Positions 1-64,000 of a stretch of DNA of 64,000 bases are shown one piece after another. The stretch spans positions 62,001-126,000 of the forward strand of contig LVAV01000013.1 in NCBI GenBank assembly GCA_001604185.1, given 5' to 3'. The translations under genes were made by a program, and so were the position numbers. The DNA is from Clostridiales bacterium Firm_16 (GTDB lineage: Bacteria; Bacillota; Clostridia; Saccharofermentanales; Saccharofermentanaceae). How positions within the stretch are numbered: position 1 is the stretch's first letter; every line of letters begins with the position of its first letter. The notes under the pieces are model-generated. The model did no database searches, was not told the origin of the DNA, and was given only the letters and a program-made list of their open reading frames with translations.

Positions 1-1709
1 TTGTGTGCTTCATGTTCTCTGTACGGATCAGGATCCTGTCGGCTTCAAGTCCGGTTTTCTCGTCAGCCTCTTCCAGGATCTTCTCCATGTCTTCCCTCGT
101 TGCTTCCGAATCGAAATTAATAGCCACATCGTACGTCATGATCTCATCGTACTGGAAGTTGATAAGATTGTTGATGGAATCCTTAAGTCCGAATCCAGTG
201 ATCAGCAAAGCCGTGCATCCGGCGATACCGATGATCATCATCCACATTCTCTTCTTGAAACGGAAGACATTTCTCGCGGAGACTTTATGCAGGAAAGAAA
301 GTCTTTTCCACAGGGGCGTGATGTATTCCAGCAGGATCCTTTTGCCGGAGGGCGGAGCCTTCGGACGAACCAGTTCCGCCGGTGCTTCCGTAAACTCCCT
401 GAAACACGTCACGATGGTTACGCCCACGGAACAGATAAGAGAAACCACCAGAGCGATCACGAACAGCGGGATCTCCCGCGTAAAAGTGATCGGCGCGAAT
501 CCGTACATCATGTCATAGACCTTCCAGATGATATACGGGAAGACCTTCGTTCCGGCAGCAAAACCGCCTATCGCGCCCACCAGGGACGCCGAGCCGGAAT
601 AGACGATATACTTCAGCACGATGGAGAACTTCGAGTATCCCACCGCACGCATCGTACCGATCTCACCTCTCTCGTCCGTGACCATACGCTGCATCGTTGT
701 GGAACAGACCAGCGCCGCCAGGGCGAAGAAGAAAAGCGGGAAAACCTGGGCCACGCCGTCAACGATCTTCGCATCGTTTTCGAAACTCACATAGCCCACA
801 TTCGTGTCTCTCTGCAGGATATAGCACTCCGCCGAAGCCGGGAAATCTATGTCTTCGGGAAGCTTCCCGTCGCCGATGGCAGACGGGTCCATCGTTGTCA
901 TGCCGCCGCCCATCAGGAGGGCCGCCATCTTCTCTTCCATCTCTTTCTTAAGCCGGTCGTAGCGGTCATTGACCACTTCCTCGACCTTCGGTCGCAAGGT
1001 CTTCTCGAAGGCTTCGGTCGTCTCTTCGTACTCATCCGAGAAAGCTTCCGGGTCCTCGTCGAGCTTCACATAGGCTTCGGTATATGCTTCGAAGTCCAGG
1101 GCCTCTTTCTGCACATATGCAAAATAATCGATGGAGCCGTCGCCGATATCCGTCGTGCCCTTCTGGAAATTCATATAGTAAGGAGACCGAACACGTCCGA
1201 CCACTTCGTATTCTCCGTAAGCGAAGCCATCCTTCTCCGAAAGAAGGATCGTATCCCCGATATAGTCTGAAGGGCAGGCATAGGCATCAACGACAGCCTC
1301 GTGGTCATTCTCCGGCAGCCGTCCTTCGATCAGATCAAGCTTATTCACGTTCTCCGTAATGGTATGGAAACGTACCACATACACGAGGTCTTCTTTTCCC
1401 TCGTCCTTATTCTTCTGCCGGGTGATCAGGCCATCCTGGAAAGTGGCACCCTCACACGCACGCACACCCTCGATCTCGTCGATCTTCTCCACATCTTCGT
1501 CTGCAAATCCGACTGTGGAAAGCAACCGATAATCGAAAAGCGCCTGATCTCTGACATACTTATCGCCTGTTGCGAAGAATGCCGGCATCGTACTTTTTAA
1601 TCCGGCAAAAAAGCCCACACCCAGTGCGATAATCGACAAGATAGCCAGGTAGCGCATCAGGCTTCCCTTTATGCATCGGAAAACGATCTTCCAGTAACTG
1701 CGCTTCATG
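1..1709 (-). CDS. FtsX-like ABC transporter permease (C-terminus runs off the window start)
   Basis: Minus-strand open frame from ATG at 1709 (MKRSYWKIVFRCIKGSLMRYLAILSIIALGVGFFAGLKSTMPAFF...) continuing to position 1; contains FtsX-like 'GEIGTMRAVGYSKFSIVLKYIVYSG'; lies just downstream of an ABC ATPase. Absent from the ORF track because it has no stop inside the window. Confidence 0.9.
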
Positions 1710-1715
1710 CCCGCC

Positions 1716-2417
1716 TCACCATTCGATCTCTTCCACGGATTTCGGTTCCGGGTTTACTTCGTTACTGATGACCCGTCCGTTCTTGATACGGATAACACGG
1801 TTGGCCATGGCCGCCAGCGTAGAGTTATGGGTAATAATGACCACCGTCATGTGCTTTTCGGTACACATCCGGGCCAGAAGCCGCAGGATCGACTTACCGG
1901 TCTGGTAATCCAGCGCACCGGTAGGCTCATCGCAGAGCAGCAGCTTCGGATTCTTGGCCACCGCACGGGCAATAGCCACACGCTGCTGTTCACCACCGGA
2001 AAGCTGTGCCGGGAAATTCTTCTTTCGGTCCGTCAGTCCCACATCCTCCAGGATCGCCTCCGGATCCATCGGGTCCGAGACCAGCTGGGAAGCCATCTCC
2101 ACATTCTCGATAGCCGTCAGATTCGGGATCAGGTTATAAAACTGGAAAACAAATCCTACATCCACTCTTCTGTAGTTGGCCAGTTCTCTCTCCCGGAGCG
2201 CGGAGATCTTCTGTCCGTCCAGGATCACCTGTCCGCTGGTCAATGTATCCATGCCGCCAAGGATGTTCAGCAGTGTCGTCTTACCGGCACCGGACTGACC
2301 CAGTATCACACAGAGTTCACCCTTCTCAATGGAGAAATCCGCCCCATCAAGAGCATGCACCTCCACATCCCCGGTCTTGTATATTTTCTTCACATCTTGA
2401 AATTCTATATATGCCAT
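1716..2417 (-). CDS. ABC transporter ATP-binding protein (LolD/MacB-type)
   Basis: Walker A '[11 protein letters not shown]', signature '[14 protein letters not shown]', Walker B '[12 protein letters not shown]'. Start [23 protein letters not shown] at 2417. Confidence 0.95.
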
Positions 2418-2445
2418 CGTAGATCCCGTCTTTCTATATAGAAGG

Positions 2446-2474
2446 ATTATACTCTGTAGCACACACAGTTTCAA
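2446..2474 (-). promoter_or_regulatory. Sigma-A type promoter for the ABC operon (TTGAAA-N17-TATAAT)
   Basis: Minus strand: TTGAAA (2474-2469), 17-nt spacer, TATAAT (2451-2446); palindrome TTCTATATAGAA (2432-2443) immediately downstream. Confidence 0.65.
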
Positions 2475-2595
2475 TCAAACCCCAAATCGTCCCGAAGACG
2501 AAAAAGTTCGGATTTCCTGATTATTTCTATATCGTCACTTGAACCGGTCTACTCCTTTTGTATAATCCTCGTATAAAGTGTGTTGAGGTATTGTT

Positions 2596-4806
2596 ATGCA
2601 TAGATTTAAGAATGTGAGCTGTGCGCTGATGGCAGGCGCACTGACGATTTCGGCATTCGCCGCTGCAGGCTGCCGGAAAGTAGAAGAAACGTCGAAAGAA
2701 AGCACGACCGTAAGTACTGTAGCGACCACTGTCGCTGACTCCTCTGAAACAGATCCGGGAATCAGGACGGACTCTTCGTCTGAGGATCCTTCGGACAGTT
2801 CTGCCGAAGATTCCTCCCGGGAACCGCAAGATCCCGTCGAGAAGCAGGCAAAATCTCTGGCCGCCGAGCTCAACGTAGACGAATCCGAGCTTCATGGAAA
2901 ATACGAACTTTTTATCAAGTATGCCGACTGCGTGGTCAACAATCCGAAACTGGGCGAGTGGAGAGCTTACGCGCTTCACATGTTTCCTGTAGTTGCCGAC
3001 CATCTTGCTCCGGAGAATGAGGAATACTTCCTGGGGAAAGTGAAAGATCTGAAGATGGAATCTCTCTATCTCAGCGATGCCGCCGGAGAATTCATCGCAT
3101 TGAATAACGGGATCCGTATTTTTGGAGACGGTATCGTCTATAACACAGAAGCCACGTATTCGACCGTCTTTCACGAACTGACTCATTTCGTAGATGCCAC
3201 GATCCACGGAGAAGATGAGCCGGATGTGTACTATACCGGCAAGCGCTTCACGTATCAAGATGACTATACAGATGAGGAATGGCAGTATGCTTCTGAACAC
3301 GTTTCGCATTGCTATTCCACTAATTTCATTACCGAGGGCGGAGCGGAGCTTTACGCCGGGAAATACTTCACGAAAGCCCCTCGTTCCTACTACTGTGAGA
3401 ACAGTTTCCTTACCGGACTGGAATGGATCTATGGCAGCGAGAAACTGGACGAACTCTTCTTCGGCAATGATTCCTCCATGCAGTTTATACAGCTTCTGAA
3501 GGATGCAGGGTACACCGACGAACAGATCTGCGTCGTTCTTGATTCGTTCAATTACTACACATACAGTCGTGGGAACCGTCCCGATAAACTTGTGCGCTAT
3601 GAGGATGTCCTGATCGATCTTTATACACAAGTGAAAGGTAACGACTGGAAGAAAGATAAGGTTTTCTCCCAGATCCTGTGGCAGATCAAAAACGCCTTCT
3701 ATTACGATGTGGACCTGCAGCATTCTGATGTCACCTACTCTGATCTGTGGCAGTTCTCAGATTCCATAACAGGAAGTGTGGATCAGGGGGATAATCCGAA
3801 ACCCCTGGATATTCTGACTGTGGTCATACTCGATGGAAAACCATACCTTACCTGCGGTCTGGAAAGATTCGATACATATTCTCCTGACCGCGCTTCGACC
3901 CTTATTATCGACTTAGATTTCGATACTACCGAAGTACTGTCTTATGAATACTTCACACACCCGTTTCCGGAAACCGTACCGAATCCTCTTCCTTCGGGAG
4001 CCGCCCTTGATGCTAAACTGGAATCGTTCGCCCGAGACAATTCTGCGGCACATCAGCAGGTTGTTTATGTCGGATCTCCGGAATGGAAAGAAGTCTACGA
4101 GCGCGCCGCGCAGATCGGAAATAAATACGGTATTTTCTTATATGTGGGTGAGAATATTCCTTCTTACATCACATGTTCCCAACTGCCAAGTTCAGTCAAG
4201 AACCTGAAGACCGCTCTGGATAAGGTAGAGAAGATCCTTGAGAGATTCCCGGAAGATTACTTCGACCAGTTTGCCTACGGAAACTACGCCGGCTTCGAGA
4301 TCGCTCTGGTGGACCGCCCGCTATGGAACGAACTGATGGTATATACGACAGAGAACGGATACGTCCTGAATTGCGCACTGGAATGTAGAGACGAGACAGA
4401 ACTGAAAGAACTTGAATCCCGCCTGCTCGATGCGATCTACTCAGCGACTGATCTGAAGATCAAGTATTACTTCGAAAACATTGAGGATCCGGATTTCTCG
4501 GAAGAGATCTGGAAGACCTACAATCCGGAGTCCAGCCCCTACTTCGGATATCTGAACAGTAATGACGAGAAAGACACGTATAATGCGTACAAGGACTATT
4601 TTGTTTCTATGACAGCCATGCGGAATGCACCGAAAGACCGTTCTCAGTTGATGACCGCCATCCTGGAAGGCCGCGATCTTTCTGCGCCCTGCATCAAGAA
4701 AGCGGAATACTACAGTCGCATGATCCGCGAGGCCTTCGATGATTCATCCTGGTCGGAGAAAACGTCCTGGGAAGAAGAGATTTCCCGTCAGAACGGTAAG
4801 ACATAA
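2596..4806 (+). CDS. Putative lipoprotein with HExxH zinc-metallopeptidase-like motif
   Basis: Signal peptide with lipobox-like 'AFAAAGC'; Ser/Thr/Glu-rich linker; 'TVFHELTHFVDA' (HExxH) and downstream 'ITEGGAELYAG'. Confidence 0.75.
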   Translation: MHRFKNVSCALMAGALTISAFAAAGCRKVEETSKESTTVSTVATTVADSSETDPGIRTDSSSEDPSDSSAEDSSREPQDPVEKQAKSLAAELNVDESELHGKYELFIKYADCVVNNPKLGEWRAYALHMFPVVADHLAPENEEYFLGKVKDLKMESLYLSDAAGEFIALNNGIRIFGDGIVYNTEATYSTVFHELTHFVDATIHGEDEPDVYYTGKRFTYQDDYTDEEWQYASEHVSHCYSTNFITEGGAELYAGKYFTKAPRSYYCENSFLTGLEWIYGSEKLDELFFGNDSSMQFIQLLKDAGYTDEQICVVLDSFNYYTYSRGNRPDKLVRYEDVLIDLYTQVKGNDWKKDKVFSQILWQIKNAFYYDVDLQHSDVTYSDLWQFSDSITGSVDQGDNPKPLDILTVVILDGKPYLTCGLERFDTYSPDRASTLIIDLDFDTTEVLSYEYFTHPFPETVPNPLPSGAALDAKLESFARDNSAAHQQVVYVGSPEWKEVYERAAQIGNKYGIFLYVGENIPSYITCSQLPSSVKNLKTALDKVEKILERFPEDYFDQFAYGNYAGFEIALVDRPLWNELMVYTTENGYVLNCALECRDETELKELESRLLDAIYSATDLKIKYYFENIEDPDFSEEIWKTYNPESSPYFGYLNSNDEKDTYNAYKDYFVSMTAMRNAPKDRSQLMTAILEGRDLSAPCIKKAEYYSRMIREAFDDSSWSEKTSWEEEISRQNGKT

Positions 4807-4811
4807 GAGAT

Positions 4812-6554
4812 TTATCTGTCTGCGGTATAGAATAATCTTCCCATCTGATTCGCGATAAATTCGCCGGTAGTCGCAATATCCTTCGTCAATTCGCTTACCA
4901 GGAATCCAAAGATGTTCTGCTTATGGAAGATCGGGAAAGCCGTGCACTCTCTGCACTTCGGCGGCAGCTCGGTGCGGCGGAACATTTCGCTGGTCCTTCC
5001 GGGCTGGCGCTCCTTCGGAAGCACATACAGCTCTCCCTCTTTCGTCAGACAGTGGAGATAGATCGTATTCGGGAAAAGATCTTCGCTCGTCTCATTGAAA
5101 AGCACCGGCTCGTCGAAAAGGAACAATGCCGCATTGGGAAGACCTAACTTATCGAAATGCGCGATCATGCTGTCGAAAGATACAGAAGAATCTTCCTCGA
5201 AGAAATCGGTAATATCCACCATGTAGTCCGTCATCTTCTGCCGGGTCTCCGTGATATGGTCATTGAAGCGGATGCTGTTCTCCGCCTGGGCCAGGATCGC
5301 GGCGTCACGCATGTGGTTAAACAACCGCTCGATATAGATGTTCATGCCGGTACTCTTCTGGGATCCGTCCACACTGGTCTGCAGACGATCGATACTCTTA
5401 AGCAGTTTTCCCGCATCGGTATACGCCATCGCACCGTTCTCGAAGAAGATATCGATCAATTCTTTTGCCTCGTGATAATCTTCTACGCTCATATATCTCT
5501 GCTTCAAGGCTATCAGGATCTTCGAGATAAAGGCCAGGAACAGTCTCTTCAGATTCACCGACTCACGGCTGATATGCTCATAACGGTAACGGTAGAAACA
5601 GTCATCGAACATTCTGTAGATAAAATCCGTATCCACATTGAGCATTTCCATGACGTTATACTCATACATCTCATACGGGAAAGACTCTCGTCCGTAAAGT
5701 CTTGTGGGGATCAGAGTCGGCTCCACATTCTCGCCGTTCATCATGTCCAGAAGAAGTTCCAGAGACTTCTTTCCCAAAGTGATATTATCGGCACCGATCG
5801 ATGTCAGGGTAGGGATCATGCGGCCGGCCATCTTGGTATTATCGAATCCGAAGACCATGATATCCTTGCCCGGAACCAGTCTTCTCTCCTTCATGGCCTC
5901 ATAAAGACCCACGGCTACGGAGTCATTGACACAGAAGATTGCCTGGACATCCGGATTTCTGTCCAGAAGCTCGTCGGCATCGTCTTTACAGTTAACAGAC
6001 ATATCCGTCGCCTGATACTGGTCTTCCGTAAATTCGATCCCGTTCTCATTCAAGATCCGGGAATAGATATCCTTTCTCCTTCTGGAGTCTACATTATCCG
6101 TTCTTCCGCCCAGCATACAGAATTTCGTAAATCCATTAACGTTGATCAGGCAGTCCAGTGCTTCCCTTATTCCCTCTGTATTGTCGTAATTGACTGTGAC
6201 ACGGTCCTCCACATCAGAGATGGAGAAGATCATGGGAACACCATAGATCTTCGAGTCGAATCTCTCCAGGAGCAGTTCACGGTCCACATTACACATACTT
6301 CCGAGGCATACCAGGATACCGTCAAAATGACACTTGTGCTCCAGTTGATAGACGGAATTATAGATCACACGATACGCGTGATGCTTAACGTCCATATCCT
6401 TAACACCATCGTAGATACCGGCTATCAGTACAAGATTCAAGTCTTTCCTCTGTCGGACACCACTGACAACATTCTGTATGAATTCTTCTGCGAAGTCCGT
6501 GAAGAAATTCTCGATAACCAGACCGATCGTCTTTTTACCATTGCCGCTGATCAT
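4812..6554 (-). CDS. LacI/periplasmic-binding-protein-type sensor protein lacking an obvious HTH
   Basis: N-terminus 'KTIGLVIENFFTDFAEEFIQNVVSGVRQR' and 'NPDVQAIFCVNDSVAVGLYEAMKERRLVPGKDIMVFGFDNTKMAGRMIPTLTSI' typical of the LacI-family sensor fold; no N-terminal HTH. Confidence 0.75.
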   Translation of the reverse strand: MISGNGKKTIGLVIENFFTDFAEEFIQNVVSGVRQRKDLNLVLIAGIYDGVKDMDVKHHAYRVIYNSVYQLEHKCHFDGILVCLGSMCNVDRELLLERFDSKIYGVPMIFSISDVEDRVTVNYDNTEGIREALDCLINVNGFTKFCMLGGRTDNVDSRRRKDIYSRILNENGIEFTEDQYQATDMSVNCKDDADELLDRNPDVQAIFCVNDSVAVGLYEAMKERRLVPGKDIMVFGFDNTKMAGRMIPTLTSIGADNITLGKKSLELLLDMMNGENVEPTLIPTRLYGRESFPYEMYEYNVMEMLNVDTDFIYRMFDDCFYRYRYEHISRESVNLKRLFLAFISKILIALKQRYMSVEDYHEAKELIDIFFENGAMAYTDAGKLLKSIDRLQTSVDGSQKSTGMNIYIERLFNHMRDAAILAQAENSIRFNDHITETRQKMTDYMVDITDFFEEDSSVSFDSMIAHFDKLGLPNAALFLFDEPVLFNETSEDLFPNTIYLHCLTKEGELYVLPKERQPGRTSEMFRRTELPPKCRECTAFPIFHKQNIFGFLVSELTKDIATTGEFIANQMGRLFYTADR

Positions 6555-6572
6555 GCCGTACTCCTTCCCCTT

Positions 6573-9200
6573 TTACTCCAGAAGATCCGGAGACGGTCTG
6601 GAGAAGAGATAGCCCTGGGAGAAGTCCACTTCGTATCCGACAAGTTTCTCCTGGATCTGCTCATTCTCGACAAACTCGGCAACAATGCCGATCTTTCTAT
6701 CGGAAAGGCGCTTCCACGCCGCGATCAGTGCAATGATATTCTCGGATTCCGGATCGATACAGCAGTTCCGGACAATGGAACCATCGATCTTCAGGAAATC
6801 CGAATAGATACTCAGCAGGTGCTGCAGGTTCGAGAATCCGCTTCCGAAATCGTCGATAGAGATCTTGCCGCCCAGTTCATGGACACGATCTACGAAACCT
6901 ACAAGCTCGTTATAGTCCTCGATATCCTCGTTCTCCAGGATCTCGAACACGAAGTTCTCCGGGTGCGGGACCTGGGACAGGCTGTCATAGATCAATTCCA
7001 GAACTTCCTTGTTCTTGATGTCCCGGATTCCGATATTGATGCTGACACTCTTGTCATCGATATTGCGGAAACGGTCGAAGACTTTACGGATCATGATCTT
7101 CGATATCTCATCGTAAAGCACACCGAAACTTCTGGCGATATCCAGGAAACTGGCTGGATAATACACCTTGCCGTTCTCATCCATAAGACGCATCAGGGAT
7201 TCGTAGTGATGGATCCGCTTCTCTTTGTTATCGTAGATGCCCTGGTAATAAGGGATCACACGGTCATGCATGATGGCATAGTTGATGACATTGACCATGT
7301 GATAGCGCTCACGGATACTGTCATCGTCGATATTGTTCTCATCGGAACCATCACAGACATAGAACTGGATGTTCTTGTTCGTCATGGTAGCAAGTGCGGA
7401 ATAGTAGGTTGTCTCCAAAGTTTCCGTAGTGCATCCGTCGATCACGCAGAAGATCGGAACGATAGAGATGAAGTCCTCAGAATACTGGAAAAGCTGTCTC
7501 TGCAATGCTTCCATGTCTTCTACGAATTGGGAAAGGGACACACGATAAGAAGACTCCGCGATGGCCATCTGCCAGGAATCAAGCATATAGATGTGGTACT
7601 TCTTATCTCGTGCGAAGCTCAGGCACTTGCTGACGAAATTCTTGTGGGTCAGATCGATGAGATAACTGGAGAAGACCCTCTCCATCTCCTTCTGCTGGGA
7701 AACGTTGATGACACAAATCCGGTCATATTCCTTCGTCTTGATGTCCATATTCAGTGCCGCTTCGTTCGGGATATCTTCACTCTCTGAATACAGGATCTTG
7801 TTTTCACAATCACGGATAAATGTAAGCAGACGCTCTGCCTCCTTCGTATCCTCTTTCGAATTGATCAGTTTCTCGGCTTCCACCAGACTGTTCAACAATG
7901 CCGGATTATCCATCTTCAGCATATCCGTATTGGAAAAGGCGTAGGGGTTATACTCCTGAGTATACGGTCTCTCACCCAGTACAGATACGACAAAAGCACC
8001 ATTTCCGAAGGTGTTCCTGCCATTCGAACAGGTGATCTCACCGGCCGTGACACATCCGCACATATTCGAATTCTCATAGGGAGACAGCTCCCACTTAACG
8101 CAATTGGCATAGATCGAAGAGCGGATCAGATTAGAATATCCGAATATCGTCTCAGCCTTCTTGAAGTTCTCCACTCTCTGGAAAAGCGACCGGCTGTCCG
8201 ATACGATCTTGCCATCGTAGATGAATCCGCGCTTGAGCCGGCTTCCCGGTTTCACTACATGGTTGGCACAGAGATATTCCTTCTTGCCGGAAGTGTCCAG
8301 ATCGTCCCGGATCGCATATTCGTGGGAATTCAACGGATCGATCTTCGGAAACAGTTCTTCCAGCGAGCTGTCTTTCTCATAGTTTAGAAGGATCGGGATC
8401 TCATCTGCATCCGCATAGACGTACGGGAACAGATGCTGAAGCTCGGGATGCTTTCTCAGCGCACCGCTCATACCCATCTGGTAAACATCTACCGCATCTT
8501 CCCCGCCGATCTTCAAGATGCAGGAACGGAATGAATCCGTGATCTCCGTCTCTTCCCCGATCGTCTGGATACCTGTAGCATAGGACGTGAACGTCTCGAG
8601 AGATCCGCCGGAGAAAGACGCGATCAGGATGGCCTGATCGGACCACCGCTTCTCATCGAAGACGAATCCCTGTATTGCCCCGGCTTTCTGCCTGGTCTGC
8701 GGTATGGTCGCCACACCACCGGTCATAGGAACACCCGGGAAGAAATCGTTACAGCGGTTAACAAACTGGAAAATATCCTTATATCGTTCCGAAGCGAACA
8801 CCAGGAGAAGTTTCGTCTCATCGTCGAGGATCTCTCTCTTGACCTCTCCGCAGAGCATATCTACCGGCAGGATATTGTCACTATATTCGTCGGTATAGGG
8901 CATCAACCGTACTTTGACTCTGCATTCCTTCATGGCGGAGACGGAGATGGCGCACTGGTTCTGCGCATATTTGCCCCAGTTGATCACGGCAGAGGTGCTG
9001 GTTCCGAAGATCATGGCGTTCGGAACCAGTTCCTTGATAAATCTGGCCAGTTCCACAGCTTCATCCGGGCGATGAATGGCAGTATGAATTCGAATCAGGA
9101 TATCTCCCTGATTCGCAGTAAGATTCAACTGTTTTAATGTATCCGAAAGTCTGGCCTTGGATATATATTGAAAATTCCAAGTAAACATCCGACCCTCCAC
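6573..9200 (-). CDS. FIST N-domain-like plus EAL domain protein (putative c-di-GMP phosphodiesterase)
   Basis: C-terminal EAL signatures: 'YESLMR' (ExLxR), 'SINIGIRD', 'EILENEDI', 'ISIDDFGSGFSNL', 'LKIDGSIV', 'AEFVEN', 'SQGYLF'. N-terminus resembles FIST sensor domains ('VPNAMIFGTSTSAVI'). Confidence 0.85.
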   Translation of the reverse strand: MEGRMFTWNFQYISKARLSDTLKQLNLTANQGDILIRIHTAIHRPDEAVELARFIKELVPNAMIFGTSTSAVINWGKYAQNQCAISVSAMKECRVKVRLMPYTDEYSDNILPVDMLCGEVKREILDDETKLLLVFASERYKDIFQFVNRCNDFFPGVPMTGGVATIPQTRQKAGAIQGFVFDEKRWSDQAILIASFSGGSLETFTSYATGIQTIGEETEITDSFRSCILKIGGEDAVDVYQMGMSGALRKHPELQHLFPYVYADADEIPILLNYEKDSSLEELFPKIDPLNSHEYAIRDDLDTSGKKEYLCANHVVKPGSRLKRGFIYDGKIVSDSRSLFQRVENFKKAETIFGYSNLIRSSIYANCVKWELSPYENSNMCGCVTAGEITCSNGRNTFGNGAFVVSVLGERPYTQEYNPYAFSNTDMLKMDNPALLNSLVEAEKLINSKEDTKEAERLLTFIRDCENKILYSESEDIPNEAALNMDIKTKEYDRICVINVSQQKEMERVFSSYLIDLTHKNFVSKCLSFARDKKYHIYMLDSWQMAIAESSYRVSLSQFVEDMEALQRQLFQYSEDFISIVPIFCVIDGCTTETLETTYYSALATMTNKNIQFYVCDGSDENNIDDDSIRERYHMVNVINYAIMHDRVIPYYQGIYDNKEKRIHHYESLMRLMDENGKVYYPASFLDIARSFGVLYDEISKIMIRKVFDRFRNIDDKSVSINIGIRDIKNKEVLELIYDSLSQVPHPENFVFEILENEDIEDYNELVGFVDRVHELGGKISIDDFGSGFSNLQHLLSIYSDFLKIDGSIVRNCCIDPESENIIALIAAWKRLSDRKIGIVAEFVENEQIQEKLVGYEVDFSQGYLFSRPSPDLLE

Positions 9201-9348
9201 TATTCCTACTGTTCCCTGTCATCCCCATCAGGAAAGCTGATCTTCAATAATTGCTCATTTTCATTATATAGCGGTCAAGGTCAGATTTCACGACAAAACA
9301 TAAGAAACTTTGAGAACAAAAAGAAAACAATTTTCATTTCGTAACAAA

Positions 9349-9399
9349 CCGCCCCGACGGAAAGCAGGGGGTGCGGCCCTGCACATCCGGTCGGAGCGG
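9349..9399 (-). terminator. Large GC-rich hairpin, probable terminator of the ABC permease gene
   Basis: Minus strand CCGCTCCGACCGGATGTGCAGG-GCCGCACC-CCCTGCTTTCCGTCGGGGCGG followed by TTTGTT. Confidence 0.45.
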
Positions 9400-9447
9400 C
9401 CGATATGAGTTGGTTGGAAAGCGGCTTGTTAAGAGCTTTTGCAGTGG

Positions 9448-11844
9448 TTACTCAACATTCTTCAGGGCGTCTGCCAGAGGGATCTTCTTGATCCGTCTCA
9501 TGTCGAAGAAGGCAACGATGGCGTAGGAAACAAGAAGGATCACGATCATCTTTACTATGCCGGTTGCACTGATATAACTGCTGAACCAGCCGTTCATGGT
9601 GTACATGATGATCGAAAAGGTCATCTTCAGACCGACGATCGACAGGAACGCCGACCCGATTGCAAAAACGACTACGACAATGCTCGTCAACAGTACATAA
9701 AGGCTGTTGATCTCACGATTCTCATAACCCAGGACTTTGATCATGGAGATCGAGATGGCATTCTTCTCGATGATCAACTTCGTCAGAAGATAGATGATCA
9801 GCACGGCGAGAACCACACATCCGCCGGAGACATAATCCATCATGCCGCCCATGGAACGGTCGAACTGATTGGCTGTCGCCACGATCTCTTCCAGAGTGAT
9901 GGTTGTATAGATCTTGTCGATATCGATGTCCGTGATCGGGTTGGAGGACATGTACCCCGTGAAGTAATCTTTCTCGAACCCGAAGAGTGCATTGAAATTC
10001 TCAATAGGCATGAACACCGCGATCCCACCCTGATAGTCATATATGCTCTTCACGGTCAGGTCGTATGTCTCATCCGAATACTTCTGGCTGAGCGTGATCG
10101 TATCGCCTTTCCGGATCCTGAATTTCTCGGCATATGAGGCGGATACGAGCACTTCGTTTCCGGAAAGCCCCTCCGTCCCGGTCACATAGCGGCTGCCGTC
10201 GATGATGCCGTATACCGCTACACCTTCACCGACATGTACACCGGAGATCGTCTCCAGAGCATTCATGGCATACCGCTCTGCACTTTCTTCGGAAGTAGTG
10301 ATCTCCGCGCCCGTTTCGTCCTTGGTCTCTTTCAGGATGTACTGATACTTGCTGATCAGATTATCCTTCATCTCCGATTTGTAGTGGTCGATGGTCTCCG
10401 GAAGACCGATGGAGAAAGCCAGAAGCAGCATTACGAAAGCAATTCCGAAGAATAGAACGATGTATCCGCCGATATTCTGGAAGAATATACGCATCCGGAA
10501 TCGGTTCATGAAACCGGTCCTCGGCAGACGCATGGCCTTCTTGCGCTTCGATGTGCTCAGGTCCCGACGCAGGAATTTCAGCGGAGACAGGCGGAGCTTT
10601 CTGAAGATGATGATGAAGTTGATGATCGTCATCACCACGAGCGGGATCACCGTTGTGATGATAAAAGCCTTCGCATTCCAGAATGTCTGATACTTGATCA
10701 TGCAGTAATTGTCGTAGTACATCTTTACGACTACGTCTTTGAATACCGTATATCCCAGAACGTTTCCAAGTATCGCCGCCACGATCGTGATCAGGATCGG
10801 CGTCAACATGTAATGACGGAGCAGTTCTCTTCTCGTATAGCCGGTAGATCGGAGTGTACCGATCACCGCGGCTTCATTTACGATGGTGTTACTGGTCGTA
10901 ATGGCGAAGACGAAGGCTAGGATCCCGATGAAGATGTAGACCATAACACCCATGATGTTCGTATCTTTCTTCATGTCATCCGGTGCAAAGTGGATTGCCT
11001 GGTTAGCGTACTCCGGAACAAAATCCATCAGCTCGTTCATATCTCTGAGATAGGAAGCCAGAGTCATCATGGCCGTCGGATCCTTCTCCAACGCCTGGGC
11101 AGTGGAAAGATCAGAGGTGTATCCCCCGGTGGCGGCAAGGACCGCAATCTTCTGCATCGCTTCATCCGCCAGTGCTTTCTGTTCTTTGTCGTTTGCCAGT
11201 GCCTGATCATAAAGGAAGGCGTATTCGAACTTGCGGCTTCCTTTGAGTGTGTCCCACCCTTCCTGTGTCATGAACCCGATATCGAAAGTGATCGAGTTGA
11301 ATACCAGATCCGAATTATTCTGGAACAGGCTGGTATAGTCCGGCGCGGCAATGGTACCGACTACTTTGAGGTTTACACCATCGACCCCGATGGTATCTCC
11401 GATGGCGATTTTGCGGATCTCAGCGTGGAGACGGTCGATCACGATCTCATCCTTGTTCTCCGGGAGCCTTCCATCCATGACACAAAGCCGATTGACCTGT
11501 GTCCGGACCGGGAAAACACGTACGATATCCGTATCACCGACTTTCTTAGACTCCTCTGTTACCTGCTCGACTTCTTTGTAGTACTGTTTATAGGTGGTGA
11601 TGTTGTTTTCTTCTTCAATCTTCTTTAGAAGTTCTTCTGATCCTTCGGTCTTCAGGATAAAGTGTCCGTCTTCGAGATTATATTGTTCAGATGCGATGTC
11701 GATGGACTTCAGCATACTCTTGTTGCCGACCTGCATGCCGGATGCCAGAGCGATCATGAATGCCATCAGCAGTATCAGTACCAAGTTCTTCTTCCATTCC
11801 CGGCGGATCTCACGCAAGAATCTTCTGTTCATTGGATCTCTCAT
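9448..11844 (-). CDS. FtsX-like ABC transporter permease
   Basis: Two FtsX-like repeats, e.g. 'NEAAVIGTLRSTGYTRRELLRHYMLTPILITIVAAILGNVLG' and 'ISISMIKVLGYENREINSLYVLLTSIVV'; downstream of an ABC ATPase. Confidence 0.92.
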   Translation of the reverse strand: MRDPMNRRFLREIRREWKKNLVLILLMAFMIALASGMQVGNKSMLKSIDIASEQYNLEDGHFILKTEGSEELLKKIEEENNITTYKQYYKEVEQVTEESKKVGDTDIVRVFPVRTQVNRLCVMDGRLPENKDEIVIDRLHAEIRKIAIGDTIGVDGVNLKVVGTIAAPDYTSLFQNNSDLVFNSITFDIGFMTQEGWDTLKGSRKFEYAFLYDQALANDKEQKALADEAMQKIAVLAATGGYTSDLSTAQALEKDPTAMMTLASYLRDMNELMDFVPEYANQAIHFAPDDMKKDTNIMGVMVYIFIGILAFVFAITTSNTIVNEAAVIGTLRSTGYTRRELLRHYMLTPILITIVAAILGNVLGYTVFKDVVVKMYYDNYCMIKYQTFWNAKAFIITTVIPLVVMTIINFIIIFRKLRLSPLKFLRRDLSTSKRKKAMRLPRTGFMNRFRMRIFFQNIGGYIVLFFGIAFVMLLLAFSIGLPETIDHYKSEMKDNLISKYQYILKETKDETGAEITTSEESAERYAMNALETISGVHVGEGVAVYGIIDGSRYVTGTEGLSGNEVLVSASYAEKFRIRKGDTITLSQKYSDETYDLTVKSIYDYQGGIAVFMPIENFNALFGFEKDYFTGYMSSNPITDIDIDKIYTTITLEEIVATANQFDRSMGGMMDYVSGGCVVLAVLIIYLLTKLIIEKNAISISMIKVLGYENREINSLYVLLTSIVVVVFAIGSAFLSIVGLKMTFSIIMYTMNGWFSSYISATGIVKMIVILLVSYAIVAFFDMRRIKKIPLADALKNVE

Positions 11845-11865
11845 GTTTCTATCCTCCCCGGAAGC

Positions 11866-12576
11866 TTACCACTCAAGCTCCATCGCGCTCAGTTTGTGTT
11901 CATTGATGATGTTCTTTCTCACTTTCCCGTCACGAAGCTTGATGGTATGGTCCGCCATTTCAGAGATGGCTGCGTTATGGGTAACCATGATGACGGTGTT
12001 TCCATACTTCTGGTTTACGTCTTCAATAAGCTTGAGGATCTCCTTGGACGTGTTATAGTCCAGGGCTCCGGTGGGCTCGTCACAGAGAAGGATGTCCGGA
12101 TTCTTCACGATGGCACGGCCGATGGACGTTCTCTGTTGCTGACCACCCGAAAGCTGGTTCGGAAGTTTGTACCTGTGATCCCAGAGTCCCAGTGTATTCA
12201 GAAGTTCATCGATATCCAGCGGTGCATCCGAAAGATAAGCGCCGACTTCGATATTCTCTTTTACATTAAGATTCGGGATCAGGTTATAAAGTTGGAAAAC
12301 ATAGCCCAGATGCTTTCTTCTGTATCGGGTCAGCGCCTTCTCATTCATGTCACGAAGCTTGTCACCTGCAATGGAGATAAATCCTTCATCCGCCTGGTCG
12401 ATTCCGCCGATAATGTTCAGAAGAGTAGATTTGCCTGAACCCGATGGTCCAAGCAATACACAGAATTCGCCTTTGGCCACTGTGAAATCCATTCCTCTCA
12501 GGACTTCCTGTCTGCTGTCTCCTGTGCCGAAGGCCTTAAGTACATTACTTACTGTCAGAAATTCTTGTTTGGTCAT
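11866..12576 (-). CDS. ABC transporter ATP-binding protein
   Basis: Walker A 'GPSGSGKSTLL', signature 'LSGGQQQRTSIGRA', Walker B '[12 protein letters not shown]'. Confidence 0.95.
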   Translation of the reverse strand: MTKQEFLTVSNVLKAFGTGDSRQEVLRGMDFTVAKGEFCVLLGPSGSGKSTLLNIIGGIDQADEGFISIAGDKLRDMNEKALTRYRRKHLGYVFQLYNLIPNLNVKENIEVGAYLSDAPLDIDELLNTLGLWDHRYKLPNQLSGGQQQRTSIGRAIVKNPDILLCDEPTGALDYNTSKEILKLIEDVNQKYGNTVIMVTHNAAISEMADHTIKLRDGKVRKNIINEHKLSAMELEW

Positions 12577-12630
12577 AGTATCATCCTCACTTTATGTGTC
12601 ACTCGGGAATACCCGGTTTAAATATGAATG

Positions 12631-12680
12631 TATGAACGTCTGTTCATATGTATTATAGTTGGTATTTCCTTGTCTGGCAA
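12631..12680 (-). promoter_or_regulatory. Promoter (TTGCCA-N17-TATAAT) with palindromic operator-like site TATGAAC-GTCT-GTTCATA
   Basis: Minus strand TTGCCA (12680-12675), TATAAT (12657-12652), 7-bp-arm inverted repeat 12631-12648 directly downstream. Confidence 0.65.
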
Positions 12681-13262
12681 TAACAACTGTGTTAGACAAG
12701 ACTAACAACTCTCATAAAAAACTTCTACAACACTTTTGGGGATTTTTTCCAATTACACCATCGGGCATCCGGATTTCTTTCGATCTTTCCGGAAAAAGCA
12801 ATACGGAACATCTCGCCACCTCCTTAGTCAGGCAACAAAAAACGAGGTCTTTTGCTGCAGTCAAAATGCAGTAAAAGTCTCGCTTCTCCCAACATATCCC
12901 GGGGAACCGACCGGATCTCTTCGGTCATCCGTATTCACGTATATTCCCGAGTTGACGAAATATGTCACATGCACCGGCGATCCGAATTCCGTAGTATCCA
13001 CGGTCCTGAGGCCCGAGCATGCAAGCTACTCCCGATTACGTTCTCAGTGTAAACGATGGATCAGCTGTCTGACAACCCCGAATCACAAACAAACTGAACA
13101 AAAAATCCGCGGAAACCTTGTCAGAAAACCGCCAGAAAACCCCCACTATTTCTGCTGTACGGCCACGCAAAATGCCTTGTTTTACGCTTGTCTGAGGTGA
13201 TACAATAGGCTCTGTGTTAATGAAAAAGTAATGGTATAAACCATAGAAAAAGAGGAACCAAT

Positions 13263-14387
13263 ATGAGTACCACTGAGAAAAAATACAAACTGCTGATCAT
13301 CAATCCGGGCTCCACATCCACGAAAGTAAGCCTTTTCGAAGATGAAACTTCGCTCTTCGAGAAGAGCCTGTTCCACGATGCGGACATCCTTCTTTCCTTC
13401 CCTCACGTCAACGACCAGATGCCGTTCCGTTATGAGGTGATCCTGAATATGCTCAAGGATGAAGGCTATGCTCCGGAAGACATCGACGTATTCGTCGGCC
13501 GTGGCGGATCGGCCTGCACGCAGCCCGGTGGTATCACGAAGATCGACCAGAAGCTGTACGACGATACAGTTGCGGCCGTCGGCGGAAGTGAGCATCCGGC
13601 CAAGCTGGGTGTTATGCTGGCCTGGAAGTTCGCCCAGGAATTCAATAAGCCTGCCTTCACTCTTAACCCGACTAACGTGGACGAGTATTGTGACTATGCC
13701 CGTCTGACCGGTATCCGCGGCATCTACCGTGTATCCCATTCCCACGTTCTGAATCAGAAAGCTGTTGCTGAGTATCACGCGGAAAAAGTACTCGGCAAGA
13801 AATATGAAGACTGCAACTTCGTTGTAGCCCACATCGATGGCGGTATCACCGTCAGCGCCCACGATCACGGTAAGATGGTGGACGGAAATATGGGTGCCGA
13901 TGGCGAAGGTGCTTTCACTCCGACCCGTATCGGCAGTGTGCCGGTACTGGCTCTTCTCGACTACATTGAAGAGCACTCGGTTGCCGACGTTCGTCTCCGT
14001 TGCTCCCGTGCCGGTGGTTTCGTTGATCTCTTCGGCACCGCCAATGCCGATACCATCCACGAGATGCTGGAAAAGGGCGACAAGAAAGCCGACCTCGTAT
14101 GGAACACCATGCTTTACCAGATCTGTAAGATGATCGGTGAGATGAGCTGCGTACTCTGCGGTAAGGTAGACGGCATCCTGCTGACCGGCGGACTTCTCCG
14201 TTTTGCCGATGTCAAGGAGACCATCGAGAAGCGCTGCGGATGGATCGCTCCGATCACCCAGTATCCGGGCGAGATGGAGCAGGAGGCTCTGGCTCTTCCG
14301 GCTCTGAAGGTCATGCAGGGCAAGCTCACCGCCCGTACCTACTCCGGCAAGGATGTATGGCAGGGCTTCGAGGGTGTCGAGTTCTGA
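13263..14387 (+). CDS. buk: Butyrate kinase
   Basis: ASKHA acetate/butyrate kinase features: 'LLIINPGSTSTKVSLFEDE', 'VVAHIDGGITVSAHDHGKMVDGNMG', 'GEGAFTPTRIGSVP', 'ILLTGGLLRF'. Confidence 0.9.
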   Translation: MSTTEKKYKLLIINPGSTSTKVSLFEDETSLFEKSLFHDADILLSFPHVNDQMPFRYEVILNMLKDEGYAPEDIDVFVGRGGSACTQPGGITKIDQKLYDDTVAAVGGSEHPAKLGVMLAWKFAQEFNKPAFTLNPTNVDEYCDYARLTGIRGIYRVSHSHVLNQKAVAEYHAEKVLGKKYEDCNFVVAHIDGGITVSAHDHGKMVDGNMGADGEGAFTPTRIGSVPVLALLDYIEEHSVADVRLRCSRAGGFVDLFGTANADTIHEMLEKGDKKADLVWNTMLYQICKMIGEMSCVLCGKVDGILLTGGLLRFADVKETIEKRCGWIAPITQYPGEMEQEALALPALKVMQGKLTARTYSGKDVWQGFEGVEF

Positions 14388-14423
14388 TATAGATAACTAA
14401 AACATGAAAGTGAGGATATTCTT

Positions 14424-15416
14424 ATGAGTTTGATTGAAAAGATCCGTGCCAAGGCACAGGCCAACACCAAGACCATCGTACTTCCGGAAGGCGACGAGCC
14501 GCGTACCGTCAAGGCGGCGGAACTGATCCGCAAGGATAACCTTGCCCGCCCGGTACTCATCGGTGACCCGGCCAAAGTAGCCCAGGTCGCAGCCGAGCAG
14601 GGTGCAGATATCGAAGGGATCGAGATCATCGATCCTTGTAACAGTGTGAAATACGACAGCTACGTACAAGCGCTTTTCGAACTGAGAAAGGCCAAGGGCG
14701 TAACGGAGGAAGATGCTAAGAAGCTGGTTTCGGATCCGATGTATTTCGGCATCATGATGGTCAAGCTCGGAGATGCTGACGGTCTGGTATCCGGTGCAGT
14801 ACATACCACCGGTGACATGCTCCGTCCGGCACTGCAGATCATCAAGGCGAAGCCGGGTATGTCCATCGTATCCAGCAGCTTCCTGATGGAGTGCCCGAAT
14901 AAAGAGTTAGGTGAAGACGGACTTCTGGTCTATGCCGACTGTGTCGTGAATCCTTGCCCGAATGCCCAGGAACTGGCACAGATCGCGGTTTCTGCCGCGG
15001 AGACAGCCAAAGTCCTCTGCGGGATCGAAGAGCCGAGAGTAGCTCTCCTTTCCTTCTCAACTAAGGGCAGCGCCAAGCACGATCTGGTCACCAAAGTCCA
15101 GGAAGCAACCGCTCTGGCTCATGAACTGGCTCCGGATCTGCTGCTGGATGGTGAGATGCAGTTCGATGCCGCTCTGGTTCCGGAGATCGGCGCATCCAAG
15201 GCTCCGGGCAGCAAAGTGGCCGGCCGTGCCAACGTCCTGATCTTCCCGGATCTGCAGGCAGGTAATATCGGCTATAAGATCACCCAGCGTATCGGTGGTG
15301 CAGATTGCTTTGCTGTACTTCAGGGTCTGGCTAAGCCGTGCAACGACCTGTCCCGTGGCTGCTCCGTTGAGGATATCGTCAACACCGTCGCCATGACTGC
15401 CGTACAGGCACAGTGA
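14424..15416 (+). CDS. pta: Phosphate acetyltransferase
   Basis: 'KTIVLPEGDEPRTVKAAELI', 'DADGLVSGAVHTTGDMLRPALQIIKAKPG', 'VLIFPDLQAGNIGYKITQRIGGA' typical of Pta. Confidence 0.9.
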   Translation: MSLIEKIRAKAQANTKTIVLPEGDEPRTVKAAELIRKDNLARPVLIGDPAKVAQVAAEQGADIEGIEIIDPCNSVKYDSYVQALFELRKAKGVTEEDAKKLVSDPMYFGIMMVKLGDADGLVSGAVHTTGDMLRPALQIIKAKPGMSIVSSSFLMECPNKELGEDGLLVYADCVVNPCPNAQELAQIAVSAAETAKVLCGIEEPRVALLSFSTKGSAKHDLVTKVQEATALAHELAPDLLLDGEMQFDAALVPEIGASKAPGSKVAGRANVLIFPDLQAGNIGYKITQRIGGADCFAVLQGLAKPCNDLSRGCSVEDIVNTVAMTAVQAQ

Positions 15417-15510
15417 TTTTCCTACCCCCTGCTGCTTATTCTGCAGAATCAGGTATAATCAGATTAAAGATTGAAAGCAATAACAGAAGCTTCACTGAAG
15501 GAGGTACGTT

Positions 15511-15993
15511 ATGGCCAAGTTTTTAGTCTGTTCTGATATCCATGGATCGGAAGACCGGCTGGAATTCGCTTTCTACAGAAAGAAAGATATCCGGACCGTC
15601 ATCGTATGTGGCGATCTGGAATTTGAAACTTACGATATTGAAGAGATCATCCGCAGAAATACCTCTCGTTCCATCGACATCCGCATGGTGAGAGGTAACT
15701 GCGATGCTTTCTTTTCTTCTTCGGCTTCTGTGCCGGATTTTATTTCCTTCGACCTGACACCGACACACCGTGTCTTCGTGACCCACGGTCATCTGTTCCG
15801 CGCCAGCTACCAGCTTATGGCGGAAGCGGCCAGACAGAACAACTGTGATACCGTGATCTTCGGTCACACTCACCGTCAGGTGGATACCATCGAATATGGT
15901 GTACGGTTCCTCAACCCCGGTGCCATCAAGGGCGGAAATTATATGCTCATCGAGACCCGCGAAGATGGTGAGTTCGATGTGACCTTCCGATAG
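15511..15993 (+). CDS. YfcE/MJ0936-type metallophosphoesterase
   Basis: 'CSDIHGSEDRL', 'VRGNCD', 'VTHGHLF', 'IFGHTHRQ' metallophosphoesterase motifs. Confidence 0.9.
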   Translation: MAKFLVCSDIHGSEDRLEFAFYRKKDIRTVIVCGDLEFETYDIEEIIRRNTSRSIDIRMVRGNCDAFFSSSASVPDFISFDLTPTHRVFVTHGHLFRASYQLMAEAARQNNCDTVIFGHTHRQVDTIEYGVRFLNPGAIKGGNYMLIETREDGEFDVTFR

Positions 15994-16023
15994 AAGATCC
16001 CGTTTTCCTTCCTTTTTACCGTG

Positions 16024-17394
16024 TCAGTCCCGACCGGACTTTCTGTCCCGCAGCTGGCATGTCTGGTCCATCCTGGCGGATACGTCACGGATCTTCTTGC
16101 AGCGCTCGCTTTCCCAGATCTGCTTCCACTTATCCTGCAGGATGTTGCCCAATACATCTTCCGAAAGCCAGCTCTGACAGGGCACCACATTTCCGGACGG
16201 CGTGATAGCCATGTTACTTAAGCAGGCACCGCAGGACGGAACATCCAGTCCCATTTCCCGCAGTTTCTCTTCTGAGATCCAGCCCGGAGAGGTAAAGTTG
16301 ATCTCCATCTTATTGGCATATACGAACTCTGTGGCATCCTTAAGCAACTGGTACAGTTCTTCTGCCGAGAGGATCGTACTCTGAGAAGGCGCTTCCTTCG
16401 CATTACCCGTCTGGATCAGACCGGAACAGGTAACATAGCGGACACCCAGATCCTTCAGGAAGGCAAGAGTCTTTCTGTAGTCCCGGTTGAGGGTGCACAG
16501 CGGCGTGTTGATGCTGAGATTCAATCCCGCAGCCAGGGCATTACGGATCCCGTCCACGGTTTTCTCATAGTTCGGCGCGCCCACCAGTTCGTTATGGATA
16601 GCCGGGTCGTCTGAATAGAACGTGACCTGCACGCTGTCCAGGTCAGCGTCTTTCAAAGCCTTACAGTATTCCGGTGTCAGTCTGGCACCGTTGGTATTCA
16701 GTCTTGTCACGAACCATCTGGCATTTCGGATCAGTTCAGGCAGGTCATCCCGCATGGTCGGTTCGCCACCGGTGAACGTCACCTGGGAGATCTTCTCCTT
16801 GCGGAGGATCGACAGGACCTTCAGCCAGTCTTCCGTGGACAACTCTGCTTCCTCGGCATGTTCCTGTTCGGCCGCGTAGCAGTGGATGCACTTCTGGTTA
16901 CAGTTCCATCTGCCGTCCTTCTTCATGGCGGAGACCATCAGGTCCATACGATGGGGTGCACTCATGAAAGCAGCATATTCGCCCAGCGTGATGGGTTTTC
17001 TGGAGGACTGGATCTCCCGTCCTTCCACTACATCTTCGAAGATCCCGATCATGCAGTCCAGATCTTCCAGAAGCGTCTTCACGCTCGCACGAGGAAAGAC
17101 CTTCCTGACGTTGTCGATGGTCTTCTCGATGATGCCGTCCAGCTCTTCTTCCGTCATGGGTCCGTCGCCGAACTCATTGACACTCTTGATGTATTCCGAA
17201 AGCAGGATCGCCCAGGATTCGTTGATCGGCAGGATGTCCTGGCCATTTAAGATGACCAGGGAATCCGCCGTACGGAAACGCATATATTTCGGTGGGACCA
17301 GATGGATACGGATCACACCCGGGCCGTCCGGGTTCCAGGTCGTGTGGAGGATCGTGTTCCAGTTTTCCCGTTCATAACGCTTGACTCGACTCAT
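16024..17394 (-). CDS. Radical SAM / SPASM-like protein, paired with the Cys-Ala-repeat membrane protein
   Basis: 'WNCNQKCIHCYA' (CxxxCxxC), 'VTFTGGEPTMR', C-terminal 'SCGACLSNMAITPSGNVVPCQSW'. ATG at 17394 overlaps the upstream gene's TGA (ATGA). Confidence 0.9.
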   Translation of the reverse strand: MSRVKRYERENWNTILHTTWNPDGPGVIRIHLVPPKYMRFRTADSLVILNGQDILPINESWAILLSEYIKSVNEFGDGPMTEEELDGIIEKTIDNVRKVFPRASVKTLLEDLDCMIGIFEDVVEGREIQSSRKPITLGEYAAFMSAPHRMDLMVSAMKKDGRWNCNQKCIHCYAAEQEHAEEAELSTEDWLKVLSILRKEKISQVTFTGGEPTMRDDLPELIRNARWFVTRLNTNGARLTPEYCKALKDADLDSVQVTFYSDDPAIHNELVGAPNYEKTVDGIRNALAAGLNLSINTPLCTLNRDYRKTLAFLKDLGVRYVTCSGLIQTGNAKEAPSQSTILSAEELYQLLKDATEFVYANKMEINFTSPGWISEEKLREMGLDVPSCGACLSNMAITPSGNVVPCQSWLSEDVLGNILQDKWKQIWESERCKKIRDVSARMDQTCQLRDRKSGRD

Positions 17395-18524
17395 ATTTTC
17401 TTCTCCTCGCTTCCTGATGTTTGTGCTTCTTGCAAAGCCTCGGCACGGGCTCTCAGACGGGCACGTACACGTGCACTGTCCACCTTCGTTCCGTAGAAGT
17501 CCTTCTTGCTGCAGCCGGCACGGCCGCCTCCGGCACAGGCACACGCACAAGCGCAGGCACATGCACATCCACCGCCACCTCCATGACCACCATGGCCGCC
17601 ACCGAGGAATCTGTGGATCCCTCTGTTGGAAACATAGCCGTCGCTTCTGTACTTACTTCCGGAGAACCAGAGAATCGAAATGTAAACAATGACGAAAGTG
17701 AGGAAAGCGAATGCGATAAGGAGTGTGGCCCAGTCGAACCCGGTCTGGTTGATCTCGGAATAGGTGTAGTTGTATGCAGTCGGGAGATAGTAGATCTCCA
17801 TGTCGATCTTCTGATCCTTCGCCAGGGAACCTTCCCAGACCAGATAACCGTTCTTCACATTAGGCGTATTGGCATATACAACTTTGTCCGTATTCCAGAG
17901 GAAGCAGTAGTGATCGACTTCGATCTCCGGGAACCAGCCCGGAATAAACCAGTACTGATACAGTTCCTTCGGAACCTCCGAAGTTCCGATATAGGCCTTC
18001 GCGTTCCCGTTGTCTTTTGCCATCTGGATATTCTCCTTGGTCTGAAGATCATAGGGTACATGGTTCTCGCCATCCGTGGGCGCGGTAAACATATTGTGCT
18101 GCACAAGGGAGAAGGTAAACTGGACAATCTCATTCTTGTAGTACTTCTTCTTGAAATCAATGCGGACATAGCATCCGCCTTCACCGTAGTACTTCGCTTT
18201 CTTGATGTTGTTGCTCAGTGCACGGATCTCATCGACCTGTGTATTTCCCACGCCGATCTTTACCCAGGAAAGCGGTCCCTCTGTCTTACTGTCCAGGACC
18301 TTCCACTTAATGTCGTAGACCATCTGCATGGAACCGTCATCCAGCATATCTACCGTGATCCGATAATCCAGGATCTCATCCAATGTCTTAGTAGATGCGG
18401 CCTGCACTTTCTTCACGCCCAGAGCGGGGCTCCAGGAGCCGGTCGCAAGGACGACCATAACGATCGCCGCAAGCAGGCAAAGGATTCTTCTTAATGTGTT
18501 CATTGACTTCATGTTCGTTCTCAT
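17391..18524 (-). CDS. Secreted/membrane protein with C-terminal Gly-His-rich, (Cys-Ala)6 tail
   Basis: Signal peptide, extracellular domain, TM segment 'WATLLIAFAFLTFVIVYISILWF', then 'GGGHGGHGGGGGCACACACACACAGGGRAGCSKKDFYGTK'. Confidence 0.85.
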   Translation of the reverse strand: MRTNMKSMNTLRRILCLLAAIVMVVLATGSWSPALGVKKVQAASTKTLDEILDYRITVDMLDDGSMQMVYDIKWKVLDSKTEGPLSWVKIGVGNTQVDEIRALSNNIKKAKYYGEGGCYVRIDFKKKYYKNEIVQFTFSLVQHNMFTAPTDGENHVPYDLQTKENIQMAKDNGNAKAYIGTSEVPKELYQYWFIPGWFPEIEVDHYCFLWNTDKVVYANTPNVKNGYLVWEGSLAKDQKIDMEIYYLPTAYNYTYSEINQTGFDWATLLIAFAFLTFVIVYISILWFSGSKYRSDGYVSNRGIHRFLGGGHGGHGGGGGCACACACACACAGGGRAGCSKKDFYGTKVDSARVRARLRARAEALQEAQTSGSEEKKI

Positions 18525-18864
18525 TTTTCTGTTCCTCGAAGGACGCTTTCCCGCCGTCTTCTCATTGTCCGCGCGGCGGGACGCCTTTCTCTTTCTCTAG
18601 AAATTATACTTGAAAAAATCTGTCCATAATAGATTCTTCCGACTGAGAAATCTTCGATTATTCATGTCCCGGGACAGTAGATATCTTTGTTATTTTTCCT
18701 CCGGAATGCAATCCGATTCATGTAGTTTTCCTGTCGAAAACTTTCGGATTTTTGCCAATGTGGATTTCTTTTCTTGAAAAGGACTTGCATATATAAGTAT
18801 AATGACGTCATGAATACAAACTGACATGGTATGTCCATGTCCGTCTTATGAGGAGGCTTGTATT

Positions 18865-19266
18865 ATGGCTTGTTTTATTGTTCCTGCAACAGAAGCGATC
18901 ATTACGACTATTGCAGCTAAAGTGCTCTCTTCCAAGGAGAAGAAAGCAGATCTTGAGGTGAATGCAGATGCTGCCAAGGCGGCTGCCAAATCCCATTTTT
19001 CGAAGAAACTGAAATGGCTCAACAATATGCTGTGGGGCGGTTCCGCTCTTCTGGCACTTGAGCATGTATGGCATGGTGAAGTCGTACCGTGGTACCCCTT
19101 CCTGACTGCCGCATCCGATCCTTCCAGCCGTGCGGAGATGTTCCACGAGATGGCAACAGTCGGTGTGACTATGGCCGCTCTGGTAACCGTAACCTGGGCC
19201 ATCATGGTACTGGTTTCTTCTCGTATCGAGAAGCGTGCTACCGATACCGCTGCTGAGAAGAATTGA
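18865..19266 (+). CDS. Small multi-pass membrane protein (133 aa), unknown function
   Basis: RBS AGGAGG at 18851; start MACFIVPATEAIITTIAAKVLSS; hydrophobic segments; TTGAAA-N18-TATAAT upstream (about 18773-18802). Confidence 0.75.
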   Translation: MACFIVPATEAIITTIAAKVLSSKEKKADLEVNADAAKAAAKSHFSKKLKWLNNMLWGGSALLALEHVWHGEVVPWYPFLTAASDPSSRAEMFHEMATVGVTMAALVTVTWAIMVLVSSRIEKRATDTAAEKN

Positions 19267-19275
19267 GGTAATCGT

Positions 19276-19593
19276 ATGACATTATTAGTAACTGTTTTTG
19301 CTGCGATCATCGCCACGATCCAGTGGTATAAACATGCACCGAATGACGATTGGAAGATCGGTACTCTTTCTCTGATGTACTGGGGCGCTTCCCTGATGTG
19401 GATGTGCGATGCCATCTTCGAATTCGCAGAGGATGCAGAAGCCCTCTTCAACCCGGCAGCAGCGGATATGTTGAATGACTTCTTCCTCGGACTGACAGTT
19501 GTAGCACTCGGCCTGGTCATCTGGCTTGCGGTACTTCTGGTCAAGGATCCGAAGGGTGTCATCAAGGCAAGACTTCTTGCCAAGAAGAACTGA
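19276..19593 (+). CDS. Small multi-pass membrane protein (105 aa), unknown function
   Basis: Follows the previous small membrane gene; MTLLVTVFAAIIATIQWYKHAPNDDWKIG...; followed by a terminator. Confidence 0.75.
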   Translation: MTLLVTVFAAIIATIQWYKHAPNDDWKIGTLSLMYWGASLMWMCDAIFEFAEDAEALFNPAAADMLNDFFLGLTVVALGLVIWLAVLLVKDPKGVIKARLLAKKN

Positions 19594-19602
19594 TTCGAAC
19601 CG

Positions 19603-19637
19603 GCGGTTCTGCTTCTTCTGAGTAGAACCGCTTTTTT
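19603..19637 (+). terminator. Rho-independent terminator
   Basis: GCGGTTCT-gcttcttctgagt-AGAACCGC followed by TTTTTT. Confidence 0.85.
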
Positions 19638-19655
19638 GTTATAGACGAGGGATAC

Positions 19656-20411
19656 ATGAATACGAAGATCAAGCAGATCCTGAAAGCCGTAGAGAACGGT
19701 GAGATGACATCCGAAGAAGCGTTGCTGAAGATCAAGGCGGCGCCTTTCGACGATATTGGTTTTGCGAAAGTGGACAATCACCGAGGCATCCTGCAGGGTG
19801 TGCCGGAAGTGATCTATGGTGCGGGCAAGACACCGGATCAGATCATCGGTATCATGGATTCCATGCGCAGAAACGATCAGAACCAGATCCTGATCACGAG
19901 ACTTTCCGCAGAAGCCGCGCAGGAAGTCGGCCGCGCACATGACATCACCTACCATAAGGACGCCAGGATCGGGACCTACGGTTCTTTTCCCACGGCAGAC
20001 GGAATCGGTAAGATCGTAGTGGCTACCGGCGGCACCAGTGATATTCCTGTTGCGGAAGAAGCAGCAATTACGGCCGAGTTCTTCGGTAACGAAGTGGTGC
20101 GTCTTTACGACGTAGGTGTGGCCGGTCTGCACCGGCTTCTGAGCCATCAGGAAGAGATCATGTCGGCCAGCGTCATTATCGCCATTGCCGGTATGGAGGG
20201 CGCCCTGGCCAGTGTCATCGGCGGTCTGGCTGACTGTCCTGTGATCGCCGTTCCCACCAGCGTCGGTTATGGCGCTGCTTTCGAAGGGCTCTCTGCTCTT
20301 CTCTCTATGCTCAATTCTTGTGCCAGCGGTGTCTCTGTCGTCAACATCGACAACGGATTCGGTGCCGGTTATCTGGCCAGCATGATCAACCATATGGAGG
20401 CGAAAAAATGA
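19656..20411 (+). CDS. larB: Nickel pincer cofactor biosynthesis protein LarB
   Basis: AIR-carboxylase-like C-terminus 'VIIAIAGMEGALASVIGGLADCPVIAVPTSVGYGAAFEGLSALLSMLNSCASGVSVVNIDNGFGAG'; overlaps larC by ATGA. Confidence 0.93.
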   Translation: MNTKIKQILKAVENGEMTSEEALLKIKAAPFDDIGFAKVDNHRGILQGVPEVIYGAGKTPDQIIGIMDSMRRNDQNQILITRLSAEAAQEVGRAHDITYHKDARIGTYGSFPTADGIGKIVVATGGTSDIPVAEEAAITAEFFGNEVVRLYDVGVAGLHRLLSHQEEIMSASVIIAIAGMEGALASVIGGLADCPVIAVPTSVGYGAAFEGLSALLSMLNSCASGVSVVNIDNGFGAGYLASMINHMEAKK

Positions 20412-21796
20412 AGACTCTCTATCTCGATTGTTCTATGGGTGCTGCCGGCGATATGCTTTCCGCCGCGCTTCTTGAGCTTGTTCCGGACCAGGAGAAATTC
20501 CTCGCGAGACTGCAGTCCCGAGGCATCCCGGGTGTGACCTTCCAGCCGGAGAAATCCGTCAAATGCGGGATCACCGGAACCCATATGACTGTCCTCATCG
20601 ATGGTGAGGAAGAAGACGAGCATATGCATGATCACTGCCACTGCCACGAGCATCATCATGACCATGAACATGACCATGAGCATGAACATCATCATGACCA
20701 CGACCATGAACACGAACATCACGACCATGAACACGACCACGATCATGGCCATCACCATCACACGAGTCTTCACGATATCGAGCATATCGTGTATGACCAT
20801 CTGAAGCTGCCGACAGAAGTAGCACTGAATGTGATGGCGGTCTATCACGAGATCGCGGAAGCGGAAAGCCATGCCCATGGAAAGCCTGTGGACCAGATCC
20901 ACTTCCACGAAGTAGGTACCATGGATGCGGTAGCGGATATTGTCGCCGTATGTCTTCTCATGTACACATTAAAACCCGACGAAGTCGTGGTGTCGCCGAT
21001 CCATGTTGGTTCCGGACAAGTGAAATGTGCCCACGGCATCCTTCCGGTGCCGGCTCCGGCCACCGCCTTTATCCTTCGGGATGTACCTACCTACGGCGGA
21101 TCGATCCAGGGAGAACTCTGCACCCCCACCGGTGCGGCCCTGCTGAAACATTTTGCAACCAGATTCGGCCCTCAGCCCCTGATGCGCACCTCTGCCATCG
21201 GATATGGCATGGGCAAGAAAGATTTCCCTCAGGCCAACTGCGTACGCGCTTTGCTGGGTGAATCCGTAGAAATACCTGCCACGCAGACCACATCCTCCGG
21301 CACGGCCGCGTGTGATTCCGTAAATGCAGTATGCACGTCTGCCTCTCAATCGGGTACAGGTATCACCACCTGCTCGGTAGTGGAGCTCTCCTGCAACGTA
21401 GACGATATGACCGGAGAAGCCATCGGTTTTGCTATGGAGAGGCTGTTCGAAGCCGGCGCAAGAGAGGTCTATACCGTTCCCTGCGGCATGAAGAAATCCC
21501 GTCCCGGCACCCTTATTACGGTGCTCTGCATGGACAAGGACAAAGAAAAAATGGTGCAAGTTCTTTTCGAAAATACGACGACCATCGGTGTGCGGGAAGC
21601 ACTATTCAACCGGTATGTACTGGATCGAAAGACCGAGACCCTGGAGACTTCCATGGGTCCTGTCAGAAAGAAGATCTCTACCGGGTATGGTGTGACCCGG
21701 ATGAAGTATGAGTACGAAGACCTGGCACGCATTGCCAGAGAGCAGGGTATCACGCTTTCCGAGGCACTTCTGAAAGTGCATATGGAGGAGCACTGA
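20408..21796 (+). CDS. larC: Nickel pincer cofactor biosynthesis protein LarC with His-rich insert
   Basis: 'MKTLYLDCSMGAAGDMLSAALLELV', 'HFHEVGTMDAVADIVAV', 'CTPTGAALLKHFA', 'ELSCNVDDMTGEAIGFAMERLFEAGAREVY'. Confidence 0.93.
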   Translation: MKTLYLDCSMGAAGDMLSAALLELVPDQEKFLARLQSRGIPGVTFQPEKSVKCGITGTHMTVLIDGEEEDEHMHDHCHCHEHHHDHEHDHEHEHHHDHDHEHEHHDHEHDHDHGHHHHTSLHDIEHIVYDHLKLPTEVALNVMAVYHEIAEAESHAHGKPVDQIHFHEVGTMDAVADIVAVCLLMYTLKPDEVVVSPIHVGSGQVKCAHGILPVPAPATAFILRDVPTYGGSIQGELCTPTGAALLKHFATRFGPQPLMRTSAIGYGMGKKDFPQANCVRALLGESVEIPATQTTSSGTAACDSVNAVCTSASQSGTGITTCSVVELSCNVDDMTGEAIGFAMERLFEAGAREVYTVPCGMKKSRPGTLITVLCMDKDKEKMVQVLFENTTTIGVREALFNRYVLDRKTETLETSMGPVRKKISTGYGVTRMKYEYEDLARIAREQGITLSEALLKVHMEEH

Positions 21797-21904
21797 CCGG
21801 TTTTTGGGGTTCTTCACGGAAAGTTTGGGAGTAGATAATTGATTTGCTATTCCAATGCCACATATCTTTATGTTAATCCCAAGGAAACTTGGCGTATCGG
21901 CTGG

Positions 21905-22140
21905 GTTTCAGTCGGAAACGCGGAATTCGCATTTTAGACCGAACTTTTACACCCTGTTTTCGGCCTAGATCACGATTTTTGAATTTCCGACCGAAAAAAT
22001 AACCTCATATTTCGGTCTAAATATGAATTTTGGAATTTTCGACCGAAAAACCACCTTCAAAGTTCGGTCTAAATCGTAGATTTCATGATTTCGACTGAAA
22101 TACCTTCAAAGCTCGGTCTGTATCGTGAATTTCTTTTTCC
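21905..22140. repeat. Imperfect tandem repeat, about 52-bp period, about 4-5 units, with TTCGGTC...GACCGAA dyads
   Basis: TTCGGYCT-type left arms at 21959, 22011, 22063, 22112; GACYGAA-type right arms at 21937, 21989, 22041, 22093 (exact 52-bp spacing). Confidence 0.8.
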
Positions 22141-22161
22141 GGCATTCTCAATCGTTCCGAA

Positions 22162-23265
22162 CTATTCAGATAGGAATTCGTAAATCAGTTTCCAGGTTTC
22201 TTCTGCTTCCGGTGTGTCCAGATTCATAAAGACATGACAGTTATCCTCGCCGATAATAAGACGAGTGCGGTGACCCGCGTTCTTGAGCTTGCTGTACAGC
22301 AGGGTTACATCCGGGTACATGACCTCTTCTGTTCCGATCACGATCAGGCTGTCCGGCATCTTCCTACTGAAGTCGCCGTAGATCGGACTGACGTGGTAAT
22401 CATTGAGCGGAATGCCGTCGGCCCAGAGAGAGCCGAGGTAAGCAAGACCGTAAGGTCCGAGAAGGATGTCACGTTCTACGTAATCGGAAATGTCGGGATT
22501 GGTCATGGAAGCATCCACCCAGGGGCACAACAGCAGCATCTTCTGCGGAAGCGGGAGTCCCTGCTCATTCAGGTATTCTACAAATCCCAGGGCCAGTCCG
22601 CCTCCCGCGGATTCGCCCATAATGGTCAGATTCGTAACCACACCTGTCTCGTAGTAAGACTTCTCCGAAGGATCCCGGTTCGAGTCATAGACCTCCTCCA
22701 TCAGAATGGAATCATATACGGCGGCGAATAACTCGTAGGCCTCTTTATATGTGCCGTGGAAGATGGTCTTGTAACGCGGCATAATGACCCGTGCATTGGC
22801 CTTCTGCGCGATCTCATCCATCTTTCTAAAACCAAGTTCGGTAATATCCATGATGTAGGCTCCGCCATGTACGTACAAGATCGTCTTGTCGAAGCCTTTT
22901 TTCGGAATAAAAGTGAAAACATCGCATCCCGCGGCCGTACTTTGCAGGACTCTGCACCCCAGACCCTGTGGAATCTCGTAGGGACCCATCTCTTTCTGGG
23001 CATACTTCTGCGCGACCACCTCGATGGTCCCCTTCTCATAACTCGCGCGTCCCTGTGAAAGCGGATCGAGAGAATTCCATACGGCACGGGCACTTCTGCT
23101 CGAGGTAATGCCGATCATATTCGGATCCGAATCAGAATAAGTAAACACCTTCACCGTATCCTCTGCCGGCGTTTTTCTGACGAAAAAATGACAATACAAA
23201 ACTACCCCCGATCCGAGGATGAGGGTAATCAGCAGAATGACTTCCAGAACGAGTTTCTTCCTCAT
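22162..23265 (-). CDS. Alpha/beta hydrolase (HSL-like esterase/lipase), membrane anchored
   Basis: 'LYVHGGAYIMD' (HGG oxyanion motif) and 'IMGESAGGGLALG' (GxSxG); N-terminal TM. Confidence 0.88.
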   Translation of the reverse strand: MRKKLVLEVILLITLILGSGVVLYCHFFVRKTPAEDTVKVFTYSDSDPNMIGITSSRSARAVWNSLDPLSQGRASYEKGTIEVVAQKYAQKEMGPYEIPQGLGCRVLQSTAAGCDVFTFIPKKGFDKTILYVHGGAYIMDITELGFRKMDEIAQKANARVIMPRYKTIFHGTYKEAYELFAAVYDSILMEEVYDSNRDPSEKSYYETGVVTNLTIMGESAGGGLALGFVEYLNEQGLPLPQKMLLLCPWVDASMTNPDISDYVERDILLGPYGLAYLGSLWADGIPLNDYHVSPIYGDFSRKMPDSLIVIGTEEVMYPDVTLLYSKLKNAGHRTRLIIGEDNCHVFMNLDTPEAEETWKLIYEFLSE

Positions 23266-23340
23266 ACCTGTCGTCTCCTTCGTCAGAAGTATCTGCGTGG
23301 CGTCTGCTTCATGGGAGAGGCGCCCGCGCGTGGCCTGTGC

Positions 23341-23919
23341 TCACAGAAGCTTGTCCATACGCTCCTGGAAGATCTTCTTATTATTCTCGAAAAGGTTATT
23401 TCCCTGAGTATCGATGGATACGATCAGCGGTCCGAATTCCTTGACCTTCATGATCCACAGTGCCTCCGGCATACCCAGATCCATCCATTCCACGCCCTGC
23501 AGTTCTTCTACCTTCTGGGCTGCGACAACGGCGCATCCGCCCGGATATGCGCAGTGGATGGCACCGAATTTCTTACAGGCTTCGGTGGTCTTCTCCAGCA
23601 TACCGCCCTTACCGATGATCAGGCGAAGGCCAGTCTGCTCGATGAAATCCGCCTCTGCGGCTTCCATACGACGGCTGGTGGTCGGTCCGATGGAGACCAT
23701 GTACTGCTTGCCGTTCTCGTCGGTTCCGACGATAGGGCCGGCATGGAAGATGGCGCCTTCCTTCAGTTCGAAATTCTCCGGCATGATCTTCTCCTGCACG
23801 ACACGACGATGACCGCTGTCACGGCAGGTAGCCAGCATTCCGGTAAGGTATACGGTATCTCCGATACGGAGATCCTTGATCTGATCATATGAGATAGGAG
23901 TCGTCAGTATTTTCTTCAT
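23341..23919 (-). CDS. Class I fumarate hydratase / tartrate dehydratase beta subunit
   Basis: 'DTVYLTGMLATCRDSGHRRV', 'AIFHAGPIV', 'MVSIGPTTSRRME', 'GKGGM', 'GAIHCAYPGGCAVV'. Confidence 0.9.
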   Translation of the reverse strand: MKKILTTPISYDQIKDLRIGDTVYLTGMLATCRDSGHRRVVQEKIMPENFELKEGAIFHAGPIVGTDENGKQYMVSIGPTTSRRMEAAEADFIEQTGLRLIIGKGGMLEKTTEACKKFGAIHCAYPGGCAVVAAQKVEELQGVEWMDLGMPEALWIMKVKEFGPLIVSIDTQGNNLFENNKKIFQERMDKLL

Positions 23920-23923
23920 GTTC

Positions 23924-24823
23924 TCACACCTCCAGGGACTTGATATGGGATTTGATCTCAGATGTGAGGTCTTTGTGGATGACGATGTCACCGCGGCGGG
24001 TCGCCCAGCAGCCGGTGCTGATGCCGACACCCAGCGTAGCCGGGTGGTGTGCGGCAGCTTCGATATTCACACCCAGGACGGTCTGGCTTCCGCCGAAACC
24101 GAGGGGAGCAATACCCAGAGAATTGAGGCCGTCACGGATCTCATCCTCCAGCTTGGCCACTTCCGGATAAGAGGAGTGGGTGCCGATGGGACGGAGAAGC
24201 GCTTTCTTCGAAAGCATAGCGGAGGTGGCGGCACAGGTGCCTAATCCGATACCTACGCACAGCGGCGGGCAGGCGTTAACGCCCCAGTCCAGGATGGTCT
24301 GGTAGACGAATTTCTTGATGCCATCTACGCCTTCCAGCGGCATCAGGACTTTACTTCTGCCGGGGAGAGAGCATCCGCCGCCGGCCATATACATCCGAAG
24401 GCGCAGATCCGAGCTTCCCGGAACCAGTTCATATTCGATATAAGGTGCACCGTAGCCGGTGTTGTCGCCGGTGTTGTGCTCGCCCAGGGGCTCAACAACG
24501 TTCGGACGAAGCGGTGTCTTCAGGGTCGCATTTCTCGCGGCTTCGATGAGGACACTCTCGATCTGATCCTGGTACGGGAATTCGGTACCTACCTCAACGA
24601 AGTACTGGATCACACCTGTATCCTGACAGATCGGACGGTGCAGTTCTTTTGCCAGAGAAACATCTTCGAGCATGCAGTCATACATGGTCTTGGCATTGGG
24701 GATCGTCTCCTGCTGCGACATCTCGCGCAGTCTTGCTTCTACATCATCCGGCAGATAGATGCCCGTCATAGCGGTAAAATCTTCCACCGTCTTAATAAAT
24801 TTCTGCTTTAAATTCTCCTCCAT
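23924..24823 (-). CDS. Class I fumarate hydratase / tartrate dehydratase alpha subunit
   Basis: 'RPICQDTGVIQYFVEVG', 'AAGGGCSLPGRSKVLMPL', 'NACPPLCVGIGLGTCAATSAMLSKKALLRPIG'. Confidence 0.9.
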   Translation of the reverse strand: MEENLKQKFIKTVEDFTAMTGIYLPDDVEARLREMSQQETIPNAKTMYDCMLEDVSLAKELHRPICQDTGVIQYFVEVGTEFPYQDQIESVLIEAARNATLKTPLRPNVVEPLGEHNTGDNTGYGAPYIEYELVPGSSDLRLRMYMAGGGCSLPGRSKVLMPLEGVDGIKKFVYQTILDWGVNACPPLCVGIGLGTCAATSAMLSKKALLRPIGTHSSYPEVAKLEDEIRDGLNSLGIAPLGFGGSQTVLGVNIEAAAHHPATLGVGISTGCWATRRGDIVIHKDLTSEIKSHIKSLEV

Positions 24824-24984
24824 AGGATGTCCTCCCTGTACATAAATAGGCAAAGCAAGTATTACATAAAAGGCGCCAAAATTCAAGAAATCTGCCAATC
24901 TGAAGGATTTGTCACTTATGGTGTCGGAATACGTGTAAAATAGAATTGTAAATCATTTTCGAGACATCTTTAGGAGATACATCT

Positions 24985-26640
24985 ATGTTACGTAAAAAAC
25001 TACTATCCCTTTCTCTCGCCGCCGCGCTGATCCTGGGCTGTGCCGCATGCAGGAAGCAGGAGGAAACTTCCCAGACCACCAAAGCACCGGTCACAAGTAC
25101 GACCACTACAGAAGCTACGACTGCCTCTTCGTCGGAGGAGACCACATCTTCAGAAGAGACGACATCTTCTGAAGAGACGACGGCGTCCACATCCGAGACA
25201 CCAGAAACATCGGAAACAAGTGCGTCTTCTGAGACCTCTTCCTCCGAAAAAAAGATCCCGAATGCCAGAAACAATATGCCGAAAGATTACGGTCTCGGAG
25301 AGCAGGACGAGGTCTCGGCAGAACTTCTCAAGCTGGACCGGGTCATCGGTGCGGAACGTAAGGGCCGTCCTACGGACAGCGGTATAAAGAAATACTATGT
25401 CATCTTCGAGATGCCCCTGGATTGGGAGCATCCGGAGAAAGGGACCTTCCCGCTTCGGACTACCTTCACCTATGTTTCCGACAAAGCCGCGAATGTATTC
25501 ACCTGTGACGGTTATAATCTCTCTGATTATCTGATCGAGATGGATAACTTGTACGGCGACTGGTATTCGATCGAAGCCAATCAGTTCCTGTGTGAGCACC
25601 GCTTCTTCGGTTCCTCTGTTCCGGAGGGGTTGTCTTCCGCAACTCTCGACTACTGGGATTGCCTGACAGACGAGAATGCCGCTGCGGATTTTCACCACAT
25701 TATTGAACAGTTCAAGACTTTCCTTACCGGAAAGTGGGTATTCACCGGCGGAAGTAAGGGCGGTCAGCTGACGCATATGCAGTCCCATTTCTATCCGGAT
25801 GATGCCGACCTCTACTTCTCTTTAGTCGCACCGGGTGGTGTATCCCAGGATGCTCCGGATTTCTTCGATTTCATCTATAACGAGATCGGTAATGACAAAT
25901 ATGGTGAGGCTACGGCGAAGATCCATCGTGAAGAGATGCTTCAGTTCCAGGTGGAAGCCATGAAGCTGAAGAGTAAGCTGGCGCCCAGATACTATCAGCT
26001 GGGTCTGGAAAGCGGATGCAGATTCACCGAATTTACCACGCCGGAGATCCTCTACGATATGGCCGTACTGGATGCCGCGACGATTACCTGGCAATACAAT
26101 CAGGATTTCTTCGAAGTGAAGCGCATCCTCGACTCGAAAGGTTCAGCCACATTCGAGGACGATATTTTCAATTATCTCGTCATCATGAACGAGCCCAGTG
26201 TCTGGTCCAATAATGATGAACTTTTCGCCTATTATGTGCAGGCCGCCAAGCAGAACGGTGAGCATGAATACGACTTCTCTTTCCTGCGTGAAGCGCTCCG
26301 CAAGGAAGGGCTGGAGAATCTTCTGACGGTTACCGAAGATATGGAGAAAGGACTTCTTTTCAAGATGGTATTCACGCCGGAGCAACTGGAAGCCTTCACC
26401 TTCGATTCGAAGGTCTATAACGATATGGTGGAATGGTCACATACGACGGAATCGCAGGTCATCATGTTATATGGTGGCGCTGACGTATGGTACAGCGTGC
26501 GTCTTCCGGACGTGGACGATAACGAGAATATCCATAGATACGTGGCGAAGAAGGATTCCCACATGGCTTCGATTATGGGACTGGAGCAGAGCGAGAGAGA
26601 CGAGATCAAGGCTCTGATGAAGAAGACGTTGGAAGCCTGA
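24985..26640 (+). CDS. Lipoprotein, peptidase S37 (tripeptidyl aminopeptidase)-like
   Basis: Lipobox 'ALILGCAAC'; acidic Ser/Thr linker; 'EANQFLCEHRFFGSSVPEG' and 'WVFTGGSKGGQLTHMQSHFYPDDADLY' characteristic of S37. Confidence 0.8.
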   Translation: MLRKKLLSLSLAAALILGCAACRKQEETSQTTKAPVTSTTTTEATTASSSEETTSSEETTSSEETTASTSETPETSETSASSETSSSEKKIPNARNNMPKDYGLGEQDEVSAELLKLDRVIGAERKGRPTDSGIKKYYVIFEMPLDWEHPEKGTFPLRTTFTYVSDKAANVFTCDGYNLSDYLIEMDNLYGDWYSIEANQFLCEHRFFGSSVPEGLSSATLDYWDCLTDENAAADFHHIIEQFKTFLTGKWVFTGGSKGGQLTHMQSHFYPDDADLYFSLVAPGGVSQDAPDFFDFIYNEIGNDKYGEATAKIHREEMLQFQVEAMKLKSKLAPRYYQLGLESGCRFTEFTTPEILYDMAVLDAATITWQYNQDFFEVKRILDSKGSATFEDDIFNYLVIMNEPSVWSNNDELFAYYVQAAKQNGEHEYDFSFLREALRKEGLENLLTVTEDMEKGLLFKMVFTPEQLEAFTFDSKVYNDMVEWSHTTESQVIMLYGGADVWYSVRLPDVDDNENIHRYVAKKDSHMASIMGLEQSERDEIKALMKKTLEA

Positions 26641-26674
26641 TGCAGAACATGTGACCGGATGCAGACAAATGCAA

Positions 26675-26747
26675 AATGACCACTCGGGATAAAGTGAACC
26701 CCTGAAGCCGTACAGGCTTCGGGGGTTCTTCGATTCAGGTGGTCATT
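26675..26747. terminator. Bidirectional two-tier hairpin terminator between convergent genes
   Basis: Inner GAACCCCTGAAGCC-gtaca-GGCTTCGGGGGTTC (26696-26728), outer AATGACCAC/GTGGTCATT. Confidence 0.7.
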
Positions 26748-27288
26748 ATTTTATTGCGCTCTCTATAAATCCGTCGAAGAGTTCGCTTAAGTGATCGACC
26801 TTAGCATCTACATCGTCTTCCATATCGTCCCAGATGTATTCCAGGAAGAAGCCGATAAATGCGTAGGAATAGAACCGGGCGATCTCGCGGATCTTCTTCT
26901 CCGAAACATCTCTTCCGGAGGCTTTCTTACGAACGTAGCTGATGAATACTTTATCTGTGATCTCGAAGATATAGTGCTCCAGTTGTTCGCGGGACAGAGA
27001 GTCTACGATGTGGTGGATCAGTCTCGGATTATCGTGGCACATGCGGAAGAAGATCTTGATGCGTTTCTGCCAGCCGGCATAGTCATCTTCGTCTTTGCGG
27101 ATGTCCCGGAGCTTCATGCCGAACCATTCGTTCAGCAGTGCGTATTTGTCGCAGTAATGGTAGTAGAACGTGTTGGGACTGATGCCGCTGCGCTTGACCA
27201 AAGCGGAGACCGTGATCTTATCGAATGCCATCTCTTCCAGCATTTCTTCAAAAGCGCGCATGATCGCGCCTTTCGTCAACAGCGCCAT
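26746..27288 (-). CDS. TetR/AcrR family transcriptional regulator
   Basis: 'TKGAIMRAFEEMLEEMAFDKITVSALVKRSGISPNTFYYHYCDKYALLNEW' TetR HTH. Confidence 0.88.
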   Translation of the reverse strand: MALLTKGAIMRAFEEMLEEMAFDKITVSALVKRSGISPNTFYYHYCDKYALLNEWFGMKLRDIRKDEDDYAGWQKRIKIFFRMCHDNPRLIHHIVDSLSREQLEHYIFEITDKVFISYVRKKASGRDVSEKKIREIARFYSYAFIGFFLEYIWDDMEDDVDAKVDHLSELFDGFIESAIK

Positions 27289-27576
27289 TGCATATTCCTC
27301 CGTTCCTTTTTCCTGAATAGCATGATAACACATTTTGCCGAAGTCGGCGCAGGAACGCGGGGGCGGAATGTTAATGGGTCCGAGAATGGAGGGCGAGAAC
27401 AAAGGCGGGGCGAGAGCTTTTGCCGGAAAAATTTGCGCAAAAAGCCGGATTTATCCTAATTTCCATACTTTCCGGGATTTCCGCAAAATCGGATACATCG
27501 CTTTACTTGCCCGTTCCCTTTTCCCCGGAATTGTCTAAACTTGGTAATCGAAAGCAGTTCTGAAGGAAGGCTCAAC

Positions 27577-28806
27577 ATGGAAACGAGACGAGTTGTGGTT
27601 ACGGGAATGGGTGCCATTACCCCACTTGGAAATAATGTATCTTCATTCTGGAATGGTCTGAAGGAAGGCAGGAACGGCATCGGCCCCATCACGAAGGTCG
27701 ATGTTTCTGACTCCCCGGTCAAGCTTGCCGGTGAAGTCCGTGGTTTCGATCCCCGGGATTACATGGATTTCAAATCCGCCAAGCGTATGGAACTCTTCTC
27801 TCAGTATGCTGTGGCCGCGACGAGAGAGGCCCTTGTTGATTCGGGACTGGACCTTACCCGTGAGGATCCCTATCGCATGGGCGTCATCGTGGGATGTGGT
27901 ATCGGGGCCATGCAGAAGCATGAGAAAGAGATCCCGAAGTTTCTCAGCGGCATGAAGACAGATCCTCTCTATATCCCGCTGGTCATCACGAATATGGCTT
28001 CTGCCAACATTGCGATCCAGTTCGGCCTGAAGGGCAAGAACATGGACATTTCTACCGCCTGTGCCACCGGTTCTCATTGCATCGGGGAGGCCTATAATGC
28101 CATTCGTCTGGATGAAGCGGATCTCATCGTCTGCGGCGGGACCGAAGCCGCCATCACGGAATCGGCGATCAATGGTTTTGCCGCGTTAAAAGCTCTCTCC
28201 ACGACTTCTGACCCGGACCTGGCTTCGCGTCCTTTCGATAAGGACAGAGACGGTTTCGTCCTGGGAGAAGGTGCGGGCGTTCTGATCCTGGAAGAATACG
28301 AACATGCGGTCAGAAGAGGAGCGAAGATCCTCTCGGAGATCGTGGGATACGGTGTCACCAACGACGCCTACCATATCACCTCTCCGGCGCCGGACGGAAG
28401 CGGAGCCGGCATGGCCATGAAGATCGCCATGCGGCAGGCCGGACTTCAGCCTTCGGATATCGACTATATCAATGCACATGGTACGTCGACTCATCTGAAC
28501 GATCTATATGAAACACGTGCTATCAAGTTTGCCATGGGAAATGCGGCCGGATCGGTGTCTATCAATTCGACCAAATCCATGACCGGTCATCTGCTTGGAG
28601 GTGCAGGAGCCATCGAAGCCATCGTATGCATCTGCTCCATCTCCGACAGTTATATTCATCTCACCCGTAATTCCAGTTCCTGCGAATCGGAACTGGATCT
28701 GGACTATACCTTCCAGAAAGGGAAAATATGCCCCGTCCGCTATGCTATGAGCAACTCCCTTGGCTTCGGCGGACACAATGCCACCCTGCTCTTTCAGGCG
28801 GTCTGA
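27577..28806 (+). CDS. fabF: Beta-ketoacyl-ACP synthase II
   Basis: 'RRVVVTGMGAITPLGNNVSSFWNGLKEGRNGIGPIT', 'ISTACATGSHCIGEAYNAIR', 'INAHGTSTHLND', 'SMTGHLLGGAGAIEA', 'NSLGFGGHNAT'. Confidence 0.92.
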   Translation: METRRVVVTGMGAITPLGNNVSSFWNGLKEGRNGIGPITKVDVSDSPVKLAGEVRGFDPRDYMDFKSAKRMELFSQYAVAATREALVDSGLDLTREDPYRMGVIVGCGIGAMQKHEKEIPKFLSGMKTDPLYIPLVITNMASANIAIQFGLKGKNMDISTACATGSHCIGEAYNAIRLDEADLIVCGGTEAAITESAINGFAALKALSTTSDPDLASRPFDKDRDGFVLGEGAGVLILEEYEHAVRRGAKILSEIVGYGVTNDAYHITSPAPDGSGAGMAMKIAMRQAGLQPSDIDYINAHGTSTHLNDLYETRAIKFAMGNAAGSVSINSTKSMTGHLLGGAGAIEAIVCICSISDSYIHLTRNSSSCESELDLDYTFQKGKICPVRYAMSNSLGFGGHNATLLFQAV

Positions 28807-28815
28807 CCGCCTGAA
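28793..28815. terminator. Perfect 10-bp-stem hairpin at the fabF stop codon
   Basis: TTCAGGCGGT-CTG-ACCGCCTGAA; no clear U-tract. Confidence 0.45.
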
Positions 28816-28960
28816 GGGGCAAAAACCTCTTCCCCAAAACCGAAAATCAAACCAGTTCCACCGAAACCAGGGCGAGGCATATGAACCAGTGTCGTTCAAG
28901 GCGAGCGCGCCGGGAGCGACCTGACTGAGCCAATGGATATTGGGCGGGATTTGCCGCCGC

Positions 28961-30427
28961 TTAAACTTCTCTCGAATACGGAATATCGTAGTTCCAGGGG
29001 CAGATCTCTTCGAAGGTTCTGGCCGCGGCCAGGACATCTTCATCGCGGAATTTCTTACCTACGATCTGCATGCCTACAGGAAGACCGGATGCGGTCAATC
29101 CAGCCGGAACCGAGGCAGCCGGATTTCCGGTGAAGTTCTCGAAGAAAGTCTCGCAGAATCCGATCAAGGGCTCGATCTTTCTTCCGTTGAGTTCCGTCGG
29201 GCCCTTCGTATTTCCGTCTGAGGCATTTCGGACCGGCGGGCAGATGGTCACCGGAGAGAGGATCAGATCGTACTGATCGAAGATGTCCTGCTGGGCATCC
29301 AGGATCTCAGTACGAAGCTCGTTGAAATAACGGTAGTCCATAACGGAGGAACGAAGCGCCACTTCATTCCAGTAGATGAATTCCTCCGGGATCTCGTCGC
29401 GATGGTCGCGGACCAGATCCAGACCTTCCTTCTTCCACAGTTCCATATCGATGGCGGTATCGATGCTGATGCTTCTGCACCACAGTTCAGAGAAGGCCAT
29501 CTGGTCATGGAGAAAATGGAAATGCACTTCTTCTACTTTCGCGCCGGCCAGCTCCATCTTCCAAGCGGCTTCCCGCACGATCTTCGCCACTTCCGGATCT
29601 ACGGTGAACACGTCAAAATCAGTCGTGAAAGCGATCTTCCAGTCGCGGATGGGCTTGCGCATGAGTTCGGTAAAATCTTTCTTCCCGTGATCCAGACTCA
29701 GCGGATCTCTCGGGTTATAGCGGGCCATATAGTTCAGCATCAGGGCGCTGTCTTCCACGGTCCTCGTGATGGCACCGTTAAAGCAGTAAGGATGCGTTGC
29801 CGTCCATCCGTCGGGGCGGCAGATGCTGGGGATCGTGCCCACAGATGCTTTGAAACCGAAGCATCCGCACCAGGCGGAAGGAATACGGATCGATCCGCCG
29901 CCGTCGGAACCCTCTGAGATGGGAAGCATACCGTCAGCTACTGCTGCGGCGGATCCTCCGGAAGAACCTCCGGAATTGTATTCTGTATTGAAAGGATTAC
30001 TCGTGGGACCATACATCTTATTGTCGCAGGTGCCACGGAATGCGAAGGCCGGTGCATTGGTCTTGCCTACGGCAATGGCACCTGCTTCAGCAGCGGCAAT
30101 GTAGAACATGGAATCGGCTTCGTCTTCCCGGATCAGGGAACGCACTCCGCCATGGGAATTGGTCCAACCTTTCTTCGAAGGAAGGAAATCCTTCAGGCCC
30201 ACAGGCACACCACAGAGCGGACCCACTTCTTCTCCCCGAGACAGCTTCTGTTCCAGAGCTTTTGCCGCAGAACGGGCTTCGTCAAAACGCGTATAGGTAA
30301 AAGCATGCAGACTCGGATCTCTTTTCGTGATCCGGTCTGCAAAATAATCGATGACTTCTGTAGGGGTGATGTGACCGCTTCGGACTTCCTGTCCCAGCGC
30401 CACACCGGACAATTTCTCTAGTTCCAT
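28961..30427 (-). CDS. Amidase signature family protein
   Basis: 'GVPVGLKDFLPSKKGWTNSHG', 'SGGSSGGSAAAVADGMLPISEGSDGGGSIRIPSAWCGCFGFK' amidase signature. Confidence 0.92.
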   Translation of the reverse strand: MELEKLSGVALGQEVRSGHITPTEVIDYFADRITKRDPSLHAFTYTRFDEARSAAKALEQKLSRGEEVGPLCGVPVGLKDFLPSKKGWTNSHGGVRSLIREDEADSMFYIAAAEAGAIAVGKTNAPAFAFRGTCDNKMYGPTSNPFNTEYNSGGSSGGSAAAVADGMLPISEGSDGGGSIRIPSAWCGCFGFKASVGTIPSICRPDGWTATHPYCFNGAITRTVEDSALMLNYMARYNPRDPLSLDHGKKDFTELMRKPIRDWKIAFTTDFDVFTVDPEVAKIVREAAWKMELAGAKVEEVHFHFLHDQMAFSELWCRSISIDTAIDMELWKKEGLDLVRDHRDEIPEEFIYWNEVALRSSVMDYRYFNELRTEILDAQQDIFDQYDLILSPVTICPPVRNASDGNTKGPTELNGRKIEPLIGFCETFFENFTGNPAASVPAGLTASGLPVGMQIVGKKFRDEDVLAAARTFEEICPWNYDIPYSREV

Positions 30428-30466
30428 AGGATCCTGACCTCGTGCCGTATCCGGCGGTAGGAAGGC

Positions 30467-31216
30467 TTATGCCTGGGCTGCCTTCGCCATATGGTTGATG
30501 TATTCCTGTCCGACCTTTTCTTTCTCCCAACGTGTGGAAACACGGTATCCTACAGGAGAGAAGATCGCTTCTGCCAGAAGCTCGACGGCCATCGAGGTAG
30601 TGGAGCAGATCAGGACCTGTGTCCAGTTCCAGCCGAAGAATACATGGGAAACCATGGCGGAGAATACGAAATTATCGACCCACTGGGCAATACCCGTGGA
30701 GATGAGAGAACGCATGGCAAAACCACTGAAATGACCTTTGTCGATCTTTCTTCCGATGAAGTGATTCAGGGAAGAATTCACCAGGGTGGACAGGAACATA
30801 GCCGTAGCCGATCCGACTACGACATACCAGGCACCGCCGAAGGTGCTGTCGATGCCCTGAGTGATCAGTTCGCCGGTTGCGGCATCCGGTGCGGAATAGA
30901 AAGCAGCCCAGTTACCCGGCGCCATGCTCAGAAGCTTGAGGATGATCACGCAGACCACATTCACGCCGATCGCCAGGACCGAGATCTTGGTGGCGGCCTT
31001 CGGGCCGAAGCGCTTGCAGATGCAGTCCATGCAGAGGAATGAGATCCAGGACAGTGCCAGACCACAATTCAGACAGAAATACTCAGACCTGTACAATTCC
31101 TTGCTGGCCATGAGGTTCATGAAGACCACAGAGAGGATAAAAGCAGCCGTAACCATAGACGGCACACTACGTAAAAGAGTACGGTAATCTTCCCGTACGC
31201 GACGAATCGTTTCCAT
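30467..31216 (-). CDS. VUT family / YhhQ-type (queuosine precursor-like) transporter
   Basis: 'WISFLCMDCICKRFGPKAATKIS', 'FLSTLVNSSLNHFIGRKI', 'RSLISTGIAQWVDNFVFSAM' typical of VUT/YhhQ transporters. Confidence 0.75.
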   Translation of the reverse strand: METIRRVREDYRTLLRSVPSMVTAAFILSVVFMNLMASKELYRSEYFCLNCGLALSWISFLCMDCICKRFGPKAATKISVLAIGVNVVCVIILKLLSMAPGNWAAFYSAPDAATGELITQGIDSTFGGAWYVVVGSATAMFLSTLVNSSLNHFIGRKIDKGHFSGFAMRSLISTGIAQWVDNFVFSAMVSHVFFGWNWTQVLICSTTSMAVELLAEAIFSPVGYRVSTRWEKEKVGQEYINHMAKAAQA

Positions 31217-31223
31217 ATAATTG

Positions 31224-31272
31224 CTCCTTTGGTTTTAGGTTTTACAAGCAGGATATCGGACCCGAACTGCTT
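31224..31272 (-). promoter_or_regulatory. Candidate preQ1-I-like leader element upstream of the VUT transporter
   Basis: Minus strand AAGCAG-UUCGGGUCCGAUAUC-CUGCUU-GUAAAACCUAAAACCAAAGGAG: small hairpin, A-rich tail, possible GGU/ACC pseudoknot next to the RBS. Confidence 0.3.
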
Positions 31273-31354
31273 GGCGAGAGAATCTCTGCGCACGTCTATT
31301 ATAGTATGGATTTAAGGAATTGCAATCTTCTTTTCCTGATTTTTCGGATTATTC

Positions 31355-31383
31355 TGTTACTTTCACCATCGGATTCTCGTCTA
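31355..31383 (+). promoter_or_regulatory. ECF-type promoter-like sequence (TGTTAC-N17-CGTCTA)
   Basis: 31355-31360 TGTTAC and 31378-31383 CGTCTA upstream of the ECF sigma gene. Confidence 0.5.
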
Positions 31384-31415
31384 TAATGGTGAGAGAACGA
31401 AAGTGAGGATGGAAA

Positions 31416-31964
31416 ATGGAAGACGAAAGGATCATTGAACTGTATTTTGCCAGGGACGATTCCGCCATCAAGGCCAGTTCCGAGAAGTACGGATCATACT
31501 GTTCCGCGATCGCACAGAATATCCTGAACTGCCATGAGGACACGGAGGAGTGTGTCAACGACACCTGGCTCCGGGCCTGGAATGCCATACCTCCCACCCG
31601 ACCTTCCCGACTCTCGGTTTTCCTGGGACGGATCACGCGGAATCTGGCACTGGACCGGTACCGCAAAGACAACTCGCAGAAATACACGGGCAGCCGGACA
31701 GCACTTTGTCTGGAAGAATTAAGCGAGTGCATCGGGCAAGAAGACACCTCCATCGAAGACGATCTGGTATTAAGAGATCTTCTGGAGCATTTTCTGACAT
31801 CGATCCCCACCCGGGACAAAGACATCTTTCTCTACCGTTACTGGTATTTTCTTTCCGTCGAAGAGATCGCGGAAAGATGCCGGATCTCCGCAGGTGCCGT
31901 CAAGATGAACCTGATGCGGACCCGGAAGAAACTGAAAGAATTGCTTGATAAAGAAGGTGTATAA
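31416..31964 (+). CDS. ECF RNA polymerase sigma factor
   Basis: Sigma2 'YCSAIAQNILNCHEDTEECVNDTWLRAWNAIPPTRPSRLSVFLGRITRNLALDRYRK' and sigma4 'DIFLYRYWYFLSVEEIAERCRISAGAVKMNLMRTRKKLKELL'. Confidence 0.95.
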   Translation: MEDERIIELYFARDDSAIKASSEKYGSYCSAIAQNILNCHEDTEECVNDTWLRAWNAIPPTRPSRLSVFLGRITRNLALDRYRKDNSQKYTGSRTALCLEELSECIGQEDTSIEDDLVLRDLLEHFLTSIPTRDKDIFLYRYWYFLSVEEIAERCRISAGAVKMNLMRTRKKLKELLDKEGV

Positions 31965-31965
31965 C

Positions 31966-33432
31966 ATGAAAAAGAATGAGAAACTACTCGATACCATCGG
32001 GAAGATCGATGAGAGCCTGATCCCGGATCTTGCTCCTCGGAAAAAACACTCGAAAGTGATCCTGCTTTCCTCCATTGCGGTGGTTTGCGCCGCAGCCCTG
32101 CTTCTGTTGACGCTTTTCCCGCCGAAGATCCTGCAGAACCTCCGGGGCAAGAACTCCCAGACCGAGAGCCTCGCAGCCGCGAAGCTTCTTGCTTCTCCGA
32201 ACTACCCGAAGATGGCCGCCTATCCGGATGAATCCAAGTATTCCGACTGGGATCTGTTTCAGAAAGTCGATAAGGCCTGGCGGGATTCCCGCTCGGCTCT
32301 GCAGGACCAGCCAACCGGATACCAGACAGGGTACAATACTTTCTTTTCGGAATCGATCCGGACTCTGGCAGATCCGAAATCATCCGAGAACTTTGTCTTC
32401 TCGCCCATCAGCCTGTATCTTGCCCTCAGTATGACCGCCGAGGTCACCGACGGGCAGAGCCGTCAGCAGATCCTGGATGCACTGCACCAGTCTGACATCG
32501 AAACCCTACGTGCTAACGCCAAAGCACTTTTCGAAGCGAACTACATTGACGATGGTGTAGGTAAATGCCTGCTGGCCAATTCCCTCTGGACCAACAGTAA
32601 ATGTGCTTACAACCAGAAAACAATGGATCGTCTGGCCGATACCTACTATGCTTCCGCCTTCACCGGCGATCCGACCTCCCCTCAATACACGTCTCTTTTC
32701 CGTTCCTGGATCAATAACCAGACCGATGGTCTCCTTTCCGAGTATGTGGATCAGATTGAACTGGATCCCCAGACCATTCTGGCTCTGGCCTCTACCGTAA
32801 ACTATAGCGGAAAGTGGGCAGACCCCTTCGACGAGACATCGACCAAGCCTTCCACCTTCCATGCCCCGAACGCCGACATCACCTGTGATTTCCTGAAAAG
32901 AAGTATGGAAACCACATTCTTCAGGGGCGAGAATTTCGATTCCGTCTGCCTGAATATGACCGAGAACGGATATATGCGCCTGATCCTTCCCAACGAAGGA
33001 ACCACTGCAGCGGACCTGCTTTCTGACGAGGAATGCATGAACTATCTTCTGAACAAGAATATCGTTCCAAACAAATTTATGACGGTGAATCTTTCCCTTC
33101 CGAAGTTCGATGTCTCTTCTTCCTTAAAGCTGAAAGAAGGAATTGAGAAACTGGGCGTCACCGATATCTTTGACGACTCCCGTTCCAACTTCACGCCACT
33201 GGGTGACGATCTTTCCGGACTTTACGTATCCCAGGCCGAACAGGACGTCCGTGTCATGATCGATGAAGAAGGATGCAAAGCCGCAGCGGTCACCGTTATG
33301 GGGGTGTGCGGTTCGGCCTTGCCGCCGGATGACAAGATCGATCTTACATTCGACCGTCCTTTCCTCTTCGAGATTGTCAGCAGCACCGGTACCCCGCTCT
33401 TCATCGGGATCGTCAATACTCCCGAAGCTTGA
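31966..33432 (+). CDS. Membrane-anchored serpin with anti-sigma-like cytoplasmic N-terminus
   Basis: N-term 'MKKNEKLLDTIGKIDESLIPDLAPRKK', TM 'VILLSSIAVVCAAALLLLTLF', then a serpin domain ending 'VMIDEEGCKAAAVTVMGVCGSALPPDDKIDLTFDRPFLFEIVSSTGTPLFIGIVNTP'. Starts 1 nt after the sigma-factor stop. Confidence 0.9.
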   Translation: MKKNEKLLDTIGKIDESLIPDLAPRKKHSKVILLSSIAVVCAAALLLLTLFPPKILQNLRGKNSQTESLAAAKLLASPNYPKMAAYPDESKYSDWDLFQKVDKAWRDSRSALQDQPTGYQTGYNTFFSESIRTLADPKSSENFVFSPISLYLALSMTAEVTDGQSRQQILDALHQSDIETLRANAKALFEANYIDDGVGKCLLANSLWTNSKCAYNQKTMDRLADTYYASAFTGDPTSPQYTSLFRSWINNQTDGLLSEYVDQIELDPQTILALASTVNYSGKWADPFDETSTKPSTFHAPNADITCDFLKRSMETTFFRGENFDSVCLNMTENGYMRLILPNEGTTAADLLSDEECMNYLLNKNIVPNKFMTVNLSLPKFDVSSSLKLKEGIEKLGVTDIFDDSRSNFTPLGDDLSGLYVSQAEQDVRVMIDEEGCKAAAVTVMGVCGSALPPDDKIDLTFDRPFLFEIVSSTGTPLFIGIVNTPEA

Positions 33433-33516
33433 TTCTCCGCATTACCTACCGTATAAATAGGTCTTGCTATTGAATTACCCACTTACCTTTCGGTATAATA
33501 GGTGATACACGGAAAC

Positions 33517-33547
33517 AGAAACCGCACGGTATATTCCGGCGGTTTCT
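33517..33547 (+). terminator. Strong hairpin in the rrf2 leader (possible attenuator)
   Basis: AGAAACCGC-A-CGG-tatatt-CCG-GCGGTTTCT followed by TGCTTC; downstream of TTGAAT-N18-TATAAT. Confidence 0.45.
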
Positions 33548-33607
33548 TGCTTCGGTCTGAAGGAGGATCGGCTTTATGGAGCCATACCTCGAGAAAGGAG
33601 TACACCT

Positions 33608-34072
33608 ATGATCTCTACCAAAGGAAGATACGCCATCCGCGTGATGCTGGATCTGGCTGAGCACGATAACGGAAATTATGTACCACTTAAGGATATTGCC
33701 GAGAGACAGGAGATCTCCAAGAAGTATCTGGAGATCATCGTCAAGGATATGGTAGCCGGCGGACTGGTCGTTGGCGCCAGCGGTAAAGGTGGCGGATATC
33801 GTCTGTGCAAGAAGCCGGAACAGTATAACATCGGAGAGATCCTCGAGTTAATGGAAGGACCTATGGCCTCTGTCGCCTGCCTTTCTGATAAGAACTTCCA
33901 GTGCACCCGTAAGAAATCCTGTCAGACACTTCCGATGTGGGTCGAGTACGATAAGATGGTGCACGATTTTTTCCATAGCAAACACCTCAGCGACCTGCTG
34001 GAGACTCAGGCTCCTGAACCGAAATCCACCCCGAAAAAGACCGTTTCAAAGAAAAATCAGGAGAAAAAATGA
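33608..34072 (+). CDS. Rrf2 family transcriptional regulator
   Basis: 'MISTKGRYAIRVMLDLAEHDNGNYVPLKDIAERQEISKKYLEIIVKDMVAGGLVVGASGKGGGYRL'. Confidence 0.93.
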   Translation: MISTKGRYAIRVMLDLAEHDNGNYVPLKDIAERQEISKKYLEIIVKDMVAGGLVVGASGKGGGYRLCKKPEQYNIGEILELMEGPMASVACLSDKNFQCTRKKSCQTLPMWVEYDKMVHDFFHSKHLSDLLETQAPEPKSTPKKTVSKKNQEKK

Positions 34073-34221
34073 CCCAAAACTAGAAATTTGTTGAAAAAAC
34101 ACAAAAAAATATCGAATTTTCATAAAAACTCTTGCATAAATTCCAAAAAAGAGTGTTAAGATGGATTTAGAGGTTGAAATGTAACAGTGTTACTGCGTGG
34201 TAAATTTCACAGGAGGGTATC

Positions 34222-34458
34222 ATGAAAAATCGGTTCAGAAGTGCTTTGGCATGCTTTTTACTTTCGTTTTTCGCCTACTTCCGGTATCTCTTGGCCGCCG
34301 CTGTCGCCTTGATCATCGGAAGTTTTTTCTTTCACCCTCTGATCTATGCCGGACTTCTTGCTCTGGCTCTGGACGTTTTCTTCTCCATCGCCATCACGGT
34401 ACATGTCACATTTATCGTCCCGGTCTTTAAAGAAGAGTTCCCTTTCCAGAAAGAGTAA
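34222..34458 (+). CDS. Small membrane protein, unknown function
   Basis: RBS AGGAGG; MKNRFRSALACFLLSFFAYFRYLLAAAVALIIGSFFF... hydrophobic. Confidence 0.65.
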   Translation: MKNRFRSALACFLLSFFAYFRYLLAAAVALIIGSFFFHPLIYAGLLALALDVFFSIAITVHVTFIVPVFKEEFPFQKE

Positions 34459-34563
34459 CCGATTTTCCTCATCCGGTTCGAAATTATCAAAGATTCGTAG
34501 TTCAATTCCTTCTCTGCGGGTATATAATAGATACCTAACCTTTACTATGCAGGAGAAATCAAG

Positions 34564-35736
34564 TTGAACAGATTCAGACGAGCCCTCAACAACCGATGGG
34601 GCGCATATACCTTAGCAGCCGTAACAGGTGTGGTGACATACCTGGCATTGACCAACCTTCCCCACGCCCTTTCATGGCTTTCCCGCGCCGTCAATCTGAT
34701 GTCACCGATCATTATCGGTATCGTCATCGCGTACCTGATCGACCTGATCGTCGTTTTCTTCGAGAACAAAGTATTCCGGAAGATCCAGAAACCGAAGATC
34801 CGTTTCTTCCTTTCCGTCTCCGTTTCTCTCCTTCTGGTCCTGATCCTCATCGGTCTGTTCATCTGGATCGTGATGCCGCACGTCATTCAGAGCATCACCC
34901 ATTTCATATCCAATACCCAGAACTATACGGACCTCCTGGACGAGAACCTCGCCAAACTCGACGCCTTCGCCGCCGAATACGATATTCAGTTGAATGCCAC
35001 GAAGTGGACCGAGAACATCCATCAGTGGACCGACAAGTCCATCGCCGACTTTACCACCAACCTTTCGCTGGCCATGAATACCGTCCTCAGTGTCGGTAAT
35101 ATGTTGATCAACGTCTTCGTCGGCATCATCCTCGCCATCTACTTTCTCGCAGGCAAGAAGAAGCTTTATTCCGGAATCAACCGTTTCCGCCACGCGCTTC
35201 TCACCGACGAGCAGTACGTCAAGCACACGGAATTCCTTAAGCGAAGCAGCGCGATCTTCGCCAAGTACATCAGTTATACCATTCTGGAAGCGATCGGTGT
35301 CGGCCTTACCAACGCCCTCTTTATGCTGATCGTAGGACTTCCGAATGTTATGCTCATCTCCGTTATCGTCGGCGTCACCAACATCCTGCCGACCTTCGGA
35401 CCGATGATCGGCGGTGCCATCGGAGCCTTTATCCTTCTTCTGGAAGATCCGATGTTCGCTCTGGCCTTCATTATCTTCACCCTGATCCTGCAGACGATCG
35501 ACGGTTACATCATTAAGCCTCACCTCTTCGGTGACTCCCTCGGTATGCCTTCCTTCGTCTCCCTGATCTCCATCATCGTCGGAGGAAAGCTTTTCGGACC
35601 TATCGGAATCCTCATCTCGATTCCTTTCGCCGCCGTTATCGCGATCCTCTACCGCGAGAGTTTCCTGCCCTGGCTCAACCAGCGCAAGCAGGCACGCACC
35701 CGCAGACTGATACAAAGCAAGGAAGAGAAGCACTGA
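34564..35736 (+). CDS. AI-2E family transporter (PerM-like)
   Basis: Multi-TM; 'GLPNVMLISVIVGVTNILPTFGPMIGGAIGAFILLLEDP', 'IIKPHLFGDSLGMPSFVSLISIIVGGKLFGPIGILISIPFAAVI'. Confidence 0.92.
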   Translation: MNRFRRALNNRWGAYTLAAVTGVVTYLALTNLPHALSWLSRAVNLMSPIIIGIVIAYLIDLIVVFFENKVFRKIQKPKIRFFLSVSVSLLLVLILIGLFIWIVMPHVIQSITHFISNTQNYTDLLDENLAKLDAFAAEYDIQLNATKWTENIHQWTDKSIADFTTNLSLAMNTVLSVGNMLINVFVGIILAIYFLAGKKKLYSGINRFRHALLTDEQYVKHTEFLKRSSAIFAKYISYTILEAIGVGLTNALFMLIVGLPNVMLISVIVGVTNILPTFGPMIGGAIGAFILLLEDPMFALAFIIFTLILQTIDGYIIKPHLFGDSLGMPSFVSLISIIVGGKLFGPIGILISIPFAAVIAILYRESFLPWLNQRKQARTRRLIQSKEEKH

Positions 35737-35763
35737 TCCACTTCGCCTAAGGAGGGGCCGCCC

Positions 35764-36372
35764 ATGAAGCACATCATCACGATCCAGCACACCCAATCGG
35801 TCCACCACACCAACGGTATGGTCGGTTCCTGGACAGACTGGGACCTGACGGAACTCGGCCGCCAGCAGGCGGACCATATCGGGACCAAGCTTGCCGAAGA
35901 ACTTGCGGGAAAAGAACTGGCTATGTTTTCTTCGGACCTGAAGCGTGCGAAGCAGACCGCAGAAATCGTCGGTCAGCACCTCGGGATCCGGCCCATCCTG
36001 AAACAAGAACTGCGAGAAAGAAATTTAGGAAAGTGCTGCGGCAAATCTGTCCAGTGGTTACGCGAGAATATCGAATCTCCCGAAATCACCGTCGATGACC
36101 GACTGTTCTCGGACGGCGAAAGCCGACGCGATGCATGGACCCGCCTGAAGCCTTGCTTCGACGCGATCATGGAAGATGAACACGAGACGATCCTCGTCGT
36201 GGCCCATGGCGATATCCTCAGTTCTTTTCACGCGATGTTCCTGGGACTCCCCGTCGAAACTTATCACCACGCCGATATCCACGGACTCGCCGGCGGCGTA
36301 TCCCACCTTCTTATCTTTGATAACGGGCATCACTGCATCAAGCGCATCAGCGACATGTCCTACATCGGATAA
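35764..36372 (+). CDS. Histidine phosphatase-like protein (QHT in place of RHG)
   Basis: 'QHTQSVHHTNGMVGSWTDWDLTELGRQQADHIG', 'SSDLKRAKQTAEIV', 'VAHGDILSSFHAMF'. Confidence 0.82.
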   Translation: MKHIITIQHTQSVHHTNGMVGSWTDWDLTELGRQQADHIGTKLAEELAGKELAMFSSDLKRAKQTAEIVGQHLGIRPILKQELRERNLGKCCGKSVQWLRENIESPEITVDDRLFSDGESRRDAWTRLKPCFDAIMEDEHETILVVAHGDILSSFHAMFLGLPVETYHHADIHGLAGGVSHLLIFDNGHHCIKRISDMSYIG

Positions 36373-36400
36373 CTTGATTCAAGAAAATACTGTATAAAGA

Positions 36401-36428
36401 AAAATGCCGGGAACATTCCCGGCATTTT
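36401..36428. terminator. Bidirectional rho-independent terminator
   Basis: AAAATGCCGGGAA-CA-TTCCCGGCATTTT. Confidence 0.85.
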
Positions 36429-36452
36429 ATTCTTCATCTTTATCTGTTGTGA

Positions 36453-36608
36453 TCAATCTACAACATTATTCAGACGCTCGTTGAAGCTTCTGAACTGATC
36501 GCCTGTAAACTGGCTGTTAGCAAGCTGAATCTCCAGTTCGATCTTCTTCAGTTCATTGGCATTCTTCAAAGCTTGTAAGATGTCTACCAAAATCTTCTCC
36601 TGATCCAT
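36453..36608 (-). CDS. 51-aa small protein of unknown function
   Basis: ATG at 36608: MDQEKILVDILQALKNANELKKIELEIQLANSQFTGDQFRSFNERLNNVVD*; upstream minus-strand GGAAAGGAAG; terminator immediately downstream. Below the ORF-track length cutoff. Confidence 0.6.
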   Translation of the reverse strand: MDQEKILVDILQALKNANELKKIELEIQLANSQFTGDQFRSFNERLNNVVD

Positions 36609-36800
36609 GTCCTTCTTCCTTTCCTATTTCCCATGTATACATGTAAAAATATGTTTATTTCCTACCTATTATACCACGGTTCATCTGTGATAAACACTTG
36701 CTTGAAGTCAGGGTGACATATCCGTCACTCAAAAAAAGATTAGTTTCCCTATAATACAGGCTGAAGAATTGAGTTTTACATGACAATCAGGAGAAGGACA

Positions 36801-39281
36801 ATGAAGAAAGTAATTCGCAATATTTGTGCATTCGCACTTGCTACAGGTATGCTTCTGCCGGTATCGGCCTGTAGTTCCAAGAACAAGACCGGTGATTCTG
36901 CCACCAAGCAAGAAAGCGAAGTCGAGAGCACTTCCGACAATGAAGACCCCACAGAAGGTACCGTAAAGAAAAACGGTGAAGTTAAGAATCTAAGCAAAAA
37001 TCCATCAAGGATCGTCAAAGAAACTGACCCATACTTCAACGCCAAAGTCGTAGAGATCAAGCCGCATACTCCGGATGGAAAAGAAATCGAGTCTGCGGAA
37101 TTCTGGGACACATGTGTAGTCGGTGATCGTGTTCTGGCAAATATACATTATCAGTTGAAAAAGTCAGCCGCGACCCAGGATGAACTGGATAACCTGGATA
37201 TGTCGGATAATTCACAGTGGGACAGATATCAGGATATCTGGGACGAGCATTCGTATAACAGCCTGCAGCTTTTCGATCTGGACGGCAACAACCTGGCAAC
37301 CATCCCCATGGAAGCAGACTTTAATCTCAATCAGGCCTTCCCCATCGGCAACGACGAGATCCTGGTCGTCACCCAGAAGATGGACTGGAACGACTGTTCC
37401 TCCGTACCCAAGCTGTTTGTCATTTCTACCGCCGGAAAAAAGCTTCGCGACATCAATCTTGATATTCAAGAAACTCTATACTACATGAAAGCCTATCAGG
37501 CCGACAACGGTAATCTGATCATTGCCGGACAGGACCGGTTCTATCTTCTCGACCCACAAGGAAAACTCATCAAGAAAGTCGAGGAAAAGAACCTGAACAG
37601 CTCCATGTACTATTCTGAAGGCAAGCTGTATGCGACGATCAATAAAAACGATCAGACCGATCTATGTTCTTTTCAAGAAGTAGATACTAAAGAAGGGAAA
37701 CTGGTCGGTGACTTGATCAGTATAAGCCAGAAAGATTATATTGCCATGAATGACAACATGGACTGCCTGATCTTCGGCAACAACGGTGTCGAGCAATACA
37801 GCGTCACCAAGGCCTCCAAGAATATGCTGGCTTCCTTGGGAAGCGCAGATATAAACTTCTCCAATGTAGTCGGCGGAAAGATCTTCTCCGAAGACCGGAT
37901 GGTCCTCATCACGAAGGATACCGATGAACAATTAATCCGTGAAGATATTTACTGTGCGAAAGATGGCATCGATAAAGTGTCGATCGTAAAGCTTGATCGT
38001 GCTGCAACGAATCCCTATGCCGGCAAAGAGATATTGAAACTCGGAATATGCGATTCTTCCAGTGATCTGTGTTACGACGAGATCGTCGCATACAATACCG
38101 ATCCGAAAAGTCATGCCCGTATCGAAGTGATCAACTATCCTCTTCGTTTACTGATCGGATATGAAATTTCCGATCAAGTCTATTTCCGAGGTGAAGCCGG
38201 CAAGCTGTTGACGCAGGATATGTATAGTGGTGAAGGTCCGGATATTGTCATCGGATTTTCAGATCTTGCCCAACTCAACAACGGGAATTATATGCTGGAC
38301 ATGAAGCAGTATCTGGAATCAGACTCCACCCTGAACAACGATGACTACTTTATGAATCTCTTCCAGTCTTTCGAAAAAGATGGGAAACTCTTCACCATTC
38401 CGATCACCTACGCTCTTTACGGTTCGGCAGTGAACAGTTTCTACGAAGGCGCCAAGGAGCAATGGACATTCGAGGACCTCAAAACAATGGACGCCAAACT
38501 TATGGGCAACATGAAATCCATGCCGAAGATCTCCTGCAATGAAATCTTGACGTATTGGCTGTATTCCGCAGGTGCAGACTTCATCGATTACGATAACAAG
38601 ACCGTCAACTTCGAATCAGACGAATTCAAAGCTTTTCTCGAAGTCATAAAAACACATGGCGACAACGATCGCAATGCCAAAACTGACGGACTTCAGAGGA
38701 GTCTTATACATATGGGGTATGTTGACGGCAATTATGCATCCTGTAATGTCATCCTGGATGAGCTGCAGGATTATTGTCAGATGATTGAACCGAAGAAGGG
38801 GGGCAAAACTCTGTTCACCGGTTATCCGTCTGAAAAGGGGACAAGCATGTGCGCCAAGGGTGTTCTTGCCATGTCCATCGCAGCAACAGCATCCAACCCG
38901 GAGCTGGCCTGGGAATTCATTCGGTCCTTTCTCAACGAGGATGTTCAGCAGGAACTAAGTTTCACCTCCTACTCTTTCCCGGTCAACAAGAAGGCTTTCT
39001 ACACAAACTGCCAGAAAGAGCTCGAGCTCAGTGAAACCGAGCATAAGAAGTACGAGCACAATCCGTCATCCTTCGACAGTGAACCACGCCTGACCACCCA
39101 GCAGGATATCGATGGTCTTGCAGCTGTTGTTTCGACAGTAGAAAGATCCGCAAGCATCGACAGTGATATCCTGGACGTCTTAGTAAAAGAAGCAGACGCC
39201 TATTTGTATGGTTACACCGCCATCGATAAAGTCTGCGGCATCATCCAGTTAAAAGCTACCGACGTGATCAAAAACAGATAA
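36801..39281 (+). CDS. Extracellular solute-binding lipoprotein (family 1-like) with long N-terminal region
   Basis: Lipobox 'LLPVSAC'; C-terminal half 'GPDIVIGFSDLAQLNNGNYMLDMKQYLES', 'PITYALYGSAVNSF', 'CAKGVLAMSIAATASNPELAWEFIRSFL'. Confidence 0.8.
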   Translation: MKKVIRNICAFALATGMLLPVSACSSKNKTGDSATKQESEVESTSDNEDPTEGTVKKNGEVKNLSKNPSRIVKETDPYFNAKVVEIKPHTPDGKEIESAEFWDTCVVGDRVLANIHYQLKKSAATQDELDNLDMSDNSQWDRYQDIWDEHSYNSLQLFDLDGNNLATIPMEADFNLNQAFPIGNDEILVVTQKMDWNDCSSVPKLFVISTAGKKLRDINLDIQETLYYMKAYQADNGNLIIAGQDRFYLLDPQGKLIKKVEEKNLNSSMYYSEGKLYATINKNDQTDLCSFQEVDTKEGKLVGDLISISQKDYIAMNDNMDCLIFGNNGVEQYSVTKASKNMLASLGSADINFSNVVGGKIFSEDRMVLITKDTDEQLIREDIYCAKDGIDKVSIVKLDRAATNPYAGKEILKLGICDSSSDLCYDEIVAYNTDPKSHARIEVINYPLRLLIGYEISDQVYFRGEAGKLLTQDMYSGEGPDIVIGFSDLAQLNNGNYMLDMKQYLESDSTLNNDDYFMNLFQSFEKDGKLFTIPITYALYGSAVNSFYEGAKEQWTFEDLKTMDAKLMGNMKSMPKISCNEILTYWLYSAGADFIDYDNKTVNFESDEFKAFLEVIKTHGDNDRNAKTDGLQRSLIHMGYVDGNYASCNVILDELQDYCQMIEPKKGGKTLFTGYPSEKGTSMCAKGVLAMSIAATASNPELAWEFIRSFLNEDVQQELSFTSYSFPVNKKAFYTNCQKELELSETEHKKYEHNPSSFDSEPRLTTQQDIDGLAAVVSTVERSASIDSDILDVLVKEADAYLYGYTAIDKVCGIIQLKATDVIKNR

Positions 39282-39318
39282 ACGAATGCAACCCTCCTTC
39301 GTGATATACTCATAGTGT

Positions 39319-39517
39319 ATGAAAGTGCTAAAGGGTTGTAAGAAAGTAATCTATAAACTGTGTGGGAAAGCTCGGTCGTCGTGATGATGCTGCAAAAGCA
39401 CTGGAGAATCTGGTCTCCGAAGGTCGTTCCGATTATGTCACGGATATGTATCTGAATTATATCCGCTCACTATCGCCTGACGATAAGGGCAACATATTCC
39501 GCTTTGTCAGAAAGTGA
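39319..39517 (+). pseudogene. Possible frameshifted remnant of a small gene
   Basis: MKVLKGCKKVIYKLCGK in one frame, then GKLGRRDDAAKALENLVSEGRSDYVTDMYLNYIRSLSPDDKGNIFRFVRK* in the next; removing one G near 39370 joins them. Confidence 0.35.
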
Positions 39518-39577
39518 GGACGATCCGTTCTCGATTTCGTTAGTTTCCTTTCCGATTGCTAGATTCTTTCTCGGTCG

Positions 39578-40387
39578 CTACTCGGATTCCAGTCCGAACA
39601 TCTTCGCGGCATTATCCCAGAAGATTTTGCGATACTCGTCCTCCGTCAGTCCCATTTTCAGAAGACAATCGATGTCCAGTTGTGGTTTCCACATGGGATA
39701 ATCCGCGCCGAACATCACCCTGTCTACACCCCATTTTTTGATCAATTCTCTTCCTTTTTCAACACCTAAAGCATAGAAGGTGGAAGAAGTATCCACGACG
39801 ATGTTATCAAAGTGGGAAAGCATCCTGACTGCATCATCCCACACACTCCAGCCACCGAAGTGCGCACCGATGAACTTCAGTTTTGGAAATGTACGCAACA
39901 CATTTGCGATCCGATTCGGATTGGAATAATCGAAGCGCTTGTCTCCGGTATGCACCAGCACCGGAAGATCCGCCTCCACACAGAGTGCATAAATGCGCAT
40001 GGCTTTGACGGAGTCAGCCTCGAAGCGCTGGAAATCGGGATGAAGCTTCACACCTTTCAGTCCCAAAGACACCAGTTCACTAATGTCCTGGTCCGGATGT
40101 TCCGAATCCGGGTGAAGCGTTCCCAGCCCCGTGAAAGCACCTCTTGAGAGCTCCACTTCTTTTGCAATAAAGTGGTTAATACTGGATATCTGATGTGGTG
40201 TGGTTGCTACCGAGTGGACTACATAGTGGGAGATTCCTGCTTGACGGCCAACGCAGAGAAGCGTTCCCGTAGTGCCGTCATAAGGATCGAAGGGAAGGTT
40301 CTCATAGAACTGATTTATGCCCTCCACAGCCTTTTGTGCTATTGATTCCGGGTATATATGGCAGTGTGCATCGAATATCCTGTACAT
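39578..40387 (-). CDS. Amidohydrolase (TIM-barrel metal-dependent hydrolase)
   Basis: 'FDAHCHIYP', 'GLKGVKLHPDFQRF', 'LPVLVHTGDKRF', 'FIGAHFGGW', 'VMFGADYPMW'. Confidence 0.9.
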   Translation of the reverse strand: MYRIFDAHCHIYPESIAQKAVEGINQFYENLPFDPYDGTTGTLLCVGRQAGISHYVVHSVATTPHQISSINHFIAKEVELSRGAFTGLGTLHPDSEHPDQDISELVSLGLKGVKLHPDFQRFEADSVKAMRIYALCVEADLPVLVHTGDKRFDYSNPNRIANVLRTFPKLKFIGAHFGGWSVWDDAVRMLSHFDNIVVDTSSTFYALGVEKGRELIKKWGVDRVMFGADYPMWKPQLDIDCLLKMGLTEDEYRKIFWDNAAKMFGLESE

Positions 40388-40477
40388 GACTTATAGATCC
40401 TCACGAAATCTTCTAGATAGTAATACCATCTGCGTAGTATACCAAACATTTTCGATGAATTGAACATTCCCAATGCA

Positions 40478-41227
40478 CTACGGGTGATATTCTTCCAGTA
40501 TCTCCAGAATGTCTTTCTCATATACATTCCCGTTCAGTACATCTCCGTTTTCAGCAAATGAGATCGAACGGATGTCCTCCGGATCATCCTCATACGGATC
40601 CTCGACGCTTTCGTCCAAGTATTCCTTCAGGTACTTCAGGGCATTGCCACTTGGAAAGATCACATTTCCCTTTCCAATCGGAATCGCAAGATCAGCAAAT
40701 CCCGCGAGGATCTCTCTTGTCTTCACATTGTACGGATTGTTATCTTCCCGGCTCACAAGCCATGCGGGAGAAAACTCGGCCGGAATCCCTGATTCAACCA
40801 CGCACTCTGCGAAAAACCTGACAGGTTCCAGCGGAATGGTTTCCTGATGGAAAGCATCGACCGACAGAAGGATCTCATTGACCCCGCTTGCGGCAAGATC
40901 TCGAACGACTTTCCGAATCTTTTCCTTGTCCTTCGAGAAGAATCCGTTGGTGATCAGCTGCCGCTCCTCAATTCCCATCTCCTTCGCCATCAGATGGATC
41001 GCGCACACCACCTCCGGATACAAAAGCGGCTCTCCGCCGAAAGTCATGAGCGAGCGGATCTTGAAATGTTCGCAGATCGTACGGACCGACCGGACGGCCA
41101 CATCCCGATCGATGTGTCCCTTGCAGTTGATGTGATCACCCTCCGAGCAGTGTTTGCAGCGCCCAGTGCAGGCCATGGTGACGATGAATTCGATTCGATC
41201 TGTGTTTCTGAAGTATTCGTGTGACAT
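40478..41227 (-). CDS. Radical SAM domain protein
   Basis: 'IVTMACTGRCKHCSEG' (CxxxCxxC), 'LMTFGGEPLLYPEVV'; strong RBS GGAGG before ATG at 41227. Confidence 0.88.
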   Translation of the reverse strand: MSHEYFRNTDRIEFIVTMACTGRCKHCSEGDHINCKGHIDRDVAVRSVRTICEHFKIRSLMTFGGEPLLYPEVVCAIHLMAKEMGIEERQLITNGFFSKDKEKIRKVVRDLAASGVNEILLSVDAFHQETIPLEPVRFFAECVVESGIPAEFSPAWLVSREDNNPYNVKTREILAGFADLAIPIGKGNVIFPSGNALKYLKEYLDESVEDPYEDDPEDIRSISFAENGDVLNGNVYEKDILEILEEYHP

Positions 41228-41254
41228 AAAAATAGAACCTCCTTTCACGAACAC

Positions 41255-41284
41255 AAAAAACTAAACCCCGGCTTTGCCACGGTT
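41255..41284 (-). terminator. Rho-independent terminator-like hairpin in the radical SAM gene leader
   Basis: Minus strand AACCGTGGC-AAA-GCCGGGGTT-TAG-TTTTTT, lying between a TATAAT (41397-41392) and the RBS. Confidence 0.6.
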
Positions 41285-41512
41285 CGATTTGTCATTCATG
41301 ATGAGATTCTAAGGTTCTTATCATTATTAACCCCGCCATACGGCGTCATGGAAGCAGGACGCGAATAACTAATTACCCTGCTACAATTGTTATTATATCC
41401 TCGCAGATCCTCATAATGCAAGCCTTGCTTTTATACTGCTCGTTGAAATGTAAGAAGAAAGCATATGTTAGAATAATGACGGAAACCATGACGCCTGATC
41501 GGAGGACTGAAC

Positions 41513-41926
41513 ATGACTATTGAAAACGTAGTACAGGTAGATGAAAAGATCGGAAAGATCCTCGACCTCGAGTTCGAGAATTACGCAGCGAAAAACAACA
41601 TTGATTGTAATTACGAACAATTCGCTTTTCTTGCGAAGGAAGGTGAAGAAGTTCTGGGTGTGATCACCGGAAATGCCTACTACAAAGAGGTTCATGTCCA
41701 GGACCTGATCATCGTCGAGAAATACAGAAAGCAGCATATCGGAATGAAACTTCTTGCGAAGGCAGAAGAATATGCCCGGGAGAAAGGCGTTGTGAATATC
41801 AACCTCTCCACCTATGCTTTTCAAGCACCGGAATTCTATAAGAAATACGGGTTTCAGGTCGAGTTCATAAGAGAGAATAAGGAGGAGCCGAAACTCAACA
41901 AGCTCTTTCTGGTGAAGTACTTGTGA
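41513..41926 (+). CDS. GNAT family N-acetyltransferase
   Basis: 'VQDLIIVEKYRKQHIGMKLLAKAEEYAREKGVVNINLSTYAFQAPEFYKKYGF'. Confidence 0.9.
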   Translation: MTIENVVQVDEKIGKILDLEFENYAAKNNIDCNYEQFAFLAKEGEEVLGVITGNAYYKEVHVQDLIIVEKYRKQHIGMKLLAKAEEYAREKGVVNINLSTYAFQAPEFYKKYGFQVEFIRENKEEPKLNKLFLVKYL

Positions 41927-41975
41927 ACTGCCATAAAAGGATACAACCATCTTTGACGGTAATGCTGGTTAGAAA

Positions 41976-42539
41976 CTACACCTTATCCATCTGATCCAAA
42001 GCAATCTCACTCTTATTCAAGAGCGTGAAGTTCTCTGTCTCGTATTCGCAGCGGATGAAGATATATTTTCCGTCTTTATAGTCGTATGTCTGTACATCAA
42101 CTGTAAGCGTCTTCCCGTCTTCCGAATACGTCGGGAATACATCTGAAGCATAGTATCCTCTTGGCAAAGTCACTTTCTTCTTCACTTCAAAATCCGGAAC
42201 CGACAAAACATGGAAATGTGTTCCCTGTTCCAGCACAACAATCTCCGATTCATCCGGACTCACATCACCCGTCAGCAAATGATGGAAGCCCATCCGCGGC
42301 GGGAGTTTCTCTTTCGTTTTCTTATCGATGGCAATAACACGCCCTGTTTTTACACCCAATACATAGTGATCCGTGACGATAACACAGAAAGCTTCCCCTT
42401 CAGGATCGATCACACGCTTCCACTTACCTTTCGGAAGCTCATGCTCTTTGAGTGCCCAATCCGCCTCACGAGATTTTTTGAACAAACCATACATGCCGAC
42501 CAGCATCTCTTCACCGTTAAAATCGCCGATTTGTTTCAT
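41976..42539 (-). CDS. Hypothetical protein, beta-propeller-like repeats
   Basis: 187-aa ORF with plausible coding composition and beta-strand-like repeats. Confidence 0.6.
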   Translation of the reverse strand: MKQIGDFNGEEMLVGMYGLFKKSREADWALKEHELPKGKWKRVIDPEGEAFCVIVTDHYVLGVKTGRVIAIDKKTKEKLPPRMGFHHLLTGDVSPDESEIVVLEQGTHFHVLSVPDFEVKKKVTLPRGYYASDVFPTYSEDGKTLTVDVQTYDYKDGKYIFIRCEYETENFTLLNKSEIALDQMDKV

Positions 42540-42706
42540 AGGAACTCCTACCTTTCTTCGAGGAATTGAAGCAGTGCTACATAATCACTTTCGTAATCTG
42601 CCTCGGTCAATACCATTCTCTTATGTGTTTTTGCGCGTTCATTATATAACTACAGCTGTCTCTCTTCAAACAGAGCGATGATTCATATTGGCCTAACAAA
42701 GTAAAA

Positions 42707-42730
42707 AAGCTGCCTCATACGAGACAGCTT
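42707..42730 (-). terminator. Rho-independent terminator of the AraC/GyrI-like gene
   Basis: Minus strand AAGCTGTCTCGTATGAGGCAGCTT followed by a T run. Confidence 0.8.
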
Positions 42731-42737
42731 CCGCAAT

Positions 42738-43610
42738 TCAGATCTCTTTAACAGGGACAAGTTCGATATATCCCCTCTCACCTCTTGGCTCCAACTGAAC
42801 ACGCGGATTGGATTCATCCCACTTATATCCGATGAACTCCGGGTTATACTTCTTCTCCGCTTCCCATATCTCGGTGATAGCGGATTCGTAATTCTCCTCA
42901 GCGAAAGGCTCGCCTCTGAACAACAGATACTTGGCTGCGGGAAGATCGATCACTTCAAATCCGTCAGGAATCTTTCCTGAGTAATCCTCTTCAACCTCTA
43001 CTCCCTGAACATATTCATTGGTCACCGGCTTTCTAAGCTCCTTCGGGAGCCAGAGGCAAACAGGCTCACCGCTGATAGACTTAATGCTTGTAAGAAGTCC
43101 CCATACGTCGCATCCGACTTCCTGACAGTAGCTCCAATAGTCTGTTGCTTTAACGCCTCTCTTGATAATCACTTTACGTGCAGGCTTCTCAATGACCTGG
43201 ATATAAACATTCCTGATCTCACTCATATTGCTCATGTTCCTTTCTTTGTCGATTATCAGTGTAGGAGTAAAGAGCCATACGGGAACCGGGCTTGTGGAGT
43301 ATTCTTTGGGGTTGCAGCCGAACTCACGTCTGAATGCGCGCTGATAACCGTCAACACTTCCGAATCCCATATCCATTGCCACATCAATGATCTGACAATC
43401 TTCATCACGTAATCTCAAAGCTGATTTTGACAGCTTAAGGCGCCTGATATAAACTGCCGGAGACATTCCAAGATACTTGATAAAGAGCTTTCTGGCATAC
43501 CACGGAGAGAAAGAAGACTGTTTTGCAAGATCACCGATATCGATATCTTCGGTGATATGTTCACTTATGAAATCCTGCATCCTGCGTACTGCTTTTCTCT
43601 GTTCTTCCAT
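42738..43610 (-). CDS. AraC family regulator with GyrI-like effector domain
   Basis: 'FISEHITEDIDIGDLAKQSSFSPWYARKLFIKYLGMSPAVYIRRLKLSKSALRL...FGSVDGYQRAFRREFGCNPKEY' plus a GyrI-like C-terminus. Confidence 0.9.
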   Translation of the reverse strand: MEEQRKAVRRMQDFISEHITEDIDIGDLAKQSSFSPWYARKLFIKYLGMSPAVYIRRLKLSKSALRLRDEDCQIIDVAMDMGFGSVDGYQRAFRREFGCNPKEYSTSPVPVWLFTPTLIIDKERNMSNMSEIRNVYIQVIEKPARKVIIKRGVKATDYWSYCQEVGCDVWGLLTSIKSISGEPVCLWLPKELRKPVTNEYVQGVEVEEDYSGKIPDGFEVIDLPAAKYLLFRGEPFAEENYESAITEIWEAEKKYNPEFIGYKWDESNPRVQLEPRGERGYIELVPVKEI

Positions 43611-43738
43611 TCGCCTGACTCCTTTGAGCTAATAGTATCTCAGAAGGGAAATATATTTCCCGACTTTTTTTGCTCAGTTCAAATCTGACAACTGCGTATT
43701 CACTCATAATTCATTCTACCTCTTTCCTGACAAAAAAG

Positions 43739-43777
43739 ATCCTGACCATGCATCGCAATAGCAATACATATCAGGAT
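43739..43777 (-). terminator. Probable terminator
   Basis: Minus strand ATCCTGA...TCAGGAT followed by CTTTTTTG. Confidence 0.5.
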
Positions 43778-43833
43778 TCTACTTAACACTTCTGTGTTCC
43801 AATTCTCCGTAGGATTTAATATCTACTCTATCC

Positions 43834-44430
43834 TTATCTTAGTCCTTTCGCCAAATCATATGCCCTTTGCGAAAATGTTTCGGTTCTTTCTTCTCTATTT
43901 ATAGAATTACCATAGCCTCTGGTCATTTCGTCAAAAGCATATACTTCGCATTTCTTTGCCCTGTTATGAATTCGGTCACCAACCATAACAGTCTTCATAG
44001 CTTCAAGTTGCTGCAACCTGATATCATCCTTTAATGAGCCTCCCATCGTAATAAGAAACATGGCTTTTTCCAAAGTTTTCATCGAAGGTTTATCTCCATA
44101 GGCAAAACCATATGTCCATACCCTCTGGAACCATCCCTCAAGCATAGCCGGAGAAGCCGTCCAAAAATCAGGATAAATAAATACAACAATGTCGGCCGAA
44201 TTAATCTTCGCCTGCTCATTAAGAATGTCTTTCTCTACAGGATCCTCTGATCGATAAAATCCTTCTCTCATGTATTCACTTTCTGACATGACCGGATTAA
44301 ATCCCTGTGCATACAAATCAGAGACCTCATAAGAGTGGCCTGCATCCTCGAGCCCTCGTATAAAGGATTCCTTTATCGCATGTGTAAAACTGTTTTTACT
44401 CGGATGACTATATACAACTAATACTTTCAT
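43834..44430 (-). CDS. NAD(P)H-dependent oxidoreductase (flavodoxin-like fold)
   Basis: 'MKVLVVYSHPSKNSFTHAIKESFIRGLEDAGHSYEVSDLYAQGFNPVMS', 'IYPDFWTASPAMLEGWFQRVW'. Confidence 0.9.
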   Translation of the reverse strand: MKVLVVYSHPSKNSFTHAIKESFIRGLEDAGHSYEVSDLYAQGFNPVMSESEYMREGFYRSEDPVEKDILNEQAKINSADIVVFIYPDFWTASPAMLEGWFQRVWTYGFAYGDKPSMKTLEKAMFLITMGGSLKDDIRLQQLEAMKTVMVGDRIHNRAKKCEVYAFDEMTRGYGNSINREERTETFSQRAYDLAKGLR

Positions 44431-44493
44431 AACGCCTCCATTATATCTTCTAGCCGTGTTTCTGGTACCATCTGTCAAACATCTTGCGATCAT

Positions 44494-44820
44494 CTACACC
44501 TTTACATGCAGGACGGTTCCTTTTGTAATCCTGTGTGCAGCACCATTTACAAGGACAAGGGCAACGGTAGTATCCGTCGCAGACTTTACTTTGGTCCTGA
44601 ATATATCCAGCTCACTAATTGATATCAGATCGTTTTCATCAGCACCTTCGATATAGACCTTATCCCCTTCCCTGACAGTTCCCTTGATCTGACCAACAAC
44701 CACCAGATCCTGCGGATCACATAATCTAAAGGTATCCTCAACTACATATGTGCCTCCGGACGGAACCTGAACAGAACCGTCATTCTCTTCATTTCCAAAC
44801 AGTTTTCCCAGCAAACCCAT
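44494..44820 (-). CDS. Small protein resembling translation-factor (EF-Tu) domain II
   Basis: 'FRLCDPQDLVVVGQIKGTVREGDKVYIEGAD...VALVLVNGAAHRITKGTVLHV' beta-barrel-like pattern. Confidence 0.6.
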   Translation of the reverse strand: MGLLGKLFGNEENDGSVQVPSGGTYVVEDTFRLCDPQDLVVVGQIKGTVREGDKVYIEGADENDLISISELDIFRTKVKSATDTTVALVLVNGAAHRITKGTVLHVKV

Positions 44821-44973
44821 TTTCCTTGCCCTCGATTCGATCAGTATATTTTTTCACTCTAAGGTTTCCCTCAGATTCAGATGAGATAATTATATCATCC
44901 CCAACAGGATAAGAACGGACGTTAATACAAAAAATACCGCCATGACCCGCTTTGTTCCGGTAGTAATCTCATC

Positions 44974-45918
44974 TTAAGCAGGCACGTTTTTGACAGCAGA
45001 TCCTTTCCCAATGCGGGAAATAATGAAGCAGCCTGTTAAGGCAACAGCTAAGACCACGGCCGTGACAGCACTCGCTTCTATGCCGTACTCTCCGCCGTTC
45101 AATACATTGCTTCCAACCGAACGCATGTCGAAAACAGCTGCTGTCATCTGATCATTGCCGCTTAAGTTGAGTCCTAAAATGTTAAACAGTATGAAGTTCC
45201 AAACCGAATGAAGACCGCAAGAAGCCCAAATGCTCTTAAAACGTAGGGTAAGGAATGAAAAGATTAAGGATATCAGGATAAGATCTGTAATTGCGAAAAT
45301 GATGATCTCTGCACCTGCTTCTGTCATATTGGAAAGATGGGGAATAGTGAACAAGGCAGTGCTTACGCCTACTGTAACAGGGACCGGCACCTTGTCTTTG
45401 AGGAGCTGAAGGACGATGCCTCTGCAAAGCACTTCCTCCATGACACCCTGGCAGATAAATCCGCCCAGCATGAGAACGATAAATCCGACATCAATGCTGC
45501 TGAATACGCCATTATAGGTCATTGCGCCTGCAAGCATGACTGAAGCAACTGATACTGTTACAAGAACAATGCCGGCTATTGCGCCTATAATGTATGTACC
45601 TGCTTTCTTGGTAAATCCCAGATTGGCCAGAGTCTTCTTCTGGAACAGTTTCCAGTAAAGGATCATTAATCCGGTCAAAAGGCCGTAACCGAAATACATT
45701 ATCAGCATCATAGTGTTGTTATCGAACATTTCTCCCTGCAAAGGATTCTTGCCGCATGCAAAAAGGGATCCTAAAACGACACCTTCACCTATTAATTCCG
45801 ATCCCAATTTCACAAACCAGAATATTATTGTTACCTTGATCACATAGAGGATGGCAGGCATCTCCGTCCTGTTGTTCAGTGGACTTATGTTCTTTATGAA
45901 TTGTTTTGCTTTGTTCAT
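44974..45918 (-). CDS. CPBP family intramembrane glutamic endopeptidase
   Basis: Multi-TM; 'GVMEEVLCRGIVLQLL' (EExxxR) and 'LHSVWNFILFNILG'. Confidence 0.88.
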   Translation of the reverse strand: MNKAKQFIKNISPLNNRTEMPAILYVIKVTIIFWFVKLGSELIGEGVVLGSLFACGKNPLQGEMFDNNTMMLIMYFGYGLLTGLMILYWKLFQKKTLANLGFTKKAGTYIIGAIAGIVLVTVSVASVMLAGAMTYNGVFSSIDVGFIVLMLGGFICQGVMEEVLCRGIVLQLLKDKVPVPVTVGVSTALFTIPHLSNMTEAGAEIIIFAITDLILISLIFSFLTLRFKSIWASCGLHSVWNFILFNILGLNLSGNDQMTAAVFDMRSVGSNVLNGGEYGIEASAVTAVVLAVALTGCFIISRIGKGSAVKNVPA

Positions 45919-45997
45919 TGTTTTCTCCTTTTGGGCGCATTAATACCACAGTCCGGACCTGCCGGGCTTATTTCTTGGTCGAAATTTTTAGATCAGA

Positions 45998-46378
45998 TCA
46001 GGTTGGGAAACCGTTAACGAGGAAATAGATCAACATCGAGATAAGATCGATGGCAAGAAGAGCCCCTAAAATGATCAGAACCCATTTAAGAATACTTTTG
46101 GCACGTTTGCCGTTCTTCTCGGTAAGGATCTTCTGATCGACCACATCTGCCATCGTCTTATGGTCAGTAGTCTCAATAGGTTCTATTCCCTTAAGAAGAT
46201 AATCCGTAGTTACATCGAAAATCTCACTCAGGATCACTACCTTATCAAGGTCGGGAGTAGACTGTTCGCTCTCCCACTTGGAGACAGCCTGACGGGATAC
46301 ACCGGCAGCTTCTGCCAGTTCTTCCTGAGACATGCCCTTTGATTTTCTCAAAGTCTGAATCCTGTCAGCAATTGTCAT
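45998..46378 (-). CDS. XRE family HTH regulator with C-terminal TM
   Basis: 'IADRIQTLRKSKGMSQEELAEAAGVSRQAVSKWESEQSTPDLDKVVILSEIFDVTTDYLL'. Confidence 0.92.
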   Translation of the reverse strand: MTIADRIQTLRKSKGMSQEELAEAAGVSRQAVSKWESEQSTPDLDKVVILSEIFDVTTDYLLKGIEPIETTDHKTMADVVDQKILTEKNGKRAKSILKWVLIILGALLAIDLISMLIYFLVNGFPT

Positions 46379-46642
46379 TTGCATCACCTCCGTGGTTTGA
46401 TGGCTTAAGACTAACAAAAAGCTGTTTTACATAACCATCAACCACACCTTGAACTTTGTCAACCGATGGTTGCATCCTTGTATTTTCGGGCATTTTCAGC
46501 CAAAATGACATGAAAGATGTCTGCCTGGGAATGCTTCCCTGACAGACATATTATAGCTTTTGTTTCATATTTCTGTCGACCGTCGAGAATATTGCGGTAT
46601 ACCGCTCATATTATATCAGGGCAATTCAATATTCATGGCTAT

Positions 46643-47128
46643 TTACAACCAGGTATCAACTGTCTTTCTTGAATTTTTGGCCTGAGATCCTTTGATTGCA
46701 AGTCCGTTACTCTGAACGTCGGCACCTTTACACATTCTCTTAATATCAGAAGGCATACCGGACAGACCGGAACCTTCATGGGTGCAGATTATTCTTACTG
46801 TCTTTCCTGTAAAGTCCAAACCATCAAGGGCTGTTTCTACCTCAGGCGCATATGTTCCCCAGTAGATAGGACTCATGATGAACACTGTATCATAAGCAGA
46901 GATATCGGTCAGTTTCTCCTTGATGGGAGCGTTCCCGATACGCTTTTTTGCTTCCTTGATACAGGTATCATAATCCTTGGCATAAGGAACTTCAGGCTCG
47001 ACCTTGAACATATCCGCGCCTGTCATCTCCTGTACAAACTCGGCTACATACTCTGTATTGCCTTTGTCAATATAACCGACTGCATAGTTCTCGTCAGCTC
47101 TGCTGAAATAGATGATTAAGCTTTTCAT
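46643..47128 (-). CDS. Flavodoxin
   Basis: 'KSLIIYFSRADENYAVGYIDKGNTEYVAEFVQEMTGADMFKVEPEVPYAKDYDTC'. Confidence 0.92.
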   Translation of the reverse strand: MKSLIIYFSRADENYAVGYIDKGNTEYVAEFVQEMTGADMFKVEPEVPYAKDYDTCIKEAKKRIGNAPIKEKLTDISAYDTVFIMSPIYWGTYAPEVETALDGLDFTGKTVRIICTHEGSGLSGMPSDIKRMCKGADVQSNGLAIKGSQAKNSRKTVDTWL

Positions 47129-47144
47129 TGTTGTGCTCCTCCCA

Positions 47145-47471
47145 TTATTGCCTTATAAACTTGTTTTCCGTTTCCGGCACGTCATCGCTGATGAATCTTT
47201 CTACCGTCATGTGAAGATCATATTTTTCGCGAAGTTCAGCGATAGTGCCCATCATAGGTGTGGCATGATGCTTATCAATTGCGCTCTGCTCCGTCCAGCT
47301 GTCTATAAGAAGGATAGTCTCGGGATCGTCAAGTGATTGAAAGTATTCATATCGAAGATTACCTTCTTCGGCTCTTATCTTATCGACAGTACCGCTTGAG
47401 ATCATCTCTTGGACGAACTTCATAGCACTGTCATCTTTTCCCTTGTATCTGAGATTAACTGTTATGGCCAT
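47145..47471 (-). CDS. Antibiotic biosynthesis monooxygenase / quinol monooxygenase-like
   Basis: 'NLRYEYFQSLDDPETILLIDSWTEQSAIDKHHATPMM'. Confidence 0.88.
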   Translation of the reverse strand: MAITVNLRYKGKDDSAMKFVQEMISSGTVDKIRAEEGNLRYEYFQSLDDPETILLIDSWTEQSAIDKHHATPMMGTIAELREKYDLHMTVERFISDDVPETENKFIRQ

Positions 47472-47483
47472 AGACGATTATCC

Positions 47484-47918
47484 TCAAAGCGCGTTATAGA
47501 GCTCATCCGCTACAGGCTCCAGCCATTCGTTGCTCGTGTTCTCTCCGGGAACTTCGAGAGAGATGTGCGAGAACCAGCTGTCTTTCTTTGCCCCATGCCA
47601 GTGCTTAACGTTGGCAGGGATAACGATAACTGTGCCTTCCTTCAGTTCCTTCGGATCTTTGCCTTCTTCCTGATACCAACCTTCGCCTGCAGTGCAGATC
47701 AGGATCTGACCGCCGCCTTTCTCTGCGTGGTGAATGTGCCAGTTGTTATGGCATCCGGGCTCGAAAGTAACGTTAAAGAGAGGAAACTCGCCATTCTTGA
47801 AATCTGTAAGAGGATTAAGAAAGCTGTTTCCTATGAAGTACTGAGCGTATGCGTCGTTCGGAGCTCCTTGCCCGAAATGATTTACCTTCTCGAAGTCTTC
47901 TTTGCTTTGACACTTCAT
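47484..47918 (-). CDS. Cupin domain protein
   Basis: 'PGCHNNWHIHHAEKGGGQILICTAGEGWYQEEGKDPKELKEGTVIVIPANVKHWHGA'. Confidence 0.92.
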   Translation of the reverse strand: MKCQSKEDFEKVNHFGQGAPNDAYAQYFIGNSFLNPLTDFKNGEFPLFNVTFEPGCHNNWHIHHAEKGGGQILICTAGEGWYQEEGKDPKELKEGTVIVIPANVKHWHGAKKDSWFSHISLEVPGENTSNEWLEPVADELYNAL

Positions 47919-47919
47919 A

Positions 47920-48249
47920 TCATGCCTCCCCGTAGACTTCTTTCGCCAGGCCAAATGTTGCCCATGCTTTCGGCCAGCCTGCGTAGAAAGCCGTGTGCGT
48001 GATCAAGGCTGCCATTTCTTCCTTTGTTACGCCGTTAGCCTTCGCGTTCATGATGTGGTGCTTAAGAGCATCAGTCACAAGTCCTTGTGCCATTATCGCA
48101 GTGATCGTAAGCATGCATCTTGTCTTAACATCAAGTGCTTCATCATTCCAGTTCTCTCCGAAAAGGATGTCATCGTTATAGTGTGCGAAGTTGGGAGCAA
48201 ACTCTCCAAGCGCATCTCTTCCTGCTGTCTGTACTATCTTTTCTGTCAT
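47920..48249 (-). CDS. Carboxymuconolactone decarboxylase family protein
   Basis: 'LDVKTRCMLTITAIMAQGLVTDALKHHIMNAKANGVTKEEMAALITHTAFYAGWPKAW'. Confidence 0.92.
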   Translation of the reverse strand: MTEKIVQTAGRDALGEFAPNFAHYNDDILFGENWNDEALDVKTRCMLTITAIMAQGLVTDALKHHIMNAKANGVTKEEMAALITHTAFYAGWPKAWATFGLAKEVYGEA

Positions 48250-48267
48250 GTTGAACCTCCGTGCTTT

Positions 48268-48443
48268 AATCTATGCTGATCGTAACCGTCACGTCTGACG
48301 AACCCAGTAAAGAAGTAAGGTCTTCTTCACTCATGTTTTGTATTTTCCCGAGTCTTGTGAAAGCCCATGTATTAACACCATAATAAATGCAGATCTTTTC
48401 CAAAGATAAGTCTGGTAGGTGTCATGTAATTAAAGTTTTGCAT
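48268..48443 (-). pseudogene. Deletion scar: iron-type alcohol dehydrogenase N-terminus joined out of frame to a cyclophilin-like C-terminus
   Basis: MQNFNYMTPTRLIFGKDL (frame 1) meets ICIYYGVNTWAFTRLGKIQNMSEEDLTSLLGSSDVTVTISID* (another frame) at ...GGAAAAGATCTGCATTTATTATGG... Confidence 0.6.
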
Positions 48444-48446
48444 AGC

Positions 48447-48836
48447 TTAATCCTCCTTCGGTTTGTCCCACGTAAGGACTCCTGTCTTAATTGCTTCATC
48501 GTATCTTGATATCTTGTAATTAATACGATCCATCGTCGCCTGATACTTATCGAGGTGCTTCTGGATCTCTTCTCTGGCTTCCGCGAGGATATCCCGTCTT
48601 GCCTGAAATGTGCCGTCGCCTTCCTGGAAGAGCCTTACATACTCGATCAACATCTCGACCGGAACTCCGGCGCTTCTCATACATATCGCATTCTCGACCC
48701 AGGCGATGTCTTCATCATTGAAGTCTCTTATACCGCCTTTTGTTCTGTGAACTTCAGGTATGACTCCGACTCGTTCATAGTAACGAAGCGTATCTGGCGT
48801 GATATCGTAGTTCTCGCACACTTCTTTTATCGTCAT
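48447..48836 (-). CDS. MerR family regulator
   Basis: 'MTIKEVCENYDITPDTLRYYERVGVIPEVHRTKGGIRDFNDEDIAWVENAICMRSAGVPVEMLIEYV'. Confidence 0.93.
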   Translation of the reverse strand: MTIKEVCENYDITPDTLRYYERVGVIPEVHRTKGGIRDFNDEDIAWVENAICMRSAGVPVEMLIEYVRLFQEGDGTFQARRDILAEAREEIQKHLDKYQATMDRINYKISRYDEAIKTGVLTWDKPKED

Positions 48837-49010
48837 AGGGAAGACCTCCTTCGCATAGAATCTTGTGATCACAAGTTCATTCTACAACTTGGAGTTAACT
48901 CTAAGTCAAGAGCTTTTTTCAGGCATAAAAAGGCCTCATCTGAGACCTTCTTTGTAAGTGATATTGCGATATGGTTTACGTACCTCACAAAGATATTACC
49001 ATTATTCTGG

Positions 49011-49628
49011 TCAGAACATCTGCCAATGTATCATCTTATCAAGGTCCACAGCTAACTGCTTTGTTTTTACAGCACCTTCGGCTGGCCTGCCTATGCCAAT
49101 GAAACAAGGAATCAAATAATCTTCCGGAAAACCAAGTACGTTTCTTGCAATCTTCTCCTCATCCCCCCAGGGAATTCTTACATTGCATCCGTAACCCTCT
49201 GAAGTAGCGGACAGCCAGACATTTTCAATGCTGCACCAAATTGAAGCATAACAATTAAGGTCTGATAGATTCTCGGGATTCAGAATATCAGTCTTTTTCT
49301 TCATCAAAGGAATAATCACTGCAGCTGCATCAATCAGCATTCTGTACTGCTTAGGAACAGCAATACGGTAACTGTCTTTCTGAACGGGATCAGATATAAA
49401 AGCCATATCATCCACCGTCTTTTCCGTAAGATCCTTAGGCACTCCGTTAACCGCCGCCTTCATTAATTCCCTGTCAGTTATGACTATATAATGCCAATCT
49501 CTGAAATGGTCATTGGCAGGCGCCGTATATGCAGATGCAACAATTCTTTTTAGCGTCTCTTTTGGAATAACCTCATCTGAAAAGTCTCGTATACTTCTTC
49601 TTAAATTCATCGCTTCGTATAATTCCAT
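49011..49628 (-). CDS. Nitroreductase family protein
   Basis: 'MELYEAMNLRRSIRDFSDEVIPKETLKRIVASAYTAPANDHFRDWHYIVITD'; GGAGG RBS 8 nt upstream of this ATG. Confidence 0.9.
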   Translation of the reverse strand: MELYEAMNLRRSIRDFSDEVIPKETLKRIVASAYTAPANDHFRDWHYIVITDRELMKAAVNGVPKDLTEKTVDDMAFISDPVQKDSYRIAVPKQYRMLIDAAAVIIPLMKKKTDILNPENLSDLNCYASIWCSIENVWLSATSEGYGCNVRIPWGDEEKIARNVLGFPEDYLIPCFIGIGRPAEGAVKTKQLAVDLDKMIHWQMF

Positions 49629-49728
49629 AATCGTCACCTCCGTGATATTTCAAGTATATTGGATATTTTCACCAATTAATAGCAGAATAATGTTATACTT
49701 TATAACAATATCGTATTTTGGTTTGCAT

Positions 49729-50637
49729 ATGAGAAATGATTATTACGAGAAAAAACGCGAACAATGGCGCGCAATGATAAGACAAAGAGACGACCGTTCC
49801 GAGATCGTCAATTACGACGATCCATCGTTTCCGTCTTATTCTTTTCAAGGGCATATGGACGGCAGTTCACCGTGGATAAGAAAAGCACATTGGCACGAAG
49901 ACATTGAACTCATGACCGTACTCACCGGAAACATGGCTTATAACATCAGCGGGGCGATTATCGAAGTTCATCCCGGCGAAACGATATTCATAAATTCAAA
50001 GCAACTCCACTACTCAATGGATTGGAATAATGAGTACTGCACTTACATAATCACGATCATCCATCCGAAAATACTTGTGTCTACGCCGGAAGTCGAATCT
50101 GAATACATTCTTCCTGTAATTGCAAATCCTGATATTCCGTATATCCTGTGGCGTTCTGAAGATAAAGATACACCCGGTATCACAAAAGCTATCAAGGAAA
50201 TCAATGAATCTCATGGAAATCAGTTTGAGATCACAAGACACTTCTTTGCCATTTGGCATTTCGTCCTACAACGAGCCGGAACAAGCATAAAAGAACAATC
50301 TTCAATCCATATTCAACACATTGAAAGCCTTAAGAATATGATCGGCTACATTAAGAATAATTACAGGGACCATATATCATTGGATATGATCGCAAAAGTC
50401 GGCTGTATGAGCAAATCAAGCTGCAATAATCTGTTCAAGAAATACACCGGTCATACTCCCAATGATTACCTGATAAGATATCGTCTTGATAAGGCAATGG
50501 AGTTTCTGTCAACTTCCGATGAATCGATTGGGAATATTAGCAGCAAGTGCGGATTCGCTTCGTCAGGATATATGACAGAACAGTTCGTCAGATGCTATGG
50601 TTTAACCCCGAGAGAATTCAGGAATAGTAAAGGATAG
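49729..50637 (+). CDS. AraC family regulator with N-terminal cupin
   Basis: Cupin 'HEDIELMTVLTGNMAYNISGAIIEVHPGETIFINSKQLH'; HTH 'ISLDMIAKVGCMSKSSCNNLFKKYTGHTPNDYLIRYRLDKAMEFL...GFASSGYMTEQFVRCYGLTPREFR'. Confidence 0.93.
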   Translation: MRNDYYEKKREQWRAMIRQRDDRSEIVNYDDPSFPSYSFQGHMDGSSPWIRKAHWHEDIELMTVLTGNMAYNISGAIIEVHPGETIFINSKQLHYSMDWNNEYCTYIITIIHPKILVSTPEVESEYILPVIANPDIPYILWRSEDKDTPGITKAIKEINESHGNQFEITRHFFAIWHFVLQRAGTSIKEQSSIHIQHIESLKNMIGYIKNNYRDHISLDMIAKVGCMSKSSCNNLFKKYTGHTPNDYLIRYRLDKAMEFLSTSDESIGNISSKCGFASSGYMTEQFVRCYGLTPREFRNSKG

Positions 50638-50814
50638 AATTTTAAAATATTATCGACAAAGGATTTTCCTCTGTCTCCCATATTATAACATCGTAGTAAA
50701 AAGCTCCTGATATCATTTTTCAGACATCGCTTCGGATCTGATAACACAAATGTGCATCAGCCCATAATAATGTGTGAGTTCAAAGTTTAGTGGCTTTTTG
50801 GTGGCTTAAAAAGC

Positions 50815-50839
50815 GAAACGCCCTATTTACAGGCGTTTC
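50815..50839. terminator. Terminator of guaA
   Basis: GAAACGCC-ctatttaca-GGCGTTTC near the guaA stop. Confidence 0.65.
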
Positions 50840-50851
50840 AGCGTTTTTTCA

Positions 50852-52393
50852 TTATTCGAGTTCGATCGTGGCCGGTGGCTTTCCTGTGCAGTCGTAGAGG
50901 ACTCGGTTGATGCCCTTCACTTCGTTTACGATACGGGAGGAAACCCGACCGATGAGGCTCCAGGGGAGCTCGGCGAATTCGGCAGTCATGAAGTCCGTCG
51001 TCGTGACAGCGCGGATGACACAGGCATAGTCATAGGTTCTCTCATCGCCCATGCAACCGACAGAACGCATATTTGTGAGTGCTGCGAAGTACTGGTTGGC
51101 ATTTCTGTCGAGGCCGGCTTTTGCCATTTCCTGACGGAAGATCGCGTCAGCGTCCTGCACGAGGCGGACCTTCTCAGCGGTAACTTCGCCAATGATACGG
51201 ATCGCCAGACCCGGACCCGGGAACGGCTGACGGAAAACAAGATTTTCCGGAATACCCAGCTCAAGGCCGGCTTTTCTGACTTCATCCTTAAAGAGCAGAC
51301 GCAGCGGCTCGATGATCTCCTTGAAATCAACGCAATCCGGAAGTCCGCCTACGTTGTGGTGGGACTTGATAACTGCGCTCTTACCCAGACCGGATTCGAT
51401 TACGTCCGGATAGATGGTACCCTGTACCAGGAAGTCGACAGCGCCGATCTTCTTGGCCTCTTCTTCGAATACACGGATGAATTCTTCACCGATGATCTTT
51501 CTCTTTCTTTCCGGTTCTTCAACACCGGCCAGTTTACTGTAGAATCTCTCCTGCGCATTGACGCGGATAAAGTTGAGGTCATACGGACCCTCCGGACCGA
51601 AAACAGCTTCAACTTCGTCGCCCTCGTTCTTACGAAGGAGACCATGGTCAACAAATACGCAGGTCAGCTGCTTTCCGACAGCCTTACTGAGAAGAACTGC
51701 GGCAACAGAAGAGTCAACACCGCCGGACAGTGCACAGAGGACTTTACCGGAACCGACTTTCTCACGGATCTCGCGGATCGATGTCTCAACGAAAGAATCC
51801 ATCTTCCAGTCGCACTTGCATTTGCAGACACGCTTGAGGAAGTTCTCGAGCATCTTATTGCCTTCCACAGTATGGGAAACTTCCGGATGGAACTGGACAC
51901 AATAGAGTCCTTTCTCCACATTCTGGGCTGCCGCTACCGGGCAGACTTTGGTAGTAGCCGTAACGGTGAATCCCGGAGCAGCTTCTGCGATATAAACTGT
52001 GTGGCTCATCCAGCAGACGGTCTTCGAAGCAACATGACGGAAAAGTGCAGTCTCATTATCGACATCCACTTCCGTGTGACCATATTCTCTTACAGGGGCT
52101 GTGGCGACCTTGCCGCCGAGAAGATAATTCATCAGCTGTGCGCCGTAACAGATACCGAGGACCGGGATACCCAGTTCGAAGATCTCTTTATCGCAGCGGG
52201 GTGCATCGTCATCGCAGACATTGCTCGGGCCACCGGTGAAGATGATACCCTTCGGAGCCATCTTCTGGATCTTCTCGATCGGCATATTGTACGGATGGAC
52301 TTCGCAGTAAACATTCAGTTCACGGACTCTTCTGGCGATCAGCTGGTTATACTGACCTCCGAAATCGAGGATAAGGATCATTTCATTCTGCAT
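50852..52393 (-). CDS. guaA: GMP synthase (glutamine-hydrolysing)
   Basis: '[24 protein letters not shown]', '[15 protein letters not shown]', '[21 protein letters not shown]', '[18 protein letters not shown]', '[10 protein letters not shown]' C-terminus. Confidence 0.98.
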
Positions 52394-52518
52394 GGTGGCG
52401 CCTCCCCTGGATACTATATGGAAATCTTATGTCGATATAATACTCCAAAAGCACCGCTCTTTTATATTCTTAATCTGCACAAAATTGTGCTTGTTTTCCG
52501 ACTTTTTCCCGTCCCGGA

Positions 52519-53406
52519 TCAATGCCAGATCGCTTTTTCCTTGGTGACCTTCTCACCCAGTTTGCTGGCCCATTTCTCACAATACAGTTTCGTGTAGGGA
52601 ATATTCTTGCGGGAACGCATCCGCTGGAACTGAGGAAGACCCGCCCAGGTAATAGACGGAAGGCCGATGACCAGAAGATAAAGCGGTCCCAGAAGAAGAG
52701 CCTGGATCGTGTGTCCGTACTCATGAATGGCCACCTGCTCACAGTAGATCCTGTCGGCGACGGCACGGACACTCTGGTCCTCCGGGTCCGGTTCCTTAGG
52801 CGTAAAGATGAAAAGTCCCATAGAAAGGCCGGCATTCATGTTCCAGGCCGTACGTACAACGCCACGGTAGTAGTAATGCTTACAGCGGAAATACCAAAGA
52901 TAGATAAAGAATCCGCCCAGTGTCTGCCAGGATCCCCATGTACAGTGTAGGATAACCGCCAACGGGTACCACCAGCGGCGGTCATTTTTCCAGTTGGTCT
53001 CGACTGCCAGGAAAAGTCCGATCAGCAGAAGCCCGACATAGTAGCAAAGTCCGTCTCTTAAGTCAAAAACTCCGCCCAACGCGATCGCCAGCGGGGAATC
53101 CGGGGAGATCCCCAGTTTGTCCACGATGTGGAATGCTTGAAGGACTTCCGCTACCCAGCCGGAGAAATAGGCAATAAAGGGAAGTACATATACGGAGAAG
53201 ATGCTGTCTTTGGCGAAGATCAGGGCCCGCAGGAAGAAGTAGATCGTAGGGATTACCAGGATATCGCCGATATAACTCCGAAGTATTCCGCTTCCGAATT
53301 TGGCAATAAGGACCTCAGCGCCTAACAAAACAAGAAATACGATCCCATACTTCAGTCGTGCCCGCATGCTTTCTTCAAGCTCCCTTTCTTCTCGCTTCTT
53401 TCTCAT
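52519..53406 (-). CDS. Membrane protein: DUF2809-like region fused to a C-terminal HExxH-like domain
   Basis: 'ILRSYIGDILVIPTIYFFLRALI', 'GGVFDLRDGLCYYVG'; C-term 'CEQVAIHEYGHTIQALLLGPLYLLVIGLPSITWAG'. Confidence 0.75.
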   Translation of the reverse strand: MRKKREERELEESMRARLKYGIVFLVLLGAEVLIAKFGSGILRSYIGDILVIPTIYFFLRALIFAKDSIFSVYVLPFIAYFSGWVAEVLQAFHIVDKLGISPDSPLAIALGGVFDLRDGLCYYVGLLLIGLFLAVETNWKNDRRWWYPLAVILHCTWGSWQTLGGFFIYLWYFRCKHYYYRGVVRTAWNMNAGLSMGLFIFTPKEPDPEDQSVRAVADRIYCEQVAIHEYGHTIQALLLGPLYLLVIGLPSITWAGLPQFQRMRSRKNIPYTKLYCEKWASKLGEKVTKEKAIWH

Positions 53407-53456
53407 TTGAAAGAATGTGCTATACTGAAAAACATATTACCAAAGGTGGCTAGAAA

Positions 53457-54302
53457 ATGACAGCATTTGAATGGATAAAACTTATCATTATCGGTATCGC
53501 GGAAGGCATCACCGAGTGGCTTCCGGTCAGCAGTACCGCCCACATGCTTCTGATTGACGCGGTTCTCCCTCTTTCCCAGAGTGAAGAATTTAAGAATATG
53601 TTTTTCGTCCTGATCCAGCTTGGCGCCATCATGGCCGTAGTGGTCACGTTCTGGAAGCGGCTGTGGCCTTTCGGCTATCAGGAACAACCCGGTATGACCG
53701 GAAAGAAATGCTACATTAAAAAGAGCATCTTCCTGATGTGGTTCAAGGTCGTAGTCGCCTGTATTCCGGGCTTTATTGTAACGATGTTATTCGATGACTA
53801 CGTCGAGGCCCATCTGCAGACTCCTTACATCATCGGGGGCGCGCTGGCTTTCTACGGTATTCTGCTCATCTTGATCGAAATGTCCCGCAAGGGCAAGGAA
53901 CCCCGCGTCGATTCGGTGGATGACCTGTCCTTCAAGGATGCTTTCATCATCGGCCTGTTCCAGTGTCTGTCCCTCATTCCGGGCACATCCCGCTCCGGAT
54001 CCACGATCATCGGATCCCTTTCTATCGGCATCTCCCGAACGACCGCAGCAGAATTCACCTTCTTCATGGCCGTTCCGGTCATGTTCGGACTGAGCCTGAT
54101 CAAGATCCTGAAGTTCGGATTCCATTTCACAGCCACCGAGATGATCACGCTTTTTGCCGGCTGCGCTATCGCCTTTGCCGTCTCCATGGTCGTTCTGCGG
54201 GCCTTGCTGAGTTACGTAAAAAAACACGACTACAAGGTTTTCGGTGTGTACCGAATCGTCCTTGGTATAGTCGTGATCCTTTACTTTGCTTTAGCGAATT
54301 AA
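53457..54302 (+). CDS. uppP: Undecaprenyl-diphosphatase
   Basis: 'IGIAEGITEWLPVSSTAHMLL', 'IIGLFQCLSLIPGTSRSGSTIIGSLSIGISRTTAAEFTFFMAVPVMFG'. Confidence 0.96.
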   Translation: MTAFEWIKLIIIGIAEGITEWLPVSSTAHMLLIDAVLPLSQSEEFKNMFFVLIQLGAIMAVVVTFWKRLWPFGYQEQPGMTGKKCYIKKSIFLMWFKVVVACIPGFIVTMLFDDYVEAHLQTPYIIGGALAFYGILLILIEMSRKGKEPRVDSVDDLSFKDAFIIGLFQCLSLIPGTSRSGSTIIGSLSIGISRTTAAEFTFFMAVPVMFGLSLIKILKFGFHFTATEMITLFAGCAIAFAVSMVVLRALLSYVKKHDYKVFGVYRIVLGIVVILYFALAN

Positions 54303-54306
54303 GAGA

Positions 54307-55659
54307 TTACTCTTCTTTCTCTTCCTCGTCTTCATCCTTTTCTTCAGGAATAACGTGGAGGAGCAGTTTTGAGATCCAGTTTTCTTCAACCTGAATGACC
54401 TTGATCTTCACGTTCTTGTACTGGACTTCCGGTGTCTCGCCATGGTCCGGAACACGGTCCAGAAGGCCCAGCGTCAATCCCGCGATCGTATCGTAGTCCT
54501 CGCTGTCGAGATCCACACCGATCTGCTCTTCCAGATCGCTCAGCGTCATATCACCGGATACGAGGAAACCACCGTCATTCATCTTCAGGAGCTGTGTCTC
54601 CTCCTCGTCGAATTCATCGCTGATGTTACCCACGATCTCCTCCAGGATATCCTCGATCGTAGCAATACCCATGGTTCCGCCGTACTCGTCGACGATGACA
54701 GCCAGCTGCATGTGGCCCTTCTTCATCTCGTGGAACAGAGAAGAGATCTTCTTCGTCTCATGTACGAAGAGCGGCGGACGCATGATCTTCTCCAACGAAA
54801 ACTTATCCCCGGAAGTCTCTTCCTTCGGAATACCCAGCAGATCCTTGATGTGCAGGATGCCCACCACCTCATCGATAGTCTCACGATAGATCGGGATACG
54901 GGTATATTTCTCATGGGTCGCAATGTCCATGACTTCGTCGTATGTCGCATCGATCGGCAGAGAGACGATCTTCTTTCTGTGGGTCATAATCTCCACAACA
55001 TCCTTATCGTTAAACTCAAAGATGTTCTGGATCATCTGCTTCTCTTCGTCCTCGATGGAACCCTCTTCGGAGCCTACATCGACCATCATACGGATCTCTT
55101 CTTCCGTAACGTTGGTTTCCTTCACGGTAGGATCGATATGCAGAAGGCGCAGAACCGCATTGGTGGACAGCGTCAAGAATTTCACGAAGGGTTTCATGAC
55201 CGTACCGAAAGCACGAACGATAGAGGAAGAATGGAAAGCCAGTCTTTCCGCATTATTCTGTGCGATACGCTTCGGTACCAGTTCTCCCAGAACAAGAGAG
55301 AAATAGGACAGGATCACGGTTACAACAACGGTGCAGACTGTTCCCAGGAAAGAATATTTGCCGTTCGGATCCAGCCAGTAGGTCAGCCTTCCGGAGAATT
55401 TGTCCGCGGCAAAAGCACTCGACAAGAATCCGGCCAGGGTTACACCTACCTGGATCGTCGCAAGAAATGTAGCTGGGTTTTCGATAAATTTCAGAATTCT
55501 CTTGGCCTTTTTATTTCCGTCTTCTGCTTGCTTCTTAACTTTCGCGTCATTCAAGGAAATGACTGCCATCTCGGCAGCCGAGAAAAAGGCATTGATCAAG
55601 ATAAAGATAAATACGATGACTAGGTCGAATACTATCGCACCTATACTGTCTTCAGGCAC
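54307..55659 (-). CDS. CNNM/HlyC-CorC family protein (DUF21, CBS pair, CorC domain)
   Basis: 'INAFFSAAEMAVISL', 'DKDVVEIMTHRKKIVSLPIDATYDEVMDIA', 'LAVIVDEYGGTMGIATIEDILEEIVGNISDEFD'. Confidence 0.94.
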   Translation of the reverse strand: MPEDSIGAIVFDLVIVFIFILINAFFSAAEMAVISLNDAKVKKQAEDGNKKAKRILKFIENPATFLATIQVGVTLAGFLSSAFAADKFSGRLTYWLDPNGKYSFLGTVCTVVVTVILSYFSLVLGELVPKRIAQNNAERLAFHSSSIVRAFGTVMKPFVKFLTLSTNAVLRLLHIDPTVKETNVTEEEIRMMVDVGSEEGSIEDEEKQMIQNIFEFNDKDVVEIMTHRKKIVSLPIDATYDEVMDIATHEKYTRIPIYRETIDEVVGILHIKDLLGIPKEETSGDKFSLEKIMRPPLFVHETKKISSLFHEMKKGHMQLAVIVDEYGGTMGIATIEDILEEIVGNISDEFDEEETQLLKMNDGGFLVSGDMTLSDLEEQIGVDLDSEDYDTIAGLTLGLLDRVPDHGETPEVQYKNVKIKVIQVEENWISKLLLHVIPEEKDEDEEEKEE

Positions 55660-55833
55660 TTTCGTTCCTTTCCTTCCTTATGTTCCACAGATCCTCTCTG
55701 CGGTAACCTCGTGCACAAATAAATAGTAAGTATTTAGATATATTAAAGACGAATATAACAGATTTGCCCGAGTATTTCAATATCGAGTGTGTTATCATGG
55801 GGGATAAGAAACTAAGAGAAACGAGGAGATTTC

Positions 55834-57534
55834 ATGCCGGAAAGCCGTTCGTCGAGCCCCATTCACGTCCGTTCCCTGATGAAGGATGTCTTCCGATCCA
55901 GAAAGCTCTATCCTCTTCTGTCAGGAACCTTCTGTTTCGCACTTTTCCTTCTGGCATTCATCCTGATTCCATACTTTCAGAAGACTCCGGCCTTTCTGTC
56001 AGATGAAGTCACTCTTCTTTCTGTTTTCCATGACAAGTTCGCCCGTGCGGATTTCAGCAGCTATACATTCCATAGCGGGCTCGGTATCAGTCTCTTCCAG
56101 CTCATGCTCACCGGATTCGGCGGAATCCTGGACCTTCCGGGCAGTCTTCTTCCCGAGACGATCCATCTGCAGACCACGCTGTTTCTCAGCGCGCTGCGCC
56201 TGGGACTGGCAGCCTTCTTCTTCGGTCTGTTCCTCCTGAACTATCTCAAAAAGACCTCTCTTCTGAGGGTGTTCGGTGCGTCACTTCTTTATACCCTCGG
56301 AGTTTTCTTCCTTTCATGGCTGATCGGTTTTCCCGTTGCGGAAACCTATATCCTGTTTCCCATTGTGTTGCACCTGTTTACCGGCGTGCTCTTTCACACC
56401 CGGCCGGCCGTGTCTCCGGCACTGTTTCTCGCTTTCGCCGCCTACTTTGTAAGCAATCTTTCTCTGGCACTGCTGCTTCTGCCTGTACTGGTCCTCGTCG
56501 CATTCGTATTGTGTGGCCGTTTCCGCAAAGAAAAACGCAAAACCTTTCTCCTTCGGTTCTCGGCTCAGGCTGTACTGGCATTCTGCCTCTGCGGTATCCT
56601 GCTGGTGCCCCAGATATGTAAACTGTATACCCTTTTCAGGCAAACCGATCCCACATCAGCTTTCCTGCAGAAGCTGGGATCAGACACTTCCCCGAAGAGA
56701 ACGGATGTGACCTTCGAATGTCCGTCCACATCGGTCCTTCTGGAAGATCCGGCCGCCATTGTACTGGCGGATACCGGAGCCGCTGAATTCGATGTTTCTC
56801 AGGCAGAGAACCAATTCAGTCTGCTCAATGACTGGACCTATTCACTGTGGCCGTCTCTTCCCGCCAAGTCATTCCAGAACATCGCTTCGGAGCTTCCCAC
56901 GCCGGTCTATGTGAACAATAAGACAGTCGAATTCCAGATGACGACCCTCTTTATCGAACCACTCTATGCCGCCATCGAACTTCCACATCTTGATTCCGAT
57001 GTCCAGGTCTATCTCGACAGTAATCCGATCCAGGTCCTCCACTATAGTACCGGTTCGGTCATTGTCTCTCTTGGCACGTATAACGTGGGACAATTGTTGA
57101 CTCTCCGGCTGACCTCCTCCGATCCTGCTTCGATCCGTGACGCCAAAGTCTGCTTTGCCTATCTCGATACCTATGACTGGAGCAAGTACACAGATAGTGC
57201 CAACTTCGGCATCCTCTCTCGGGAACTTCGGACCGACGGACTCTATGCAGAAACGCTTGCCGCCTCCGAATCACTTCTTCTCACGAATATCCCCTACGAC
57301 AGTGGCTGGGAACTCTACCTGAACGGTCAACGCGCAGATACTTTCGCTTATGAGAATGCCTGGGTATCCCGCAAGATCACCCCCGGAAGTTACACGGTAT
57401 TTCTGCGGTATAATGCACCGGGCAAGCTCGCCGGAAGCCTTCTCTCCGGAATCTCTCTGCTTCTCCTGGCCGCGTATTACTTCTCGAAGTCATCTCCTAA
57501 GAAATCACAGATCAAAGAGTCCAGAAATAAATAA
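55834..57534 (+). CDS. YfhO-like membrane protein
   Basis: Multi-TM N-terminus; C-terminal 'NIPYDSGWELYLNGQRADTFAYENAWVSRKITPGSYTVFLRYNAPG' typical of YfhO C-termini. Confidence 0.75.
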   Translation: MPESRSSSPIHVRSLMKDVFRSRKLYPLLSGTFCFALFLLAFILIPYFQKTPAFLSDEVTLLSVFHDKFARADFSSYTFHSGLGISLFQLMLTGFGGILDLPGSLLPETIHLQTTLFLSALRLGLAAFFFGLFLLNYLKKTSLLRVFGASLLYTLGVFFLSWLIGFPVAETYILFPIVLHLFTGVLFHTRPAVSPALFLAFAAYFVSNLSLALLLLPVLVLVAFVLCGRFRKEKRKTFLLRFSAQAVLAFCLCGILLVPQICKLYTLFRQTDPTSAFLQKLGSDTSPKRTDVTFECPSTSVLLEDPAAIVLADTGAAEFDVSQAENQFSLLNDWTYSLWPSLPAKSFQNIASELPTPVYVNNKTVEFQMTTLFIEPLYAAIELPHLDSDVQVYLDSNPIQVLHYSTGSVIVSLGTYNVGQLLTLRLTSSDPASIRDAKVCFAYLDTYDWSKYTDSANFGILSRELRTDGLYAETLAASESLLLTNIPYDSGWELYLNGQRADTFAYENAWVSRKITPGSYTVFLRYNAPGKLAGSLLSGISLLLLAAYYFSKSSPKKSQIKESRNK

Positions 57535-57578
57535 ACAAAACCACCAAAACCTAAGATCATAACAATAGATAAAGCCAT
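57477..57578 (-). CDS. 33-aa hydrophobic small protein
   Basis: MALSIVMILGFGGFVYLFLDSLICDFLGDDFEK*; GGAGG 9 nt upstream of ATG at 57578; palindrome GTACCATTAATGGTAC at 57641-57656. Confidence 0.4.
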   Translation of the reverse strand: MALSIVMILGFGGFVYLFLDSLICDFLGDDFEK

Positions 57579-57710
57579 CTTCCATAACCTCCTGCAACTT
57601 CATTTGTTGTTCCTGTTGCTTGTATTATGGAAAAATGGCTGTACCATTAATGGTACTTCAACAGCACCTGATTATTTAGTTTTCGAACATTCTTTCTGCC
57701 GTTTTGAGGA

Positions 57711-58943
57711 TCACTCTTCCTCTTCTTCCGGTATGCCGGACTTCACATCCAGTTCCGGCGCATCGTCCAGAACCTTGTAGTCCAGGCCCTGCTTCTGTAC
57801 TTCTGCGAAGAAAGGCATCGGATCGAATTCGGAGATCATGTGTACACCGTCTTTCTTCCAAAGACCACGCATCATGAGACCGGCACCTGCCACGAGCGGA
57901 GCTGCAGCCATAAAGTCGGTAGCCGAGCAGCCATACTGCTCGAAGCACTCCTGGTGATCTACCATACTGTAGACCAGATAACTCTTCTCTTCTCCATCGC
58001 GTGTACCGGTAAGCAGCATACCGATTCCGGTCTTACCCTTTGCCGTGGCCGCCAGGTCTTCCTGCTGCGGCATTACTTCATAGAGGAAATCCAGCGGAGC
58101 AATCTGCTGACCATCGATATCTACCGGCTTGGTAGAGGTCATTCCGACCTCACGCAGGATCCTGGCCATCGCAAGGAAAGGTCTTCTGATTCCGGTGAAG
58201 TAACGGATCGTCTTGGCCTCCGGAAGCTCTCCGCTCAATGCATCGATCACTTCGTGGTCAACCATGTAAAGATTACGCTTACCGATATCCGGGAAATTAA
58301 ACTTCGCCTGTACGCTCATCGGCGGCACGCTCACGATCTTTCCGTCCATGCACATACGGCTCTCGGAAGAGATCTGACGAAGACTCGTCTTCATGGGCGT
58401 ATTCATCAGATAAGGATGGGAATTGGTTCCGGCATTCATATCCAGGACATCAACCGTGTTGATCTCATCCAGAAGCTTGATCGCAGTATACTGGGCAAAA
58501 GCATTGACCACGCCGGGATTGAAACCACAGCCGATCACCGCCGTCAGACCCTTCTCACGGAAACGATTGTCATATGCATATTCTTCTTCGATATTCGGAA
58601 TGGATGAGCCACTCGGAATATAAAGTGAAGCATCAATATAATTCGCGCCCATTTCCAGGCACAGATCCATGACCAGAAGATTCAGATGCGAAGGAGCCAG
58701 GTTAATGACCAGATCCGGGTGATAGATCTTCGCCATCAGCAAGGTCTTATCCTTATTGCGGATATCCACATATGCAGTCACGATCTTCTGCTTATCGCTG
58801 GTGTACTTGGACTTATACGCGTCACACTTCTCCTTGGACCGCCCGGAAAGGCAGACCTCACGGAAATACACGGAATTCTTGGAAATCAGTGGGATGACGG
58901 CTCTTGCCAGTTTTCCGCACCCAATGATCAACACTCTTTGCAT
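57711..58943 (-). CDS. Saccharopine dehydrogenase family protein
   Basis: 'RVLIIGCGKLARAVIPLISKN', 'DLVINLAPSHLNLLVMDLCLEMGANYIDASLY', 'GCGFNPGVVNAFAQYTA'. Confidence 0.92.
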   Translation of the reverse strand: MQRVLIIGCGKLARAVIPLISKNSVYFREVCLSGRSKEKCDAYKSKYTSDKQKIVTAYVDIRNKDKTLLMAKIYHPDLVINLAPSHLNLLVMDLCLEMGANYIDASLYIPSGSSIPNIEEEYAYDNRFREKGLTAVIGCGFNPGVVNAFAQYTAIKLLDEINTVDVLDMNAGTNSHPYLMNTPMKTSLRQISSESRMCMDGKIVSVPPMSVQAKFNFPDIGKRNLYMVDHEVIDALSGELPEAKTIRYFTGIRRPFLAMARILREVGMTSTKPVDIDGQQIAPLDFLYEVMPQQEDLAATAKGKTGIGMLLTGTRDGEEKSYLVYSMVDHQECFEQYGCSATDFMAAAPLVAGAGLMMRGLWKKDGVHMISEFDPMPFFAEVQKQGLDYKVLDDAPELDVKSGIPEEEEE

Positions 58944-59038
58944 GATTTGACAACCCCTTTTATCAGTTAATCGTTCCTATAGTTCAGTATCTTCAGTCTC
59001 AAGATAATTGTAATTCTAACCGCAGAAGAAAGAAAGAG

Positions 59039-60160
59039 TTACGTGATGAAAAACGGACGATGGTAGTTCGAATTATCGATCACGAAATCTCTGTCTCCGA
59101 ACGGATCGTGACGTTGCACGTACATCTTCTGGGCCGGTATGTTCTTCGTCTTATAGACCTCCAGCGGGTCATCCCCGTACATCGGATCATCCATAAGGGA
59201 AGCACGGTGCTCCGCTTCGCGGTAATCCACTCTCATATAGACTGTCATATCGAAGAAGTGGATCAGAGGTTCCCGGTACATCATGGTACCCACCAGGATC
59301 ATGATACCGTTCTCTGACAGCTGGTAGTGCCGCTCATTGACGAAAGAATCATCCGTGTTATCCAGACAATACACGACTGTGTCCAGTTTTCCCTGTTCCA
59401 CGAAAGGATGCAGCACTTCGTCGATCAGCTTCTCGTTATTGTATCCGTTGAAGTAGTAGGACTCTACCGGATCTTCACCCTTGTAGTTCTCTTCCTTCGC
59501 CCGATGGAAATCCTCCAGATCGACAACTATGTACTCCTTTCCGAGGAGCTGCATGTACCTGCCGAGATTCTCCGCGAAGACCTTCTTTCCGGCAAAACTG
59601 ATACCATCGATACCCAGGATACGGGCCTTGGTCTGGATCGCCTTCTTCACCACCGTGTGGACCATGAGGAGCAGCTGGACTTTGTCCTCCACTTCAATAG
59701 GATAATATGCCACAGAGAAAGTCTTGTCTGCGATCCGACTCAGGTTGCTGCCATAGGCGATTGCCGGGATCTGCTCCCGCGAAGCCGCATCCAGGATCGT
59801 GTCGTCGGAACTGATCACGATGGAGAAATCATCCCGGCCGCGCATCTGGGAAAGGCCTCTGGCCATGGAATCCACGGTCTTGGCACTGACGATATCGTCA
59901 AAATAATCCTGGATACCCAGTTTCTTCAATACGTCCCGTACCTGGGACTGGGCCAGACTGTCACAGATGTTCAGACTGTATCCGGCTCCGGCCAATGCCT
60001 TCAGCATGGCTTCGATATCCGGGTCCATCTCTGTATCCATCTCCTTCAAGTCTTCCTTATCCGATACGTCAACACTGCCCCTGGAAGTAAGTTTCTTACT
60101 CTCCATGGACTCGTTGGACCAGTATAAGAAGACGCCAATATCGAAGAAAATACGGTTCAT
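59039..60160 (-). CDS. HAD-like N-terminus fused to a degenerate uridine-kinase-like P-loop domain
   Basis: HAD-like 'LKALAGAGYSLNICDSL...VISSDDTILDAASREQIPAIAYG'; kinase-like 'ARILGIDGISFAGKKVFAENLGRYM...IVVDLEDFHRAKEENY...FFDMTVYMRVDYREAEHRAS'. Confidence 0.7.
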   Translation of the reverse strand: MNRIFFDIGVFLYWSNESMESKKLTSRGSVDVSDKEDLKEMDTEMDPDIEAMLKALAGAGYSLNICDSLAQSQVRDVLKKLGIQDYFDDIVSAKTVDSMARGLSQMRGRDDFSIVISSDDTILDAASREQIPAIAYGSNLSRIADKTFSVAYYPIEVEDKVQLLLMVHTVVKKAIQTKARILGIDGISFAGKKVFAENLGRYMQLLGKEYIVVDLEDFHRAKEENYKGEDPVESYYFNGYNNEKLIDEVLHPFVEQGKLDTVVYCLDNTDDSFVNERHYQLSENGIMILVGTMMYREPLIHFFDMTVYMRVDYREAEHRASLMDDPMYGDDPLEVYKTKNIPAQKMYVQRHDPFGDRDFVIDNSNYHRPFFIT

Positions 60161-60326
60161 CCAATTATCCCCCGCGATTAAGATACCCTACCATTATACA
60201 GCAATTTGCACAAATTCGACAAAGATCCAAGCCATATTTCGTGAATTCTTCCCACCTGTTGTACTCTTCCCCGGCATTTAGTGTTATACTGACTCTGTAT
60301 TAGTTTTTTGGGAAGGGGGGACTCTC

Positions 60327-60869
60327 ATGCGTAAGACTGCGCGGAACACGCAGACTCGGCAGGAACCGGTGGAAGAGCCGGAGATGATCGAGATCGCCAA
60401 ACCGTCAGAAGAACAGCCTTGGGTCGAGGAGTTGCATTCTGTTTCGGCAACCCGTACCGTGGCCTGGAAAATGCCCAGTGTAGTCGCCTCTTCCGATAAA
60501 GAGGAAGACACCAAGGAGAAGACTTTCTTCCTCCCCGTAGGCGAAGAATTGGACACTTCCGACACTCGACCGATCGCCCCGGATACGGCAACGATCCTCC
60601 GTGAGAAGGAAGTCGTGGATCATTTCCACTTCTCCGACGATCAGCTCACATATAAGAAAGGTATGGGATTCGGTGCGGCCGCTCTGGTTACTTTGCGTAA
60701 AGTTGCCGTATGGTTCTCGGACATCTGGGATAAGTACGTGATGTTTATCAAGACCAACATTCCATCCGTATACGAAGCCCATCGCATTCAGCACTTCACG
60801 CTGATTGGCATTATTGCTATTTTTGCTTTGATCCTTCTTCTGGTAGTAGGAGCTATCACGCTTCTCTGA
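60327..60869 (+). CDS. Hypothetical protein with C-terminal TM segment
   Basis: Acidic N-terminus; C-term 'FTLIGIIAIFALILLLVVGAITLL'; promoter and RBS-like sequence upstream. Confidence 0.75.
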   Translation: MRKTARNTQTRQEPVEEPEMIEIAKPSEEQPWVEELHSVSATRTVAWKMPSVVASSDKEEDTKEKTFFLPVGEELDTSDTRPIAPDTATILREKEVVDHFHFSDDQLTYKKGMGFGAAALVTLRKVAVWFSDIWDKYVMFIKTNIPSVYEAHRIQHFTLIGIIAIFALILLLVVGAITLL

Positions 60870-60899
60870 CCGGAACCTTCTGCGAAAGGGGACGTCTTT

Positions 60900-61898
60900 A
60901 TGCAAGACAAGAATTATGACCCTGTATTTTTCGAAAATCTCTCGAAGGAAAACCTGTTTTCTATCTTCATGAACCAGGTCGATTTCTATGTATATTTCAA
61001 GGACGTCAATCTGAAATATGTCACATGTTCCAGTTCTTTTGCCAGATTGATGGGCTATTCCACACCCGCCTCCATCGTGGGCAAGCAGCTTCAGGATCTG
61101 GTCCTTCCGGAGCAGGCAGAGCATATCCTGGCGGAAGAGAAGCGGATCATGGAGAGCCGTACTCCTTCCATCGGTATGGAAGAACACGTAGATCTTTCTA
61201 CATCCAAGTCCCAGTTAGCAGATGTTTGGATCTCCACATCCATCTACCCGCTTATCGATAACAACGGGCAGATCTGTGGCGTATGGGGTATCTCACGGGA
61301 TATTTCCGAGCGGAAGAACACAGAACAGAAACTGGTCCAGAAGAATAAGCAGTGCGATGAACTGAATTCTAAGATCCACAAGCTGTCCACCAGTGACGAG
61401 GTGACCGGTCTTTATAACCGTCGTTATTTCGAGGAGATGATCGCCCGCAATATGCGTCTTTTCTCTCGTGTACGCGGTCGCGGATATACCGCCGGTTTTT
61501 CTATCGTATTGATGGACATCGATGGTTTCACCGCATTCTGCACGGCTAATGGTACTCAGATCCGAGATGCGGCTCTGCAGTATGTTGCCGGGATCCTTCT
61601 CAGCTGTTCCCGTTCTTCGGACGATGTTTTCCGTGTCGGAAACGATGAGTTCGCCCTGCTTCTTTCGGATACCAATTCAGACGGGGCACAGACCGTTGCC
61701 GCTCGTGTGAGAGATGCCTTGAAACGTACACCGTTCCGCACTGAGGACAAGGTGTTCGATCTTACTTTGAGCTTTGGATTCTCCTCTTTCGAGGATCAGC
61801 TGGATGCCTCGGAACTGATCATGCAGGCGGACCAGAGCCTCTTCGATGCGAAGGGCAAGCGGAAAACGAAGAAAGGTTCCAAGAAGTCCGGATCCTAA
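60900..61898 (+). CDS. PAS-GGDEF protein (motif GNDEF)
   Basis: PAS region 'YFKDVNLKYVTCSSSFARLMGYSTPASIVGKQLQDLV'; GGDEF region 'VTGLYNRRYFEEM', 'SIVLMDIDGFTAFC', 'VFRVGNDEFALLL'. Confidence 0.93.
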   Translation: MQDKNYDPVFFENLSKENLFSIFMNQVDFYVYFKDVNLKYVTCSSSFARLMGYSTPASIVGKQLQDLVLPEQAEHILAEEKRIMESRTPSIGMEEHVDLSTSKSQLADVWISTSIYPLIDNNGQICGVWGISRDISERKNTEQKLVQKNKQCDELNSKIHKLSTSDEVTGLYNRRYFEEMIARNMRLFSRVRGRGYTAGFSIVLMDIDGFTAFCTANGTQIRDAALQYVAGILLSCSRSSDDVFRVGNDEFALLLSDTNSDGAQTVAARVRDALKRTPFRTEDKVFDLTLSFGFSSFEDQLDASELIMQADQSLFDAKGKRKTKKGSKKSGS

Positions 61899-63988
61899 GA
61901 TCTGGGCATCCATTCCGTTCCCTCCGGGAACAGGTATCCATAGTAATCTTTATCAATGATATGCGCGGAATTCCAGAACAGATCGTTCACGTACTGGATG
62001 CATTCTTTCACGTACTCTTTCGAGATGTCCTCATCTGTCAAAGGAGTGACCTTGTTCTTTCCGGCGTTGTACATGATCTTGTCGTTAATGAAGCTCTTGT
62101 CATCGAAGATCACCCAGTTGGCTTCCGGAGCGAAGATATCTGTTCCGATGTAAAGCCGGGAATCATAAGTCAGACCGAAAAGGTTGGACAACGTCGGTGC
62201 AATATCCAGACTGGAACAATACTTATCTACATATACCGGTTCTTCCATATCCGCGCACCAGAGAATAAAAGAGTTCTCATACTGGGAGAAAGGAAGTTCC
62301 AGTTTCTTACCGGCCAGTTCTTCGTACTGCTTATGGGTAAGGCCATACGGATAGTGGTCCGCGCCAAAAGCAATTACCGTGTTCTCCAGTTGTCCTGCAT
62401 CTTTCAGCTGCTGGATCAGAAGCTCCAAAGCCTTATCCAGTTCGATCTGGCAGGCAATGTATGCCCGTACCTCGGAACTGTACTGCAGATTCTTGACCAG
62501 GTCCTTATGCTTGGAAGACATTCTGTTATCGCCAAAGGCATAGGGAAGGTGACCGCTGACCGTCATATAGTAAGTGTGGAAAGGCTGACCGTTGAGGTAA
62601 TCCGGTGTAGACAGCTCGATCATCTCCACATCTGACTCCGGCCACTGCTTCTTGACATCCAGTCCGTGGCCCAGCGCCTTATAAGTGTAGCCCATGGCCG
62701 GATAGGAACGGTCACGATGGTAGTAGGTATAGGTGTTGTTGTGATAAGCATTGGTCTGATACCCCAGTCCCCGGAACTGGTTTCCAAAAGCAAAGGGCAT
62801 ATAGTTCTTCCCGACTTTCGAGTAGCTCCAGATACCGGATTTCGGGATCAGACCGGTGGTCTCGACGAATTCTCCGTCCGACGTACTGACGTACCAGTAC
62901 GGAGTATAGAAATGCCGGAAAACAAAGCCTGTGGTAGAAAGCTTATAAAGTGTCGGCGTGAGCTGAGGATCGATGACAAATCCGGAGAAACCTTCCGCTG
63001 TCAGAAGGATCAGGTTCTTCCCGGCAAAGCGTCCGGTATATTCATTCTGGGTCGTAGGTTCTCTCTGGGAAAAGAACTCGTTCATGCGCTGGTAGATCTT
63101 GTCTTTCTCATCCAGGTTGAACTGGATATCCATCACATTCTTACCGTAGGGAGTCGGTGTCGGCGGGATCGGTGTAGGGGTCGCATCCGGTTCTGGCGTC
63201 GGCGGAACAGGTGTCGGCGTCGCAGTAGGAAGCGGCTTGGTCTCTTCTGTCGGAAGGGTCTCAAACTCCACGTCTTCCACTTCGATATCCGTATCTTCCG
63301 CAAATGAGATCTTCAGGACATTGAATCGGAAATCCAGTACCATGGTGGGAAGCAGTCCGAACTTCCGGATAGACGGTTCCTGGGAGAACTCAGTCAGATA
63401 CAGTCTTCTTCCGCAGGTCGCACCCTTTCTGTCAGAGAGCGTCAGGAGTATAGCACTTGAAGTCACCGCGATCCAGGCAGCAAGAAGGATCACCGGGATC
63501 CTTTTCCATACGGGAACTTCCCGCACGGCTCTTCTTCCGAAGATCCAGTACAGAACAGAAGGAAGAAGGAATATCAGGATCCCCCACCAGCCCTCCTTGA
63601 TGGCATTCCAGACCACATCGGAAAACTCGATGACGGCATTGGTGCCCTGCAGGGAGGCCCAGATAAAGATGGTCCCGAAAATACGGTAATAGATATACTG
63701 AGCAATATAGACGATCGTCAATATATTTATCGTAAGGCCGACGGCAATAACACGAAACTTCCGGAAAGGAAAAAGGTAGATCAGGAGCGTAAGAAATCCG
63801 GCTCCTGCCAAGGAGAATAAAACGGAGTAGATAGTCAGTCCCGACTCGATAAGAAGGGCGAAACAAAACTCGAAAAGAAGAACGATCAGCGGGATCCCGA
63901 GAAGTGCGAGACAACGGCGTAACGAGCCCTTCTCTCGAAGCGCTTCCGGTGGTTTGACATCATGGGTATCCACTCGTTCTTCCTGCAT
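61895..63988 (-). CDS. LTA synthase family protein (sulfatase-like phosphoglycerol transferase)
   Basis: N-terminal TM segments, TPTP proline-rich linker, 'NLILLTAEGFSGFVIDPQLTPTLYKL', 'VSTSDGEFVETTGLIP', 'MTVSGHLPYAFG', 'IAFGADHYPYG'. Confidence 0.93.
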   Translation of the reverse strand: MQEERVDTHDVKPPEALREKGSLRRCLALLGIPLIVLLFEFCFALLIESGLTIYSVLFSLAGAGFLTLLIYLFPFRKFRVIAVGLTINILTIVYIAQYIYYRIFGTIFIWASLQGTNAVIEFSDVVWNAIKEGWWGILIFLLPSVLYWIFGRRAVREVPVWKRIPVILLAAWIAVTSSAILLTLSDRKGATCGRRLYLTEFSQEPSIRKFGLLPTMVLDFRFNVLKISFAEDTDIEVEDVEFETLPTEETKPLPTATPTPVPPTPEPDATPTPIPPTPTPYGKNVMDIQFNLDEKDKIYQRMNEFFSQREPTTQNEYTGRFAGKNLILLTAEGFSGFVIDPQLTPTLYKLSTTGFVFRHFYTPYWYVSTSDGEFVETTGLIPKSGIWSYSKVGKNYMPFAFGNQFRGLGYQTNAYHNNTYTYYHRDRSYPAMGYTYKALGHGLDVKKQWPESDVEMIELSTPDYLNGQPFHTYYMTVSGHLPYAFGDNRMSSKHKDLVKNLQYSSEVRAYIACQIELDKALELLIQQLKDAGQLENTVIAFGADHYPYGLTHKQYEELAGKKLELPFSQYENSFILWCADMEEPVYVDKYCSSLDIAPTLSNLFGLTYDSRLYIGTDIFAPEANWVIFDDKSFINDKIMYNAGKNKVTPLTDEDISKEYVKECIQYVNDLFWNSAHIIDKDYYGYLFPEGTEWMPRS

Positions 63989-64000
63989 ACATTACCCCTC

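Follow-up and report, generated by a model that had tools for sequence, protein, structure and literature searches.

A recurrent two-gene cassette pairing a radical SAM/SPASM-Twitch enzyme with a membrane protein that carries a Cys-Ala tail: a candidate protein maturation system

Two overlapping minus-strand genes were analysed in a 64,000-nucleotide stretch of contig LVAV01000013.1 from Clostridiales bacterium Firm_16, referred to here as the window. One encodes a 377-aa membrane protein whose predicted cytoplasmic tail end is (Cys-Ala)6-GGGRAGCSKKDFY, and the other a 456-aa radical SAM/SPASM-Twitch enzyme. The two genes probably form a dedicated post-translational maturation cassette, in which the enzyme would modify the Cys-Ala tail by radical chemistry, the likeliest products being thioethers between Cys sulfur and Ala C-alpha. 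The pair occurs in Bacillota, Actinomycetota, Krumholzibacteriia and Aminicenantes, at least four phyla as labelled in the records, and it belongs to none of the named maturase families that were searched.

The membrane protein and its tail

The candidate substrate is encoded at 18524-17391 (minus strand), as read from the open reading frame and its translation and from comparison with homologues. It begins with a signal peptide or N-terminal hydrophobic segment (residues 1-43, 18396..18524; hydrophobic at 14-32, with an AF2 helix at 7-31), followed by a predicted extracytoplasmic, beta-rich and fast-evolving ectodomain (residues 44-262, 17739..18395) and a single transmembrane helix (residues 265-287, 17664..17732; hydropathy in 34 sequences, AF2 helix 265-291). 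Beyond the membrane lie a Gly/His-rich spacer that is variable in homologues (residues 308-319, 17568..17603), the (Cys-Ala)6 array, which is the candidate modification site (residues 320-331, 17532..17567), the GGGRAGCSKKDFY motif, near-invariant in homologues (residues 332-344, 17493..17531), and a basic helix in the AF2 model (residues 350-369, 17418..17477), a possible recognition follower. The complete C-terminal tail reads GGGHGGHGGGGG-CACACACACACA-GGGRAGCSKKDFYGTK.

By hydropathy, 33 of 34 sequences have a single hydrophobic segment at the N-terminus and a single transmembrane segment ahead of the tail, and in the remaining one the second segment was called twice, with overlapping calls. 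Because of this arrangement the tail is predicted to be cytoplasmic, on the same side as the enzyme, in agreement with the sequence-only reading. Between the membrane and the tail the homologues may carry a zinc ribbon or a Ser/Gly-rich spacer, and zinc-ribbon-like stretches are common in this position among the Lachnospiraceae members, many of which have one.

The AF2 model of the ectodomain has a pLDDT above 90 over most of residues 51-140 and 201-250. Its Foldseek matches are the ectodomain of ribophorin I/Ost1 and the beta domains of M1 aminopeptidases, with low TM-scores (~0.35 or less). No Pfam family reaches its cut-off in the 377-aa protein, and 17 of the 34 tail-protein sequences match DUF2207 weakly (best E 1.1e-4). 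The tail protein resembles the DUF2207 membrane proteins (PF09972) in that a beta-rich N-terminal domain, predicted to be exported, precedes a membrane segment, but differs from them in falling below the gathering score (13.1 bits versus 24.4), in its Cys-Ala tail and in having a dedicated enzyme. Pfam and NCBIfam hold no curated family name for it, and the enzyme is found in Pfam, NCBIfam and the PDB (by sequence) under generic radical SAM/SPASM headings only.

No other part of the protein is as well conserved as the tail, despite the scrambling of its codons. Mean entropy across 34 divergent sequences is 0.42 bits in the tail, compared with 2.09 in the ectodomain and 2.74 in the transmembrane segment, with the reservation that tail conservation is inflated for the loci L026-L088, which were found through a tail pattern. 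Within G317-R352 alone, 23 positions are invariant among ten family members, far more than chance would give, and the tail is likewise invariant, or close to it, across at least four phyla by record title. Relatives from the same genus or family are only 39-53% identical to the tail protein of the window yet retain (CA)4-7-GGGRAGCSxKD[FL]YG[TA]K. The motif after the array, of which GRVGCSERGYQ and GGGGAGCSRK are variants, is conserved about as well as the array itself. In L083, L087 and L119-L124 (Krumholzibacteriia and Aminicenantes) the array is CACACVSCACACACAGGGGAGCSRK and is followed by a CPxC motif.

Among 549 array Cys in 81 arrays, 530 are followed by Ala and the others by Val (15), Phe (2) or Gly (2). 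The residue ahead of the array Cys varies (Ala, Ser or Gly), and successive Cys are separated by 1, 2, 3 or 4 residues. The search pattern may have favoured Cys-Ala-Cys steps; at all other steps, too, Cys is followed mostly by Ala and sometimes by Val. Since Ala is held while the spacing varies, the selected unit is Cys-Ala and not a fixed Cys-Cys distance, a constraint that would point to chemistry inside the dipeptide more than to a metal cluster. One paralogue in L024 (7774-8709), with the array CACACAYACACA, has a single Cys replaced by Tyr, the sole replacement noticed at a Cys position, and provides a natural variant with respect to tolerance.

The mixed codons of the array had been taken earlier as a sign of selection on the protein, and the homologues bear this out. 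One identical array peptide occurs in 14 copies, encoded by 14 different DNA sequences with a mean identity of 78%, so that selection acts on the protein. DNA slippage was rejected as the origin of the repeat on the same grounds (14/14).

The radical SAM enzyme

The enzyme gene (17394-16024, minus strand) encodes the candidate tail maturase, as judged from Pfam and homologues. An in-frame ATG upstream, at 17568, would give an ORF of 514 aa; the homologue alignments begin at 17394. Both Radical_SAM (PF04055, 3.8e-23) and SPASM (PF13186, 1.3e-9) score above their cut-offs. The radical SAM core (residues 161-330, 16405..16914) has the CX3CX2C motif of radical SAM enzymes, with C165, C169 and C172 present in all 36 enzyme homologues.

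The C-terminal Twitch/SPASM domain (residues 386-446, 16057..16239) contains three Cys that are invariant among the same 36 homologues, C388, C406 and C446, together with C391 (29/36) and C432 (32/36). Going by position, these residues would supply the auxiliary cluster I ligand set of a Twitch domain. The label "SPASM-like", given to the enzyme in the sequence-only reading, agrees with the Pfam match but needs refining: the clostridial enzymes have Twitch-type ligands only, and the second-cluster motif of a full SPASM domain (CX2CX5CX3C) is absent from the window enzyme, which keeps only its last Cys (C446). The homologue from Krumholzibacteriia (L087), in contrast, has the complete second-cluster Cys motif. 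This is the one full-length enzyme of the Krumholzibacteriia/Aminicenantes type that was read, and its complete SPASM motif is perhaps the ancestral form.

The AF2 model of the enzyme (pLDDT 91.5) has an N-terminal domain (residues 1-125, 17020..17394) of strands followed by three helices, an RRE-like topology comparable with the RRE of SkfB, and this domain is a candidate for substrate binding. It gave no PqqD/RRE match in Pfam or in a profile search against the PDB, and that the RRE assignment draws on predicted topology only is a point against the maturase reading.

Among solved structures the sactisynthase SkfB comes closest, both by profile (1.1e-24) and by fold (1.7e-15), with CteB and SuiB next by fold; the fold matches to SkfB and SuiB are near full-length. 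By sequence, the similarity to SkfB spans the core and the Twitch domain, regions in which PqqE, NirJ and MoaA also resemble the enzyme. The window enzyme is far below the cut-off of every NCBIfam maturase model (best 98.6 bits versus 500), and the L034 and L087 enzymes are likewise below these cut-offs, placing them outside the SCIFF/ranthipeptide and other named maturase equivalogs. The reaction is therefore not predictable from family membership. The best NCBIfam scores of the enzyme are to NirJ2, WgkB, PqqE and MoaA, each under its cut-off.

Gene order and neighbourhood

The two genes of the window are joined by an ATGA start/stop overlap (17391..17394, minus strand). Coordinates, overlap, tail sequence, the mixed array codons, the CX3CX2C motif and the Cys-rich C-terminal domain were all re-read from the sequence and are as first described. 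Tail and enzyme genes adjoin in nearly all loci, and in 44 of 46 measured pairs they overlap or lie within 4 bases of each other. This holds in both gene orders, tail-first in 10 pairs (the lineage of the window) and enzyme-first in 36, and the adjacency has therefore outlived a switch in gene order. Pairs of loci that differ more in the one protein also tend to differ more in the other (Spearman 0.70, Mantel 0.001, 32 loci). Two or three tail genes accompany a single enzyme in L022, L024, L031, L037, L045 and L047, as expected for an enzyme and its substrates. In L022 a third, truncated tail-protein paralogue (5926-6231) lies upstream of two full copies.

A search for a third conserved gene around the cassette loci found no shared family, and a larger biosynthetic cluster was rejected on this basis. 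A defence function was likewise rejected, as PADLOC returned generic viperin similarity confined to the radical SAM core, and plasmid carriage was discounted with no plasmid match. On the plus strand of the window, 19656-21796 is a single uninterrupted frame in which what we take to be a LarB-like gene runs on into a LarC-like nickel insertase, with an insertion of about 45 His/Asp/Glu-rich residues. Also on the plus strand, 13263-15416 presumably encodes a butyrate kinase-like and phosphate acetyl/butyryltransferase-like pair; L018 and L021, too, have a kinase-like homologue close to the cassette.

Distribution and co-occurrence

The suggestion, made with the first description, that the tail motif recurs in other Clostridia is strongly confirmed. 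Scanning genome contigs with the tail pattern gave 63 loci, mostly from MAGs of Lachnospiraceae and other Clostridia, with further loci in Eggerthellaceae (Actinomycetota), in records labelled Bacilli and Acholeplasmatales, and in Krumholzibacteriia and Aminicenantes. An enzyme homologue adjoins the tail gene in 60 of the 63. The L082 and L086 loci start within the tail gene, at a contig end, and the same MAGs carry the enzyme, whole or in part, on another contig. In the L041 genome no enzyme was found, and the N-terminus of its tail gene (7800-8816) has been lost to stop codons; this gene is likely a remnant after enzyme loss.

The co-occurrence of the two genes was followed in four sets of whole genomes, the first three of them independent samples, in which the enzyme searches made no use of the tail and are free of tail-pattern bias. 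Of 98 genomes related to that of the window, the same 9 have the tail protein and the enzyme, with none having one alone. The tail DNA pattern and the enzyme likewise coincide in the same 15 of 145 relatives of a Lachnospiraceae carrier, and the tail pattern and enzyme in the same 8 of 121 relatives of an Eggerthellaceae carrier, again with no genome holding one alone. The fourth set sampled 341 genomes across the class. The enzyme is present in 8 of them, and the tail pattern matches only 5 genomes, all among these 8. The other three enzyme genomes also hold a partner, giving 8 of 8: L096 has the variant tail GGGRVGCSERGYQ; in L104 (4660-7592) the tail gene is split by a transposase-like insertion sequence and its motif is now VGGRVGCS, while the enzyme is intact; and in L103 the partner copy ends at the contig end, ahead of the tail. 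With the seed genome removed, the probability of such agreement by chance is 7e-12 for the set of 98 and 1e-19 for the set of 145, figures that assume independence, whereas related genomes are not strictly independent. These sets reject the view that the genes are chance neighbours. The proposal that the enzyme modifies the tail had been coupled to a test set in advance, namely whether tail and enzyme regularly occur apart, and with 9/98, 15/145, 8/121 and 8/8 genomes shared the answer was negative, which supports the proposal.

Proposed function and competing explanations

The tail is very probably the substrate of the radical SAM enzyme. We propose that the ectodomain is exported and the protein anchored by its one transmembrane helix, with the Cys-Ala tail staying behind in the cytoplasm, where the enzyme would bind it, probably through the RRE-like N-terminal domain and the conserved region formed by GGGRAGCSxKDFY and the basic helix. 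The [4Fe-4S] cluster held by C165, C169 and C172 would cleave SAM to give a 5'-deoxyadenosyl radical. In the most likely reaction, a hydrogen would be abstracted from the Ala C-alpha, which would then be captured by the sulfur of the preceding Cys on the three-Cys auxiliary cluster. The product would be a series of Cys-S to Ala-C-alpha thioethers, six-membered thiomorpholinone rings formed with the loss of 2 H each. The direction from Cys to the next Ala is suggested by the conservation of Ala after Cys. A Cys-derived thioether of some kind is the probable outcome, and an S-C-alpha bond to the adjacent Ala specifically is put forward tentatively.

The sequence of docking, radical formation and joining of Cys sulfur to Ala is modelled on characterised enzymes. 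In CteB a substrate Cys binds an open site of the auxiliary cluster (PMC6231123), and by analogy the three invariant Twitch Cys would leave such a site open for a substrate thiol. Sactionine bonds with Ala as the acceptor are known from Trn-beta and RumC1 (PMC8172795), and the six-membered Cys thiomorpholine of enteropeptin is a precedent for the ring size (PMC12395415). The synthesis route of enteropeptin, through a Cys methyl ester, suggests that its acceptor precedes the Cys, opposite to the direction favoured here (PMC12395415). Enteropeptin differs in this probably reversed acceptor order; it is moreover a secreted peptide that carries just one ring, together with N-methylornithine.

The enzyme may instead act on the tail by a reaction that forms no thioether, such as epimerisation, desulfurisation or oxidation of Cys, methylation, or C-C or C-N cross-linking at Cys/Ala or within GGGRAGCSxKDFY. 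SPASM/Twitch enzymes catalyse many reactions, the highest-scoring NCBIfam models, all below cut-off, include NirJ2, WgkB, PqqE and MoaA, and the conservation of the post-array motif approaches that of the array. We nevertheless consider such a reaction unlikely, given that the repeat unit is Cys-Ala with a single Cys replacement noticed, and that SkfB, the nearest solved enzyme in both sequence and fold, forms Cys thioethers.

Cys-x-Cys motifs are common as metal ligands and some tails add CPxC, points that count against thioether formation and towards a metal- or Fe-S-binding, metallothionein-like array, which the enzyme would assemble or load, or from which it would draw electrons or sulfur, with no covalent change to Cys-Ala. 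The CxC and CxxxC motifs, the His-rich spacer, the zinc ribbons beside the tail in some homologues and the CPxC that follows it in Krumholzibacteriia and Aminicenantes all fit such an array. A ligand set, however, would be expected to hold its spacing and free the intervening residue, and the tails do the reverse, with Cys-Cys gaps of 1 to 4 residues and a non-ligand residue that is Ala in 530/549; nor would such an array explain why the tail depends strictly on a radical SAM enzyme. A metal site, which the sequence-only reading had offered as its own alternative, is less favoured on this comparison of spacing and Ala, and we regard it as quite improbable.

That the two proteins merely share an operon or pathway, the enzyme acting on another molecule and the tail serving as its docking or sorting signal or membrane anchor, is very improbable: the substrate is identified by inference and the enzyme does have a separate N-terminal domain, but there is no third conserved gene, an enzyme accompanied by two or three tail proteins is consistent with several substrates, and a docking signal has no need of a long Cys-Ala repeat.

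Relation to known systems

The nearest comparisons are the sactisynthases SkfB, AlbA and RumMC and the SCIFF maturase CteB, which likewise combine radical SAM and Twitch/SPASM domains with a Cys-rich partner encoded alongside, and with an N-terminal domain whose RRE-like topology is here a predicted one. The partner here differs in being a single-pass membrane protein of 300-500 aa and not a short leader-core peptide, and the cassette has no conserved protease or exporter gene and matches no NCBIfam maturase model. The cassette works like a radical SAM peptide maturase, yet it lacks the short precursor peptide and the protease and exporter genes of sactisynthase systems. The maturase QhpD of the quinohemoprotein amine dehydrogenase gamma subunit is alike in being a radical SAM enzyme of the same operon that installs several Cys thioethers in a protein, not a secreted peptide, and its action on QhpC is a precedent for modification of a protein substrate by an operon-partner enzyme (PMC7876137). 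QhpC differs from the tail protein: this small subunit carries a leader, its acceptors are Asp/Glu and no membrane anchor is described for it (PMC7876137), whereas the Cys-Ala array has no Asp/Glu pattern. The library of papers searched, as distinct from subscription papers, preprints and supplements, yielded no description of the motif or of the pair; one string match, to a paper on lamb colon, was judged incidental from title and abstract.

Implications

The cassette is recurrent in gut and rumen anaerobes, and it would widen radical SAM maturation beyond short secreted peptides, to a conserved membrane protein modified on its cytoplasmic tail. As a substrate, its repeat of up to nine Cys units would allow iterative radical chemistry to be tested cleanly. 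A more speculative and rather doubtful possibility is that each Cys is stapled to the next Ala along the whole array, giving a polymer of consecutive thiomorpholinone rings, a rigid, thiol-free rod on the inner face of the membrane protein. If true, this would be a protein structure previously undescribed, to our knowledge. Should thioethers form between neighbouring residues, they would constitute a new protein backbone element. The cassette would also provide a handle on the function of a DUF2207-like family.
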